Part shown: piece after piece, positions 1 to 41,298 of the stretch | How the letters are laid out: each line of letters begins with the position of its first letter | How positions within the stretch are numbered: the stretch's first letter is position 1 | Assembly: GCA_903848275.1 (NCBI GenBank) | Contig: CAINGB010000043.1 | Coordinates: forward strand, 1-41,298 | DNA from: Candidatus Uhrbacteria bacterium | GTDB lineage: Bacteria > Patescibacteriota > Patescibacteriia > UBA9934 | DNA: 41,298 bases | Reading direction: 5' to 3' | Made by a program: the position numbers and the translations under genes | The notes under the pieces: generated by a model | Seen by the model: only the letters and a program-made list of their open reading frames with translations | What the model was told of the DNA's origin: nothing | Database searches by the model: none

Positions 1-30
1 GAGACAAAAAAGACCGATACTAAGGCCTAA
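1..30 (+). CDS. rpsB: Probable 3' end of rpsB (ribosomal protein uS2), partial
   Basis: Frame 1 reads a short hydrophilic Lys/Thr/Asp tail (E-T-K-K-T-D-T-K-A) ending in TAA at 28-30. Only nine codons are visible, so the sequence does not identify the protein. The call rests on the very common bacterial order rpsB-tsf and on the charged, disordered tail that uS2 proteins often carry. The stop lies 24 bases before the tsf start codon, as expected for an operon. Confidence 0.45.
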   Translation, partial: ETKKTDTKA

Positions 31-54
31 ATAGAACTTCCTAAAAATTACCCT

Positions 55-651
55 ATGGCAATTACCGCAAGTGAGGTAGCGAAGTTGCGAGACACAACTG
101 GGGCCGGCATGATGGATGCCAAGAACGCGTTGACGGAAGCTAATGGCGACATGGAGAAAGCAATCGATATTCTCCGCAAGTCGGGCGCCGCTAAGATGGC
201 TAAGAAGAGTGACCGTGCAACTGGTGAAGGCCGCGTGCATTGCTACAGCCATGGTAACGGTAAGATTGGCGTGCTTGTGGAAGTCATGTGTGAAACAGAC
301 TTTGTAGGCCGCAATGAGCAGTTCGTTGAGCTCTGTAATGACATCGCCATGCACATCGCGGCGAGCGCTCCACTCTACATTTCTCGCGACCAGGTGCCAG
401 TGGAAGCTGTGGAAAAGGAGAAGACGTTTGTGACGGAAAGCTTGGCCGATGAGAAAAAGCCAGCGGAAATCATCGCCAAGATTGTGGATGGCCGCATGAG
501 CAAGTACTTCGCTGACATCTGCTTGATGGAGCAAGCCTTCATCAAGGACGACTCTATGACAGTTGGCCAGTTACTGGAAAGCAAGATTCTCTCGATTGGT
601 GAGAATATCCGCATCGGTCGCTTCTCCCGCATTCAATTAGGCGCCGAGTAA
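55..651 (+). CDS. tsf: Elongation factor Ts
   Basis: EF-Ts is the nucleotide exchange factor that recycles EF-Tu-GDP in the cytoplasm. The 198-residue protein opens with the UBA-like domain typical of the family (ITASEVAKLRDTTGAGMMDAKNAL, quoted in part: TTGAGMMDAKNAL at about 14-26). Around residue 79 it carries the core signature CETDFVGRNEQF, which contacts EF-Tu. The C-terminal half (SKYFADICLMEQAFIKD) matches the usual terminal subdomain. It is short compared with the E. coli protein (about 280 residues), like other minimal EF-Ts proteins. The ATG at 55 is the natural start because the UBA helix begins at once. Codons often end in C or G (ATC, CGC, AAG), as expected of a highly expressed gene. 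A terminator follows directly. Confidence 0.97.
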   Translation: MAITASEVAKLRDTTGAGMMDAKNALTEANGDMEKAIDILRKSGAAKMAKKSDRATGEGRVHCYSHGNGKIGVLVEVMCETDFVGRNEQFVELCNDIAMHIAASAPLYISRDQVPVEAVEKEKTFVTESLADEKKPAEIIAKIVDGRMSKYFADICLMEQAFIKDDSMTVGQLLESKILSIGENIRIGRFSRIQLGAE

Positions 652-668
652 TCGATAAACGAAAAAAA

Positions 669-704
669 ACATCCCGATCGCTTTATCGCGACCGGGATGT
701 TTTT
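669..704 (+). terminator. Intrinsic terminator after tsf
   Basis: A 13-base arm at 669-681 pairs with 688-700 (ACATCCCGATCGC against GCGACCGGGATGT, one A-C mismatch) around a 6-base loop. A run of T follows and A residues precede the stem. It separates the translation operon from gapA. Confidence 0.9.
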
Positions 705-705
705 A

Positions 706-714
706 TGCTATACT
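706..714 (+). promoter_or_regulatory. Extended -10 promoter element of the gapA operon
   Basis: TGCTATACT fits the extended -10 form TGnTATAAT, with TATACT at 709-714. Transcription should start near 721, about 22 bases before the ATG at 743. No clear -35 is seen, because the expected position lies within the tsf terminator stem. Confidence 0.6.
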
Positions 715-742
715 TGGTGTAGATAATTTTGTGTTTCATTTT

Positions 743-1813
743 ATGGCGAACATTGCCATCAACGGGTTTGGGAGAATCGGGCGGAATGTGCTAAAGGTTG
801 GTTGGGGAAAACCAGGCTTTAAAGTTGTGGCGATTAATGATTTGACTGATGCTGCGACGCTAGCTTATTTGTTGCGTCACGATACTAATTATGGAACGTG
901 GTCGGTGCCGGTAAGTGCCAAAGGCAAGGACTTGCTGATTGATGGGCGAGTGGTGCCGGTATATGCGGAGAAGGATCCGAGTGTTTTGCCGTGGAAGAAA
1001 TTGAAAGTAGACGTGGTGATTGAGTCAACTGGTTTTTTTGTGACAGAGGAGGGCTCCATGGCGCATATTAAGGCTGGGGCAAAGCGGGTAGTAATTTCGG
1101 CGCCAGCTAAAGGCGGCAATGTGCCAACTTACGTGCTTGGTGTTAATGATGGAAAATTGCAGATGGAAGTAGCGAAGGTTATTAATAATGCTTCTTGTAC
1201 CACGAATAGCGTAGCGCCAGTGACGGCTGTGATGGATGAAGAGTTTGGGATTGCTAAAGCAATGCTGACGACGGTGCATGGCATGACAGCCTCGCAATCA
1301 TTGGTCGACTCACCAAAACGAGATTTGCGCGAAGGTCGGGCAGCGAGTGAGAATATTATTCCGACGACGACTGGGGCGGCGATTGCGGTAACGCAGACCT
1401 TGCCGCAACTTAAAGGGAAGTTTGACGGCTTGAGTATTCGCGTGCCGGTACCGACGGTTTCCTTGTCTGACATGACGTTTGTACTGAAGAGAAAGGTCAC
1501 TAAGGAAGAGGTCAATGACGCTTTGATTAAGGCTGCCAGAAGCACGCGTTGGAAGGGCATTCTTGGTGTAACTAATGAATTGCTAGTGTCGAGCGACTTT
1601 GTAGGCGATCCGCATTCCGCGATTGTCGACTTGGCGTTGACGAACGTGGTCGACGGCGATTTGGTGAAGGTGGTTGCTTGGTACGATAATGAATGGGGCT
1701 ATGCTAATCGGCTGGCGGAGATTGCACTTGATTTAGCCCCGATAAAAGCTGCAGTGATTAAGAAGGCTAAGACTACAAAAGTAAAAACTTCTAAAACTAA
1801 GTCTAAGAAATAA
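743..1813 (+). CDS. gapA: Glyceraldehyde-3-phosphate dehydrogenase
   Basis: Type I GAPDH converts glyceraldehyde-3-phosphate, NAD+ and phosphate to 1,3-bisphosphoglycerate. The N-terminus holds the Rossmann motif INGFGRIGRN, and AINDLT (about 31-36) supplies the acidic residue that usually favours NAD+ over NADP+. Catalytic Cys152 sits in NNASCTTNSVAPV and the partner His179 in LTTVHGMT. SENIIPTTTGAA and WYDNEWGYANR are also present. Length is 356 residues including an unusual C-terminal tail of about 20 residues rich in Lys and Thr. The ATG at 743 was chosen because the Rossmann strand starts directly after it; an in-frame GTG at 731 would add four residues. It heads a run with doxX, ndh and pgk, separated by 1-3 bases. 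Confidence 0.97.
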   Translation: MANIAINGFGRIGRNVLKVGWGKPGFKVVAINDLTDAATLAYLLRHDTNYGTWSVPVSAKGKDLLIDGRVVPVYAEKDPSVLPWKKLKVDVVIESTGFFVTEEGSMAHIKAGAKRVVISAPAKGGNVPTYVLGVNDGKLQMEVAKVINNASCTTNSVAPVTAVMDEEFGIAKAMLTTVHGMTASQSLVDSPKRDLREGRAASENIIPTTTGAAIAVTQTLPQLKGKFDGLSIRVPVPTVSLSDMTFVLKRKVTKEEVNDALIKAARSTRWKGILGVTNELLVSSDFVGDPHSAIVDLALTNVVDGDLVKVVAWYDNEWGYANRLAEIALDLAPIKAAVIKKAKTTKVKTSKTKSKK

Positions 1814-1814
1814 T

Positions 1815-2309
1815 ATGCGCACAGAAGCTCTGACCGATCGTTTAATGAAAGTCACACATACGCCATTATTCAGTGTAGGCTTTGTAGCCCTAAGGTTAAC
1901 AATTGGTTTAGAATTCTTTTGGGCTGGCGTGACTAAGTTTGGTGGTTGGAGTGCGGCCGGATATTTGCAGTCAGCGGATGGCCCTTTGGCTGGTTGGTTT
2001 CATGCGTTAGCTGGTAGTGGGGTCATCGATGCCTTGAATATGTGGGGCTTGACCTTAATTGGTTTAGCTTTGATTTTAGGGTTATTAGTAAGGCCAGCTA
2101 GTATGTTTGGCATATTGCTAATGGTTCTGTATTACTTGGCGCATTTTGTTGGTAACACGGCAAATGGTTATATTGATACACATATTATTCAGATCGCTGC
2201 TTTATTGATGTTTAGCGCTGGAGGAGCTGGTCATGTTTTCGGCTTGAACGGTTTAGTAGCGAATATGATGCGTAAGCCTAACGTAGTTATGAAGTTCTTG
2301 CTTGGCTAA
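1815..2309 (+). CDS. DoxX family membrane protein
   Basis: This 164-residue hydrophobic protein has about four transmembrane segments and the layout of the DoxX/DoxD family. The N-terminal segment reads LRLTIGLEFFWAGVTKFGGW, with the family-typical F-x-x-x-G-x-x-K element; later segments include MWGLTLIGLALILGLLVRPA and a C-terminal ALLMFSAGGAGHVFGL. DoxX-like proteins include the small subunit of thiosulfate:quinone oxidoreductase and partners in membrane redox complexes, but many have no proven role. The gene starts one base after gapA and ends one base before the NADH dehydrogenase-like gene, so the three are almost certainly co-transcribed. That arrangement suggests a membrane partner for the flavoprotein. 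The exact reaction cannot be read from the sequence. Confidence 0.85.
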   Translation: MRTEALTDRLMKVTHTPLFSVGFVALRLTIGLEFFWAGVTKFGGWSAAGYLQSADGPLAGWFHALAGSGVIDALNMWGLTLIGLALILGLLVRPASMFGILLMVLYYLAHFVGNTANGYIDTHIIQIAALLMFSAGGAGHVFGLNGLVANMMRKPNVVMKFLLG

Positions 2310-2310
2310 T

Positions 2311-3564
2311 ATGATAGACCGGCAACGCATCGTCATTTTGGGGGGTGGCTTTGCCGGCGTCAACGTCGCGCAACATTTGGTTAAGTTAGCTAAGAATAAC
2401 GAGGAGATAATTCTGGTAGCAGCTGGCAAGACGCATACTTTTACGCCGTGGTTGTACGAGATTGCTACGGCTAAGGCTGATGAATGTAGCAAGAATGAAA
2501 AGAAGTGCATGAGTAAGACGGCGGACATTCCGCTGACATTTTTAGGCCCACAAGTGACGGTTAAACAGGCAGTAGTAACTGGACTTGATACTGCCCATAA
2601 CCATGTTTTGTTAGCCGGGGGACACACGCTACACTACGATTCTTTGGTTGTGGCATTGGGTAGCGAGATGGCTTACTTTGGTATTCCCGGCTTGCAGAAG
2701 TTGGCGTTGACTCTCAAAACAACGGCGGACGCTTTAGCTATTCGTCGACGAATCGGTGAACTCGTTACCTGTTTAAAACGTGGTGATTGCTCACAAATTA
2801 AAATAGTGATTGGTGGAGCTGGTCCTAACGGTGTTGAATTGGCAGCTGAGCTGGCGACGATGATGCTTGGTTTAGTGCGGCGGCGAGTTTTGGCTCGCGA
2901 TACGGTGCGTATTACCTTGGTTGATGGTGGTGAACGAGTGCTCGGCATGATGACGCCGAAGATTTCGCGGTTAGCAGGACATAGGCTACGTGTGTTGGGT
3001 GTGAAGGTGTTGCTTAATACTCGGATTAACGAGGTTAAGGTGGATGAGGTGATGGTCAAAAAGGGAGAGAAGTTATTGACATTGCCAAGTGATTGCACTA
3101 TTTGGACTGGTGGCGTGCAGCCAGCTGAGGTACTCAAGAATTTTGCTGTGCCGAAGGATCCACGCGGCAGAATTTTGGTCGAGCAGACGTTCGAAGTGCA
3201 AAAACAAGCGAATATCTTTGCGCTTGGCGATGCCGCTATGTTTGTCGATACGGCCAGTAAATTAACGTTGCCGCAAACGGCACAGGCGGCGGAGCAAGCG
3301 GCGCCAATGGTGGCTGCTAATGTGTTGCGAGCTTTGCGCAGAACCAAGCTGGTGACATACAAAGCACGGCAAAAATGGCCGTATTCAATTGCTATTGGCG
3401 GTAATTATGCATTGTTGGGTTACGGTAATTTAGTATTGAGCGGTTGGCTTGGTTATGTGGTGCGACGCTTGGTTGATTTGCGGTATTTCTGGAATATTTT
3501 GCCAGCCATGACTGCCATAAAATTTTGGTTAAAAGGAGTGCTTGAGTATAGAAAGAATGACTAA
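2311..3564 (+). CDS. ndh: NAD(P)/FAD-dependent oxidoreductase, type II NADH dehydrogenase-like
   Basis: The protein has the two-Rossmann fold of the pyridine nucleotide-disulfide oxidoreductase class. The FAD-binding motif VILGGGFAGVNVA lies at the N-terminus, the NAD(P)H-binding motif IVIGGAGPNGVELAAEL at about 165-181 and the second FAD motif IFALGDAAMF at about 302. There is no CxxxxC redox disulfide, which argues for an NDH-2-like enzyme passing electrons from NADH to a quinone or other membrane acceptor. The C-terminal 45 residues (GYGNLVLSGWLGYVVRRLVDL and an aromatic stretch) look like an amphipathic membrane anchor, as in NDH-2. The ATG at 2311 follows the doxX stop by one base; a TTG at 2302 would overlap doxX. 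Specific acceptor unknown. Confidence 0.85.
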   Translation: MIDRQRIVILGGGFAGVNVAQHLVKLAKNNEEIILVAAGKTHTFTPWLYEIATAKADECSKNEKKCMSKTADIPLTFLGPQVTVKQAVVTGLDTAHNHVLLAGGHTLHYDSLVVALGSEMAYFGIPGLQKLALTLKTTADALAIRRRIGELVTCLKRGDCSQIKIVIGGAGPNGVELAAELATMMLGLVRRRVLARDTVRITLVDGGERVLGMMTPKISRLAGHRLRVLGVKVLLNTRINEVKVDEVMVKKGEKLLTLPSDCTIWTGGVQPAEVLKNFAVPKDPRGRILVEQTFEVQKQANIFALGDAAMFVDTASKLTLPQTAQAAEQAAPMVAANVLRALRRTKLVTYKARQKWPYSIAIGGNYALLGYGNLVLSGWLGYVVRRLVDLRYFWNILPAMTAIKFWLKGVLEYRKND

Positions 3565-3567
3565 AAT

Positions 3568-4650
3568 ATGATTATTTTAAAAACTTGGAAGGCTGGTGAT
3601 ATTAAGCGTGGCACGAGGGTGCTATTGCGAATTGATGCCAACGTCGACCTAGTGCGTGGTCGAGCGGTAATCGGCAAACATGATAAGATTGCCAAGGCCT
3701 TGCCGGAGATTTTAAAGTTACAAGCGCGAGGTGCGGCGATTATTATCATGACGCATTTGGGACGACCGCGCGGGAAGCAGACGGAGTTTAGTGTAGCGCC
3801 GATTGCTAAGGCGATGGGGAAGGCGCTCGGGACGAAGATTGCGGTAGCAGAAGACGTGGTTGGGAAGGACGCTTTAAGATTAGCGTCGACGATTAAACCC
3901 GGGCAAATAATAATGCTGGAAAATTTACGATTTGATAAACGGGAAGAAGCTAATGATGAGACGTTGGCTGAGTTGCTGGCGAGTTTTGGTGATGTTTATG
4001 TGAATAATGCGTTTGGGGTTTGTCACCGGGCCCATGCCTCGGTGGCGGCAATAACTAAGTTTTTGCCGAGTTTTGCCGGCGGCTTGTTGGTAGAAGAAGT
4101 GAAGCAGTTGTCAGCACCAATGAAGAAGCCGTTTGTGTTGATAGTTGGTGGAAATAAGTTGGAGACTAAGGTGCCGTTGTTGTCGACGCTCGGCGTGAAA
4201 GCAGATTTGGTGATAGTTGGTAGTGGGCTGTTGCCAGCTTTTAAGAAGGGGCGCTTGTCGACGGAAGCAAAAACGGTGATTGATTTACTTGGCGATAGGT
4301 TGCGCTTGCCGCTTGATACGAGAGTCAATCAAAAAGGCAGTGTGATAGATCTTGGACGAGCAACGGAACAAATTTTGCCGACATGGTTGCGGGGGGCGAA
4401 GACGATAGTTTGGAATGGACCGGTCGGCTTGGTGGAGGAGCGAGCAGGTGCGGCGGGGACTAAGGCATTAATGAAGGCGATTGTTGGCGTGCATGGAGCG
4501 CGCAGCATTGTGGGCGGTGGATCCACCGTGGCGTTGGTGGAAAATAGTACTTTTGCTAGTAAATTTACTTTGCTCTCCACAGGCGGTGGGGCCATGTTGG
4601 AGTTTTTGAGCGGGGCGAAGATGCCGGGTTTAGAAGGACTGAGGGGTTGA
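3568..4650 (+). CDS. pgk: Phosphoglycerate kinase
   Basis: Pgk transfers the phosphate of 1,3-bisphosphoglycerate to ADP. Visible family motifs are VLLRIDANVDL near residue 20 (usual form RxDxNVP), THLGRPRG at about 62-69, MLENLRFDKREEAND, the substrate loop VNNAFGVCHRAHAS, GGNKLETKVPLL at about 194, WNGPVGLVE at about 282 and the glycine-rich nucleotide loop SIVGGGSTVALVE at about 313. At 360 residues it is shorter than the usual 390-400, with shortening spread over loops rather than loss of a domain. It is the last gene of the gapA operon. Its TGA stop at 4648-4650 lies inside the TTGACT element assigned to the next gene. Confidence 0.95.
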   Translation: MIILKTWKAGDIKRGTRVLLRIDANVDLVRGRAVIGKHDKIAKALPEILKLQARGAAIIIMTHLGRPRGKQTEFSVAPIAKAMGKALGTKIAVAEDVVGKDALRLASTIKPGQIIMLENLRFDKREEANDETLAELLASFGDVYVNNAFGVCHRAHASVAAITKFLPSFAGGLLVEEVKQLSAPMKKPFVLIVGGNKLETKVPLLSTLGVKADLVIVGSGLLPAFKKGRLSTEAKTVIDLLGDRLRLPLDTRVNQKGSVIDLGRATEQILPTWLRGAKTIVWNGPVGLVEERAGAAGTKALMKAIVGVHGARSIVGGGSTVALVENSTFASKFTLLSTGGGAMLEFLSGAKMPGLEGLRG

Positions 4651-4675
4651 CTTTTTGGCGAATCTTAGTTAGGTT
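4647..4675 (+). promoter_or_regulatory. Putative promoter of the 4744 gene (TTGACT -35)
   Basis: TTGACT at 4647-4652 overlaps the pgk stop codon. A 17-base spacer leads to TAGGTT at 4670-4675, a weak -10 match. The same TTGACTTTT string stands upstream of the paralogue at 6334, and TTGACTT upstream of the minus-strand gene at 22608. Repetition before three genes of similar composition is the main support. Confidence 0.45.
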
Positions 4676-4680
4676 TTAGG

Positions 4681-4712
4681 GGCTCGAGTAGTTCGAGCCT
4701 GGTTCTTTAACA
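4681..4712 (+). promoter_or_regulatory. Leader hairpin followed by boxA-like antitermination sequence
   Basis: A 7-bp hairpin (GGCTCGA at 4681-4687 with TCGAGCC at 4693-4699) is followed at once by GGTTCTTTAACA at 4701-4712. The latter matches the E. coli rRNA boxA TGCTCTTTAACA at 10 of 12 positions. The order hairpin then boxA is that of rrn leaders (boxB-boxA). It lies 31 bases before the start codon of the 479-residue protein. Confidence 0.5.
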
Positions 4713-4743
4713 TGTTGCTAGCTTTGACTAGCGAGGAGGCGAG

Positions 4744-6183
4744 ATGGCTGGACGAATTGTACGACGGCACGGCAAGAAGAAACTGGTTCTGACCAACGCA
4801 GGGATGGATCTGCTGATTGCCAAGGGGGAGCATACGGCGGTGACGCTGTTGATGGCGGCCTTGCTGAATGCTGACTGCGTTACCTACTCGCAGCTGATCC
4901 ATAAGCTGCGGTGGCCGACGAGCGAGTTGCGCGACACTACTTCGGCTACCAGCAAGCATCTGTCCATGGTCAGCCAAGCGGGCAAGATTGACCCGGCGAG
5001 CATCGTTGAGGTGTTCTCGATAATGTCTGTGCCGCTGCTCGATGGTTACAACCTGAAGACCGAACAGCGCGTGATGACGACGGCCGACTATGTGTGCGGT
5101 GCGGCCGCTTATCTCAATCGATTGTTCCGTACGGGCAAGCTCGGCGGACGGGACATTTGGAGCGAGGTGCAGAAGGAGTCGCCTTCGCAGGCGGTGCTCG
5201 AAGCGCTTATGCTGGTGGTACAGCCAGCTATGCGTGACCCACAGAAGTCACAGGTGATCATGCCTGAGTCGCTCCAACGGAACTGCCAGGCCTACGGACT
5301 GACCTTGACCGGCAACTGTGCGGTGACGTTGTACGACCTGTTGGCCGACGAGCTGGAGGCGTTGCGTCAGGCTGAGTTGGCGCAGGCGCGGCAGACGGTG
5401 GAGTCGGAGGTGGCAGCCGTGCTTGTTGACGAGGTGTCGGTGGTGACTGAGCCGCTGGTGGAAATTGTTCCTGCGAGCGCAGTGACGGAGGTTGCAACGA
5501 TGTCCGCTGTGACAGAACCGACCGCCGAGCCGACGACCGAGACGGTTGAGCAATTGCCTACGGTGATCAGCACCACGCCAGTTAAGGCGGAGATCTACCG
5601 CGTGGTCAAGGCCGTGTTGATGGAGCTGGAGGCTACTGGTTGGCCGCCTGGCAAGCTCGACATGAACTTGCTGAAGGGGGCTGTGCGGTTGGTGCAGCCG
5701 AACTGCTTGCAGCCGGCGACGGTGGTGTCTACGATGAAGGGCGTGTTCTGGGGGCGTGTCAGTCGGGGCTTGTATCAGATGAGGGATGTCTCGGTCAGTA
5801 TCGAGGTCGGTCAACCCAAGGTGGTGCCAGTAAAGGTGACACCAGCTCAGGTGCGGAAGTTGGTGACAGCCCTGAAGACTGGCAAGTTTGAGCTTGAACC
5901 TGAGGTCGAATCTGAGGTGACGACCAACCCGGAGAACACACAGGAGGTCTTCCGGCGCCTGTTGCAGGGCCAGGTCAGGGAGCAGGAGCAGGGATTGCAG
6001 CAGCGACAGGTGGAGCTGGAGCAGCGGGAGCGGAACCTGGTCAAGGTGCAGGCAGCAATCGACGCGGCCCTGACCAGGAAGGCCGAGATGGAGGCGGATT
6101 TGGTAGTTTGGCGCGTTGCCAATGAACCGCTCATGACGGTGGCGGTGGAGAAGCTCAGCCACTTACGGGCTTTGCTCAAGTAA
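4744..6183 (+). CDS. Uncharacterised protein, short paralogue of the two-gene GWP-repeat family
   Basis: I do not recognise this 479-residue protein. It has four visible parts. Residues about 12-200 form a domain that aligns along its whole length with the N-terminus of the next gene (shared features: LVLT, SKHL, KIDP, QRVM, AD, YLN, RP/QPA, YGLTLTG). A linker rich in Val, Glu, Thr and Pro follows (about 205-275). One copy of a repeat of about 115 residues is marked by GWP at 299-301. The C-terminus (about 395-479) is a Gln/Glu-rich coiled coil ending in HLRALLK, shared with the paralogue. The pattern of hydrophobics and the SKHL...DGYNL ending in the N-domain weakly recall a winged helix; that is inference. 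GAGGAGG before the ATG is a strong ribosome binding site, rare in this window. Codons are richer in third-position G and C than those of pgk or murD. Confidence 0.9.
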   Translation: MAGRIVRRHGKKKLVLTNAGMDLLIAKGEHTAVTLLMAALLNADCVTYSQLIHKLRWPTSELRDTTSATSKHLSMVSQAGKIDPASIVEVFSIMSVPLLDGYNLKTEQRVMTTADYVCGAAAYLNRLFRTGKLGGRDIWSEVQKESPSQAVLEALMLVVQPAMRDPQKSQVIMPESLQRNCQAYGLTLTGNCAVTLYDLLADELEALRQAELAQARQTVESEVAAVLVDEVSVVTEPLVEIVPASAVTEVATMSAVTEPTAEPTTETVEQLPTVISTTPVKAEIYRVVKAVLMELEATGWPPGKLDMNLLKGAVRLVQPNCLQPATVVSTMKGVFWGRVSRGLYQMRDVSVSIEVGQPKVVPVKVTPAQVRKLVTALKTGKFELEPEVESEVTTNPENTQEVFRRLLQGQVREQEQGLQQRQVELEQRERNLVKVQAAIDAALTRKAEMEADLVVWRVANEPLMTVAVEKLSHLRALLK

Positions 6184-6211
6184 GCGTTCGTGCTCGTGGT
6201 TAGCCACGGGT

Positions 6212-6252
6212 GACCGGGTGGGTGCAGTTGCACTTGCCCGGTCTTTATTTTA
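6212..6252 (+). terminator. Intrinsic terminator after the 479-residue protein gene
   Basis: Fifteen bases at 6212-6226 pair fully with 6229-6243 across a 2-base loop (GACCGGGTGGGTGCA with TGCACTTGCCCGGTC, three G-T pairs). TTTATTTTA follows. Confidence 0.9.
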
Positions 6253-6281
6253 TTGACTTTTCGTCTAGTGATAGGCAAGAT
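6253..6281 (+). promoter_or_regulatory. Putative promoter of the 6334 gene (TTGACT -35)
   Basis: TTGACT at 6253-6258, a 17-base spacer and CAAGAT at 6276-6281. The -10 is weak. The TTGACTTTT string is identical to the one at 4647. Confidence 0.45.
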
Positions 6282-6282
6282 A

Positions 6283-6314
6283 GGCCCGTTCTTTAACAAA
6301 TACTGGCTCGGGCC
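6283..6314 (+). promoter_or_regulatory. boxA-like sequence within a leader hairpin
   Basis: CGTTCTTTAACA at 6287-6298 matches rRNA boxA at 10 of 12 positions and shares the 11-mer GTTCTTTAACA with the leader at 4701. GGCCCG (6283-6288) and CGGGCC (6309-6314) are perfectly complementary, so boxA would lie largely in the loop of a hairpin here rather than after one. Confidence 0.5.
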
Positions 6315-6333
6315 AGTTACCAAGGAGTTCGTC

Positions 6334-9300
6334 ATGAAGGGCTTTACTTACGATCAGTACAGTAGCGGTAAGACGGGCAAGGATGTGTCGAAGTCAACTG
6401 ACGGTTTGGTCTTGACCAAGCTGGCGGTTGAATTGCTCAGGGAAGTTGGCGACTACAAGGTGTCGGCCTTCCTGCGGTTGGCTTTGCAGCACACGGAGTG
6501 CTTCACCTTTGATGAGTTGGTGGAGGTTTTGTTCGAAGAAGACAAGTGGCTTGGTATGGACTTGAAAGACACAGTGTCTGTGGTGAGCAAGCACTTGCCA
6601 CTTGGCAATAAGATCGATCCGCCGGGCATCATTCAGGTGCTGAAGGCGGCTGGTCTGACTGTGGGCCAGGGCTACCACGCGAGCAACGATTTGCAACGAG
6701 TCATGTCGCCCGCCGACAGGGTTCGAGCCGAGGCTGGGTACTTGAACAAGATCTACCGCCGCGGATCTCTCATGACGTCAGATCTGGAAGAAGATTTGGC
6801 GGACAATCTGGTTTCGCCGGCGTCGTTGCCGCTACTCGAGCAGTTGGTGCGACCGGCTGTGCAAGACAGGCCGGTGGGTAGTATTAGCAAGCCGTTGTTG
6901 CAGGCAACTTGTCAGAAGTATGGGCTGGTGCTGACCGGGGATGGCGACTTTACGTTGGCCGGTTTGTTGCGTGACCAGTTGGATTACTTGTGTCGTATTT
7001 GTGGTAAGCCGCCGCTCGAGGTAGCGGCGATCAATGTTGACCGAGCGCGGGTCCAGTTGAAGAGGGCGCAGGGTACGGTCAATCAGGCCAAAGGCCATGA
7101 GTTGGCCGCCGCTCGTGATGCGGTCAAGAAATTGGCGACGACGCTGTTGCAAGCTGAGGAACGTCAGCGCACGGTCCAGGCTGAAGAGGCGGCGAAGCCT
7201 CAAGTCCCGACGGGAAATTCGGCCAAGTTGACGGTGAGCAAGGTGGACATGGAGACGCTAGTCACCAAGGTTCAGCAAGCGAGTCAGACGTTGGCTACGA
7301 TGTTGGCTGAGGTTGGTTGGCCTGCTGGTTTGTTGCCGCGGACTTTGGTGGTTGACCTGGTGTCGGCGCTGAAGACCAAGGATATGAGCGCGACATTGAT
7401 TGTCAACCAGATGATGAGCAATGGGTTGACGCGGTTGCCACGTAGCGAAGGCTTGCCGCTGGTTCTGCGTTTGGGAGAAACGCCGCAGTCTGAGGCTAGG
7501 CTCGCGTTGACCAAGCGCGAGATTGAGAAGATGGCCCAGGCGTTTCTGGATACTGATGATCGCGTGATTCACCATCTGCAGTACATTCTGCGGTACGAGC
7601 CTGACACGGTTATTGGGGACGGGTTGCGTGAGTTGCTCGGACCGGTCAAGTCGGCTAGGCAAGTGGCGGCGCGGCAACGAGCGGCGGAAGAAGCTGAGCT
7701 GGCGGAACGCGAACGACAGGAGGCGGAAACGGCAGTAGTAGTTGTGCCGACGCCGACGGTCAAGATCAAGACTGTGCGGATGGCAAAACCAGCCAAGCCG
7801 TTGGTGGTGCTCAAGAGTGAAGTAGTTGTACCGACGGTGGCTGAAAAGCCGCCGGAGGACCCGCAACGAGTGGTCAAGGGATCGCGTATTGGGGCTGAGT
7901 TGCACCGTGCAAGTGGTTGGTTACTGCTGTCGCTTGAGGTACAGGGTTGGCCAACTGGGGTGCTGCTTGGCTCGTGCTTGCTCGAGTTGGTCAAGCAGAT
8001 TTTGCCAAAAGCGCCGTACCCGGAGGTGATCGTCAACAATTTGGCAGGGCATGGCTTTACTGGCCTCTTCACTCGCAAGGGCAAGGAGTCGATCTTGCGA
8101 CGTTTGGTGGTGACGGTTGATACCAGCGAATCGTCCAATGTTGTAGTGCCGCTCATTTTGGCGCGAGCTGAGATTGACGCACTCGCGGCGCGGATGGTGG
8201 CCGATACGGTGAAGTGGCAGGCCGGCTTGGAACACATCAAGCGGTTCGCGCCGCATGCACTGCAGGTTGTGGTTGAGGTCGAGCCGGCGGTGGAAGCCGT
8301 GGTGGAAGCCGTGGTGGAGACCGAGGTTGTGATCGAGGCGGTGACGGAGGGTGAGGCGGTAGTAGTTGAGTCGACGGTTGAAGAGACTGTCGAGTTGGTT
8401 GCTGCTGCGCTCGAAGAAGTTCCTGCCGAGCTGGTGCCTGTGGCCAGTGCGGTGCTTGAAGAAACAACTGTTCCTGAGGAGGAAGAAGTCATGAGTGAGA
8501 ACGTGAACGAAGTGTCGGCGCGAACGGTGCGTTGTTCGCCGGTGGCGGCGGAGTGTCACCGGGTGGCTGGCGTGTTGCTCGAATGGTTGAAGCCGCACGG
8601 TTGGCCAGATGCAATCGTGACGAGTACCGTCATGCAGAAGGTGGTCCTATTGGTGCGACCTGACAATCGCTACCCCGGAGTTGTCATCAACAACGAGATG
8701 GTTGCCAGGGGTTTGACGCCCTTGTTCTACCGTGGTGGTCGCCAGTCGGTCTTCAGGCGAGATTTGGTGACATTTGACACGGAGAGTGTGACCGTGAGGT
8801 TGCAGCCTCGAATCGTGCCTGACGAGGATGTACGGGCGTTGGCTGAGTCTTTGTGGGCTGACAAGGCGTGGTGGGATTCCACGTTTGACTATCTGCGGAA
8901 GTGGGTACCGCAGGTGATGGCCAGCAGCGAGGTGGTGATTGGGGAAGCTGAACCGATTGTTGGAGTGGAACCTGTTACGGCGCCGTCGTCAGTGATGGAG
9001 GCCGTGTCGGAGCCAGTACACTTTGATCTGCCCACCGAACCACTGGTCATCGAGGAAGAGCAGGTGGTGGTGGTCGAGCTTGAAGCCCCGACGGTTGTGG
9101 AGGTTGAGGCTGCCAGTGTGCCGGTGGTTGAGGCTTCGCTCGTGCCCGCTGAAGCGCCGGAGAGTGAGGAGCGGCGGCTGTTCCAGCAGATGATCGAGGC
9201 CATCAATGAGCAACGTCGAGTACGTGCACAGGAATGGCAACGTCGGCAAGATGAGGTGGCAGAGAAGTTGCGTGAAGCTGAAGAACTGAAGTTGGCGTTG

Positions 9301-9387
9301 ACCACTTGGGAGCTGAGCAACGAAAAGCAGATGAATCGTGAACTTGAGAAGATGCTGCACCTGCGGGCGCTGCTGAAGCTGTCGTAA
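6334..9387 (+). CDS. Uncharacterised protein, long paralogue with three GWP repeats
   Basis: The product has 1017 residues and no family that I recognise. Residues about 20-225 match the N-domain of the 479-residue paralogue. A charged helical stretch (about 233-290) follows. Three copies of a repeat of about 115 residues come next, marked by GWP at 328-330, 538-540 and 756-758. Copies 2 and 3 share P-x-V-I/V-x-NN, then GL/GFT-L-F and a RR-L-V-T-x-D-T ending. The copies are joined by long Val/Glu/Ala/Pro-rich acidic linkers. The last 80 residues form a coiled coil ending in LTTWELSNEKQM...HLRALLKLS, shared with the paralogue. There is no signal peptide or membrane segment, so it is probably cytoplasmic. 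The ATG at 6334 has AAGGAG 7 bases upstream. Alternating folded repeats and linkers suggest a multivalent binding scaffold (inference). Confidence 0.9.
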   Translation: MKGFTYDQYSSGKTGKDVSKSTDGLVLTKLAVELLREVGDYKVSAFLRLALQHTECFTFDELVEVLFEEDKWLGMDLKDTVSVVSKHLPLGNKIDPPGIIQVLKAAGLTVGQGYHASNDLQRVMSPADRVRAEAGYLNKIYRRGSLMTSDLEEDLADNLVSPASLPLLEQLVRPAVQDRPVGSISKPLLQATCQKYGLVLTGDGDFTLAGLLRDQLDYLCRICGKPPLEVAAINVDRARVQLKRAQGTVNQAKGHELAAARDAVKKLATTLLQAEERQRTVQAEEAAKPQVPTGNSAKLTVSKVDMETLVTKVQQASQTLATMLAEVGWPAGLLPRTLVVDLVSALKTKDMSATLIVNQMMSNGLTRLPRSEGLPLVLRLGETPQSEARLALTKREIEKMAQAFLDTDDRVIHHLQYILRYEPDTVIGDGLRELLGPVKSARQVAARQRAAEEAELAERERQEAETAVVVVPTPTVKIKTVRMAKPAKPLVVLKSEVVVPTVAEKPPEDPQRVVKGSRIGAELHRASGWLLLSLEVQGWPTGVLLGSCLLELVKQILPKAPYPEVIVNNLAGHGFTGLFTRKGKESILRRLVVTVDTSESSNVVVPLILARAEIDALAARMVADTVKWQAGLEHIKRFAPHALQVVVEVEPAVEAVVEAVVETEVVIEAVTEGEAVVVESTVEETVELVAAALEEVPAELVPVASAVLEETTVPEEEEVMSENVNEVSARTVRCSPVAAECHRVAGVLLEWLKPHGWPDAIVTSTVMQKVVLLVRPDNRYPGVVINNEMVARGLTPLFYRGGRQSVFRRDLVTFDTESVTVRLQPRIVPDEDVRALAESLWADKAWWDSTFDYLRKWVPQVMASSEVVIGEAEPIVGVEPVTAPSSVMEAVSEPVHFDLPTEPLVIEEEQVVVVELEAPTVVEVEAASVPVVEASLVPAEAPESEERRLFQQMIEAINEQRRVRAQEWQRRQDEVAEKLREAEELKLALTTWELSNEKQMNRELEKMLHLRALLKLS
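8477..8493 (+). promoter_or_regulatory. Internal Shine-Dalgarno and in-frame ATG inside the 1017-residue gene
   Basis: AGGAGG at 8477-8482 stands 8 bases before an in-frame ATG at 8491 (codon 720, reading M-S-E-N). Initiation there would give a 298-residue product with the third GWP repeat and the coiled coil, a layout like the last part of the short paralogue. The AGGAGG also encodes glutamates of the acidic linker, so it could be a coincidence of codon choice. Confidence 0.35.
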
Positions 9388-9408
9388 AGTCCCGCGCGGC
9401 GGGCAACT

Positions 9409-9449
9409 GGGACCAGATGTGTGTAAATGCATCTGGTCCCGATTTTTTT
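9409..9449 (+). terminator. Intrinsic terminator after the 1017-residue protein gene
   Basis: A perfect 11-bp stem (GGGACCAGATG at 9409-9419, CATCTGGTCCC at 9430-9440) with a 10-base loop is followed by GATTTTTTT. Confidence 0.95.
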
Positions 9450-9461
9450 AAGAGACTATTG

Positions 9462-9470
9462 TGATATACT
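9462..9470 (+). promoter_or_regulatory. Extended -10 element of the SIMPL gene
   Basis: TGATATACT matches TGnTATAAT except for one base. It lies just after the upstream terminator and 28 bases before the ATG at 9499. Confidence 0.6.
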
Positions 9471-9498
9471 GGTATCATTAGCAGTAATTATATTTTTT

Positions 9499-10287
9499 AT
9501 GGCACTCGAAAAACAAACAAGTTTTTGGCCAGAGTGGAGGAGTAATAAACTGTTTACGCTCTTGTTAGCGATTGCGTTAGTGTACGGAATCGTCTGGTTG
9601 TTTGTGCAGATTGAGAAGACGTTTGTGGAAATTGATCAGGTCGGAGTAGCGGACCAGGCGCCGGCGACTATTACGGTTATGGGTGAAGGCAAGGCCTCAC
9701 AGGTACCAGACGAAGCTAAGGTCGATTTGAGTATTACCTCAACTGGCGCCACGAGTAACGAGGCGCAAGACGCTAACAGCGTGGCGATGAATGCGCTCTT
9801 GGCGAAGATGAAGAGTTTGGGCTTGGCGGATGCTGATTTGCAGACATCACAGTACAATTTGTCACAAACGTATGATTATAACGTCAGCCCAGCTAAAGTA
9901 ACCGGCTATCAGGCGACTCAGAGTTTGACGGTAACCATGCATGATACGAGTTTGGCGGATAAGGTTTTGACGGCCGCTGGTGACTTGGGTGTAACTAATA
10001 TTGGCAATGTGGCTTTGACGGTGAGTGATACAACTAAGGTGACTAGCGATGCTCGTCAGTTGGCGATCACGAAGGCTCAAGTACAGGCAGCTAGTATCGC
10101 CAATGCGCTTGGTAAAAAGGTTGGTACGGTAGTCAGTTATAATGAGTCAACCGGTGGCAGTCCATATCCATTTTATAATGTTGGTATGATGGCGGACAAG
10201 GCAGTTGGCGGTGGGCCATCACCTGAGATTGCCGTTGGCTCGAATGAGTCGGTAGTTGATGTGACGATTACTTACAGTTTGAAATAA
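9499..10287 (+). CDS. SIMPL (DUF541) domain membrane-anchored protein
   Basis: The 262-residue protein has one N-terminal membrane segment (about residues 18-38, LFTLLLAIALVYGIVWLFVQ) and then a SIMPL/DUF541 domain. The domain is recognised from ITVMGEGKASQVPDEAKVDLSI, the following Asn/Ala-rich helix, SQYNLSQTYDYN, GYQATQSLTVTMHD and the C-terminal VVDVTITYSLK. Family members are periplasmic or extracytoplasmic and include stress-related proteins; a biochemical role is not established. The ATG at 9499 suits the promoter at 9462; an upstream in-frame start at 9427 would begin inside the preceding terminator and is unlikely. It ends 11 bases before eno and may be co-transcribed with it. Confidence 0.85.
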   Translation: MALEKQTSFWPEWRSNKLFTLLLAIALVYGIVWLFVQIEKTFVEIDQVGVADQAPATITVMGEGKASQVPDEAKVDLSITSTGATSNEAQDANSVAMNALLAKMKSLGLADADLQTSQYNLSQTYDYNVSPAKVTGYQATQSLTVTMHDTSLADKVLTAAGDLGVTNIGNVALTVSDTTKVTSDARQLAITKAQVQAASIANALGKKVGTVVSYNESTGGSPYPFYNVGMMADKAVGGGPSPEIAVGSNESVVDVTITYSLK

Positions 10288-10298
10288 ATCTTCCTTAT

Positions 10299-11564
10299 AT
10301 GAAAGAGAGGATCGAGGGCATTCATGCTCATGAGATTCTCGATTCGCGGGGTAATCCGACGCTTAATGTGACGGTTACTTTAAAAGATGGCACTCGGGGG
10401 TCCGCCTCGGTGCCATCTGGCGCATCGACGGGGATCCATGAAGCTTTGGAGTTACGTGACGGCGATCCAACGCGGTATCGCGGACTTGGTGTGCGTAAGG
10501 CGGTCAAGAACGTGAACGTGAAGATTGCTAAGGCGCTGTATGGACATGACGTATTTGATCAACGAGGAATTGACGACACCATGCGGATACTTGATGGCAG
10601 TGTGAACAAACATAAGTTAGGGGCGAATGCGATGTTGGGCGTCTCTTTGGCTTGCGTGCATGCAGCAGCTAAGCGAGTTGACTTGCCGTTGTATGAGTAT
10701 TTGCGGCAGGCGTTTGATCTGTCCTACAAGGGTTACAAATTGCCGACGCCGTTCATGAATGTGTTTAATGGTGGACGTCATGCTGACACTAATTTGGACA
10801 TGCAGGAGTTTATTATTATTCCGCATGGTTTTGCTCGTTATTCGCGGAAGGTGCAAGCTGGGAGTGAAATATTTCATGCGCTGGGCGACGTGTTGCATGC
10901 CGCTGGCATGGATACTGATGTCGGTAATGAAGGTGGTTATGCGCCCAACGTCGGCAAGACTGAGAGCGCGCTTGAGTATTTGACTAAGGCGGTCAAGAAA
11001 GCCGGCTATAAGTTGGGCAAAGAGGTGGGGTTTGGCATTGACGTGGCGGCTAGTGAATTCTTTGACGAGAAGAAGGGGATTTATGCGCTCAAGACCGACA
11101 GACGGAAACTGACGGGGGAGGAGATGATTGATTTGTATGAGATGTGGATGAAGAAATATCCGCTGTTGTCCGTGGAAGATGGATTAGCGGAAGATGCCTG
11201 GGAGGACTGGGCTGAATTAACTAAGAGGCTCGGTAAGAAGATGTTGCTCGTTGGCGATGATTTGTTTGTGACGAATGTGGAGCGAGTGCAGCGGGGAATT
11301 GAGGAGAAGGTGGCCAACGCCGTGCTGATCAAGCCGAACCAGATTGGGACACTTTCCGAAACAATTGATACGATTTTGCTGGCGCAGGCTAATGGCTACA
11401 AGATTGTTATTTCCCACCGTTCGGGCGAGACTTGTGACACGACGATTGCTGATCTTGCCGTTGCTGTGAACGCTGAGTACATTAAAAGTGGTGCGCCTTC
11501 GCGGTCAGAAAGATTGGCGAAGTATAATAGGTTGTTGGAGATTGAAGAGGAGTTGTTGGGTTAG
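10299..11564 (+). CDS. eno: Enolase
   Basis: Enolase dehydrates 2-phosphoglycerate to phosphoenolpyruvate. All main signatures are present: SRGNPT near residue 17, GASTGIHEALELRDGD (mobile loop), NGGRHADTNLDMQEF, DVGNEGGYAPN with the acid-base glutamate near 210, and the metal ligands in FGIDVAASEFF, SVEDGLAEDAW and VGDDLFVTN. The catalytic lysine is in LIKPNQIGTLSETI near 345, with VISHRSGET and the C-terminal GAPSRSERLAKYN after it. Length (421) is normal. With gapA and pgk it gives three of the five lower-glycolysis enzymes in this window. No obvious promoter lies in the 11-base gap after the SIMPL gene. An intergenic repeat element begins 2 bases after the stop. Confidence 0.98.
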   Translation: MKERIEGIHAHEILDSRGNPTLNVTVTLKDGTRGSASVPSGASTGIHEALELRDGDPTRYRGLGVRKAVKNVNVKIAKALYGHDVFDQRGIDDTMRILDGSVNKHKLGANAMLGVSLACVHAAAKRVDLPLYEYLRQAFDLSYKGYKLPTPFMNVFNGGRHADTNLDMQEFIIIPHGFARYSRKVQAGSEIFHALGDVLHAAGMDTDVGNEGGYAPNVGKTESALEYLTKAVKKAGYKLGKEVGFGIDVAASEFFDEKKGIYALKTDRRKLTGEEMIDLYEMWMKKYPLLSVEDGLAEDAWEDWAELTKRLGKKMLLVGDDLFVTNVERVQRGIEEKVANAVLIKPNQIGTLSETIDTILLAQANGYKIVISHRSGETCDTTIADLAVAVNAEYIKSGAPSRSERLAKYNRLLEIEEELLG

Positions 11565-11566
11565 AG

Positions 11567-11778
11567 GCTCACACTCGTAGTTGTCGTGCTCTCCCACGCC
11601 TAGCTGCAGACACGACCGCCACATTTTTTAACTGAGTAGATTTTGGAATGGCGACCGGTCAATCTCCTAAAGCCCTACGTTACCTCGGGAGAGATTGACA
11701 CGGGCCGGTCTTGGCGTCGTTGTGTGAGAGCACGACAACCACTCGCTCCTAAAGGTCTCCGTCTGGCTAAAAAGTTTA
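11567..11778 (+). repeat. Structured intergenic repeat, copy 1 (variant core)
   Basis: The outer arms GTTGTCGTGCTCTC (11580-11593) and GAGAGCACGACAAC (11726-11739) are perfectly complementary. An inner pair GTCAATCTC / GAGATTGAC is also perfect. It shares CCTAGCTGCA, GGCGTCGT and the tail GTCTGGCTAAAAAGTTTA (11761-11778) with other copies, but its middle differs. It fills the whole gap between the convergent genes eno and dinB. Confidence 0.75.
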
Positions 11779-11783
11779 AGAGT

Positions 11784-13016
11784 TTACGTTTTATTCGCCA
11801 TAGCGAGGTGATCGTAGTGCCAACCAGAGGTACGTTCGAGGAATTTGGTCGAGACAGTGCTGGCGCGGTGCCAGGAGTTTTGGCCAAATTTTGTTTGGAC
11901 GACGTCGAGAGCGTGCACGACACGACTCATGCGACGATCTTTGCGGAAGAGTGATGTGGGAGGTTTGGTGGCTTTGAGGTCGCTAACGGAGATGCCGATT
12001 AAGCGCACGCCGCGGTGGAGATTAAGGCGAGGTGAGAGTAAGGCCCAGGCGTTTTGACTGATGGTGAGGCCGTCGTTGATGGGAATGTGCAAAAGTTTGG
12101 CGCAGCCGTCGCTGCCGAAGTCGCCGTAGCGAACGTAAACCGAGACGCGTGAAGCGACTAGATGTTGGCCACGCAAACGCCAGGCCACGCGATCGCACAT
12201 GGCGAGAAGGTTTTTCTTAACTTCGGGAATGGTGTGTAGATCATGAGGAAAAGTGTAGGAATGACCGATAGATTTCGGCGCTTCGTTGTCGTTTTCGAGA
12301 ACATCGGTGGCGAGACCGTGCGAGGCGTCGGCCAACCAAGAGCCCTGGCTTTTGAAGAGGTTAATGAGTTGAGTGCGAGGTAATTGGCGGAGCGTGGCGA
12401 CAGAAGTGACACCAAGTTCGGCTAACTTTTTTTCCGTGCTGCGACCGATACCGCAAAAGTCAGCGAGAGGACGGCTTTTAACAAAGTCTTCCACGTCAGC
12501 TGGACGGACAACGGTGAGGCCGTTTGGTTTAACGGATTCGGAGGCGAGTTTGGCGACCAGCTTGTTCGGGGCGATGCCGATGGAGACAGTACAAACAGAA
12601 CCGCAAGCGGCTTTGAGGTCGCGGCGGATCATGAGAGCTAGTATGCTGGCGCCAAAGTAGTTGCCAGCACCACTAGTTACGTCGATAAATACTTCATCGG
12701 TACTGAATTGTTCGACGGCGTCAGCGTATTTGTGGCAGACTGTTAAGAAGCGTTCGGTAATTTCGCTATATTTTTGGGGGTCGCCGGGAATAATAATAAG
12801 TTCGGGGCAGATCTTTTTGGCTTCCCAGGTGGCCATGGCGGTTTTGACGCCACGGGCTTTGGCTTCGCGCGAAGCGGTAGTGACGACTGAGCGATGGATG
12901 TCGCCGCCAGCTTTGCCAGCAACTGCAATAGCTTTCCCGCGGAGATGGGGATTAGCTTGTTGCTCCACGCTAGCAAAGTAGCTATTGAAGTCGATGTGCA
13001 TGATAATCCGAGGCAT
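11784..13016 (-). CDS. dinB: Y-family DNA polymerase IV
   Basis: This is a translesion DNA polymerase, usually SOS-inducible. N-terminal IIMHIDFNSYFASVEQQ holds the first catalytic aspartate and the steric-gate region. VEQFSTDEVFIDVT holds the second acidic cluster (usual form SxDE). CTVSIGIAPNKLVAKLASE-x-x-KPNGLTVV follows, then the helix-hairpin-helix FCGIGRSTEKKLAELGV. The C-terminal little-finger region is present (SIGHSYTFPHDL onward). About 410 residues, full length. ATG at 13016 gives the conserved start MPRIIMHIDF; an in-frame GTG at 13028 would add four residues. lexA lies upstream on the same strand, but the lexA-side palindrome is not repeated in front of dinB, and a repeat element separates it from the small genes. 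Confidence 0.95.
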   Translation of the reverse strand: MPRIIMHIDFNSYFASVEQQANPHLRGKAIAVAGKAGGDIHRSVVTTASREAKARGVKTAMATWEAKKICPELIIIPGDPQKYSEITERFLTVCHKYADAVEQFSTDEVFIDVTSGAGNYFGASILALMIRRDLKAACGSVCTVSIGIAPNKLVAKLASESVKPNGLTVVRPADVEDFVKSRPLADFCGIGRSTEKKLAELGVTSVATLRQLPRTQLINLFKSQGSWLADASHGLATDVLENDNEAPKSIGHSYTFPHDLHTIPEVKKNLLAMCDRVAWRLRGQHLVASRVSVYVRYGDFGSDGCAKLLHIPINDGLTISQNAWALLSPRLNLHRGVRLIGISVSDLKATKPPTSLFRKDRRMSRVVHALDVVQTKFGQNSWHRASTVSTKFLERTSGWHYDHLAMANKT

Positions 13017-13096
13017 ACTGAGAACCACTACCCGTTATTTGAGGGAGGAGGTCAAATAAACATAAGTAGATGGGTCTCGACATGACTCCGATATTT

Positions 13097-13293
13097 GTCG
13101 CTCGCAACTGTCGTATCTCCTGATTCGGCCAAGGCTCGGGGTGCGAAAGTTCGTCGGGTCCTGCCGCTTGGCCACCCTCCTGGGTGCTCACTAGGCGTTC
13201 CGCGCCCAGCGGGGGACCTGGCTCGCGTCACCCGACTACAAGAGGTTAGGCCTGCCCCTCGCTACTTGGCCTTTCGTGCTGCTAAAAAGTTTA
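13097..13293 (+). repeat. Structured intergenic repeat, copy 2 (type II core)
   Basis: It starts GTCGCTCGCAACTG and ends GCTAAAAAGTTTA (13281-13293). The core contains GTCGGGT (13153-13159) pairing with ACCCGAC (13230-13236), and CTGGGTGC (13180-13187) pairing with GCGCCCAG (13202-13209). The core closely matches copy 5 (27218-27413). An outer stem like that of other copies is not evident, so this copy may be decayed. Confidence 0.75.
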
Positions 13294-13341
13294 GAAGGTT
13301 AGGTAGTCAGAAAGTCTTGTTCGAGGGTAGAGGAGGTGAGG

Positions 13342-13587
13342 TTATTCGGCATAGAATTCGGTTATGTGCCAAGTTAGATTTTCTGTGTCGAAGCGGAGTT
13401 TCATGAAGTTTGTGTCGTCGGAAACGGAGAAGTAAAAGAGACGTTTTTGGCCTTCGCGGGCGCTGTGCACGAGATTGACATGAGGGATGGGGTAATGGCG
13501 ATTGTTCCAGAAGATACTAGTTGGTTTGACACGTGGGCCGTTGAAGTCGACGGTGACGGCAATAGGATCGTTAAGGAATTCATGCAT
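13342..13587 (-). CDS. Small uncharacterised protein (81 residues)
   Basis: I do not recognise a named family. The product is soluble and looks like a compact beta-rich domain: VTVDFNGPRVKPTSIFWNNRHYPI, VHSAREGQKRLFYFSVSDD and MKLRFDTENLTWHITEFY. Regular alternation of aromatic and charged residues, and an ending on a conserved-looking Trp and Tyr, argue that it is a real protein rather than a chance frame. No membrane segment. It starts two bases after the stop of the Arg-rich small ORF (13590-13757), and lexA lies further upstream on the same strand, so it may be read from the lexA side. Confidence 0.65.
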   Translation of the reverse strand: MHEFLNDPIAVTVDFNGPRVKPTSIFWNNRHYPIPHVNLVHSAREGQKRLFYFSVSDDTNFMKLRFDTENLTWHITEFYAE

Positions 13588-13589
13588 AG

Positions 13590-13757
13590 CTAGGTGGTCA
13601 GAAGTCGCAATGGCATGAGGGCGCGGAGTTGAGCGCGGAATTTCCGGAGAGAGATGCGGAGACGGAGACGAAGCTTGAGGGAATTGAGGGAGCGGGTTAT
13701 GCGACGGGTGCGATAAGCAAGCGTCACGTTGTAGTGACGGAGTGTTAAATTATTCAT
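13590..13757 (-). CDS. Possible small Arg-rich protein (55 residues)
   Basis: An ATG-to-TAG frame gives M-N-N-L-T-L-R-H-Y-N followed by a highly basic helix with alternating Leu and Arg (for example LRLRLRISLRKFRAQLRAL). It fills the space between lexA and the 81-residue gene, with two bases to the latter's start. The ATG is preceded by an AT-rich stretch (ATAATTAAATAAATC) that could hold a -10 element. It could be a real basic peptide binding nucleic acid, or non-coding sequence; codon choice is CG-rich and gives no clear support. Nothing else was found in this interval. Confidence 0.4.
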   Translation of the reverse strand: MNNLTLRHYNVTLAYRTRRITRSLNSLKLRLRLRISLRKFRAQLRALMPLRLLTT

Positions 13758-13803
13758 AATTGATTTATTTAATTATGGATGGGGCCTCCCTCCGTGTCAC
13801 CCA

Positions 13804-14436
13804 TTAAATAGTGCCGAACTTGCGAATAACGGCGCGCACGATGCCTTGAATGTTGAGGTCACCTTTGATGATGATAGGTTTCATGGTGCTGTTGGCGGGC
13901 TGGAGACGGATGTAATTTTCTTCCCGGTAGAAGCGTTTGAGTGTGGCATAAGCATTGTCGAGTAAAGCGACGACAATGTCGCCATTTTTAGGTGAATGAT
14001 TGCGTTCGATAATTACGTAGTCGCCGTCAAAGATGCCGTCTTCGATCATGGAACGTCCTTTGACTTTGAGCACGTAGGAATTCAGGGCGTCGGTGACGAA
14101 GTCGGCGGGTACGGCAAAGGCTTCATGCTCTTCGATAGCTTCGATTGGTACACCGGCGGTGATGAGGCCAGCGAGAGGTAACATGATAGCCATGGGGGAG
14201 AGAGGTTCAGTCTCCACGACTTCGATAGAGCGGGCGGCGCCGTTCTCACCGGTGTTGATGATGCCTTTTTCGCACAGGGCTTTAATGTGCTGGTGGACGG
14301 TGGCGGGGGACGATAGCCCAAGGACATCCGCAATCTCACGGTAGGACGGCGTGTAGCCTTGATCCTGCACGAACTTTTCGATGCAAGAAAGTACTTCACG
14401 TTGTTTTTTGGTGATTGATGGAAGACGAGGGCTCAT
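13804..14436 (-). CDS. lexA: LexA repressor, self-cleaving SOS regulator
   Basis: The 210-residue protein has an N-terminal winged helix (TKKQREVLSCIEKFVQDQG, then YREIADVLGLSSPATVHQHIKAL) and a C-terminal S24 peptidase domain. The autocleavage site is the Ala-Gly of LITAGVPIEA. The catalytic serine is in KGRSMIEDGIFDGD, and the lysine is in ALLDNAYATLKRFYRE. All catalytic elements are intact. ATG at 14436 begins MSPRLPSITKKQREVL, as in other LexA proteins; a longer frame to 14514 runs into the palindrome and is unlikely. A candidate -10 (TATAGA, plus-strand 14447-14452) lies 10 bases before the ATG. The palindrome at 14485-14527, between lexA and metK, is a plausible autoregulatory operator. 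Confidence 0.96.
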   Translation of the reverse strand: MSPRLPSITKKQREVLSCIEKFVQDQGYTPSYREIADVLGLSSPATVHQHIKALCEKGIINTGENGAARSIEVVETEPLSPMAIMLPLAGLITAGVPIEAIEEHEAFAVPADFVTDALNSYVLKVKGRSMIEDGIFDGDYVIIERNHSPKNGDIVVALLDNAYATLKRFYREENYIRLQPANSTMKPIIIKGDLNIQGIVRAVIRKFGTI

Positions 14437-14484
14437 ATGGAAGCATTCTATAACGAACAAAAACCGAACGCAATGTCCGGCTGG

Positions 14485-14527
14485 GGATAAGTGGTCTACA
14501 TTCAATGTATACATTGAATGTAGACCA
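14485..14527. promoter_or_regulatory. Palindromic putative operator between lexA and metK
   Basis: Positions 14492-14527 are a perfect 36-bp palindrome. Its centre is two abutting near-palindromes, TACATTCAATGTA and TACATTGAATGTA. The 43 bases from 14485 to 14527 are identical to sequence at 35199-35241 in front of tmk. It lies upstream of both divergent genes. Binding by LexA is inferred from position only. The left flank TGGGGATAA is one base off a DnaA box. Confidence 0.6.
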
Positions 14528-14574
14528 AAAATGATGCTTGTCCAGTAAGCAAAAATAGCCTAAGATTCAAATGT

Positions 14575-15612
14575 ATGTTGAAGGTTGTCGAAGCGCCGTT
14601 CCCGGGACATCCGGATAAAATGTGCGACCAGATTGTGGAGGCGATTGTGGACGAATATTTGCGCCGTGATCCTCTTAGTCGCCTGGATTTGCAGGCCCTG
14701 GGTAGTCACGGCATGATTATGATTGGCGGCGTGGTGGATAGTCGCGCGGACTTTGATGCGTCAGATTTAGCGCGTCGAGTCTATACTAAGATTGGTTATA
14801 CTGACGGCTTGGAGCCGTTTGTGAATACAGAAAGACCGACGGAGGATGTAGCGCGCACAATCGTACAGGGTGGCGCACAGGGTACGACGGTGGTGCACGG
14901 CTATGCGACGCGGGAGACACGAGAGTTTATGCCGCGGCCGGTGGTTTACGCTAATGCGTTGGCTAAGCGCGTGGATGATTTGCGCCGCACCGATCCGTTG
15001 TTTAGTTGGTTGAAGCCGGATGGTAAGGTACAGGTGGCGATGGACGGCGAGCAGATTGTCGGCGTGACGTTGATTATTGAACACGAGGAGGTGATGGAAC
15101 AGGCGCAGGTGCAGTCCTTGTTGTACGACGAGGTAATTGTGCCGATTTGTGGGACGGATGAAGGGGTCAAGATTTTGGTTAATCCGAGTGGTAAGTTTAC
15201 GAATGGTGGTTTTGCGGCTGGTGTGGGTGTCAGCGGGCGTAAGGTTTTGGCTGATAGTTATGGCGGTTTGTTGCCGCATGGTGGGGCGAGTACGGCGGGT
15301 AAAGATCCGCTAAAACCAGCCAGGGCTGGGAGTTATATGGCTCGTGCCGTGGCTAAGCAGTTGGTGAGTGAAGGGACAGCGAATAACGTGCTGGTAACTA
15401 TCGTTTACACGGCCGGTATGAAAGAGCCAACCTTACTCTCCGTGCGCGGTGGCGATGGTCTTGATTTGACTGACATTGTGAAGAAGCGTTTTGATTTCCG
15501 GCCGGAAGCTATTGTGGAGCGTTTAAAACTCCGTCAGCCATGGTATGAGGCGACGTCGGTTTTTGGACAGTTTGGGCGGCCTGGTGTGCCTTGGGAGGAT
15601 GCACTCGAGTAG
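14575..15612 (+). CDS. metK: Divergent S-adenosylmethionine synthetase
   Basis: The 345-residue protein aligns end to end with bacterial MetK, which makes S-adenosylmethionine from ATP and methionine. GHPDKMCDQI near the N-terminus keeps the catalytic histidine and aspartate. KPDGKVQV, SGRKV, YGG, HGGA, GKDPLK and the C-terminal FGQFGRPGVPWE also match. It is about 40 residues shorter than E. coli MetK. By eye three conserved acidic residues are missing: GAGDQG reads GGAQGT, GGPxGDxGLTGRK reads GGFAAGVGVSGRK, and KVDRSAAY reads KPARAGSY. Whether it retains classical activity is uncertain. TAAGAT at 14561-14566 ends 8 bases before the ATG. The shared palindrome lies upstream. Confidence 0.85.
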   Translation: MLKVVEAPFPGHPDKMCDQIVEAIVDEYLRRDPLSRLDLQALGSHGMIMIGGVVDSRADFDASDLARRVYTKIGYTDGLEPFVNTERPTEDVARTIVQGGAQGTTVVHGYATRETREFMPRPVVYANALAKRVDDLRRTDPLFSWLKPDGKVQVAMDGEQIVGVTLIIEHEEVMEQAQVQSLLYDEVIVPICGTDEGVKILVNPSGKFTNGGFAAGVGVSGRKVLADSYGGLLPHGGASTAGKDPLKPARAGSYMARAVAKQLVSEGTANNVLVTIVYTAGMKEPTLLSVRGGDGLDLTDIVKKRFDFRPEAIVERLKLRQPWYEATSVFGQFGRPGVPWEDALE

Positions 15613-15630
15613 GTCGTCGACAAAGTTTTC

Positions 15631-15639
15631 TGCTATACT
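15631..15639 (+). promoter_or_regulatory. Extended -10 element, near-leaderless start at 15646
   Basis: TGCTATACT ends only 6 bases before the ATG at 15646, so transcription should start at or next to the A of the start codon. Confidence 0.6.
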
Positions 15640-15645
15640 TCCCTC

Positions 15646-16449
15646 ATGATAAAGAAATCGATCATGTGGACGACGGTGTTTGTGTTCTTGGCGCTGGGGA
15701 GCGTGTGGTTTATGTTTAGCGCGAACCCGGAAGAGAAGATGGTGCAGAGTACGGATGGCGAGGTGACGGTAACGGGAGTGGCGAAAGCGAGCGCACCACT
15801 CCGGGTGGTTACGGTGACGGATGCAATACCGATGATTGCCAGCGGTGGTACGTCGATCAATAAGAGCTATAGAATCATGCCGGATGCTACGCTACTCGCT
15901 AAGCCGGTGGTATTGACGTGGCAGTTGAAGGATTTGTTGGTGTCGGCCAGTGAGGTAGCCGTATATAGGTTCAATGAGGATTCCTTGATGTGGGACATGG
16001 TGCTGCCGATCGTGGCCTATAGCGACACTATGTTGGCTGTGGAAACGTCGACCTTGGGCGTTTTTACGCTAGGTAAAAAAGAGACGGTGACGGTACCGCA
16101 ATTCATTGATGTTTATAAAGATATTTTGGTTAGCAAGCCGGTGGGGGCGGTTGGTTTTGTGACGACGGTTGGGTACGTACGAGCCTCCCCTAGCCCCTCC
16201 ATAACTGGAGGGGGATCTATCATGCGATTACCGAGTGTGGGGCAACAGGGCGGATGTGGAGGGGCAGTTGAACCAGGTGTGACTGAGCAGAAGTCAACGG
16301 TGACGCGAGACGTGACTTTACTCGTCGACGATGTGCAGACTAAAGTGACGCTGACATTTTTTACGCGTTGGATGATGGGTGATGGTTGCCCTGTGGATTC
16401 TCCGTTTCAGTCGTCGTCGAGCTATGGTATACTACCGATATCAAATTAA
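15646..16449 (+). CDS. Uncharacterised membrane-anchored extracytoplasmic protein
   Basis: The 267-residue product has a positively charged N-terminus and one hydrophobic segment (about residues 7-26, IMWTTVFVFLALGSVWFMF), a signal anchor or signal peptide. The rest has no further membrane segment. Residues about 70-145 alternate hydrophobic and polar residues like a beta-sandwich, including PVVLTWQLKDL, AVYRFNEDSLMWDMVLPIV and LGVFTLGK; this recalls the ZU5/beta-sandwich modules of secreted proteins but is not diagnostic. Around residues 183-190 a GC-rich palindromic stretch inserts Ser/Pro/Gly-rich sequence. Two cysteine-containing stretches (GGCGG and GDGCPVD) follow. Function unknown. Confidence 0.75.
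   Translation: MIKKSIMWTTVFVFLALGSVWFMFSANPEEKMVQSTDGEVTVTGVAKASAPLRVVTVTDAIPMIASGGTSINKSYRIMPDATLLAKPVVLTWQLKDLLVSASEVAVYRFNEDSLMWDMVLPIVAYSDTMLAVETSTLGVFTLGKKETVTVPQFIDVYKDILVSKPVGAVGFVTTVGYVRASPSPSITGGGSIMRLPSVGQQGGCGGAVEPGVTEQKSTVTRDVTLLVDDVQTKVTLTFFTRWMMGDGCPVDSPFQSSSSYGILPISN
16183..16216 (+). repeat. Palindromic element read through in frame
   Basis: CCTCCCCTAGCCCCTCC is followed by a 6-base loop and GGAGGGGG. CCCCTCC (16194-16200) pairs perfectly with GGAGGGG (16207-16213). It lies inside the 15646 gene without breaking the frame. Its C-rich then G-rich character differs from the surrounding coding sequence. Confidence 0.5.
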
Positions 16450-16458
16450 TTAAATAGA

Positions 16459-16539
16459 AAGTAGTTGGTAGAATGTAGTCGGTAGAATAGAAAATTTTGG
16501 TGAGTCAACTACTAACTACAATCTACAAACTACCAACTT
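16459..16539. repeat. Inverted array of GTTGGTAG / CTACCAAC units before a small membrane gene
   Basis: GTTGGTAG (16464-16471) pairs with CTACCAAC (16530-16537). The arms contain several loosely repeated units of the form CTACnAACT and its complement, so several registers can pair. A related one-sided array stands in front of ftsX (31587-31617). Confidence 0.55.
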
Positions 16540-16549
16540 GAATAAAAAT

Positions 16550-16816
16550 ATGATTACACCTAAGAAGCGAGTAGCTGTGAGCCGTGCTAAAAAGTCTGTA
16601 TCACCAATTTCTTTGCAGAATAGTTTTAGCAAGAAGGGTTGTGATGCTTGTAATTCTTTGCCAGTCGGGAGTATTGAATTGACAGCACTGATGTTGGTCC
16701 TGGTGTTCTCTCTGTCCGCCGTGTTGTTCACTTCGGTCTTTGCTTTGCAGACTAAGGATGCCAAGATTAAGCAGTTGCAGAGTGAGGTTAGTGCAAACTT
16801 GCCAGTAGCTGAATAA
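16550..16816 (+). CDS. Small single-pass membrane protein (88 residues)
   Basis: The N-terminal 43 residues are basic and contain GCDACNSLP, a CxxC pair. One strong membrane segment follows (about 44-68, ELTALMLVLVFSLSAVLFTS), then a short coiled-coil-like tail (TKDAKIKQLQSEVSANL). The basic N-terminus before the segment suggests N-in, C-out. No family recognised. The ATG at 16550 was preferred to a TTG at 16538, which lies in the inverted array. It ends 46 bases before the cyclophilin gene. Confidence 0.65.
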   Translation: MITPKKRVAVSRAKKSVSPISLQNSFSKKGCDACNSLPVGSIELTALMLVLVFSLSAVLFTSVFALQTKDAKIKQLQSEVSANLPVAE

Positions 16817-16862
16817 TTTAGTAAGAATAGGGGGCTGAGATTTAGTCCCCTTTATTATTTCT

Positions 16863-17495
16863 ATGAAGAAATCGACAAAGGTTCTAGTTACTTTAGCGAC
16901 ATTATCGCTGCTCGGTGCTGGTTGTTCGACTACTAAGCCAGTAGCGACGACTGTACCAGGTACACAGGATGCTGCAGCGGCAGCCCCTATTGATTCTTCA
17001 ACGACTCCAGTTATGGAAAAGACTCTAACGTTCCCAGGTATTTTGCCAGCGGAACAGATCAACGGCAAAGAAGTAAAGATTAGCACAGCTAAGGGTGACA
17101 TCGTGATAAAGCTTTATCCAGACACAGCTCCTAATACCGTTTCCAACTTTGTTTACTTGATTAGTCAGAAGTTTTACGATGGCGTGATTTTCCACCGTCG
17201 TGAAGAGGGCTTCGTCATTCAGGGGGGCGACCCAACTGGTACTGGTCGCGGCGGTCCTGGTTACAGCTTTGCCGACGAATTGAAGGACGACAAGACTTAC
17301 AAGCGTGGCACGGTGGCTATGGCTAATGCTGGGCCAAACACGAACGGTAGTCAGTTCTTTGTGATGTTGGATGATGTAGCCTTGCCACACTTGTACACCA
17401 TCTTTGGTGAAGTAACCCAGGGTATGGATGTGGTGGACAAGATTGCGGTGGGTGACAAGATGACCACCGTTACTTTGGAAGATGCCGTTAAATAA
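16863..17495 (+). CDS. Cyclophilin-type peptidyl-prolyl isomerase, lipoprotein
   Basis: The enzyme isomerises prolyl peptide bonds, probably during folding of exported proteins. The N-terminus is a lipoprotein signal (hydrophobic stretch, then LGAGC with the lipid-carrying Cys21). A Thr/Ala/Pro-rich linker runs to about residue 55. The cyclophilin domain follows: VSNFVYLISQKFYDGVIFHR, EGFVIQGGDPTGTGRGGPGY, VAMANAGPNTNGSQFFVML and LPHLYTIFGEVTQGMDVVDKI. The catalytic Arg is in FHRR and the Phe-rich pocket is intact. 210 residues. It ends at a bidirectional terminator facing rpmA. Confidence 0.95.
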   Translation: MKKSTKVLVTLATLSLLGAGCSTTKPVATTVPGTQDAAAAAPIDSSTTPVMEKTLTFPGILPAEQINGKEVKISTAKGDIVIKLYPDTAPNTVSNFVYLISQKFYDGVIFHRREEGFVIQGGDPTGTGRGGPGYSFADELKDDKTYKRGTVAMANAGPNTNGSQFFVMLDDVALPHLYTIFGEVTQGMDVVDKIAVGDKMTTVTLEDAVK

Positions 17496-17513
17496 GTAAA
17501 AAAATAAAGAAAG

Positions 17514-17541
17514 CAAAAACGAGCCGAATGGCTCGTTTTTG
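17514..17541. terminator. Bidirectional terminator between cyclophilin and rpmA
   Basis: CAAAAACGAGCC, loop GAAT, GGCTCGTTTTTG: a perfect 12-bp stem with A and T tracts on either side, so it serves both convergent genes. Confidence 0.95.
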
Positions 17542-17550
17542 TTGGGTAAT

Positions 17551-17823
17551 TTATTTCACTGAGACGAAAGTGCGCTGCTTGAGAACGCCGGTAAAGTTTG
17601 GCATTTTCTTTTTCATGAAGCCAACGACGCCAGAAGTGATAGCGTACAAGGTGTCGTCCTTGGCGCGGCGGACGTTAAGTCCTGGGTGGATAGCAGTGCC
17701 GCGTTGGCGGACCAAAATTTCACCAGAGAGAACTTTGGTGCCGTCGCTACGCTTGACGCCGAGGCGTTGGGCGCGGGAATCTCGGCCGTTTGTTGTAGAG
17801 CCTTGGGCTTTTTTGTGTGCCAT
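17551..17823 (-). CDS. rpmA: 50S ribosomal protein bL27
   Basis: bL27 reaches toward the peptidyl transferase centre of the large ribosomal subunit. The 90-residue protein begins [16 protein letters not shown], with the family-typical flexible N-terminus and no cleavable extension. [40 protein letters not shown] and the Lys-rich C-terminus follow. Full length. It stands alone on the minus strand here; the usual partner rplU is not in this window. Confidence 0.97.
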
Positions 17824-17921
17824 ATATTTCCGGAACCGTCCCAGTTCCGCGTTATTAGTAGAGGTATTTCGGCGGTACTGTATCTAATTATGGGATTTTC
17901 GTCAACCGTCCAACCAGTTTA

Positions 17922-17940
17922 CTACCCAGCTACCCAGCTG
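17922..17940 (+). repeat. Dispersed 19-bp repeat CTACCCAGCTACCCAGCTG
   Basis: The identical 19 bases occur at 35949-35967, in both cases shortly upstream of a small plus-strand gene. Each contains two tandem CTACCCAG units ending in the palindrome CAGCTG. Confidence 0.6.
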
Positions 17941-17942
17941 CG

Positions 17943-17951
17943 TGCTATACT
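17943..17951 (+). promoter_or_regulatory. Extended -10 element of the NifU-like gene
   Basis: TGCTATACT ends 7 bases before the ATG at 17959, predicting a leaderless or nearly leaderless mRNA. Confidence 0.6.
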
Positions 17952-17958
17952 GCAAGGT

Positions 17959-18186
17959 ATGGAAGGGCTAATTTTGCCGATTTTAGCTGATATTAGCGCA
18001 CGTTTAGCTGGACATGGCGGCGGGGTTAGTTTTGTTAGTTTTGATGAGTTGACTGGGGTCTTGGCGGTGAGTTTTGCTGGGGCTTGTAGAACCTGCCCTT
18101 TAGCTGCTTTTACACTTGAGCATAGCGTAGCAGCGGCTGTGAAAGAGCAAATTCCGGCGGTCTTAAAAGTTATTCTTGTCTCTTAA
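17959..18186 (+). CDS. NifU-like C-terminal domain protein, Fe-S cluster carrier
   Basis: The 75-residue protein matches the NifU C-terminal (Nfu) domain: LPILADISARLAGHGGGVSFV, then VLAVSFAGACRTCPLAAFTLEHSV and KEQIPAVLKVI. The CRTC pair corresponds to the CxxC that binds a bridging Fe-S cluster between two monomers. The usual DGGD motif reads GHGGG here, a mild deviation. The ATG at 17959 fits the promoter and the domain start; a frame extending further upstream is unsupported because it passes through repeat and promoter sequence. It ends just before a membrane protein gene. Confidence 0.8.
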   Translation: MEGLILPILADISARLAGHGGGVSFVSFDELTGVLAVSFAGACRTCPLAAFTLEHSVAAAVKEQIPAVLKVILVS

Positions 18187-18190
18187 AGAT

Positions 18191-18556
18191 GTGATTAAAT
18201 TCTTTAAAAACCAACGTTTTTTCCGCATAGCTTTGGTGGTTTGTGGCATTTTGTTGCTGGCTGGAGTGTTACTCGTGTGGTTTACTTTGTTCCCGGCGGT
18301 CAAGACGTGGCGTGTGGTACCGCTGCACTACAATATTCACCTTGGTGTGGATAAGGTTGGTAAGTGGTGGGAGCTTTTTGTGCCTTCTGGCATTGGCGTG
18401 ATTTTGACCTTGCTTAACGCTGGTTATGCGTCAATAATCTGGAAGCGTGAAAAAGTTATAGCTTACGCAGCCATGGTTACCGCTGTCTTAGTTGATGTGT
18501 TGATCTTGATCCACTTAATTTTCCTAGTTCATTTGAACGTCACCTATTATGCTTGA
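18191..18556 (+). CDS. Uncharacterised membrane protein upstream of mraY
   Basis: About 121 residues with three predicted membrane segments (FRIALVVCGILLLAGVLLVWF; LFVPSGIGVILTLLNAGY; YAAMVTAVLVDVLILIHLIFLVHL). Between the first two is VPLHYNIHLGVDKVGKWWELF, which looks like a conserved family motif. I cannot name a function. The GTG at 18191 lies 4 bases after the NifU-like stop; a TTG at 18176 would overlap that gene and add five residues. Its 3' end overlaps the mraY start by 8 bases, so it belongs to the mraY operon. Confidence 0.75.
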   Translation: MIKFFKNQRFFRIALVVCGILLLAGVLLVWFTLFPAVKTWRVVPLHYNIHLGVDKVGKWWELFVPSGIGVILTLLNAGYASIIWKREKVIAYAAMVTAVLVDVLILIHLIFLVHLNVTYYA

Positions 18557-19604
18557 TGCTTTTGCGTTGTCGAAGATTTTAGTTTTAGCGACGTTGTCGT
18601 TTATAGTGGCCTTGGCTTGGACGCCGCTGTTAACACATTTCTTATATCGTTTTCGTTTGGGAAAATCAATTAGGAGCGCCGTGACCGCTCCAATGTTTGC
18701 TAAGCTTCATGCCAAAAAGGCTGGAGTACCTACTATGGGTGGCTTACTGATGTGGGTAACGCCATTGGTTTTAGCCTTAATCTTTTTCATTATCGCAGGA
18801 TTAGCACCAGACTCGGCGATTGGCCAACTTAACTTTTTGTCGCGTCAGCAAACCTGGTTGCCGCTGTTTGCCTTGGTGGCAGCTGGGTTGTTAGGTTTGG
18901 TCGACGATTATTTGAATGTTCGCGGGATTGGTGAGCATGGTGGCGGAATTCATATTCGTCATCGTCTGGTGCTGTACACAATCATTGCAGCTATTGGCGC
19001 CTGGTGGTTTTACGTCAAATTGGGTTGGGATTCTTTGCATATTCCCCTGGTTGGAAGTGTGACTATTGGCTGGTGGTATATTCCTTTGTTCATTGCAGTG
19101 ATTGTGGCCACGTCGTTCTCAGTTAATCAAACGGATGGCTTGGATGGTTTGGCTGGCGGGACACTGGCCTCGGCTTTTGGTGCTTATGCCGTGATTGCTT
19201 TGTTGCAAGGGCAGGTCGACTTAGCTGCTTTTTGTGCCGTAATCATGGGTGCGCTGTTTGCCTTCCTGTGGTTCAATATTTGGCCAGCCCGCTTTATTAT
19301 GGGCGACACTGGCGCGATGTCGCTTGGAGTGACGCTCGGTGTAGTGGCAATGCTGACGGATTCAGCTTTGCTTTTGCCGATTATTGGTATTGTTTTTGTG
19401 GTGGAAGCAGTGACAACGGCAATGCAAATGATTTCGAAGAAATTATTCCATAAAAAAGTGTTCTTAATCGCTCCGATTCACCATCATTTTGAGGCGAAAG
19501 GTTGGCCAGAGCCAAAGGTAGTTATGAGATTCTGGCTATTGTCCTGGATTGGTGCGGCAATTGGTTTGATTGTAGCTTTGCTCGACACTTCTTTACTCGG
19601 CTAA
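18549..19604 (+). CDS. mraY: Phospho-N-acetylmuramoyl-pentapeptide transferase
   Basis: MraY transfers phospho-MurNAc-pentapeptide to undecaprenyl phosphate, giving lipid I at the inner face of the membrane. The 351-residue polytopic protein has the family motifs KKAGVPTMGG near residue 58, the acidic DDYLNVRG, NQTDGLDGLAGG with catalytic aspartates, MGDTGAMSLG and the histidine-rich HHHFEAKGWPEPKVVMRFW. About ten membrane segments. It overlaps the preceding membrane gene and is followed 9 bases later by ftsW. Confidence 0.97.
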   Translation: MLDAFALSKILVLATLSFIVALAWTPLLTHFLYRFRLGKSIRSAVTAPMFAKLHAKKAGVPTMGGLLMWVTPLVLALIFFIIAGLAPDSAIGQLNFLSRQQTWLPLFALVAAGLLGLVDDYLNVRGIGEHGGGIHIRHRLVLYTIIAAIGAWWFYVKLGWDSLHIPLVGSVTIGWWYIPLFIAVIVATSFSVNQTDGLDGLAGGTLASAFGAYAVIALLQGQVDLAAFCAVIMGALFAFLWFNIWPARFIMGDTGAMSLGVTLGVVAMLTDSALLLPIIGIVFVVEAVTTAMQMISKKLFHKKVFLIAPIHHHFEAKGWPEPKVVMRFWLLSWIGAAIGLIVALLDTSLLG

Positions 19605-19613
19605 GTAAATCGT

Positions 19614-20720
19614 ATGGAGCGAGGCGAGGGGGCAGTTGATCGTGGGTTCCTGCTGCTACTCGGTGGCATGGTGCTGTTTGGTTTGGTCATGTTGACGTCT
19701 GCTTCTTTTCCGCTTGGTTTGAGTAAATTTGGTAATGGTTATTACTACTTAATCCATCAGGTAATTTTTGGCTTGTTGCCAGGTTTAGTCGGCTTTGCTA
19801 TTGCTTTCAAGCTGCCTTACACGGTTTATAGACGTTATGCTGGAGTGATGTTGATTGTGTCCATCGCCTTGCTGTTGTTGGTGTTTATTCCTGGTATCGG
19901 TAAAGAATTTGGTGGTTCGCGGAGTTGGATTGTGCTTGGTTCATTTTCCATGCAGCCTTCGGAGCTAGTGAAGCTGACTTTCATGTTTTATTTGGCAGGT
20001 TGGTTGGAGAAACGCAGCCAACATGAGTTGAAAGATTTTTCTAAAGGTGTATTGCCATTTTTGTGTGTCCTAGGGGTGATTGCTTTCTTTCTGATTGAGC
20101 AGCCGGATACTGGGAGTATGTCAATCATTGTGGCTATGGCACTAGCCACATATTTTTCAGCTGGTGCGCCGCTGAAGTATTTGGCTGGGGTTGGCGTAGC
20201 TGGGGCAGCCGGCCTGGCTTTGTTGATTAAGCTGACGCCGTATAGAGCTGCTCGGTTTGTAACTTTTTTGCATCCTGAGCTTGATCCGCAGGGTGTTGGT
20301 TATCACATTAACCAAGCGTTGTTAGCTATTGGCTCCGGCGGATTGCTGGGCCGGGGCTACGGCCACTCGTTACAGAAATTTCAGTATTTACCAGAGGTGG
20401 CGGGCGACTCAATTTTTGCTGTTATCGGTGAGGAGCTAGGCCTGATTTTTACGTGGGCTTTTTTAGCGCTTAATTTGGCTTTTTTGTGGCGAGGGTTCAG
20501 GATTGCTGAACGAGCACCAGATGGCTTTAGTCGTTACCTAGTTGTTGGTATAATGACTTGGCTCGGCGTGCAGGCGATTGTAAATATCGGGGCGATGGTT
20601 GGTTTATTACCGATTACCGGCGTGCCATTGCCACTGGTCAGCTATGGTGGAACAGCCTTGGTTGTAACGCTGACGGCGATGGGGATTGTGGCTAATGTTT
20701 CGAGGTATAGTAAGAAGTAA
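19614..20720 (+). CDS. ftsW: SEDS-family glycan polymerase FtsW
   Basis: The 368-residue polytopic SEDS protein polymerises lipid II into glycan strands at the division site. Recognisable parts are MLTSASFP after the first segment, GSRSWIVLGSFSMQPSELVKL (canonical RW...QPSE), EQPDTGSMSIIV (DxG), YHINQALLAIGSGGLLGRGYGHSLQKFQYLPEVAGDSIFAVIGEELG and GLLPITGVPLPLVSYGG. RodA is closely related; FtsW is preferred for its place between mraY and murG. A structured repeat element begins at the base after its TAA and separates it from murG. Confidence 0.93.
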   Translation: MERGEGAVDRGFLLLLGGMVLFGLVMLTSASFPLGLSKFGNGYYYLIHQVIFGLLPGLVGFAIAFKLPYTVYRRYAGVMLIVSIALLLLVFIPGIGKEFGGSRSWIVLGSFSMQPSELVKLTFMFYLAGWLEKRSQHELKDFSKGVLPFLCVLGVIAFFLIEQPDTGSMSIIVAMALATYFSAGAPLKYLAGVGVAGAAGLALLIKLTPYRAARFVTFLHPELDPQGVGYHINQALLAIGSGGLLGRGYGHSLQKFQYLPEVAGDSIFAVIGEELGLIFTWAFLALNLAFLWRGFRIAERAPDGFSRYLVVGIMTWLGVQAIVNIGAMVGLLPITGVPLPLVSYGGTALVVTLTAMGIVANVSRYSKK

Positions 20721-20863
20721 GTCGCTCGCAACTGCCAATCTCCTATTCCTAGCTGCACCTCGTCAACCGCACCGGCTGGCTCACCTCGTCGAACTCGGGG
20801 GCCGGCGCAGGGCCGAGGTTGGCGTCGTCATAAGAGATATGGCAGTCGCTCGCTCCTATAAGG
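20721..20863 (+). repeat. Structured intergenic repeat, copy 3 (type I core)
   Basis: It begins GTCGCTCGCAACTG directly after the ftsW stop. CTGCCAATCTC (20732-20742) pairs with GAGATATGGCAG (20834-20845) with one bulge. The core CCTAGCTGCACCTCGTCAAC and GGCCGAGGTTGGCGTCGTC match copies 4 and 6. GTCGCTCGC recurs at the right end as a direct repeat. No GTCTGGCTAAAAAGTTTA tail. Confidence 0.85.
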
Positions 20864-20885
20864 TTCAGGTTCGATTAAAATTTTA

Positions 20886-20894
20886 TGGTAAGAT
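20886..20894 (+). promoter_or_regulatory. Candidate -10 element of murG
   Basis: TGGTAAGAT (extended -10, TAAGAT at 20889-20894) ends 11 bases before the murG ATG. AGAGGTG in the short leader is a possible ribosome binding site. Confidence 0.45.
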
Positions 20895-20905
20895 AGAGGT
20901 GCAGT

Positions 20906-21988
20906 ATGCCAAATGAACAACATTTTTTGCTGACAGGAGGCGGGACGCTCGGCAGCGTGACGCCGCTTTTAGCAATTGCGGCGGAGTTACGAAGGAGAAA
21001 TGCTAATGTGTCGTTATCGTTCATTGGTACGCCTAATGGGCCAGAACGTTTGATTGTAGAAAGTCAGAGAATTCCATTTTGGCAGTTAGCGGCGCCGAAG
21101 CTTGATCGTAATCGTCCGTGGCTGTGGCCGATTTTACCGTTCATGTTTGTAGCCAGTTGGCTGCGGTCGTTGCGCTTGTTGTACGTTATGAAGCCCAACT
21201 TTGTTTTTGCAGCAGGTGGCTATGTGGGCGTACCGGTGGCGTGGGCGGCGTTCTTTTTGCGCATTCCAGTCTGGGTGCACCAGTTAGATGTTCTACCGGG
21301 ATTGGCGAACAAATTGATGGCGCCGGTAGCTAGGAAGATTAGCGTGACGTTTGAGGAAACAGCTAAGAATTTCCCTGCTCGCAAAACGATGGTGGTGGGT
21401 AGTATGGTGCGGCAAGCAATTCGTCACGGTGAACGTGAGGTTGCGCTGCAGCGGTATGGTTTTAACGTGGCTCTGCCGACGCTTTTGGTGGTAGGTGGTG
21501 GAACTGGGGCAGCAGCTATTAATGAGGCTTGTGCGGCCATCTGGCAAGACCTGGTGCCATACATGAATGTGTTGCATTTGGTGGGCAGGGGCAAGATGCT
21601 GACAGCACTGGAACAGGCTAAACCTAGTTATGTAGCCTTGGAGTTTTTGAATGAAGGGATGGCCGACGCTTATGCGGTAGCCGATGTGGTGGTGTCGCGA
21701 GCCGGGCTGGGGACGATTTCCGAATTAGCAGCACTTGGTAAGCCGTCGATAGTTATTCCAATACACGAGCCGTTTCAGGAGGCAAACGCGAGGGTTTTAG
21801 AAGAACGTAAAGCGGCGCAGGTGATTTGGCATATGACACCGCAGGTTTTAGAGCAGACTATTCGGAGATTGTTGGATAATCCTGAATTGTGTGCTGATCT
21901 CGGTAAGAATATTCGCGGATTGTTTGCTTTGAATGCAGATGAAAGAATCGCCCACGAGGCCTTAGCATTATTAGCCCCTAAATTATGA
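20906..21988 (+). CDS. murG: UDP-N-acetylglucosamine--lipid I GlcNAc transferase
   Basis: MurG adds GlcNAc to lipid I to make lipid II at the cytoplasmic membrane face. It is a GT-B enzyme of 360 residues. LLTGGGTLGSVTPLLAIAAEL is the N-terminal glycine-rich loop (usual GGTGGH); here the histidine position reads V-T, a small deviation. Further motifs are FAAGGYVGVPVAWAA, VHQLDVLPGLANK, LLVVGGGTGAAAINE, ADVVVSRAGLGTISELAALGKPSIVIPIHEPFQEANARVLEE. The last contains the UDP-GlcNAc-binding E and usual QxxNA-type element. Its TGA overlaps an ATG starting a 32-residue membrane peptide. Confidence 0.93.
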   Translation: MPNEQHFLLTGGGTLGSVTPLLAIAAELRRRNANVSLSFIGTPNGPERLIVESQRIPFWQLAAPKLDRNRPWLWPILPFMFVASWLRSLRLLYVMKPNFVFAAGGYVGVPVAWAAFFLRIPVWVHQLDVLPGLANKLMAPVARKISVTFEETAKNFPARKTMVVGSMVRQAIRHGEREVALQRYGFNVALPTLLVVGGGTGAAAINEACAAIWQDLVPYMNVLHLVGRGKMLTALEQAKPSYVALEFLNEGMADAYAVADVVVSRAGLGTISELAALGKPSIVIPIHEPFQEANARVLEERKAAQVIWHMTPQVLEQTIRRLLDNPELCADLGKNIRGLFALNADERIAHEALALLAPKL

Positions 21989-22083
21989 ACCAAGTTCCTT
22001 CTTTACGGCCAATGTGGATAGGATTGGCGTGTATGATTGGCGGCGTGTTGGTGATTTATATTACTTTTCATTTTATCAAATAG
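21985..22083 (+). CDS. Putative 32-residue single-pass membrane peptide
   Basis: The ATG overlaps the murG stop as ATGA, the classic arrangement for translational coupling. The product is MNQVPSLRPMWIGLACM followed by a hydrophobic run (IGGVLVIYITFHFI) and a final Lys, one membrane segment long. TAG at 22081-22083. A four-base overlap, a clean hydrophobic helix and an immediate end after it support a real gene, but there is no homology evidence. Confidence 0.5.
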   Translation: MNQVPSLRPMWIGLACMIGGVLVIYITFHFIK

Positions 22084-22112
22084 AAGAACCGCTGCCTCAG
22101 ACGCGGCTCTTC
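22083..22112 (-). terminator. Probable terminator of the minus-strand 22144-22608 gene
   Basis: GAAGAACCGC (22083-22092) and GCGGCTCTTC (22103-22112) form a 10-bp stem. On the minus strand the single mismatch becomes a G-U pair, so the hairpin is complete only in minus-strand RNA. A weak T-rich stretch (TATTTGAT) follows in that direction. Confidence 0.5.
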
Positions 22113-22143
22113 AGAAGAAGTTGAAGAGGGCTGAGGTGGCGGT

Positions 22144-22608
22144 TCAGAAGAGGGGAGGCTTGACTCCCAGAATGGTGCTGATGTTCCGGTTCAGGCGAGC
22201 GATCTCATCGACGCTGAAGACGTTGCGACACGATGACTCTTCGGCGAGCCAGGTGTGACGCTTGCCGGTTGGAACGAGCGGGCAGATCGGCTTGAAGGTC
22301 TGCTTCACGGTGCCGTGTTGGCGCAGGGCCACGGCGAGCGTGAGATTCCAGTGCCTGAGGATCAGCTCGCCCTTCTGGATGTCCTTGTAGCGCAGGGCCT
22401 CGATGATGGTGGCCCAGACCTTGGTGAACTGTTCCTCGGTCATCAGTGGGGTGTCTTCTTCCCAACTGATAGGGTTGGCGAAGCTGTAGCTGGGTGGCGC
22501 TTTGGGGGCCTGGTAAGGCCAGGTGCGCTGTCCGCCGGCGCGGACCGTTGGCTTCTTCACGTCGAAGAGATGCTCGGGGCGCAGATAGGGCTCGTCAGTG
22601 AGACTCAT
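22144..22608 (-). CDS. Uncharacterised GC-rich protein (154 residues)
   Basis: I do not recognise a family. The N-terminal third is Pro-rich and polar (RPEHLFDVKKPTV, YQAPKAPPSYSFANP). The middle is helical and amphipathic (TEEQFTKVWATIIEALRYKDIQKGELILRHWNL). The C-terminus carries two cysteines (ICPLVP and SSCRNVF) and ends in a helix. No signal peptide or membrane segment. Codons are GC-rich in third position like those of the two large paralogues at 4744 and 6334. Its upstream region has the same TTGACTT element with a 17-base spacer, so it may belong to the same expression class. It stands first in a minus-strand block between murG and murD. Confidence 0.7.
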   Translation of the reverse strand: MSLTDEPYLRPEHLFDVKKPTVRAGGQRTWPYQAPKAPPSYSFANPISWEEDTPLMTEEQFTKVWATIIEALRYKDIQKGELILRHWNLTLAVALRQHGTVKQTFKPICPLVPTGKRHTWLAEESSCRNVFSVDEIARLNRNISTILGVKPPLF

Positions 22609-22671
22609 GGTGTTTCCGATGGTCGATTAAACGACCGCTGAGGTGGGTGATATGTCCGGTTGGACGACGAA

Positions 22672-22700
22672 AATGTACTCCAGTTTTAGGCTGAAGTCAA
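22672..22700 (-). promoter_or_regulatory. Putative promoter of the 154-residue gene
   Basis: On the minus strand, TTGACT (plus-strand 22695-22700), a 17-base spacer and TACATT (22672-22677). A GGTCG/CGACC hairpin lies between it and the ATG. Confidence 0.55.
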
Positions 22701-22722
22701 CAATGTTAGCGATATTTTTTAG

Positions 22723-23460
22723 TTATTTGGCCTTTTTGTAGACGCCAGTGACGAGGTTATGTTTGATGCGGAAGAGGTCGTTTAGAGTGCGCCAGGCGTC
22801 GTGGATGGGGCGGACTCGAGAGTCCTTGGAGTTGTACCAGGAGACAGCCACTTCTTTGATTTTATAATGGAAGATAGATTGGGCGATAGCTAAGACTTCC
22901 ATGTCAAAGCCAAAACCAGTGGTGCGTTGTTTGGCAAAAATGTTGTGAGCAGCATTTTTTGTGAAGAGCTTGAAACCGCACTGGGTGTCGCGAATGCCGC
23001 GAATGAGCAGGGTTTGGATGAGGAGATTGCCCAGGCGGCTGAGGATGATACGATATAATGGCTGCTTGATGACGACGTTACTGGTATGGAGATGACGTGA
23101 GCCGATGGCGACTTCGTACTTATCCATGAAAGGCAGGAGTTTTTCGACTTCGCGCAGCGGCGTGGAATTGTCGGCGTCCATGAAGAGGGCGAGCTTGCCA
23201 GTGCTGGCTAGCATGCCATGTTTGACGGCATGGCCTTTGCCTTGGTTTTTAGCGAAGGGTAGAACACGCAGCATGGGGAGGAGTTTTTGCATGTTGGTAG
23301 CGACTTCAACTGTGCTGTCCTTGCTGCCGTCGTCGACTACAATAATCTCCACCGTCATGTCTGAGGTGATGAGATACTTGGCGATATCGCGCAGAGTGGC
23401 TGGCAGGCGCTCCGCTTCGTTGTAGCAGGGAATGATGATGCTGAGATCCGGTGACTTCAT
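22723..23460 (-). CDS. Family 2 glycosyltransferase, dolichyl/polyprenyl-phosphate sugar synthase type
   Basis: The enzyme probably transfers a sugar from a nucleotide donor to polyprenyl phosphate on the cytoplasmic face. The GT-A fold is clear: LSIIIPCYNEAERLP at the N-terminus, EIIVVDDGSKDST near 40-50, NQGKGHAVKHGMLAS, and the metal-binding LALFMDADNSTP near 95. GSRHLHTSNVV, RDTQCGFKLF and TTGFGFDMEVLAIA are typical of the DPM1/Alg5-like group. 245 residues without membrane segments at the C-terminus. It is one base from the GtrA gene and three bases' distance separates that from a GT-C enzyme, forming a lipid-linked sugar pathway. Confidence 0.92.
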   Translation of the reverse strand: MKSPDLSIIIPCYNEAERLPATLRDIAKYLITSDMTVEIIVVDDGSKDSTVEVATNMQKLLPMLRVLPFAKNQGKGHAVKHGMLASTGKLALFMDADNSTPLREVEKLLPFMDKYEVAIGSRHLHTSNVVIKQPLYRIILSRLGNLLIQTLLIRGIRDTQCGFKLFTKNAAHNIFAKQRTTGFGFDMEVLAIAQSIFHYKIKEVAVSWYNSKDSRVRPIHDAWRTLNDLFRIKHNLVTGVYKKAK

Positions 23461-23461
23461 A

Positions 23462-23947
23462 CTATTGCTTAAAGGTCCAGAAACGGTTGGCTATGAAGTT
23501 GTAGAGGAGAACGGCAACGGAGGCGGCTATTTTGGCGATGGTTAGGCCCCAGGTCGGGATTGGTGCCACACCGTCAATAAATGAGGTACTGATCATGAGT
23601 TGATAAAGTAATGAGGAAAAGACGGTGAGGAAACAGAGGTTGAGCAGCCAGCCGCCAGCGGAGACGAGTAGAAATTTAGCAAATTGTTTTTTACTGCCAG
23701 CCCTGTTGTCGGCAGCAAAGGTCCAGCGACTGTTCCAATAGTAATTGTTAGTGACAGCGAGTATGAAGCTGGTGGAGGCTGCGACGCCGTGTAGGGTTGG
23801 GGTAGAGCCCAGGAAGGTGGTGGCGACGAGGAAGGTGAAGAGACCAACGTCAATAAAAGTACCGCTAATACCGACTAAGGCGTATTTGAGAAAGACTAGG
23901 CCGTGTTGCTGTTGTAGTCTTTTTAAGCTGATTTTTTTATTGACCAC
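23462..23947 (-). CDS. GtrA family membrane protein
   Basis: GtrA-like proteins have four membrane segments and are thought to help translocate polyprenyl-phosphate-linked sugars. The 161-residue product has the family start LKYALVGISGTFIDVGLFTFL, then AVTNNYYWNSRWTF (canonical NF-x-NR-x-WTF-like), a Lys-rich loop, FLLVSAGGWLLNLCFL and the C-terminal FIANRFWTFK. Start codon GTG at 23947; no ATG suits better. It lies between a GT2 and a GT-C gene, the expected partners: GT2 makes the lipid-linked sugar, GtrA moves it, and GT-C uses it outside. Confidence 0.92.
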   Translation of the reverse strand: MVNKKISLKRLQQQHGLVFLKYALVGISGTFIDVGLFTFLVATTFLGSTPTLHGVAASTSFILAVTNNYYWNSRWTFAADNRAGSKKQFAKFLLVSAGGWLLNLCFLTVFSSLLYQLMISTSFIDGVAPIPTWGLTIAKIAASVAVLLYNFIANRFWTFKQ

Positions 23948-23950
23948 AGA

Positions 23951-25372
23951 TTAGTTTTGCAGGAGTGAAATGTCGTCGACAGTGCCGGTGATGTGATGAC
24001 TGGGGAAGCTGGTAGAGTTATGAGCGGCGATGATGGTTGGACCTGCGGGGAGAGCGAAGACTTGATCTTGGCCGTAGATGAGGGCCCAGCCGTCAATATG
24101 TTGGTTGACGTCGCTAGCGTTGTAGAGATGAAGATTGCTTGATTCGCCCAAGTAGAAGTTGAGAAGAATGAAGTCGAAAGGATCTGTGGCTAAGACTTCG
24201 CTGTGTGGGGCCAACTGGTTGATTTTGTTGGCCAGAGTTGAGAAATGCGGTGTGTAAGTGTTGGGTTTAATAGCTAGGACGAGGAGGATATAGACGCCGA
24301 CGGTGATTTTTAGAACAGCGAATTTATTGTCTAGGCGGCTCAGGGCGAGGATGAGGAAGAGGACTAAGAAGAGACCGCTACCGGTTAAGAAACGCTCGAC
24401 GAAGAGTTGAACGTGAATGAGTTGTAGGGCCAACGCGGCGAGGAGGGGGAAGACGGTCATGAAAGCGGTGAGAGTGAGGTTGGCATCCCACTTTTTGCGG
24501 AGGGTAATGATGACGACGAGTGTGGTGATAAGAATAACGAGGATGATGCTGACTGAGGCGACGGATAAGAAAGCGAAGCGATAGCCGAGGGCCGGAGGAA
24601 CGCCAGCGACGCCGACGGGGGCGCCGAAGAGGAAGATGTGAAGGGTAGTTGGGAGGTGGTCGAAAGTTGAATTTGGGACCCAGCCGAGAGAACCGTGACC
24701 GCTAACTTGGGCATGAAAAGAGGGGAGCCAAGCGAGGCCGCCGAGGAGGGGGATAATGTAGGATTGCCAGATGATGCGGCGATGCTTGATGATGTCTGCA
24801 ATAACAAAGGCGAGAGCGAAGACGAAGCCTAAGTAGTGAGTTAACATGAGCGCGAGGAGTAGGCAGCCGTAAATGAGATTTAGTTTGGTGGATGGTTTGG
24901 CCCAGGATTTGGTGATGACGATAGCGGTGAGGGCGAGGAGAAAAGCGAAGAGAGCGTACATGCGAGCTTCTTGGCCGTAGTTGATGAAGAACGGGTTGAT
25001 GGCCATGACGAGGCTGCCGAGGATGGCGGGGAGGGGCGATTTGGGGCACCACTGACGGAGGGCAACGTACACGAGGCCGATGGTGGCGACGCTTAGGATG
25101 ACCGAGAAGCTGCGGATGGCTAGCGGGCTGCTGGTGGCGATTAGCGTCCAGAGTTTGAGGAGAATGTAGTATAGTGGCGGATGGACGTCATGGACAATGA
25201 TGCTCATCATTTGGCCCCAGGTTTGACGAACGGTGACGCCGGTGAAGGCTTCGTCGTACCAGAAGTCGCGGTGCATGAGAGGGACGGCGCGGAGAATGGC
25301 GCCGAGGGCCATGGTGGCGAGGACGGCCAGACTGGGCCAGAGGGATTTGATTTTGAGGGAGATTTTAGACAT
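23951..25372 (-). CDS. GT-C fold membrane glycosyltransferase (PMT/ArnT-like)
   Basis: This 473-residue polytopic protein has the typical start of dolichol-phosphate-mannose-type GT-C enzymes. After the first membrane segment comes HRDFWYDEAFTG with the catalytic acidic residues, and near residue 62 HDVHPPLYYILLKLW, matching the family pattern HPPLYY. About ten membrane segments follow, then an extracytoplasmic C-terminal domain (about 370-473). It probably transfers sugar from polyprenyl phosphate to an acceptor outside the membrane; the acceptor is not known. ATG at 25372 has a TGCTATACT element 11 bases upstream. A longer start at 25423 would precede that promoter and is less likely. Confidence 0.88.
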   Translation of the reverse strand: MSKISLKIKSLWPSLAVLATMALGAILRAVPLMHRDFWYDEAFTGVTVRQTWGQMMSIIVHDVHPPLYYILLKLWTLIATSSPLAIRSFSVILSVATIGLVYVALRQWCPKSPLPAILGSLVMAINPFFINYGQEARMYALFAFLLALTAIVITKSWAKPSTKLNLIYGCLLLALMLTHYLGFVFALAFVIADIIKHRRIIWQSYIIPLLGGLAWLPSFHAQVSGHGSLGWVPNSTFDHLPTTLHIFLFGAPVGVAGVPPALGYRFAFLSVASVSIILVILITTLVVIITLRKKWDANLTLTAFMTVFPLLAALALQLIHVQLFVERFLTGSGLFLVLFLILALSRLDNKFAVLKITVGVYILLVLAIKPNTYTPHFSTLANKINQLAPHSEVLATDPFDFILLNFYLGESSNLHLYNASDVNQHIDGWALIYGQDQVFALPAGPTIIAAHNSTSFPSHHITGTVDDISLLQN

Positions 25373-25383
25373 AGATTGAACGA

Positions 25384-25392
25384 AGTATAGCA
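25384..25392 (-). promoter_or_regulatory. Extended -10 element of the GT-C/GtrA/GT2 operon
   Basis: Minus-strand TGCTATACT, 11 bases before the ATG at 25372. It fits the same form as the promoters at 706, 15631, 17943 and 36132. Confidence 0.6.
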
Positions 25393-25428
25393 TGCTCGCT
25401 GATAACAAAAAAATCCCTTGCAAGCCTC

Positions 25429-25567
25429 GTCGCTCGCAACTGCCAATCTCCTATTCCTAGCTGCACCTCGTCAACCGCACCAGCCGTCTCACCTCGTCTG
25501 ACTCGGGCGCTGGCGCAGGGCCGAGGTTGGCGTCGTCATAGAAGATATGGCAAGTTGCTCGCTCTCG
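25429..25567 (+). repeat. Structured intergenic repeat, copy 4 (type I core)
   Basis: Nearly identical to copy 3: GTCGCTCGCAACTGCCAATC at the left, the same core, and ATATGGCAAGTTGCTCGCTC at the right. TGCCA and TGGCA close the outer stem. It lies in the 230-bp gap between the GT-C gene and tRNA-Lys, both on the opposite strand. Confidence 0.85.
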
Positions 25568-25572
25568 GGCAC

Positions 25573-25598
25573 AAAAAATCCCCCCGAAGGAGGATCTT
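25573..25598 (-). terminator. Terminator after tRNA-Lys
   Basis: Minus strand: ATCCTCC, loop TTCG, GGGGGAT, then TTTTT. A stable 7-bp stem with a UUCG tetraloop and a U tract, directly downstream of the tRNA. Confidence 0.9.
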
Positions 25599-25599
25599 T

Positions 25600-25674
25600 T
25601 GGTGCGCCGAGCGGGGATCGAACCCGCGACCACAGGCTTAAAAGGCCTTTGCTCTACCACTGAGCTACCAGCGC
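25600..25674 (-). tRNA. tRNA-Lys (anticodon UUU)
   Basis: The minus strand folds as a full cloverleaf. The acceptor GCGCTGG pairs with TCGGCGC. The D-arm is GCTCAGTGGTAGAGC, the anticodon loop CTTTTAA (UUU at 34-36), and the T-arm GCGGGTTCGATCCCCGC. The discriminator is A and CCA is encoded in the gene (3' end at 25600). Confidence 0.96.
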
Positions 25675-25738
25675 AGGAGAGATTTGTGACGGGGGGAGAA
25701 TAGCATTATTGGTGGATAAAATCAAGTTTCGTCGCTTG

Positions 25739-25747
25739 TGATATAAT
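25739..25747 (+). promoter_or_regulatory. Extended -10 element of murD
   Basis: TGATATAAT, a perfect TGnTATAAT, ends 10 bases before the murD ATG. Confidence 0.7.
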
Positions 25748-25757
25748 CGAAACATAT

Positions 25758-27212
25758 ATGGACTTATTAAAACAAGAGAGTTTCCAAGACGCGATTGTGA
25801 CCGTAATGGGGTTGGGGAGATACGGTGGTGGAGGAGGTTTAAGTGCTACTAAGTGGCTGCTTAAGCATGGCAGTCAGATTGTAATTACGGACTTGAAAGA
25901 CGCGGCGGAGCTGAAGGAGAGTGTCGACGGGGTCATGGAGTGGTTTAATAAGTATCGTGAAGAATTTCCCAATAGGACGATTTACCAGCCATTGTTTATT
26001 TTGGGTCAACATCGGTCGGAGGATTTTTTGAGCGTGGATTGTGTGGTGCAGTCGCCGGGCGTGCAGAGTGAAGTGGATTTTGTGCAGCAGGCTAAAGATA
26101 AAGGCGTGGCTATTGAGTCGGACGTCAGCCTGTTCTTCCGTTATTTTCCATTCCCAACGATTGCGGTTACGGGAACGAGGGGTAAGACGACCACTACTCG
26201 TTTGCTCGGGGCGATGCTGAAGAAGATGGATGAGAGCGCCGTGATGGCTGGTAATATTGTGATGTCGCCACTTGAGGTGCTGGATGATTTGGTGGTCAAG
26301 AAGACGCCGACGCCGGTGGTGATTGAATTGTCGTCCTGGATTTTGGAGAGCCTGCCGCAGGCTTTTGCGGACTTGCAGAAGGGGCCAGATATTGCGGTGA
26401 TTACGAATGTGTTCCCGGATCACTTGAGCAGGTATAAAGATTTTGACGCGTATATTGCGTCGAAGGAGATTATGATTGCGCGGCAGACGCCGGCTCAGTT
26501 TACGGTACTTAACTATGACAATGAGCCATTGCGGAAGTTGGCAGAAAAGGTGACAGGTAAGTTGTTTTGGTGTTCTGGTACTCCACAGGAACACGATGGT
26601 TGTTACGTGAAAGAGGGTAAGATTGTCTTCCGCCAAGATGGCATAGAGACAGTAATTTTGCCGGTGGTCGAGCTTGGCTTGAAGAGTCCAGAAAACTTAG
26701 AGAATGTTTTGACAGCGGCCTGTGCGGCTATGCTCCGTGGCGTGAAGGTAGTTGATGTGGCCGCGACACTCCGTGAATTTGTGGGGGCGAGTGAGCCACA
26801 GGAATTAGTGCGCGAGGTTGACGAGATTACCTTCATTAACGATACCGTAGCGATCACACCGAATGCGACGATTGAGACACTCAAGAAGTTCGGTGTGCAT
26901 GGCGACGTGGTGTTGATTGCGGGTGGCGAGGACCAGAGTGTGGATTATAAGGAGTTAGTTGAGGTGATAGCGAAGTCGTGCAAGCACGTTATTCTCCTGC
27001 CTGGCACAGCGTCGGACAGTTTTGAGACGATGCTGCAGGGTAAAGTAGAGACCGAACGGGCGCTCGAAATGGCCGACGCGGTGGCGAAGGCGAGGGCAGT
27101 AGCGGTGCGTGGTACAGTGGTACTGTTGTCACCAGCAGCTCCTGGCGCGCCGTTGTTTGCAAATGAGTTTGTGCGAGGAGAGCAGTTTAGAGATGCTGTC
27201 AGAACTTTATAA
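25758..27212 (+). CDS. murD: UDP-N-acetylmuramoylalanine--D-glutamate ligase
   Basis: MurD adds D-Glu to UDP-MurNAc-L-Ala. N-terminal VTVMGLGRYGGGGGLSATKWL is the nucleotide-sugar-binding Rossmann loop. IAVTGTRGKTTTTRLL near 135-150 is the ATP loop. ELSSWILES, ITNVFPDHLSRYKDF and ASKEIMIARQ are the central motifs. SPENLENVLTAACAA and FINDTVAITPNATIETL are the C-terminal ligase signature (usual NDSKATN). 484 residues, a little longer than typical MurD. It has its own near-leaderless promoter and is separated from murE by repeat copy 5. Confidence 0.92.
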   Translation: MDLLKQESFQDAIVTVMGLGRYGGGGGLSATKWLLKHGSQIVITDLKDAAELKESVDGVMEWFNKYREEFPNRTIYQPLFILGQHRSEDFLSVDCVVQSPGVQSEVDFVQQAKDKGVAIESDVSLFFRYFPFPTIAVTGTRGKTTTTRLLGAMLKKMDESAVMAGNIVMSPLEVLDDLVVKKTPTPVVIELSSWILESLPQAFADLQKGPDIAVITNVFPDHLSRYKDFDAYIASKEIMIARQTPAQFTVLNYDNEPLRKLAEKVTGKLFWCSGTPQEHDGCYVKEGKIVFRQDGIETVILPVVELGLKSPENLENVLTAACAAMLRGVKVVDVAATLREFVGASEPQELVREVDEITFINDTVAITPNATIETLKKFGVHGDVVLIAGGEDQSVDYKELVEVIAKSCKHVILLPGTASDSFETMLQGKVETERALEMADAVAKARAVAVRGTVVLLSPAAPGAPLFANEFVRGEQFRDAVRTL

Positions 27213-27217
27213 TTAAT

Positions 27218-27413
27218 GCTCGCAACTCGTACAGCTTCTCGTTCGGCCTTCGTCGGGTCCTGCCGCTTGGCCACCCTTCCAGGTGCTCACTGCGTTGCGC
27301 GCCTGGTAAGGGGACCCGGCTCGCGTCACCCGACTAGAGGAAGCTTGTATACGAGGCCTTCTCTCGAAGCAGTCCGGCCGCTCTTAAAGGCCTCCGTCTG
27401 GCTAAAAAGTTTA
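27218..27413 (+). repeat. Structured intergenic repeat, copy 5 (type II core)
   Basis: CTCGTACAGCTTC on the left can pair with GAAGCTTGTATACGAG on the right. The core has GTCGGGT (27252-27258) with ACCCGAC (27328-27334), and CCAGGTGC (27279-27286) with GCGCCTGG (27299-27306). The tail GTCTGGCTAAAAAGTTTA ends on the A of the murE start codon. It fills the whole murD-murE gap. Confidence 0.85.
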
Positions 27414-28738
27414 TGGGACTATTACATACAATCAAATCCAAGATACCAGCGGCGTGGCTACAGCCCTATCATTACGTTTTGGCGCGGGGGTCAGCGTTGG
27501 TTTATGGTAATCCGTCGAATAAGTTGATAGTGATTGGCGTGACGGGGACGAAGGGCAAGAGTTCTACTACGCAGATGATGGCGCAGTTACTGACGGCGTC
27601 GGGTAAGAAAGTTGGTTATACGGGCACGGCGGGATTTTCGATTGCTGGTAAGGTGATTGAGAACAGGATGAAGATGACCATGCCAGGGCGATTTGTGTTG
27701 CAACGATTGTTGCGCGAGATGGTGCAGGCTGGTTGTGAGTATGCGATTATTGAGACCTCGTCTCAGGGTTTGTTGCAGTACCGTCACTTGGGGATTAACT
27801 ATGACGTGGCAGTGTTTACGAATTTGAGTCCAGAGCATATTGAGGCGCACGGGGGGTTCGCGGCGTATCGAGCGGCGAAGAAGTTATTGTTTACGCATTT
27901 ATCGATGAGAGTGCATAAGATCATCGATGGTAAGAAAATTGATAAGGTGATTGTGACTAATGCCGACGATGAAGCAGCTGAGTATTACGCTGAGGCACCA
28001 GCAGATAAGAAGTTTAGTTTTTCTTGGCACGGTCAGGCGTCGGCCATGAGAATTGTGCCGACCAATGTTATTCGTGATGAAGACGGTTTACGGATGACGA
28101 TTGATCATGTTGATTTTGCCGTGCCGTTGGTAGCCGAGTTTGAGCAGCAGAATGCGCTATGTGCGATTGCGACGTTGGCAGCAGTGGGAATTCCGTTGAC
28201 GCAGTTGGCCCAGGCAGCTAAGCAATTACAGTCAATTCCGGGGCGTTTTGAGCGGATTGTTTGCGGTCAGCCGTTTGCAGTTATCGTTGACTATGCTTAT
28301 GAACCGAAGGCGATTGAGACATTGCTACGGTCGATTGTGCCGTTGAAGCCTAGAAGAATTATTGGCGTGCATGGTTCGGCTGGTGGTGGTCGGGACGTGG
28401 CACGGCGTGAGAAGATTGGACGTTTAGCTGGTGAGAAGGAAGATGTAGTGATCGTGACGAATGAGGACCCATACGACGATAATCCAGAGGAGATTGTACG
28501 GATGGTGGCGGATGGCGCTAGAGCAGTTGGTAAGATAGATGGCCAAAATTTATTGGTGATAATGGATAGGCAAGCGGCAATAGACAAAGCTATGCAGTTG
28601 GCTGGGCCGGGAGATGTGGTGTTGCTGACAGGCAAAGGATCGGAACCGGTGATGGCCGTGGCTGGTGGCGTTAAGCTACCGTGGGATGATAGAACGGCAG
28701 CCCGCAAGGCGTTAGCTAAAATTGGTTACGGCGTATGA
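27413..28738 (+). CDS. murE: MurE-type UDP-MurNAc-tripeptide ligase lacking the N-terminal domain
   Basis: MurE adds the third residue of the peptidoglycan stem. The central and C-terminal ligase domains are complete: IGVTGTKGKSSTTQMM at about 42-55, ETSSQGLLQYRHLG, FTNLSPEHIEAHGGF, YRAAKKLLF, IPGRFERIV, VDYAYEPKAIETLL, GVHGSAGGGRDVARREKIG and TNEDPYDDNPEEI. The ATP loop starts near residue 42 rather than about 110, so the usual N-terminal UDP-binding domain is missing. The usual DNPR specificity motif for diaminopimelate reads DDNPEE, so the amino acid added cannot be told. It starts at the end of repeat copy 5 and overlaps the next gene. Confidence 0.9.
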   Translation: MGLLHTIKSKIPAAWLQPYHYVLARGSALVYGNPSNKLIVIGVTGTKGKSSTTQMMAQLLTASGKKVGYTGTAGFSIAGKVIENRMKMTMPGRFVLQRLLREMVQAGCEYAIIETSSQGLLQYRHLGINYDVAVFTNLSPEHIEAHGGFAAYRAAKKLLFTHLSMRVHKIIDGKKIDKVIVTNADDEAAEYYAEAPADKKFSFSWHGQASAMRIVPTNVIRDEDGLRMTIDHVDFAVPLVAEFEQQNALCAIATLAAVGIPLTQLAQAAKQLQSIPGRFERIVCGQPFAVIVDYAYEPKAIETLLRSIVPLKPRRIIGVHGSAGGGRDVARREKIGRLAGEKEDVVIVTNEDPYDDNPEEIVRMVADGARAVGKIDGQNLLVIMDRQAAIDKAMQLAGPGDVVLLTGKGSEPVMAVAGGVKLPWDDRTAARKALAKIGYGV

Positions 28739-29202
28739 TGAACCACATACTTGTACCATTGCATGACCATGAAGAACGCTATGGAATGTTTAGGGCTAGT
28801 GGGAGGTCGATGGCGCCGAAGGTTATGTTGGGGATAATATGGACGTTGTTGCCATTTATTTTATTGTTTGAAATTTTGCGTTTGGAATGGTATGGCGTAG
28901 GACTACTGTTAATAGTCGGTATTTCTGGTTTGCGTTATTTGTTAGCCGTGCGCGCTGGTTGGTATGGGAGTGTGTGGGTGATTACCAACGAAAGAGTTAT
29001 TGATGTGACTAAAAAAGGTTTTGCTAAACCGGTGTTGACGAGTGTTTTGTGGGCTGATGTCAAAGAGGTGAAGCTGGCGTCTAAGACTATCTGTATTGAA
29101 ACTAAGACGAAAGTGCCAATGACTTTGGTGCTAGTTGGAGTCAAGAAGCCAACCCTCGTCATGAACCTTATTTCTGAGGTACAATCTAGGTGCGCTAAAT
29201 GA
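28735..29202 (+). CDS. Membrane protein with a bacterial PH-like domain
   Basis: The 155-residue protein has two membrane segments (about 30-47 LGIIWTLLPFILLFEIL and 52-68 YGVGLLLIVGISGLRYLL). A short domain follows, with VWVITNERVIDVTKKGFAKP, VLWADVKEVKLASKTICIETK and TLVLVGVKKPTLVMNLISE. This is the pattern of bacterial PH (bPH/YdbS-like) domains, where a turn reading TNERVI is characteristic. Role unknown; membrane or peptide binding is typical. Its ATG overlaps the murE stop and its stop overlaps the next ATG, so translation is probably coupled. Confidence 0.75.
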   Translation: MMNHILVPLHDHEERYGMFRASGRSMAPKVMLGIIWTLLPFILLFEILRLEWYGVGLLLIVGISGLRYLLAVRAGWYGSVWVITNERVIDVTKKGFAKPVLTSVLWADVKEVKLASKTICIETKTKVPMTLVLVGVKKPTLVMNLISEVQSRCAK

Positions 29203-29624
29203 TGATTATGCGAACTGAGCGAACATGGCTGCGATCGATTACGAAATTTGGTACCGTCTTTGTGATTGGCGTTGCGGTTTTGTTTTTGCTGTGTTTAGGT
29301 TTCGGCCGTGAGTATTTGCGGAATCGTGAAATTGAAAGGAATATTCATGATTTGCAGGTGCAGAATGACGAGTTGTCTGGTAAACAGCTAACGGCTTTGA
29401 GTGTAATTCAATCATTATCGAGTGAGTATTATTTGGAAGGTGAGGCACGAGCTAAGCATGGTTTGGCTAAGGCTGGTGAGGAAGAAGTAGTGATTCAGCA
29501 AGCAGGAACAGCTGGGGTGGCGATAACTGATACTCGTAACGAAGCAGCTAGTACGAGTAACTTGTTACGTTGGTATTATTACTTTTTTAATAAGCAGAAG
29601 TTTGCTGAATTGCGTGCGCTATGA
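29199..29624 (+). CDS. divIC: FtsB/DivIC-like septum formation protein
   Basis: The 141-residue bitopic protein has a basic N-terminus, one membrane segment (about 18-35, FGTVFVIGVAVLFLLCLGF), and then a coiled coil (REIERNIHDLQVQNDELSGKQL). The coil is followed by SSEYYLEGEARAKHGLAKAGEEEVVI, the conserved end of the FtsB/DivIC family. Such proteins bridge FtsL and FtsQ/DivIB in the divisome and activate FtsWI. A C-terminal extension (about residues 95-141) is unusual and ends in an aromatic stretch. ATGA overlaps on both sides couple it to the PH-domain gene and the parvulin gene. Confidence 0.85.
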   Translation: MMIMRTERTWLRSITKFGTVFVIGVAVLFLLCLGFGREYLRNREIERNIHDLQVQNDELSGKQLTALSVIQSLSSEYYLEGEARAKHGLAKAGEEEVVIQQAGTAGVAITDTRNEAASTSNLLRWYYYFFNKQKFAELRAL

Positions 29625-30460
29625 CGGTCAGGTTACTTACCGATGCAGCACAGCCCGTTGTACGCTATAAATTTTCGCGAGTTTTTAGGTTTGCTGTTGT
29701 TGGCGGCTTAGTAGTCGGTTGTGGTGTGGCTGGAATTCTTGTGGCATTTTGGTATTTTCATTTACATCATGGGTTTAGTAAGACATTAGCGCAATTAATC
29801 CCAGTACCGGCTGCTATCGTTGACGGTAACGTGGTGTGGTACGGCGAAGTGGTTAAAAATGCGACCGCGCTTGAGGATGACGCTGGGCTGGCCAGTGTCG
29901 AGGCTATGCACAGAGGACTGGTGTTGGCCGAAAGATATGCGGTGACAGAAAAGATTGGGTCGATCTTAGGCGTGGCTACGAATGAGGATAGGCTAGCTTA
30001 TGATATGGCGGTAGAGCAGGCTTTGTTGACGTCGGCCAGTTATCAGGGCGAGGCTAGATCGAGGATTGAAAGACTGCAGGCTAAGCTAACACAAGGGATT
30101 CAGTTTAGAGATTTAGCGACGCAGTATAGCGAAGGAGCGTCGGCTAATGTTGGTGGGGATTTGGGTTATGTCGACCCGGCTGCTTTACCGCCTGATTTGA
30201 ATAGTGTGGTGCAGGCGATGCTGTCTGGCACGGTGTCGACGATTACGGAAACACGGACGTCGTTTTGGTTGGTGCAATGCAATGGAGTAAAGGCCCCCTC
30301 CGACTCCCTACCGGCTAGGGCAACGGTATCGGCACCATCGGCTGGGGGAGGGAGTTCGCAATTAGTGTGGTTGCGAGTGATTGAGATCAAAAAGGATTTA
30401 CTGGGGCCGATTATTGACCGGGCCATGCTAACGGCGAATATTAGGGAGTTTGTGAGGTAA
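29621..30460 (+). CDS. Membrane-anchored parvulin-type peptidyl-prolyl isomerase
   Basis: The 279-residue protein has an N-terminal anchor (about 27-48, VVGGLVVGCGVAGILVAFWYF), a SurA/PrsA-like helical region (VDGNVVWYGEVVKNATALE, YAVTEKIGSILGVATNEDRLAYDMAVEQAL), and a parvulin domain. The domain is recognised by FRDLATQYSEGASANVGGDLGYVDPAALPPDL and FWLVQCNGV. It should help fold exported or cell-wall proteins. Between about residues 225 and 247 the domain is interrupted by a Ser/Pro/Ala/Gly-rich segment encoded by a palindromic GC-rich element; the final strand LVWLRVIEIKKD resumes after it. Start ATG overlaps the divIC-like stop. Confidence 0.85.
   Translation: MTVRLLTDAAQPVVRYKFSRVFRFAVVGGLVVGCGVAGILVAFWYFHLHHGFSKTLAQLIPVPAAIVDGNVVWYGEVVKNATALEDDAGLASVEAMHRGLVLAERYAVTEKIGSILGVATNEDRLAYDMAVEQALLTSASYQGEARSRIERLQAKLTQGIQFRDLATQYSEGASANVGGDLGYVDPAALPPDLNSVVQAMLSGTVSTITETRTSFWLVQCNGVKAPSDSLPARATVSAPSAGGGSSQLVWLRVIEIKKDLLGPIIDRAMLTANIREFVR
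30294..30355 (+). repeat. Palindromic element inside the parvulin gene
   Basis: ACTCCCT (30303-30309) pairs with AGGGAGT (30349-30355); C-rich then G-rich flanks surround it. The frame stays open through it and encodes a low-complexity insert. It resembles the element at 16183 in style but not in exact sequence. Confidence 0.45.
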
Positions 30461-30461
30461 C

Positions 30462-30490
30462 AAAAAAGTCGTGCCAGAGCACGATTTTTT
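30462..30490. terminator. Bidirectional terminator between parvulin and tRNA-Thr
   Basis: TCGTGC, loop CAGA, GCACGA with A and T runs on either side. It serves the plus-strand operon and the minus-strand tRNAs. Confidence 0.9.
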
Positions 30491-30566
30491 TGGAGCCATT
30501 TCCGGGATTCGGACCCGGGACCTCTGCTTTACGAAAGCATTGCTCTACCAGCTGAGCTAAAATGGC
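30491..30566 (-). tRNA. tRNA-Thr (anticodon CGU)
   Basis: Minus-strand cloverleaf. The acceptor GCCATTT pairs with AAATGGC. The D-arm is GCTCAGCTGGTAGAGC, the anticodon loop TTCGTAA (CGU) on a four-pair visible stem, and the T-arm CCGGGTCCGAATCCCGG. Discriminator U and encoded CCA. It reads ACG. Confidence 0.93.
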
Positions 30567-30567
30567 C

Positions 30568-30642
30568 TGGAGCGGGAAATGGGGCTCGAACCCACGGCCT
30601 TCTGCTTGGGAAGCAGACGTTCTACCACTGAACTATTCCCGC
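30568..30642 (-). tRNA. tRNA-Gly (anticodon CCC)
   Basis: Minus-strand cloverleaf. The acceptor GCGGGAA pairs with TTCCCGC. The D-arm is GTTCAGTGGTAGAAC, the anticodon stem TCTGC/GCAGA with loop TTCCCAA (CCC), and the T-arm GTGGGTTCGAGCCCCAT. Discriminator U and encoded CCA. One base separates it from tRNA-Thr, so both come from one transcript. Confidence 0.94.
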
Positions 30643-30653
30643 AATGTGGCCGT

Positions 30654-30682
30654 ATAGTATCTAAAACTTGGGTTTTCGGCAA
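30654..30682 (-). promoter_or_regulatory. Promoter of the tRNA-Gly/tRNA-Thr operon
   Basis: Minus strand: TTGCCG (-35), 17-base spacer, TACTAT (-10), 11 bases before the tRNA-Gly 5' end. Confidence 0.6.
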
Positions 30683-30707
30683 GTGCTAGGAAGGCGATAA
30701 TTAATCG

Positions 30708-30716
30708 TGCTATAAT
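30708..30716 (+). promoter_or_regulatory. Extended -10 element of ftsE, leaderless start
   Basis: TGCTATAAT, a perfect TGnTATAAT, ends 6 bases before the ftsE ATG. The expected +1 coincides with the A of ATG. Confidence 0.7.
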
Positions 30717-30722
30717 ACCCGC

Positions 30723-31406
30723 ATGATTCGTTTTACCAATATCAATAAAGTCTACAAGCCGACGACGCATGCGCTGGTTGGCGTGAGTTTTCATGTTAAA
30801 CCAGGGGAGTTTGTGTCGATTGTTGGTTCTAGTGGTTCTGGTAAGTCGACGCTGGCTAAGTTGTTGTTTGCGGAGGAGCGGCCGACGAGCGGCAAGATTG
30901 TGGTGGGGGATTGGGATATTACGCAGATTCATAGGTCAGAAATTCCGACGTTGCGCAGACAGATTGGTGTAGTATTCCAAGATTTTAAGTTACTCGGCCG
31001 GAAGACGGTTTATGAGAATGTGGCTTTTGCGCTAGAGGTTGCTGGGGCGGCGAATGCCAGAATTAAAGAAGTGGTGCCGCAGGTGTTGAAGATTGTGGGT
31101 TTGGGCGATAAGCATGGGCGCTATCCTAACCAGCTGTCTGGTGGTGAACAGCAGCGGGTGAGTATTGCTCGGGCCTTGGTGCATCGCCCCAAGATTATTG
31201 TGGCAGACGAACCGACTGGCAACCTCGACACCGTTACGTCGCGGGAGATTATTGAGTTACTAAAAAAGATTAACGAGTTCGGGACTACCGTGGTTCTTGT
31301 GACGCATGATAGGGATATTGTGAATGCGCTCAAAAAGAGGGTGTTGACGATTAACAACGGCAAGATTGTGAGTGACGTCGAGCATGGGAAGTACATGCTC
31401 GGGTAG
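30723..31406 (+). CDS. ftsE: Cell division ATP-binding protein FtsE
   Basis: FtsE is the ATPase of the FtsEX complex, which activates peptidoglycan hydrolases at the septum. The 227-residue ABC ATPase has Walker [12 protein letters not shown] near 34-43, Q-loop VVFQDFKLL, signature [15 protein letters not shown] near 138-152, Walker [13 protein letters not shown] and the H-loop VLVTHD. The start [11 protein letters not shown] and the FKLL after the Q-loop are typical of FtsE. ftsX follows, but repeat copy 6 separates the two by 221 bases, whereas ftsEX genes normally touch or overlap. Confidence 0.95.
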
Positions 31407-31415
31407 CTGACATTG

Positions 31416-31585
31416 GTCGCTCGCAACCGGCAGAGTAGTCCTCTTCCTAGCTGCACCTCGTCAACCGCACCAGCCGTCTCACCTCGTCTGACTCGGGCGC
31501 TGGCGCAGGGCCGAGGTTGGCGTCGTCAGAGGACCACTCAGCCGGTCGCTCGCTCTTAAAGGCCTCTGTCTGGCTAAAAAGTTTA
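31416..31585 (+). repeat. Structured intergenic repeat, copy 6 (type I core)
   Basis: The outer arms at 31427-31444 and 31528-31545 pair at 16 of 18 positions (CCGGCAGAGTAGTCCTCT with AGAGGACCACTCAGCCGG). Their sequence differs from the arms of copies 3 and 4, although the core between them is nearly identical. The tail GTCTGGCTAAAAAGTTTA is at 31568-31585. It lies between ftsE and ftsX. Confidence 0.88.
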
Positions 31586-31586
31586 A

Positions 31587-31617
31587 ACTACCAACTACTA
31601 ACTACCGACTACCAACT
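31587..31617 (+). repeat. Short tandem array of ACTACCAACT-like units before ftsX
   Basis: ACTACCAACT occurs at both ends with ACTAACTACCG between. It matches one arm of the inverted array at 16459-16539. It ends 10 bases before the ftsX ATG. Confidence 0.5.
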
Positions 31618-31627
31618 TTGTACTCTT

Positions 31628-32539
31628 ATGCGAACAATTCTCCGCGTCATCAAGTTTACTGGTCAGAGTTTGTGGCGCAACGCCTGGTTGTCGCTTATTA
31701 CGCTGACGATATTTGTGCTGACTTTGATGACTGTCAATGCGGTGTTGTTAGTGAACGTGGTGACGAGCAGTGCGATTAAGGCGGTGCAGAATGAGGTGCA
31801 GGTGGCCGTTTATTTTGTACCAGGGACGAGTGAGGCGACGGAGAAGGCGGTGCGTGGTTACTTGCTTGGTTTGAGTCAGGTCAAGACAGTAGAGGTGATT
31901 ACAGCAGAACAGGCGTTGCAAAACTTTAAGGATAAGAATGCGGGTGATCCGACGGTACTGGCGGCGCTCGACGAGGTTGGCGGCAATCCATTTGGGGACG
32001 CTGTGGTGGTGTCGGCCAAGTCACCAGACGATTTTGCTTTCATTATTGAGGCGATTAAGACGCCGGAATTCGCGCCGTCAATTAAGCAGACGGACTATAC
32101 CGACTACCAGGTGGTGATTGAAAAACTGACCTCGTTCACGGATAAGTTACGCTTGGCGGGGTTGGTGCTAGCTGGCTTCTTTGGCCTAATTTCCATGCTG
32201 ATAATCTTCAATGCTATTCGCATTGCTATTTACGTCCATAGGGACGAAATTACCATTATGAAGCTGGTGGGAGCGCAGGATTGGTTTATTCGCGCGCCGT
32301 TCTTGTTGGAGGCTGTGCTCTTGTCTTTGTTGGCGACGATAATTATGACTGGCGTGGTATTAGCGTCGACTAAGGCGCTGGATGTGCCGCTGATGCAATA
32401 TTTTGGTCAGGCGAACTTGAGTCTGTGGGGTTATTTTACTAGTAACGCTTTAGTAATTTTTGGTGGTGAGTTTGTGGGCTTGGCCGTGTTGAGTGTGTTG
32501 ACGACGGTGTTTGCTATCAGAAAACATTTAAGAGTTTAA
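31628..32539 (+). CDS. ftsX: Cell division membrane protein FtsX
   Basis: FtsX is the four-pass membrane partner of FtsE. The 303-residue protein has the first membrane segment at about 22-45 (WLSLITLTIFVLTLMTVNAVLLVNV). An extracytoplasmic loop follows, with VAVYFVPGTSEATEKAVRGYL, VITAEQALQNFKDKN and NPFGDAVVVSAKSPDDF. The C-terminal FtsX domain has three segments and the cytoplasmic motif IRIAIYVHRDEITIMKLVGAQDWFIRAPFLLEA. The ATG at 31628 begins MRTILRVIKFTGQSLWRN, as in other FtsX proteins; a longer frame would run into the repeat. Its last 12 bases overlap the convergent ABC-F gene. Confidence 0.93.
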   Translation: MRTILRVIKFTGQSLWRNAWLSLITLTIFVLTLMTVNAVLLVNVVTSSAIKAVQNEVQVAVYFVPGTSEATEKAVRGYLLGLSQVKTVEVITAEQALQNFKDKNAGDPTVLAALDEVGGNPFGDAVVVSAKSPDDFAFIIEAIKTPEFAPSIKQTDYTDYQVVIEKLTSFTDKLRLAGLVLAGFFGLISMLIIFNAIRIAIYVHRDEITIMKLVGAQDWFIRAPFLLEAVLLSLLATIIMTGVVLASTKALDVPLMQYFGQANLSLWGYFTSNALVIFGGEFVGLAVLSVLTTVFAIRKHLRV

Positions 32540-34333
32540 GCGCAGCCATTCTTCTTCTTCGGAAGCGAGGAGAGTGGTGAGTTCTTTGAGTTCGCGATTT
32601 TTTTCAGGGGCGTAGTCGGTTGGATTGTCGAAGAAAAATTGCAGGAGTTCGCTTTTCTTTTTGTCTTGCTCGGCCATGATTTTCTCGAGTTGGGCGATTT
32701 GGCGTTGCTTGGTTTTGAGTTCTAAACGACGGCGTTGACGTTCGAGTTCGTCCAAATTGGGTAGCGATGGCTCCTTGTTCTCGCCGTCGACATCGGCCGT
32801 AAGAACTTCTTCCAGGCTGGCGACGTAATCCTCGTAAGTGTCGGGGTAGGTGCGGACGGTGCCGTTACTGACTTCGAGCAAGCGGTTGGCGACGGTATTG
32901 ACGAAGGTGCGGCTGTGGCTGACAAAGATGACGGTACCGCCGTAGTTAGCGAGGGCGTCGGCCAAAGCTTCTGAGGTTTCGAAATCGAGATGGTTAGTCG
33001 GCTCGTCGAGCAGCAGGACATTGTGGGCGTGGAGAAGAATGCCGGCTAAACAAAGGCGAGCTTTTTCCCCACCGGAGAGAACGGATACGGTTTTGCTCAA
33101 GTCGTCGCGGCGGAAGAGAAAATTGCCAGCCATGCGCAGCACGTCTTCTTCTTTGGCGTCAGTTGGAGCGCAACGGCGGAGATATTCGTCGACGCGATCG
33201 GTTGGCCGGAGGGCAGCTTCGACATGCTGGGCGTAGTAGCCAAAGTCGGCCTTGTGCCACCAGGCAATCTTACTGTCTTCGCCGAGTGGTGGGAGTTCAC
33301 CAGCGAGAGTTTTGAGTAACGTCGTTTTGCCTTGGCCGTTGTTGCCGAGAATGACTACTTTATCGCCGCGAGGGATTTCAAACGAAATATTATCGGCGAT
33401 TACTTTGCTGCCGTAACCGATGGCGAGATGTTCGACGCGCAGAACGCTGCCCGGTTTGGTAATAACTGGCGGGAGAGAAATGCGGGCGGTGGCGAGTTTG
33501 TTGTCGATGCTAATGGTATGGAGTTTGGCGATGGCCTTGAGTTTTGATTGAGCTTGTTTGGCTTTGCTGGCTTTGTAGCGAAAACGGTCGACGAATTCTT
33601 GCAGATGTTCTTTCTGCGCCATGATTTTTTTGTTGGTATTTTGGATGTAGCCGGCTTGTTCTTCTTTGAAGGCGAGGTATGATTCGACTTCACCGGGGAA
33701 AAAGGTGAGGCGGCCGTGGGCGACTTCGAGGGTGGAGGTACAGGTACGTTTGAGGAATTCGCGGTCGTGACTGATGACGAGAATGCTACCGCGGAAAGTT
33801 TGCAGGACGTGCTCGAGGAGTAGGAGGGTAGTGAGGTCGAGGTAGTTGGTAGGTTCGTCGAGCAGGAGGAGGTTGGGGTCGGCGAGCAGCATGGCGGTCA
33901 GTTTAACGCGCATGCGGTAGCCACCGGACAGGCTGGCGGCGACGGTGGTGAGGAGATCGCGTTTGAGTTGGAAACGGCCGGACATTTTGGCGCACTCCCA
34001 GTCGGCTTTGCCGCTGACCCGCATGAGGAAATCGAGGACTGTTTCCGTTGGCGGAAACTCGGCGTGTTGTTCGACGTAGCCTAGGCGGACGCCCGGTAGG
34101 TGTTTAATGAGGCCAGCGTCGAGTTCCTCTTGGCCCAGGATCATTTTGAAGAGGGTTGACTTGCCAGCGCCATTGCGACCAATGACGGCGGTCTTTTGTT
34201 CGTCGTTTATGACAATGTTGGCGTCCTCAAAAATGACGGTATTACCGTATTTTTTGCTAAGGTCAGTGATTTCTAGAAGGGGACGAATATGCGGCCAATG
34301 GTAGCTTAATTGACAAAATTTGGCCAATACCAT
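32528..34333 (-). CDS. ABC-F family ATPase (ribosome-associated type)
   Basis: The 601-residue soluble protein has two ABC cassettes. The first has Walker A IGRNGAGKST at about 51-60, signature SLSGGYRMRVKLTAMLL and Walker B LLLLDEPTNYLD. The second has GNNGQGKTTLLK, LSGGEKARLCLAGILL and VLLLDEPTNHLDFET. A Lys/Tyr-rich linker of the ABC-F type lies between them, and a Leu/Lys/Glu-rich coiled coil at the C-terminus (about 520-601) recalls Uup. ABC-F proteins act on ribosomal E or P sites. The conserved region should start near LLEITDLSKKYG (residue 19), but no ATG, GTG or TTG lies just before it. The nearest starts are ATG 34333 or TTG 34327, or an ATT at 34288. Confidence 0.92.
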   Translation of the reverse strand: MVLAKFCQLSYHWPHIRPLLEITDLSKKYGNTVIFEDANIVINDEQKTAVIGRNGAGKSTLFKMILGQEELDAGLIKHLPGVRLGYVEQHAEFPPTETVLDFLMRVSGKADWECAKMSGRFQLKRDLLTTVAASLSGGYRMRVKLTAMLLADPNLLLLDEPTNYLDLTTLLLLEHVLQTFRGSILVISHDREFLKRTCTSTLEVAHGRLTFFPGEVESYLAFKEEQAGYIQNTNKKIMAQKEHLQEFVDRFRYKASKAKQAQSKLKAIAKLHTISIDNKLATARISLPPVITKPGSVLRVEHLAIGYGSKVIADNISFEIPRGDKVVILGNNGQGKTTLLKTLAGELPPLGEDSKIAWWHKADFGYYAQHVEAALRPTDRVDEYLRRCAPTDAKEEDVLRMAGNFLFRRDDLSKTVSVLSGGEKARLCLAGILLHAHNVLLLDEPTNHLDFETSEALADALANYGGTVIFVSHSRTFVNTVANRLLEVSNGTVRTYPDTYEDYVASLEEVLTADVDGENKEPSLPNLDELERQRRRLELKTKQRQIAQLEKIMAEQDKKKSELLQFFFDNPTDYAPEKNRELKELTTLLASEEEEWLRLNS

Positions 34334-34340
34334 AGACTTC

Positions 34341-34349
34341 TGCTATCAA
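34341..34349 (+). promoter_or_regulatory. Candidate extended -10 element of rpmG
   Basis: TGCTATCAA, followed by a T run, ends 13 bases before the rpmG ATG. It is one or two bases off the TGnTATAAT form. Confidence 0.4.
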
Positions 34350-34362
34350 TTTTTTTTGCCGT

Positions 34363-34518
34363 ATGTCCCAGGAAAATCTCATCAAGCTCGAATGTACTGT
34401 TTGTAAGGAGCCAAACTACCGCTCTCTTAAGAACAAGAAGAAGCTCAAGGAACGCTTGGAAATCAAGAAGTTCTGCCCTACTTGCGGCAAGCACACCATG
34501 CACAAAGAAACGAAATAA
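34363..34518 (+). CDS. rpmG: 50S ribosomal protein bL33
   Basis: The 51-residue protein reads [19 protein letters not shown], then [19 protein letters not shown] and [13 protein letters not shown]. This is the bL33 fold with the zinc-ribbon cysteines kept (CTVC and CPTC), so it is the Zn-binding form. Codons end mainly in C or G, as in tsf. It lies in the gap between the divergent ABC-F start and the convergent tmk gene, and is followed by a strong terminator. Confidence 0.95.
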
Positions 34519-34522
34519 GAAC

Positions 34523-34554
34523 AAAATCGACCTACTGCAGGTCGATTTTTTCTA
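34523..34554. terminator. Bidirectional terminator between rpmG and tmk
   Basis: AAAATCGACCT (34523-34533) pairs perfectly with AGGTCGATTTT (34539-34549); the T run continues to 34551. It overlaps the tmk stop codon. Confidence 0.92.
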
Positions 34555-35161
34555 TTAGGCGTTGGAAAACTTCGGCGCGGCTGCCGTTAGCGTCGATGGT
34601 TTGCCAGATATTGGTAAATTTGGGGTGTTTGCTTAGAAAGCTGTAGCCTTCACGACAACGGGCAAAGAATTCTACCGGGAGGCTTTCGAATTTGTCGCCA
34701 GCCGCATCACTGGTGCGTTTAAGGGCTATGGCTGGATCGAGATCAAGGCAGAAGATGATATTGGGCAAGTATGGCCCAACAGCAGCCTCGTTAATCTTCC
34801 AGATGGCGTCAAAGCCTAGTTCGCGGCCAAAACCTTGCCAGGCGACGCTGGTTAGGAAGCTGCGGTCAGCAATGACAATGCCGCCAGCCTCGAGTACGGG
34901 GGCGACGACGGTGCGGAGGGACTGGGCGCGGGCAGCGGCGTAGAGGTAAGCCTCGCAGACTGGGTCCATGGTTTCCGCGAAGGGTGTGCCTTGGACTATT
35001 TTGCGGATAGCCTCGGCAATTTCGCTGCCACCAGGCTCGCGGGTCCAGACAACCTGACGATCGGGGAAGCGATCCGTGAGGTAGGCTTGAAGCTGCTTAG
35101 ACTGGGTGCTTTTGCCGGTACCGACGACACCCTCGAAGACGATGTAATAGCCTTTACTCAT
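34532..35161 (-). CDS. tmk: Thymidylate kinase
   Basis: Tmk phosphorylates dTMP to dTDP. The 209-residue protein has the P-loop FEGVVGTGKST at about 9-19, the DR[E/x] region WTREPGGSEIAEAIR, DRSFLTSVAWQGFGRELG (substrate and base binding) and LDLDPAIALKRTSD with the LID following. All are in the usual order; the length is typical. The 56-bp palindrome with DnaA boxes lies 35 bases upstream of its ATG, so replication- or damage-linked control is possible. Its stop codon lies in the shared terminator with rpmG. Confidence 0.93.
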   Translation of the reverse strand: MSKGYYIVFEGVVGTGKSTQSKQLQAYLTDRFPDRQVVWTREPGGSEIAEAIRKIVQGTPFAETMDPVCEAYLYAAARAQSLRTVVAPVLEAGGIVIADRSFLTSVAWQGFGRELGFDAIWKINEAAVGPYLPNIIFCLDLDPAIALKRTSDAAGDKFESLPVEFFARCREGYSFLSKHPKFTNIWQTIDANGSRAEVFQRLIEKIDLQ

Positions 35162-35195
35162 AGTGAGTAGAGTTTAGCACGAAAATCAAAAGAAG

Positions 35196-35251
35196 TGTGG
35201 ATAAGTGGTCTACATTCAATGTATACATTGAATGTAGACCACTTATCCACA
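35196..35251. promoter_or_regulatory. 56-bp perfect palindrome with two DnaA boxes upstream of tmk
   Basis: The left 28 bases are exactly complementary to the right 28. The outer ends are perfect DnaA boxes: TGTGGATAA at 35196-35204 and TTATCCACA at 35243-35251. The centre is TACATTCAATGTA abutting TACATTGAATGTA. Bases 35199-35241 are identical to 14485-14527 beside lexA. The stop codon of the transglutaminase-like gene lies in its right arm. Confidence 0.7.
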
Positions 35252-35851
35252 GGTGAGGCGGCCGGCGGCGATTTCGATGGCGTCGGCGAGGCGGAGGTTT
35301 TGGCGTTGTTTGGCGGTGAGGATGGCGTGATGTTTGACGTTGACGAGATGAATGGGGATATACCAGACCGGTTCTTCCGAGGTCATCCAGCCTTGTTTGT
35401 CGAAACGGGCGAGATTGACTGGCTTGGTGAAGCTGCGGAGGGTTTTGCGACCGTCGTCTAAAAAGTACTCATGAAAGTAGGACATAACGAGCTCGCGGAT
35501 GGTGCGATAGATCGGCTCACGGTAACGGAGGACGGCATGGTTGGTTTTAGAGATAGCGCCCCAGTGGCCACCAACTTTGAAGACGGCGATGACGTGATCG
35601 AAGTCGTCTTTGCTGCTGGTAAGATCGACGATTAGTGGTTGGTGGCCATGGAAACGCAAGGCGGCGGCGGCGAGCATAGCGCCTTCCATGCACTGCGCAG
35701 TACCGAAACGGAGGACTTCTTTAGGCGAGAGACAGGTGTCATTGGCGTCGACGAAGTGAAAGGGGAGAGAATTCAAATAATCCTGGATTTTGGCAGGAGT
35801 TGAAAGTTTTTGGAGCTGTCGACGATTAGTTGCGGTGAAGTCGGAAAACAT
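35243..35851 (-). CDS. Transglutaminase-like domain protein
   Basis: The 202-residue protein probably has a papain-like transglutaminase fold. The putative nucleophile is Cys54 in RFGTAQCMEGAMLAAAALRFHG, at the start of a helix. A histidine follows in DDFDHVIAVFKVGGHWGAIS (His86 or His96). The third residue of a triad is likely the Asn or His of SKTNHAVLRYREPIY. There is no signal peptide, so it would act in the cytoplasm. Substrate unknown; peptidase or inactive binding roles are possible. A TGCTACAAT element (minus strand, plus-strand 35859-35867) lies about 7 bases before the ATG at 35851. The gene ends in the palindrome upstream of tmk. Confidence 0.7.
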   Translation of the reverse strand: MFSDFTATNRRQLQKLSTPAKIQDYLNSLPFHFVDANDTCLSPKEVLRFGTAQCMEGAMLAAAALRFHGHQPLIVDLTSSKDDFDHVIAVFKVGGHWGAISKTNHAVLRYREPIYRTIRELVMSYFHEYFLDDGRKTLRSFTKPVNLARFDKQGWMTSEEPVWYIPIHLVNVKHHAILTAKQRQNLRLADAIEIAAGRLTCG

Positions 35852-35948
35852 ATGGTATTATTGTAGCAGATTAATTGGCGGGGTGGATGAGTAGCGGGTT
35901 GGCGGGGTAGAGTTTGCTTTCGATGAGCTAAACTACCCAGCTACGCCC

Positions 35949-35967
35949 CTACCCAGCTACCCAGCTG
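35949..35967 (+). repeat. Dispersed 19-bp repeat, second copy
   Basis: CTACCCAGCTACCCAGCTG, identical to 17922-17940. Further CTACCCAG-like units precede it (35935-35948), and G-rich complementary units lie at 35880-35912, so a long imperfect hairpin is possible. Confidence 0.6.
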
Positions 35968-35979
35968 TAAATAAAATGT

Positions 35980-36120
35980 ATGGCAGGTCTTAAATACGTT
36001 ATCTTTGGTTCTGGTCTAATGATTTCGGCTACTCAGATGGGTGGTGGAATCTTCTCGATCATCCTTTTTATTGTTGGTTTGGTGCTTTGTTTGGCTGGCT
36101 TGTCTAGTAAAGAAAAATAA
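35980..36120 (+). CDS. Small membrane protein (46 residues)
   Basis: MAGLKYVIFGSGLMISATQ, then a Gly-rich turn and a hydrophobic segment (IFSIILFIVGLVLCLAGL), ending SSKEK. Two short hydrophobic stretches could form a helical hairpin. Uniform hydrophobic coding, an ATG after an AT-rich stretch (TAAATAAAAT) and a TAA close to the next promoter argue that it is real. No family recognised. The gap from 35852 to 35979 holds only the repeat array. Confidence 0.6.
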   Translation: MAGLKYVIFGSGLMISATQMGGGIFSIILFIVGLVLCLAGLSSKEK

Positions 36121-36131
36121 GTAATATTATG

Positions 36132-36140
36132 TGCTATACT
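36132..36140 (+). promoter_or_regulatory. Extended -10 element of the 36169 gene
   Basis: TGCTATACT, 28 bases before the ATG at 36169. Confidence 0.6.
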
Positions 36141-36168
36141 GTAAATATTATTCATTAGCTATTCGTTT

Positions 36169-36381
36169 ATGCATGAGTGTTCTGCCAGCGGAATGTGTAA
36201 GTGCCCACATCATAAGATGGTGCCATTGTGCATCACGTTGATCGGTTTGGCTTTCTTGTTGCATGCTCTTGGTGTGCTTGGTCAGCCATTTGTTGACGTG
36301 GCTTGGCCAGTCTTGCTGACCTTGATTGGTTTGCAAAAGTTGTCGAGCAGCATGTGTTCATGTTGCGGCGACAAGAAATAG
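36169..36381 (+). CDS. Small Cys/His-rich membrane protein (70 residues)
   Basis: The N-terminus holds MHECSASGMCKCPHHKM with three cysteines and three histidines. Two hydrophobic segments follow (about 19-37 and 43-56, PLCITLIGLAFLLHALGVLG and VDVAWPVLLTLIGL). The C-terminus is SSSMCSCCGDKK with three more cysteines. Both Cys clusters would lie on the same side if the two segments form a hairpin, which suggests metal or cluster binding; this is inference. It has its own promoter and a terminator follows. Confidence 0.7.
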   Translation: MHECSASGMCKCPHHKMVPLCITLIGLAFLLHALGVLGQPFVDVAWPVLLTLIGLQKLSSSMCSCCGDKK

Positions 36382-36412
36382 TTAGTTGAGACATGAAATA
36401 AGTGTGAAGAAG

Positions 36413-36448
36413 TCCCCAGTTTAGGCATTGCCGAGACTGGGGATTTTC
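36413..36448 (+). terminator. Terminator after the Cys/His-rich membrane protein
   Basis: TCCCCAGT (36413-36420) pairs perfectly with ACTGGGGA (36436-36443). TTTTCT follows. Confidence 0.85.
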
Positions 36449-36491
36449 TGTTAAGATGACGGCGTGAGATTAGTTCGTAATTGATAATATT

Positions 36492-37085
36492 ATGGAAGAG
36501 TTAGAACCTGTAGTCGCTGTGAAAAAAGTAATTTCGCCAGCGATAATTTTGCCAATCATCGCTGTGATCATTGTAGCTGTTATTATTTTTGCTTCTCGAA
36601 AAGAGAGCGAAGTGCCAGCTGTGGCAGAAAAAGCAGCCACGACCACGGTGGCTGATAATGATACAAGTGCCAGTGGCCAGGCGGAAGCGGATAATGATGA
36701 AGATAATGCCGGTACGGTGCCAGCGCCTACGCCAACACCGGTAGTGAGTACGAAGACTACTCCTACTACCACAACGCAAACTAATACCACTTTTGCAAAC
36801 GGCACTTATTCGGCGGTTGGCAATTACTATTCACCCGAGGGATCCGAACAGATTAATGTTACCTTGACGCTTAAAGATGGTGTGGTTACGGCTAGCACGG
36901 TGACGGCGATGGCGACACAGCGCTATTCGTTAACTATGCAGAACGACTTTATTGCTAATTACAAGACGTTGGTGATTGGTAAGAAGATTACGGATATTAA
37001 GCTTGGTAAGGTTTCTGGTGCTTCGTTGACGCCGATTGGTTTTAATGACGCGGTGGCTAAGATTGAAGCCCAGGCAAAGGTTTAA
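36492..37085 (+). CDS. Membrane-anchored FMN-binding domain protein, predicted ApbE substrate
   Basis: The 197-residue protein has a short N-terminus, one membrane segment (about 16-34, PAIILPIIAVIIVAVIIFAS), and a long Ala/Thr/Pro/Asp-rich linker (about 38-100). A C-terminal FMN-binding domain follows (FANGTYSAVGNYYSPEGSEQINVTLTLKDGVV onward). Residues 175-180 read SGASLT, which fits the flavinylation motif (S/D)GA(S/T)x(S/T); Thr180 is the expected site of covalent FMN. The flavin transferase gene starts 5 bases downstream, which strongly supports this. The domain should face outward and carry electrons between membrane carriers and an external or envelope partner. Confidence 0.85.
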   Translation: MEELEPVVAVKKVISPAIILPIIAVIIVAVIIFASRKESEVPAVAEKAATTTVADNDTSASGQAEADNDEDNAGTVPAPTPTPVVSTKTTPTTTTQTNTTFANGTYSAVGNYYSPEGSEQINVTLTLKDGVVTASTVTAMATQRYSLTMQNDFIANYKTLVIGKKITDIKLGKVSGASLTPIGFNDAVAKIEAQAKV

Positions 37086-37089
37086 TTCT

Positions 37090-37968
37090 GTGTTTCGTCA
37101 GTTGGTGTTTGAGGCGATCGGCACTCATTGGATCGTAGACATTGTTGAAGATCTAGACGGCGGGTTGTTTGAGTCTCTTGAACGAGCTATTCACGAACGA
37201 ATCGAAGAGTTTGATAAGAATTATTCACGTTTCCGACATGATGGTTGGATTGAGAGATTAGCAACGCAGGCTGGCACTTATGAAGTGCCAGCTGATGCGG
37301 GGCCGCTTTTGGCTTTGTATGAGAAGGTTTATCGAGTTACTGAAGGAGCAGTGACGCCGTTGATTGGTCAGGTGCTAGTGGACGCTGGTTATGACGCTGA
37401 GTATTCGTTACAGTCGAAGAATGAGCTGATGAGACCGCCGAGATGGGATGAAGTTATAGAGTATAAGTATCCGCTGTTAACGATGAAGAAGCCGGCGGTG
37501 TTGGATTTCGGCGCAGCAGGGAAGGGGTATTTGGTCGATTTGATAGCTGAGCTCATTAGTTCTTTTGGCGTAGCTTCGTTTACGGTTGATGCGGGCGGCG
37601 ACATGCGTCACCAGAGTTCAATCAACGAAGTGCTGAAAGTTGGCTTGGAGCATCCAGAAGATACATCATTGGCGATTGGTGTAGCTGGGTTAGGCAACCG
37701 AAGTTTATGTGGTTCGGCTGGGAGTCGGCGAAAGTGGGGAGAGTATCATCACATTATTGATCCGCGAACGCTCACTTCGCCACGTAATATCCTGGCGGTG
37801 TGGGTAATGGCGGAGAGTACCATGTTGGCTGACGCTATGACGACCTGCTTATTTTTTATGGAGCCGGAGAAGGTTAGATCAGAGTTTGTTTTTGATTATT
37901 TGATTATGTATGCCGATTATTCGGTGAGTAAGTCGGCAGGTTTTTCAGCGGAGTTATTCACTGCTTGA
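37090..37968 (+). CDS. apbE: FAD:protein FMN transferase (ApbE)
   Basis: ApbE attaches FMN covalently to a Thr or Ser of target proteins outside the cytoplasm, using FAD. The 292-residue product shows the family motifs DKNYSRFRHDGWIERLA (usual FSxYxxxSE), PAVLDFGAAGKGYLVDLI near 137-150 (LDxGGxxKGxxxD), SFTVDAGGDMR, LCGSAGSRRKWGEYHHIIDPRT and the metal-binding MLADAMTTCLFFM. I see no signal peptide or lipobox, which is unusual for an enzyme acting outside. GTG at 37090 was chosen because it lies 4 bases after the upstream stop. A frame from 37036 would overlap the substrate gene. Confidence 0.92.
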   Translation: MFRQLVFEAIGTHWIVDIVEDLDGGLFESLERAIHERIEEFDKNYSRFRHDGWIERLATQAGTYEVPADAGPLLALYEKVYRVTEGAVTPLIGQVLVDAGYDAEYSLQSKNELMRPPRWDEVIEYKYPLLTMKKPAVLDFGAAGKGYLVDLIAELISSFGVASFTVDAGGDMRHQSSINEVLKVGLEHPEDTSLAIGVAGLGNRSLCGSAGSRRKWGEYHHIIDPRTLTSPRNILAVWVMAESTMLADAMTTCLFFMEPEKVRSEFVFDYLIMYADYSVSKSAGFSAELFTA

Positions 37969-37998
37969 GGAGACTAACATAGTGATTATATTTGATTG

Positions 37999-38007
37999 TG
38001 TTATAAT
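37999..38007 (+). promoter_or_regulatory. Extended -10 element of the FG-GAP protein gene
   Basis: TGTTATAAT, a perfect TGnTATAAT, 35 bases before the ATG at 38043. Confidence 0.65.
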
Positions 38008-38042
38008 TGCAGTATTAGCCAAAATTCAAAGCTTTAGAATAT

Positions 38043-40823
38043 ATGATAACTAATCATAAGGGTCGCCGTTTTACGAGCGGAGTCTTCCTGTTCTCGGCAT
38101 TGATGGTTTTTACTACGTTCGCCGCCGTGGTCATCATGAGTTCGTCACCATTGCGGAGTTGGATTACGCAGGTGTCATTGCATACGGCGGGTATTAGTGA
38201 CGTCGCGGCTGACGCCCCGGTAACCGCGGTGAGTTTGGGGTCGGCAAATATTATTGAGTTGATGGGCGAGGTGACGCTTGATGCGACCGGTATTAAGGTG
38301 ATTACTGCAGGAGATGTTAACAATGATGGTTATGATGATTTCTTGATAGGCTCGAAGACTAATGATGATACTGGCGTGAATGCTGGAGCGGCTTATTTGG
38401 TATATGGTCGGGCAGCAGCGTTAACAGCGGGTAGTTTGGGTGGTGGGGCGAATACGGTAGTTGAGTTTACGGGTGAGGCGGCTAATGATTATGCCGGAAC
38501 AATCGTCGGTCCAGCGGGTGATGTCAATAACGATGGTTATGATGATTTTCTCATTACATCCTATCAGCCAGGACCAGGGGTGGGAAACGGTCAGACTTAT
38601 TTAATTTACGGTCAGGCGGCTGCTTTTGCCTCTAACGTGAGTTTGGGTGCAGTTGGTATAGTGAAGTTTACTGGCGAGGCATTGAATGATTTTGCGGGGG
38701 CGATGGCTAATGCGGTGGGGGACGTGAATAAAGATGGCTACGACGATTTTATGATCGGGGCGACTGGAAATGATGATGTAGCACTGAATGCTGGGGCAGC
38801 TTATCTGATTTACGGACAAGCGGCGCCCTTGGTTTCTGCTAGTCTCAGTACAGCGATTGAGTTTGCTGGGGAAGCCGCAGCTGATGCAGCTGGTACGAGC
38901 ATAGCCGCTGGAGACTTCAATAATGATGGGTATAGCGACATGCTTATTTCCGCGCCTACGTATGCGGCTAATAATTTGGGCCGAACGTATTTATTTTACG
39001 GAAAGGCGGCCGCCTTTACTTCGGTTAATTTGAGTACAGCGGATGCGACTTTTACGGGCGAGGTAGCGGAAGATGCGACTGGAGTCAATATTGGATTAGC
39101 AGGTGACGTGAATAATGATACCTACCAAGATATCTTGATTGGTTCGACTGGGAATGATGATGCTGGTGCTGGTGCTGGTGCGGTTTATCTTATTTACGGT
39201 CAAGCTTCGGCGCTGGCCTCGGCGAGTTTGAGTACAGCTATCGAATTTACAGGAGAGGCGGCCGGCGACGCAGCTGGTAATTCGGTCAGTGGAGCAGGAG
39301 ACATTAACGGTGATGGTTATAGTGACTTCCTGATAGGTGCGCCACTGAATGATGAAGCTGGGGCGGATGCTGGAGCTGCGTATTTGGTTTACGGTAAGGC
39401 AACGACCTTCGTCTCGGCCAGTTTGAACACCTTTGTGGAGTATTCCGGTGAGGCGGCTGGGGATAGGGCTGGTAATAGCGTTAGTAATGGTGGGGATATT
39501 AATAATGACGGCTATAATGATGTTTTGATCAGTAGTCGCTTTAACGACGATAACGCGGTGGATGCTGGAGCGACCTATGTAATTTATTATCAGCCGCCAT
39601 ACGTATCCTTGTCGGCTGCGACACAAACATTAGATGAAAGTGCGGCTTCGGGGACGATAACCGCGCAGATCACCAATACTTTCCCGTATACTGTAGCTAT
39701 TCCGTATACAGTAGCTGGAACCGCGACTGGTGGGGGGACGGACTATACGTTGGGGGCTGGTAGTTTGTCGATTGCGGCTGGAGCTCTTAGTGGAGATATT
39801 TCATTTACTATTTTCGATGATCATATTCATGAACTGGATGAGACCATGATAGTGACTTTGGGCCGTCCAAGCTATGGAACGTTGTCCGGGACAACTCTGC
39901 AAACTATTACCATTACGGATAATGATAATCCATCGAAAGTAATTAGTAATCCAGCTACCACCACCGCGAAGACGCTAACTGTTTTGACGCCGACGATAGC
40001 CACGGAGATTATTGAAGGCGCGACAATGAGAGTGACTTGGAACTATACAGGCGTGATTCCGGCAGTATCGGTGTACATGTCGACGAACGGGGGGACGAGT
40101 TGGACAGCGATGCGGACTAATATTGCTAATGAAGGGTCGACGACGTTTGCGGCACCTTTTGTGACGACGAGTCAAGCTTTGGTGAAAGTTGAAGGAACTG
40201 ATTTGGCAACAGTGTTAGCAACCGGGATCAGCGATCCATTTTATTTGCTGAAGGCGGCCGGTGACGTACCCGTTGAGACAATTGTCATACCGGAGGCTCC
40301 GTCTACCTCGGTAAGTGGTGTGACGGAGGCAGAGGCAAGAGTTGCGACTTGGCCAGTAGCCGTGAAAGCAGACACGCTTATTAAGATGCGCGGTGATGGA
40401 GATGCAGCAACTACGGCCGATGCGGTAGTCTACTTCCTAGCGGCTGACGGCTATCGTCATGCTTTCCCAAATGAGCGCGTTTACTTCACCTGGTATAGGA
40501 ATTTTGACAATATTGTTAAGATTTCGGCAGCTGATATGGCTAAAATTGCCTTGGGTAGTAATGTGACGTATAGACCAGGGACTAGGATGGTGAAGTTTAC
40601 TTCGGGAAATAAGGTTTACGCTGTGGACCGGGGCGGGGTGCTCCGTTGGGTGACGACTGAAGCGGCAGCGCGAGTATTGTATGGTAACGATTGGAATACT
40701 AGGATTGATGATATTTCTGATGCCTTGTTCGGTAGTTACAGTTTTGGCCCGATTATCAATGCACAAGTTGACTATAATCCCAATGGATTCACTGACGTGA
40801 TTAATCCTGGAGATTCGCTGTAA
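38043..40823 (+). CDS. Secreted FG-GAP beta-propeller / Calx-beta surface protein
   Basis: The 926-residue protein has an N-terminal signal or anchor (about 15-32, FLFSALMVFTTFAAVVIM). Seven FG-GAP repeats of about 65 residues follow, each with a calcium loop such as DVNNDGYDDFLIG (near residues 90, 159, 226, 290, 354, 419 and 484), so a seven-bladed integrin-like propeller. A Calx-beta domain comes next (about 522-630, SAATQTLDESAASGTI to TITITDNDNP). A beta-sandwich (about 643-735, TPTIATEIIEGATMRVTWNYTG) follows. The C-terminal 150 residues (AVVYFLAADGYRHAFPNERVYF, VTYRPGTRMVKF, KVYAVDRGGVLRWV, LYGNDWN) form a domain I associate with secreted CPR proteins. Probable role in adhesion or cell-surface architecture. 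Confidence 0.93.
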   Translation: MITNHKGRRFTSGVFLFSALMVFTTFAAVVIMSSSPLRSWITQVSLHTAGISDVAADAPVTAVSLGSANIIELMGEVTLDATGIKVITAGDVNNDGYDDFLIGSKTNDDTGVNAGAAYLVYGRAAALTAGSLGGGANTVVEFTGEAANDYAGTIVGPAGDVNNDGYDDFLITSYQPGPGVGNGQTYLIYGQAAAFASNVSLGAVGIVKFTGEALNDFAGAMANAVGDVNKDGYDDFMIGATGNDDVALNAGAAYLIYGQAAPLVSASLSTAIEFAGEAAADAAGTSIAAGDFNNDGYSDMLISAPTYAANNLGRTYLFYGKAAAFTSVNLSTADATFTGEVAEDATGVNIGLAGDVNNDTYQDILIGSTGNDDAGAGAGAVYLIYGQASALASASLSTAIEFTGEAAGDAAGNSVSGAGDINGDGYSDFLIGAPLNDEAGADAGAAYLVYGKATTFVSASLNTFVEYSGEAAGDRAGNSVSNGGDINNDGYNDVLISSRFNDDNAVDAGATYVIYYQPPYVSLSAATQTLDESAASGTITAQITNTFPYTVAIPYTVAGTATGGGTDYTLGAGSLSIAAGALSGDISFTIFDDHIHELDETMIVTLGRPSYGTLSGTTLQTITITDNDNPSKVISNPATTTAKTLTVLTPTIATEIIEGATMRVTWNYTGVIPAVSVYMSTNGGTSWTAMRTNIANEGSTTFAAPFVTTSQALVKVEGTDLATVLATGISDPFYLLKAAGDVPVETIVIPEAPSTSVSGVTEAEARVATWPVAVKADTLIKMRGDGDAATTADAVVYFLAADGYRHAFPNERVYFTWYRNFDNIVKISAADMAKIALGSNVTYRPGTRMVKFTSGNKVYAVDRGGVLRWVTTEAAARVLYGNDWNTRIDDISDALFGSYSFGPIINAQVDYNPNGFTDVINPGDSL

Positions 40824-40844
40824 TAAAGATAATTTTGACGTTAT

Positions 40845-40884
40845 CCCCACCCGGTCTTTAGGAGGCTGGGTGTGGTTTTTTTTT
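40845..40884 (+). terminator. Terminator after the FG-GAP protein gene
   Basis: CCCCACCC (40845-40852) pairs with GGGTGTGG (40868-40875) with one mismatch. Nine T residues follow. Confidence 0.85.
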
Positions 40885-40885
40885 G

Positions 40886-40894
40886 TGGTATAAT
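40886..40894 (+). promoter_or_regulatory. Extended -10 element of the 40906 gene
   Basis: TGGTATAAT, a perfect TGnTATAAT, 11 bases before the ATG and immediately after the terminator T run. Confidence 0.7.
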
Positions 40895-40905
40895 TGATCT
40901 ACGTT

Positions 40906-41298
40906 ATGAAGTTATTTGCATTACGTAGCTGGTTTAGGGTATTTGCTGCCACGCTGGTTCTCTGCGCCACCATCGGCACAGTTCTTTTGGTTCGTCCGCT
41001 GACTGTTAAAGCAGCCGCTTGTGCTATTAGTACGAATACCACCATCGACCAAACGTACATTAATACCAATAGCTGCGCTACTATCAGTATTACTGGTACG
41101 CCAACTATCATTTGGTCTGGCACCACGGATTTAATTGGTGACGGAACGGTGACAGTAGCGAGCGGCACCGCGACGTTCAGCGGGGCAGTGGTGCTTGGCA
41201 GTACCGACAGTATGATTATTTCAAGCGGGGCGACCGTGACGCATGCAGCGAGTGATTCGGTGGGTGTGAATATTACGGCGACGACTCTCACTGTCGCA
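40906..41298 (+). CDS. Secreted beta-repeat protein, 5' part only
   Basis: The frame is open from the ATG at 40906 to the window edge (131 codons). It begins with a clear signal peptide: MKLFALRSWFRVFAATLVL, hydrophobic to about residue 30, with a likely cleavage after VKAAA. The mature part is rich in Thr, Ser, Gly and Val in short strands (ISITGTPTIIWSGTTDL, TVTVASGTATFSGAVVL, MIISSGATVTHAAS), the pattern of a right-handed beta-helix in adhesins and surface proteins. Its full size and later domains are not visible. It lies next to the FG-GAP surface protein. Confidence 0.8.
   Translation, partial: MKLFALRSWFRVFAATLVLCATIGTVLLVRPLTVKAAACAISTNTTIDQTYINTNSCATISITGTPTIIWSGTTDLIGDGTVTVASGTATFSGAVVLGSTDSMIISSGATVTHAASDSVGVNITATTLTVA

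Follow-up and report, generated by a model that had tools for sequence, protein, structure and literature searches.

We propose, with a probability of roughly 0.45, that two adjacent genes of Candidatus Uhrbacteria, termed A and B here, encode soluble intracellular scaffolds of the beads-on-a-string type which oligomerise and carry winged helices for multivalent docking. The head domain and the winged-helix beads, the latter marked by the motif GWP, would serve as docking modules, acidic linkers rich in valine and glutamate would hold these beads apart and mobile, and a C-terminal helix would join chains into oligomers. Because chains would be joined in this way, one assembly could display many docking sites, with one GWP bead per chain contributed by A and three by B. 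Oligomerisation and multivalent docking are suggested by structural models. We regard a nucleic-acid-associated complex as the most likely target, which would be reached either via the modestly basic wings of the beads or via a protein partner.

Both genes are located in the window, i.e. the whole stretch of 41,298 nucleotides that was analysed, which represents contig C43 of the 985-kb source genome (G000; 48 contigs, 99.3% complete). The features of A and B described below are on the plus strand. The two open reading frames are real and have the coordinates given in an earlier note on this DNA: gene A (4744..6183) encodes 479 amino acids comprising a head, a linker, one predicted GWP winged helix and a coiled-coil tail, and gene B (6334..9387) encodes 1017 amino acids comprising a head, three linker-borne GWP winged helices and a coiled-coil tail. 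Translation of B starts at ATG 6334; the TTG at 6253 selected by the program that listed reading frames sits inside a promoter-like TTGACT. The beginning of the window has the gene order EF-Ts, GAPDH, DoxX, NADH dehydrogenase-like flavoprotein, PGK, A, B, SIMPL-domain protein and enolase, where PGK and enolase are putative identities based on reading of the sequences. A and B are coding sequences: when A was compared with A2, its orthologue in the related genome G002, dN was 0.29 and dS 1.05 and the third codon position was the most variable one. Broken down by part, dN/dS was about 0.18 for the head, 0.23 for the GWP domain, 0.49 for the linker and 0.46 for the tail. This pattern points to purifying selection on head and GWP repeats (about 0.2) and to weaker selection on the linker (about 0.5).

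A TTGACTTTT-17-hexamer element is present just 5' of each gene (TTGACT-17-TAGGTT at 4647..4675 for A and TTGACT-17-CAAGAT at 6253..6281 for B). Both promoter-like elements score below the threshold of the consensus scan, and the element is found at the same place in all five gene copies of three genomes. An intrinsic terminator with a 14-pair stem and a T tail is located between A and B (6212..6243; folding z -5.8), and another one past B (9408..9441). Given that each gene has its own promoter-like element and is followed by a strong terminator, we infer that A and B form two monocistronic units. The only two sites in the window that match TTCTTTAACA (0.07 expected) are those in the leaders of A and B (4703-4712 and 6289-6298); the sequence, which is also present upstream of A2 in G002, resembles the boxA of rRNA operons. 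A role in boxA antitermination was rejected because the 16S leader of the genome does not contain the site, which is also not kept in B2, the long protein gene of G002, or in H1.

A and B are paralogues, as had been claimed in the earlier note; this is borne out by head and repeat profiles, and a search for a third paralogue elsewhere in the genome found none. The heads comprise amino acids 1-211 of A (4744..5376) and 1-223 of B (6334..7002), that of B being 36% identical to the A head and 28% to the head of B2. Every head was recovered by a leave-one-out profile with 92-147 bits within the genus as compared with at most 4.6 bits for shuffled sequences, and the N-terminal domains of A and B are thus homologous. 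A single GWP domain is present in A (amino acids 276-385; 5569..5898) and three are present in B: repeat 1 (301-430; 7234..7623), which is the most diverged and scored 35.5 bits leave-one-out, repeat 2 (513-643; 7870..8262; 95.6 bits) and repeat 3 (731-862; 8524..8919; 85.1 bits). All of them were recovered by profiles built without the repeat in question (34-96 bits, the A-type repeats at 34-43 bits), while the best score among 200 shuffled copies of each was 11.7 bits. Repeat 3 of B and the final repeat of B2 share 78% identity. B2 contains two GWP repeats as opposed to three in B, which supports a change in the copy number of the repeat.

The structure of A was predicted with AlphaFold2 (AF2) from an alignment of 12 rows that combined sequences of the window with those of relatives (mean pLDDT 73). 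In this model the GWP domain (274-353) has the order strand-helix-strand-helix-helix-strand-strand-strand, with pLDDT values mostly around 83-95. An independent AF2 job for repeat 2 of B (pLDDT 87.9, pTM 0.83) yielded the same winged helix followed by two C-terminal helices. These models support the view that GWP repeats are winged helices with a three-helix HTH core and a beta-hairpin wing. The lists obtained with Foldseek against the PDB for A and for repeat 2 of B were dominated by winged helices, among them MCM8, TubR, ArsR-type proteins, BlaI, PadR, Cdt1, forkhead, ESCRT-II and C-terminal domains of kleisins, yet all scores were insignificant: the best E values were 0.19 for repeat 2 and 0.03 for A, neither model had a match below E 0.001, and a viral fold library gave nothing below E 0.1. 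Accordingly, the models support the fold class and not membership of any particular winged-helix family. They share with the winged-helix fold the order strand-helix-strand-helix-helix-hairpin and differ from it in a helix 3 that is hydrophobic instead of basic and, in repeat 2 of B, in the two extra C-terminal helices. Contrary to one possibility considered in the earlier note, namely that the GWP repeats have no fold relation to each other, they share predicted fold and homology.

The head of A is mostly helical in the AF2 model and contains a helix-helix-helix-hairpin unit at amino acids 32-82 which resembles a winged helix; confidence is lower beyond residue 100. The head is predicted to be partly helical and is possibly of the winged-helix type. 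The earlier suggestion of winged helices in the N-terminal domain was close to the mark in that it fits this unit, and it is the GWP repeats that are predicted to be winged helices as well. Head and GWP domain as two versions of one domain were considered and rejected (hhalign probability 0.2%).

Between these modules, the linkers rich in valine and glutamate are acidic, as expected from the earlier note (pI 4.1 for both amino acids 212-275 of A and 644-730 of B). That of A (5377..5568) is mostly predicted to be disordered, with pLDDT below 50 at amino acids 225-271. The tail of A (5899..6180) is modelled as one helix at amino acids 397-478 (pLDDT mostly above 85), and that of B (8920..9384) consists of an acidic linker and a coiled-coil-like end with the motif LRALLK. 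A coiled-coil tail common to the family was only partly corroborated: BLAST aligned A and B in this region (34% identity over 76 amino acids, E 2e-5), but leave-one-out scores were as low as 7 bits (A), 20 bits (A2) and 26 bits (B), and B2 was not matched at all. The hydropathy maximum over 19 residues is 1.5, and there is no stretch hydrophobic enough for a membrane anchor, which suggests that the proteins reside in the cytoplasm.

The earlier note had also raised the idea of a multivalent scaffold that binds nucleic acid. A multivalent and probably oligomeric protein fits the anatomy of A and B well, with AF2 winged helices in A and in repeat 2 of B, linkers that are acidic and disordered, one long helix in the tail and a lack of membrane segments; the oligomerisation part is deduced from one predicted helix. 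The nucleic-acid part is weaker. A typical recognition helix that enters the major groove of DNA is basic. When the model was mapped on eight repeats, the net charge of the loop plus helix 3, the presumed recognition helix, ranged from -3 to +1, and that of the wing from 0 to +3. As helix 3 lacks the basic character of such a recognition helix, it gives no indication of DNA binding by GWP domains, which is possible but unproven. Moreover, repeat 1 of B is acidic (pI 5.7), protein B as a whole carries a net charge of -34, no fold match is significant, and the gene neighbourhood says nothing about nucleic acid. What speaks for a nucleic-acid-associated target are the basic GWP domains of A (pI 10.0) and of repeats 2 and 3 of B (9.6 and 8.7), the slightly positive wings, and the fact that most of the weak Foldseek neighbours function in nucleic-acid transactions or as parts of chromosome complexes. 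The selection acting on head and repeats is in line with the proposed scaffold function.

The same features bear on a rather unlikely but serious alternative in which the winged helices serve solely as protein-protein modules and A and B are adaptors that connect enzymes or complexes with each other and make no contact with nucleic acid. The winged helices of kleisin C-terminal domains and ESCRT-II, both of which are among the weak Foldseek neighbours, work as protein-binding modules. The non-basic, hydrophobic helix 3 (P-x-V-V-V-N type) and the acidic total charge would also suit adaptors. The basic wings of several repeats argue against this explanation, as do the Foldseek neighbours, most of which bind DNA, although this is the commonest use of the fold. 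Tandem winged helices of kite proteins can mediate dimerisation and protein binding (PMC4989898), which places the adaptor explanation close behind that of a scaffold directed to a nucleic-acid-associated complex.

No significant match was found in Pfam, NCBIfam, PHROG or PDB sequences. The full architecture did not match a characterised family in any library searched, and the statement that A and B belong to no known family was upheld. The prokaryotic E2 family E (PF14462) scored 14 bits, which is under its curated cut-off of 25. At the sensitivities used, no homologues were detected in phages, viral contigs or plasmids (IMG/VR, INPHARED, PHROGs). One strong PHROG match (1.4e-19) comes from a single alignment member and is probably caused by the SIMPL part of a fused reading frame in genome G001 (see below). 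A pattern scan of GTDB contigs returned nothing for A.

Profiles of head and GWP repeat were applied to 73 genomes of the order and to 380 genomes of the phylum, and the head profile also to 381 genomes of the class. Four members of the same genus were compared (G001 to G004). Both genes are present at the same place in G002, where A2 is about 61% identical to A and B2 has 849 amino acids. G004 has a B-like long gene that is truncated at a contig end, only a head is left in G001, and G003 has no gene of the family, PGK adjoining SIMPL directly. In most other genomes of the order that were examined, PGK and enolase are close together without A or B genes between them. Beyond the genus, the sole good match is the head of a 356-amino-acid protein in G027 (Candidatus Uhrbacteria UBA10169, DNYJ01000004.1), which belongs to another family of the same order. 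This match is backed by the profile search (E 3e-11), by hhalign (probability 96%, E 1.6e-9 over nearly the full length of the head), by 41 bits leave-one-out and by a reciprocal match to G001 (E 9e-7); in the pattern scan of GTDB contigs the protein retrieved its own record only. A GWP domain in the G027 protein, suspected from similarity by eye, is not claimed here since hhalign gave no alignment (probability 0.3%) and the profile no match. A class-level head match in G480 (E 0.008) was discarded as noise because the long reading frames at that locus encode an ABC transporter. On the evidence of these searches, the family is almost genus-specific and is being lost in sister species. The G027 homologue (L078:9832-10902) is directly followed by a gene for a UvrD/Rep-like helicase and has a Nuo/hydrogenase-like membrane complex on its upstream side, both being tentative labels based on reading of the sequences.

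Divergence within the genus is uneven. The A heads of G000 and G002 share 73% identity and their B heads only 28%, while the DNA preceding B, with its terminator and promoter-like element, is 80% identical over 260 bp and that around repeat 3 is 76% identical over 635 bp. The head of B2 is nearest to the G001 head (49%); the B head of the window is 38% identical to the G001 head, 36% to the A head and 28% to the B2 head. To judge from these alignments the long gene is a mosaic with well-aligned flanks and a sharply different head, and the block from head to repeat in B appears to have been either exchanged or to have diverged far faster than its flanks, the putative breakpoints being near 6334 and upstream of 8300. 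In G001, a reading frame of 457 amino acids (L010:8614-9987) joins a head in frame to the SIMPL-domain protein. Directly after this head comes the second half of a hairpin that resembles the terminator preceding SIMPL in G004, and the SIMPL promoter region follows. Due to the position of the junction in that hairpin half, a designed fusion was rejected and the arrangement reads as a deletion scar.

It is tempting to speculate that A and B represent a fast-turnover, genus-specific scaffold family whose head block and bead number are swapped or lost between species amid conserved flanking DNA and which would give Patescibacteria a modular means of diversification, perhaps directed at partners from phages or host cells, but we regard this as doubtful. 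Equally doubtful is the view that A and B belong to a family of conflict genes (for phage defence or counter-defence, or as cargo of mobile elements) that is under diversifying pressure and was inserted between PGK and SIMPL. Such an origin would agree with the genus-restricted, patchy distribution including loss in sisters, with a head that is sharply diverged or replaced between flanks still 76-80% identical, and with a different composition: GC3 is 0.77 in A and 0.68 in B as compared with about 0.5-0.57 in neighbour genes, AAG accounts for 92% of the lysine codons of A and B (68% in neighbours), and TTA is nearly avoided. This composition is compatible with a foreign origin or with a distinct mutational history, and is proof of neither. 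The lack of matches in phages, plasmids, IMG/VR and PHROGs, the absence of an enzymatic domain and of integrase or defence genes among the annotated neighbours, and the identical chromosomal place in G000, G001, G002 and G004 all count against a conflict role.

Quite improbable is a role of A and B as kleisin- or kite-like partners of SMC. The C chain of a MukBEF structure, which we take to be MukF, heads the Foldseek list of A (E 0.03), kleisin C-terminal winged helices recur in the list for the single repeat, and the order of parts in A is loosely MukF-like (an N-terminal winged-helix-like and helical region, a flexible linker, a C-terminal winged helix). However, TM-scores of about 0.1 (0.10-0.11 for the MukBEF C chain) and 0.3-0.5 fall short of a match, kleisin profiles including PF02616 gave no match in Pfam or NCBIfam at E values up to 1, and A/B proteins differ from kleisins in their coiled-coil tail and in having as many as three winged helices per chain. 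A canonical ScpA is encoded by a separate gene of the same genome (contig C25) and in 24 of the 24 relatives searched. The A/B genes are absent from most relatives. The presence of ScpA together with the poor TM-scores weakens the kleisin idea, and a substitute for the SMC kleisin was rejected. Least probable of all are functionless, drifting genes on their way out: G001 is reduced to a head fused to SIMPL and G003 lacks the genes, but head and repeats have a dN/dS of about 0.2 when G000 is compared with G002, and promoter-like element and terminators are kept.

KfrA-like plasmid proteins combine a DNA-binding N-terminus with a long coiled coil. A and B resemble them in that a domain of a DNA-binding type is followed by a coiled coil, and they differ in having repeated winged helices and a chromosomal location; KfrA_N (PF11740) scored 10.6 bits, well below its cut-off of 26.1, and aligned to the tail region and not to the head. 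In Patescibacteria, 6,987 genus-specific gene clusters of unknown function have been described (PMC9132574). Like these, A and B are genus-restricted and without annotation, and a genus-restricted family of this kind is ordinary in the phylum. By contrast, architecture, predicted fold and turnover have been worked out for A and B, and a distant head is known from another family of the order. What sets the family apart is a repeat architecture in which the number of winged helices varies, together with its mosaic pattern of divergence. With the parts, the repeat fold, orthologues and a natural truncation in hand, binding and oligomerisation by the proposed scaffolds can be tested domain by domain, and if the head block was truly exchanged between species, the family would illustrate how proteins can diversify by modules in a reduced genome.

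Several other features of the genome deserve mention. The window encodes a protein of 926 amino acids with seven FG-GAP repeats and a Calx-beta domain (38043-40823), whose gene adjoins one of the ApbE family (37036-37968). Two more window proteins are without any Pfam match (15646-16449, 267 amino acids; 36492-37085, 197 amino acids). Finally, the 16S rRNA gene is present in pieces on two contigs (C24:6585-7271 and C30:58297-58902), and model positions of about 707-874 were not seen; the split is probably an assembly break and possibly an insertion.

Follow-up and report, generated by a model that had tools for sequence, protein, structure and literature searches.

The window analysed here, a stretch of 41,298 nucleotides, is contig C43 of a 985-kb genome (G000) that is assembled in 48 contigs and estimated to be about 99.3% complete. 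Among named relatives, the closest one found (L058) is a Candidatus Uhrbacteria MAG, which makes an uhrbacterial source probable. Two of its genes, one directly after the other on the forward strand, encode a predicted membrane-anchored FMN carrier and an ApbE flavin transferase. They are listed below with their main features, together with a distant gene that had been suggested as their electron source.

36492..37085, forward strand: predicted FMN-carrier protein, 197 aa, with an N-terminal transmembrane (TM) helix, a stalk rich in T, S, A and P, and a C-terminal FMN_bind-type domain (open reading frame, conservation, fold)
36537..36605, forward strand: predicted transmembrane helix serving as membrane anchor, residues 16-38 (helix in the model; 75 of 75 relatives likewise hydrophobic ahead of the domain)
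36795..37082, forward strand: predicted FMN_bind-type domain, residues 102-197 (pLDDT block means 95-98; VIA-align Z)
37023..37025, forward strand: Ser178, last residue of SGAS, predicted FMN acceptor (Ser in 75 of 75; aligns with Thr72 of 8p2a)
37029..37031, forward strand: Thr180, predicted to hydrogen-bond flavin N3, not the acceptor (Thr in 72 of 75; aligns with Thr74 of 8p2a)
37090..37968, forward strand: ApbE flavin transferase, 292 aa, without export signal (PF02424 E 1.2e-39; N-terminus)
2302..3564, forward strand: NDH-2-like oxidoreductase (the "2311 gene"), judged housekeeping and not a dedicated partner

A sequence-only reading of this DNA had described an anchored protein followed by its ApbE transferase, and this arrangement stands, with both open reading frames in place and the pair recurring among relatives. 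The carrier begins with a short and charged N-terminus, before helix 16-38 and the stalk. The likely start of ApbE is a GTG at 37090, 4 nt past the stop of the FMN gene. Its product matches PF02424 with 136.9 bits against a cut-off of 25.6 (E 1.2e-39; profile positions 2-252 of 266), and the ApbE family profile aligned to solved FMN transferases. It is 77% identical to the ApbE of a congener (L003) and retains every column found to be invariant across 8 relatives. On sequence grounds we assign it to the FAD:protein FMN transferase family, with transfer of FMN to its partner as the predicted activity.

ApbE is present in nine of 23 family genomes, all nine of which also have the carrier, and V-S-G-[SA]-S-L-T is kept in every one of these carriers. 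A wider scan gave 246 relatives, of which the best 80, loci from named records, were analysed; this set overlaps with the family genomes (L058 and G015, or L062 and G001, for example, look identical). By their tree labels the 80 loci are mostly Patescibacteria (Uhr-, Magasanik- and Saccharibacteria, WWE3, Gracilibacteria and others), with 20 Actinomycetota and one Bacillota among them. A carrier adjoins ApbE in 75 of these best 80 of 246; one of the five loci without an adjacent carrier, L095, begins at the ApbE gene. A pairing that recurs to this extent is more than chance.

Other genes lie close by. Directly 3' of apbE, a 926-aa FG-GAP/Calx-beta protein is encoded at 38043-40823, and a protein that looks similar by eye also follows the FMN/ApbE pair in G015 (L026:5379-8231). 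Two short membrane-protein-like open reading frames precede the pair, at 35980-36120 and about 36170-36380, the first having a sub-threshold match to DUF3185.

Predicted fold and acceptor residue of the carrier

The carrier scores 15.3 bits against PF04205, below the cut-off of 22 (E 0.032), and a PF04205 search of the whole genome listed no match. About 4 of 60 family carriers pass the cut-off, in a count run at an E-value estimated to equal the gathering threshold. In the AlphaFold prediction, however, residues 102-197 form a domain with block mean pLDDT values of 95-98, and its best match by VIA-align is 8p2a, an FMN-bearing domain that stands clear of all others (Z 10.4, rmsd 2.2, 88 aligned). 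The Z values for NqrC (4xhf, 8.3), 8p2b (8.3) and RnfG (7zc6, 8.0) are lower, and all three are level with a lipoylation-system chain (3r07, 8.4) and IscU (8.2). Foldseek alone gave nothing under E 0.001, with 8p2a first at 0.021. When a profile of 60 carriers was compared with PDB sequences, 8p2a was the sole match at E <=0.1 (E 0.0067). Our carrier alignment (A3) holds the window carrier and 59 of the 75 relatives' carriers, leaving out 11 with open reading frames >215 aa and five more. Predicted fold and conservation support an FMN_bind-type assignment despite the sub-threshold Pfam score.

SGASLT occupies carrier residues 175-180, of which SGAS (175-178) fits the [S/T]-G-A-[S/T] motif. The earlier proposal of a flavinylation motif in the anchored protein is thus upheld, but its choice of Thr180 as acceptor is not. 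In 8p2a, FMN is described as carried on Thr72, with Thr74 hydrogen-bonding flavin N3 (PMC10339131). Profile alignment places the carriers' SGSSLT on SGATYT of 8p2a, so that Thr180 matches Thr74 and is rejected as acceptor. By homology to Thr72, Ser178 is most likely the acceptor, and Thr180 would take a flavin-binding role. Among the carriers from the best 80 of 246 loci, the acceptor position is Ser in 75 of 75. The threonine of SGASLT, whose loss in orthologues had been named as the finding that would speak against a flavin carrier, is retained in 72 of the same 75.

A serine acceptor departs from what is described for other ApbE substrates, where Thr is favoured, Ser is poorer, and the motif is defined with a strictly conserved Asp at its beginning (PMC12052999). 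Three residues ahead of the first Ser/Thr of the motif, the window carrier has Gly172; Asp stands there in 25 of 75 relatives (from the best 80 of 246). The Ser type appears tied to the ApbE clade seen here (98 support in a quickly built tree), since ApbEs of the class that lie farther off have SGAT carriers (L149, L156, L158-L161 and L163); L151, just outside the clade, also reads Ser.

Candidate entry points for NADH electrons

A fusion of NqrB/RnfD and NqrF (NqrB-F) adjoins the pair in 55 of the best 80 of 246 loci, the L087 copy being cut off. In the genomes of the other 25, a full-length NqrB-F lies elsewhere in six and a full ferric-reductase-like (FRE-like) protein is found in eight others; two have partial NqrB-type matches, and nine have neither, although in two of the nine a reductase domain alone was matched. 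Among family genomes, G007 and G008 have NqrB-F next to the pair, and G001-G004 have FRE-like proteins. The window genome, about 99.3% complete in 48 contigs, gave no match to NqrB-F by sequence or profile, and none to the FRE-like protein or its profile (a PF01794-type transmembrane protein). Neither was found in the ApbE-bearing congeners G015 (85% complete) and G017 (66%), nor in profile searches of the genome of L058, probably the same MAG as G015.

G000, G015 and G017, alone among the 23 family genomes, gave a second match to the 2311 NDH-2-like gene. These second NDH-2 genes form their own clade with support of 100 and score over the NDH2_C cut-off. The window genome's copy (L192:6511-7761) reaches 33.7 bits against 27.7, and its best solved relatives are NDH-2s. 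The ApbE-less congeners G016 (92% complete) and G018 (94%) gave no second match, and the other family genomes were searched with the 2311 gene only, which detects both NDH-2 types. Within the genus, the NDH2_C-type NDH-2 is found in 3/3 genomes with ApbE versus 0/2 without (Fisher 0.1, kinship ignored), and it is the best candidate for the NADH entry there. Across the family, a candidate entry of any of the three kinds (NqrB-F, FRE-like or NDH2_C-type NDH-2) occurs in 9/9 genomes with ApbE versus 3/14 without (Fisher 3.4e-4, kinship ignored). Cytochrome bd and heme-copper oxidases were found in 0/23 family genomes, and in cells of this kind a carrier with its ApbE would be a plausible outlet for NADH electrons.

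In the three ApbE-less genomes with a candidate NADH entry, that entry is a FRE-like NAD(P)H protein encoded beside a TM-anchored cytochrome b5 domain protein (L031:4171-5868, L032:6604-8365 and L033:92-1947). The cytochrome may be seen as a heme counterpart of the flavin carrier.

The 2311 gene itself, which the sequence-only reading offered as electron source, makes a poor candidate. It occurs in 19 of 23 family genomes irrespective of ApbE (9/9 with ApbE, 10/14 without; p 0.13), stands in a gap-doxX-ndh-pgk order in all eight family loci read and has no NDH2_C match at E 1. We therefore reject it as a dedicated donor; it looks like a housekeeping gene. The two NDH-2-like genes are separated by NDH2_C and distribution, since the nearest solved structures of the 2311 product are also NDH-2-type and both genes fall below the NCBIfam cut-off of TIGR03169. 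Around it, at 731-4650, a DoxX and NADH-oxidase-like pair sits amid glycolytic genes, in genomes without a detected terminal oxidase.

Electrons might still arrive by another entry, either the DoxX/NDH-2-like pair at 1815-3564 or an HMA-DsbD protein, which we regard as unlikely. The window genome does have two DoxX matches and an HMA-DsbD protein, and DoxX adjoins the pair in 6/8 loci without NqrB-F or FRE-like (Aeribacillus uncounted) versus 1/72 others among the best 80 of 246, a naive Fisher value of 6.4e-7. In a quickly built tree, where many branches are weak, the association shrinks, however, to three DoxX changes, beside four of the "neither" state, with one independent pair on starred branches (L122 left out of the tree-pair test), and two of the DoxX-locus genomes measure just 500-600 kb. 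We accordingly set DoxX aside as a replacement partner. DsbD_2, like the 2311 gene, occurs irrespective of ApbE (20/23 genomes; 8/9 with ApbE, 12/14 without; p 1), and it too was rejected as donor.

The loci with DoxX next to the FMN/ApbE pair are L071, L083, L088, L091, L103 and L107; this may possibly be another partner type. Elsewhere in the window genome (L195:3024-5772, contig C18), and in G015 (L026:1-1924), a metal-ATPase-like gene (by eye), an HMA-DsbD_2 gene and a gene for a small exported-looking protein lie in a row.

It is rather improbable that the pair is a relic, nearly functionless in the window genus after the loss of its NqrB-F partner. The failure to find NqrB-F or FRE-like proteins in G000, G015 and G017, and ApbE in two of five genus members, would fit such a loss. 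Both open reading frames are intact, however, the pair is retained in three genus members, and the degree of conservation of ApbE (77% identity to the L003 congener, columns invariant in 8 relatives kept) speaks for continued use.

Export signals and the site of flavin transfer

The window ApbE looks cytosolic from its amino acid sequence. Its open frame runs just 20 codons upstream of GTG 37090, and the top 15-residue hydropathy mean across this extension and the first 30 residues is 1.49, versus 1.99 for E. coli ApbE, which served as sole positive control for our self-chosen cut-off of KD 1.6. Among 78 scorable relatives from the best 80 of 246 (L109 and L118 left out; up to 60 residues preceding the domain covered), one, L130, reaches KD 1.6 upstream of the domain, the next value being 1.46. 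The L130 stretch lies in an extension overlapping the FMN gene, and its ApbE domain starts 7 nt after the FMN stop. The domain begins <=60 nt after that stop in 68 of 73 pairs from the same best 80 of 246. None of 26 ApbE loci of the class reaches KD 1.6 (highest 1.57); of these L148 is a fragment, and the ApbEs of L152 and L157 are identical to those of L067 and L075 in the 80-locus set. A hidden export signal, for which a comparison with relatives had been advised, is therefore not credible in the window ApbE, the 78 relatives or the 26 class loci. The earlier observation that ApbE has no visible signal holds, but it is not odd: the relatives examined, among them Actinobacteria, lack one as a rule.

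The carrier, judging from N-termini across the family, is probably exported. A hydrophobic stretch precedes the domain in 75 of 75 carriers from the best 80 of 246 loci (lowest KD mean 1.61), in keeping with the initial description of an extracytoplasmic module in which an anchored flavin protein is followed by its ApbE. Among the same 75, our own lipobox pattern is found in 26, of which 20 are actinobacterial and six come from outside Actinomycetota. In the remaining 49, the flank N-terminal to the helix is the more positive one in 27 (N-in/C-out), less positive in 8 and tied in 14. The flanks of the window carrier are ambiguous by eye, with KK before and RK after, and we infer the topology of this copy from its relatives. 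Tat export of the window carrier was rejected, there being no RR in its N-terminus; a loose Tat pattern occurs in 10 of the 75 relatives (from the best 80 of 246), nine actinobacterial and one Aeribacillus.

Two routes to an exported flavoprotein are described in PMC9973259: proteins that receive their cofactor inside the cell travel by Tat, and those that use Sec are given it outside. The same source describes Listeria as exporting FAD for its outer ApbE and the well-studied ApbEs as extracytosolic. The present pairs match neither route easily, and cytosolic flavinylation is the simplest reading. We propose a model where the product of 36492-37085 is anchored in the membrane with its C-terminal FMN_bind-type domain outside the cell. 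The dedicated ApbE would split cytosolic FAD and put FMN covalently on Ser178; because ApbE has no export signal, transfer would most likely take place in the cytosol, either ahead of the carrier's passage through Sec or in the course of it, sparing the cell an FAD exporter. Once outside, the bound flavin would receive NADH-derived electrons and pass them on, for instance to oxygen or ferric iron. NADH would enter through the NqrB-NqrF fusion or the ferric-reductase-like protein in related genomes, and in the window genus through NDH-2, via quinone or an unknown membrane step. The gene pair, the predicted fold, the conserved Ser, the lack of a recognisable ApbE signal, the export-type carrier N-termini and the partner distribution are computed results, and we put the probability of the whole explanation at about one half.

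A broader form of this model is possible, if on balance doubtful. A cytosolic ApbE clade, Patescibacteria-wide and shared with Actinobacteria, may flavinylate a Ser of a Sec-type TM or lipoprotein carrier ahead of the carrier's passage across the membrane, needing neither an FAD exporter nor Tat, with NqrB-F swapped for a stand-alone NDH-2 in the window genus. Side chains of the size of FMN can get through SecY. Flavinylation in the cytosol before Sec export, if true, would be a third way to supply the cofactor of an exported protein.

One feature counts against cytosolic loading. About 19 residues separate the acceptor from the carrier C-terminus (median 19, range 18-26; 75 carriers from the best 80 of 246 loci), and the acceptor would therefore hardly be exposed in the cytosol under co-translational insertion. 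Such a position suits late modification, as in the conventional order, where export of the carrier comes first, ApbE, lacking a recognisable signal, leaves the cell by some other path, and FAD is exported or scavenged. The well-studied ApbEs, extracytosolic and requiring outside FAD as described in PMC9973259, offer a precedent. We nevertheless give this order only a slim chance, as there is no credible hydrophobic ApbE N-terminus among the 78 scorable relatives (from the best 80 of 246), little room for one in the 68 of 73 pairs (same best 80 of 246) with the domain <=60 nt past the FMN stop, and no class locus of the 26 that reaches KD 1.6.

That both partners remain inside, with a cytosolic FMN domain on an N-out/C-in carrier, is highly improbable: the signal-less ApbE, the cytosolic ApbE and target described for Klebsiella (PMC12052999) and the ambiguous TM flanks of the window carrier would allow it, but the lipobox of our own pattern in 26 of 75 carriers would place the domain outside, the N-flank is more positive in 27 versus 8 of the non-lipobox carriers (all from the best 80 of 246 loci), and the stalks are rich in T, S, A and P. 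A cytoplasmic ApbE with a cytoplasmic target had also been named at the outset as an outcome that would count against an extracytoplasmic module; the first half appears to be true, but the carriers are of export type in 75 of 75, 26 with a lipobox (best 80 of 246).

In the cytosolic-loading model the parts are of known kinds, and it is the signal-less ApbE with an outer target that is unlike the well-studied cases. Nqr/Rnf-like two-subunit flavinylated systems have been described (PMC8238504, Meheust et al. 2021; PMC11334425, mSystems 2024), chiefly from Actinobacteria and the candidate phyla radiation according to PMC8238504. They share with our loci an extracytosolic NqrC/RnfG-like FMN subunit and the adjacent NqrB-NqrF (55 of the best 80 of 246), whereas the window genome has no detected NqrB-F, a predicted Ser acceptor, a signal-less ApbE and an FMN domain of a family mostly under the Pfam cut-off. 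Compared with NqrC and RnfG themselves, the carrier has a like domain fold (Z 8.3 and 8.0) and an S-G-[AS]-[ST] motif, but it belongs to a two-gene unit with a Ser acceptor and no NqrB-F-type partner found in its genome. The FRE-like NAD(P)H protein and FMN/ApbE pair of G001-G004 resemble the MsrQ-like (ferric-reductase-like) systems described in PMC8238504. Unlike in those systems, the FRE-like gene lies away from the pair in G001-G004, and it was not found in G000.

In the flavin-based extracellular electron transfer (EET) of Listeria, Ndh2 is the NADH entry. The window genome likewise has a type II NADH dehydrogenase (L192:6511-7761) as a possible entry, unclustered with the FMN/ApbE pair, unlike in Listeria. 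A surface FMN carrier with an ApbE also recalls the PplA/FmnB pair as described in PMC9973259, but the window carrier has a single FMN domain and a TM anchor, and its ApbE carries no signal, in contrast to the extracytosolic FmnB.

ApbEs without a signal have precedents, such as the Klebsiella enzyme with its cytosolic target described in PMC12052999. In the passages that our literature search returned, none was systematically paired with exported carriers. The search gave no report linking DoxX with flavinylation and none joining ApbE, flavinylation and Patescibacteria; for ApbE or FMN transferase together with the candidate phyla radiation it found only PMC8238504 and a single-cell genomics paper. 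The survey in PMC8238504 describes extracytosolic flavinylation as strikingly underrepresented in that radiation. This gap may be partly technical, since only about 4 of 60 carriers pass the Pfam cut-off and their ApbEs are signal-less.
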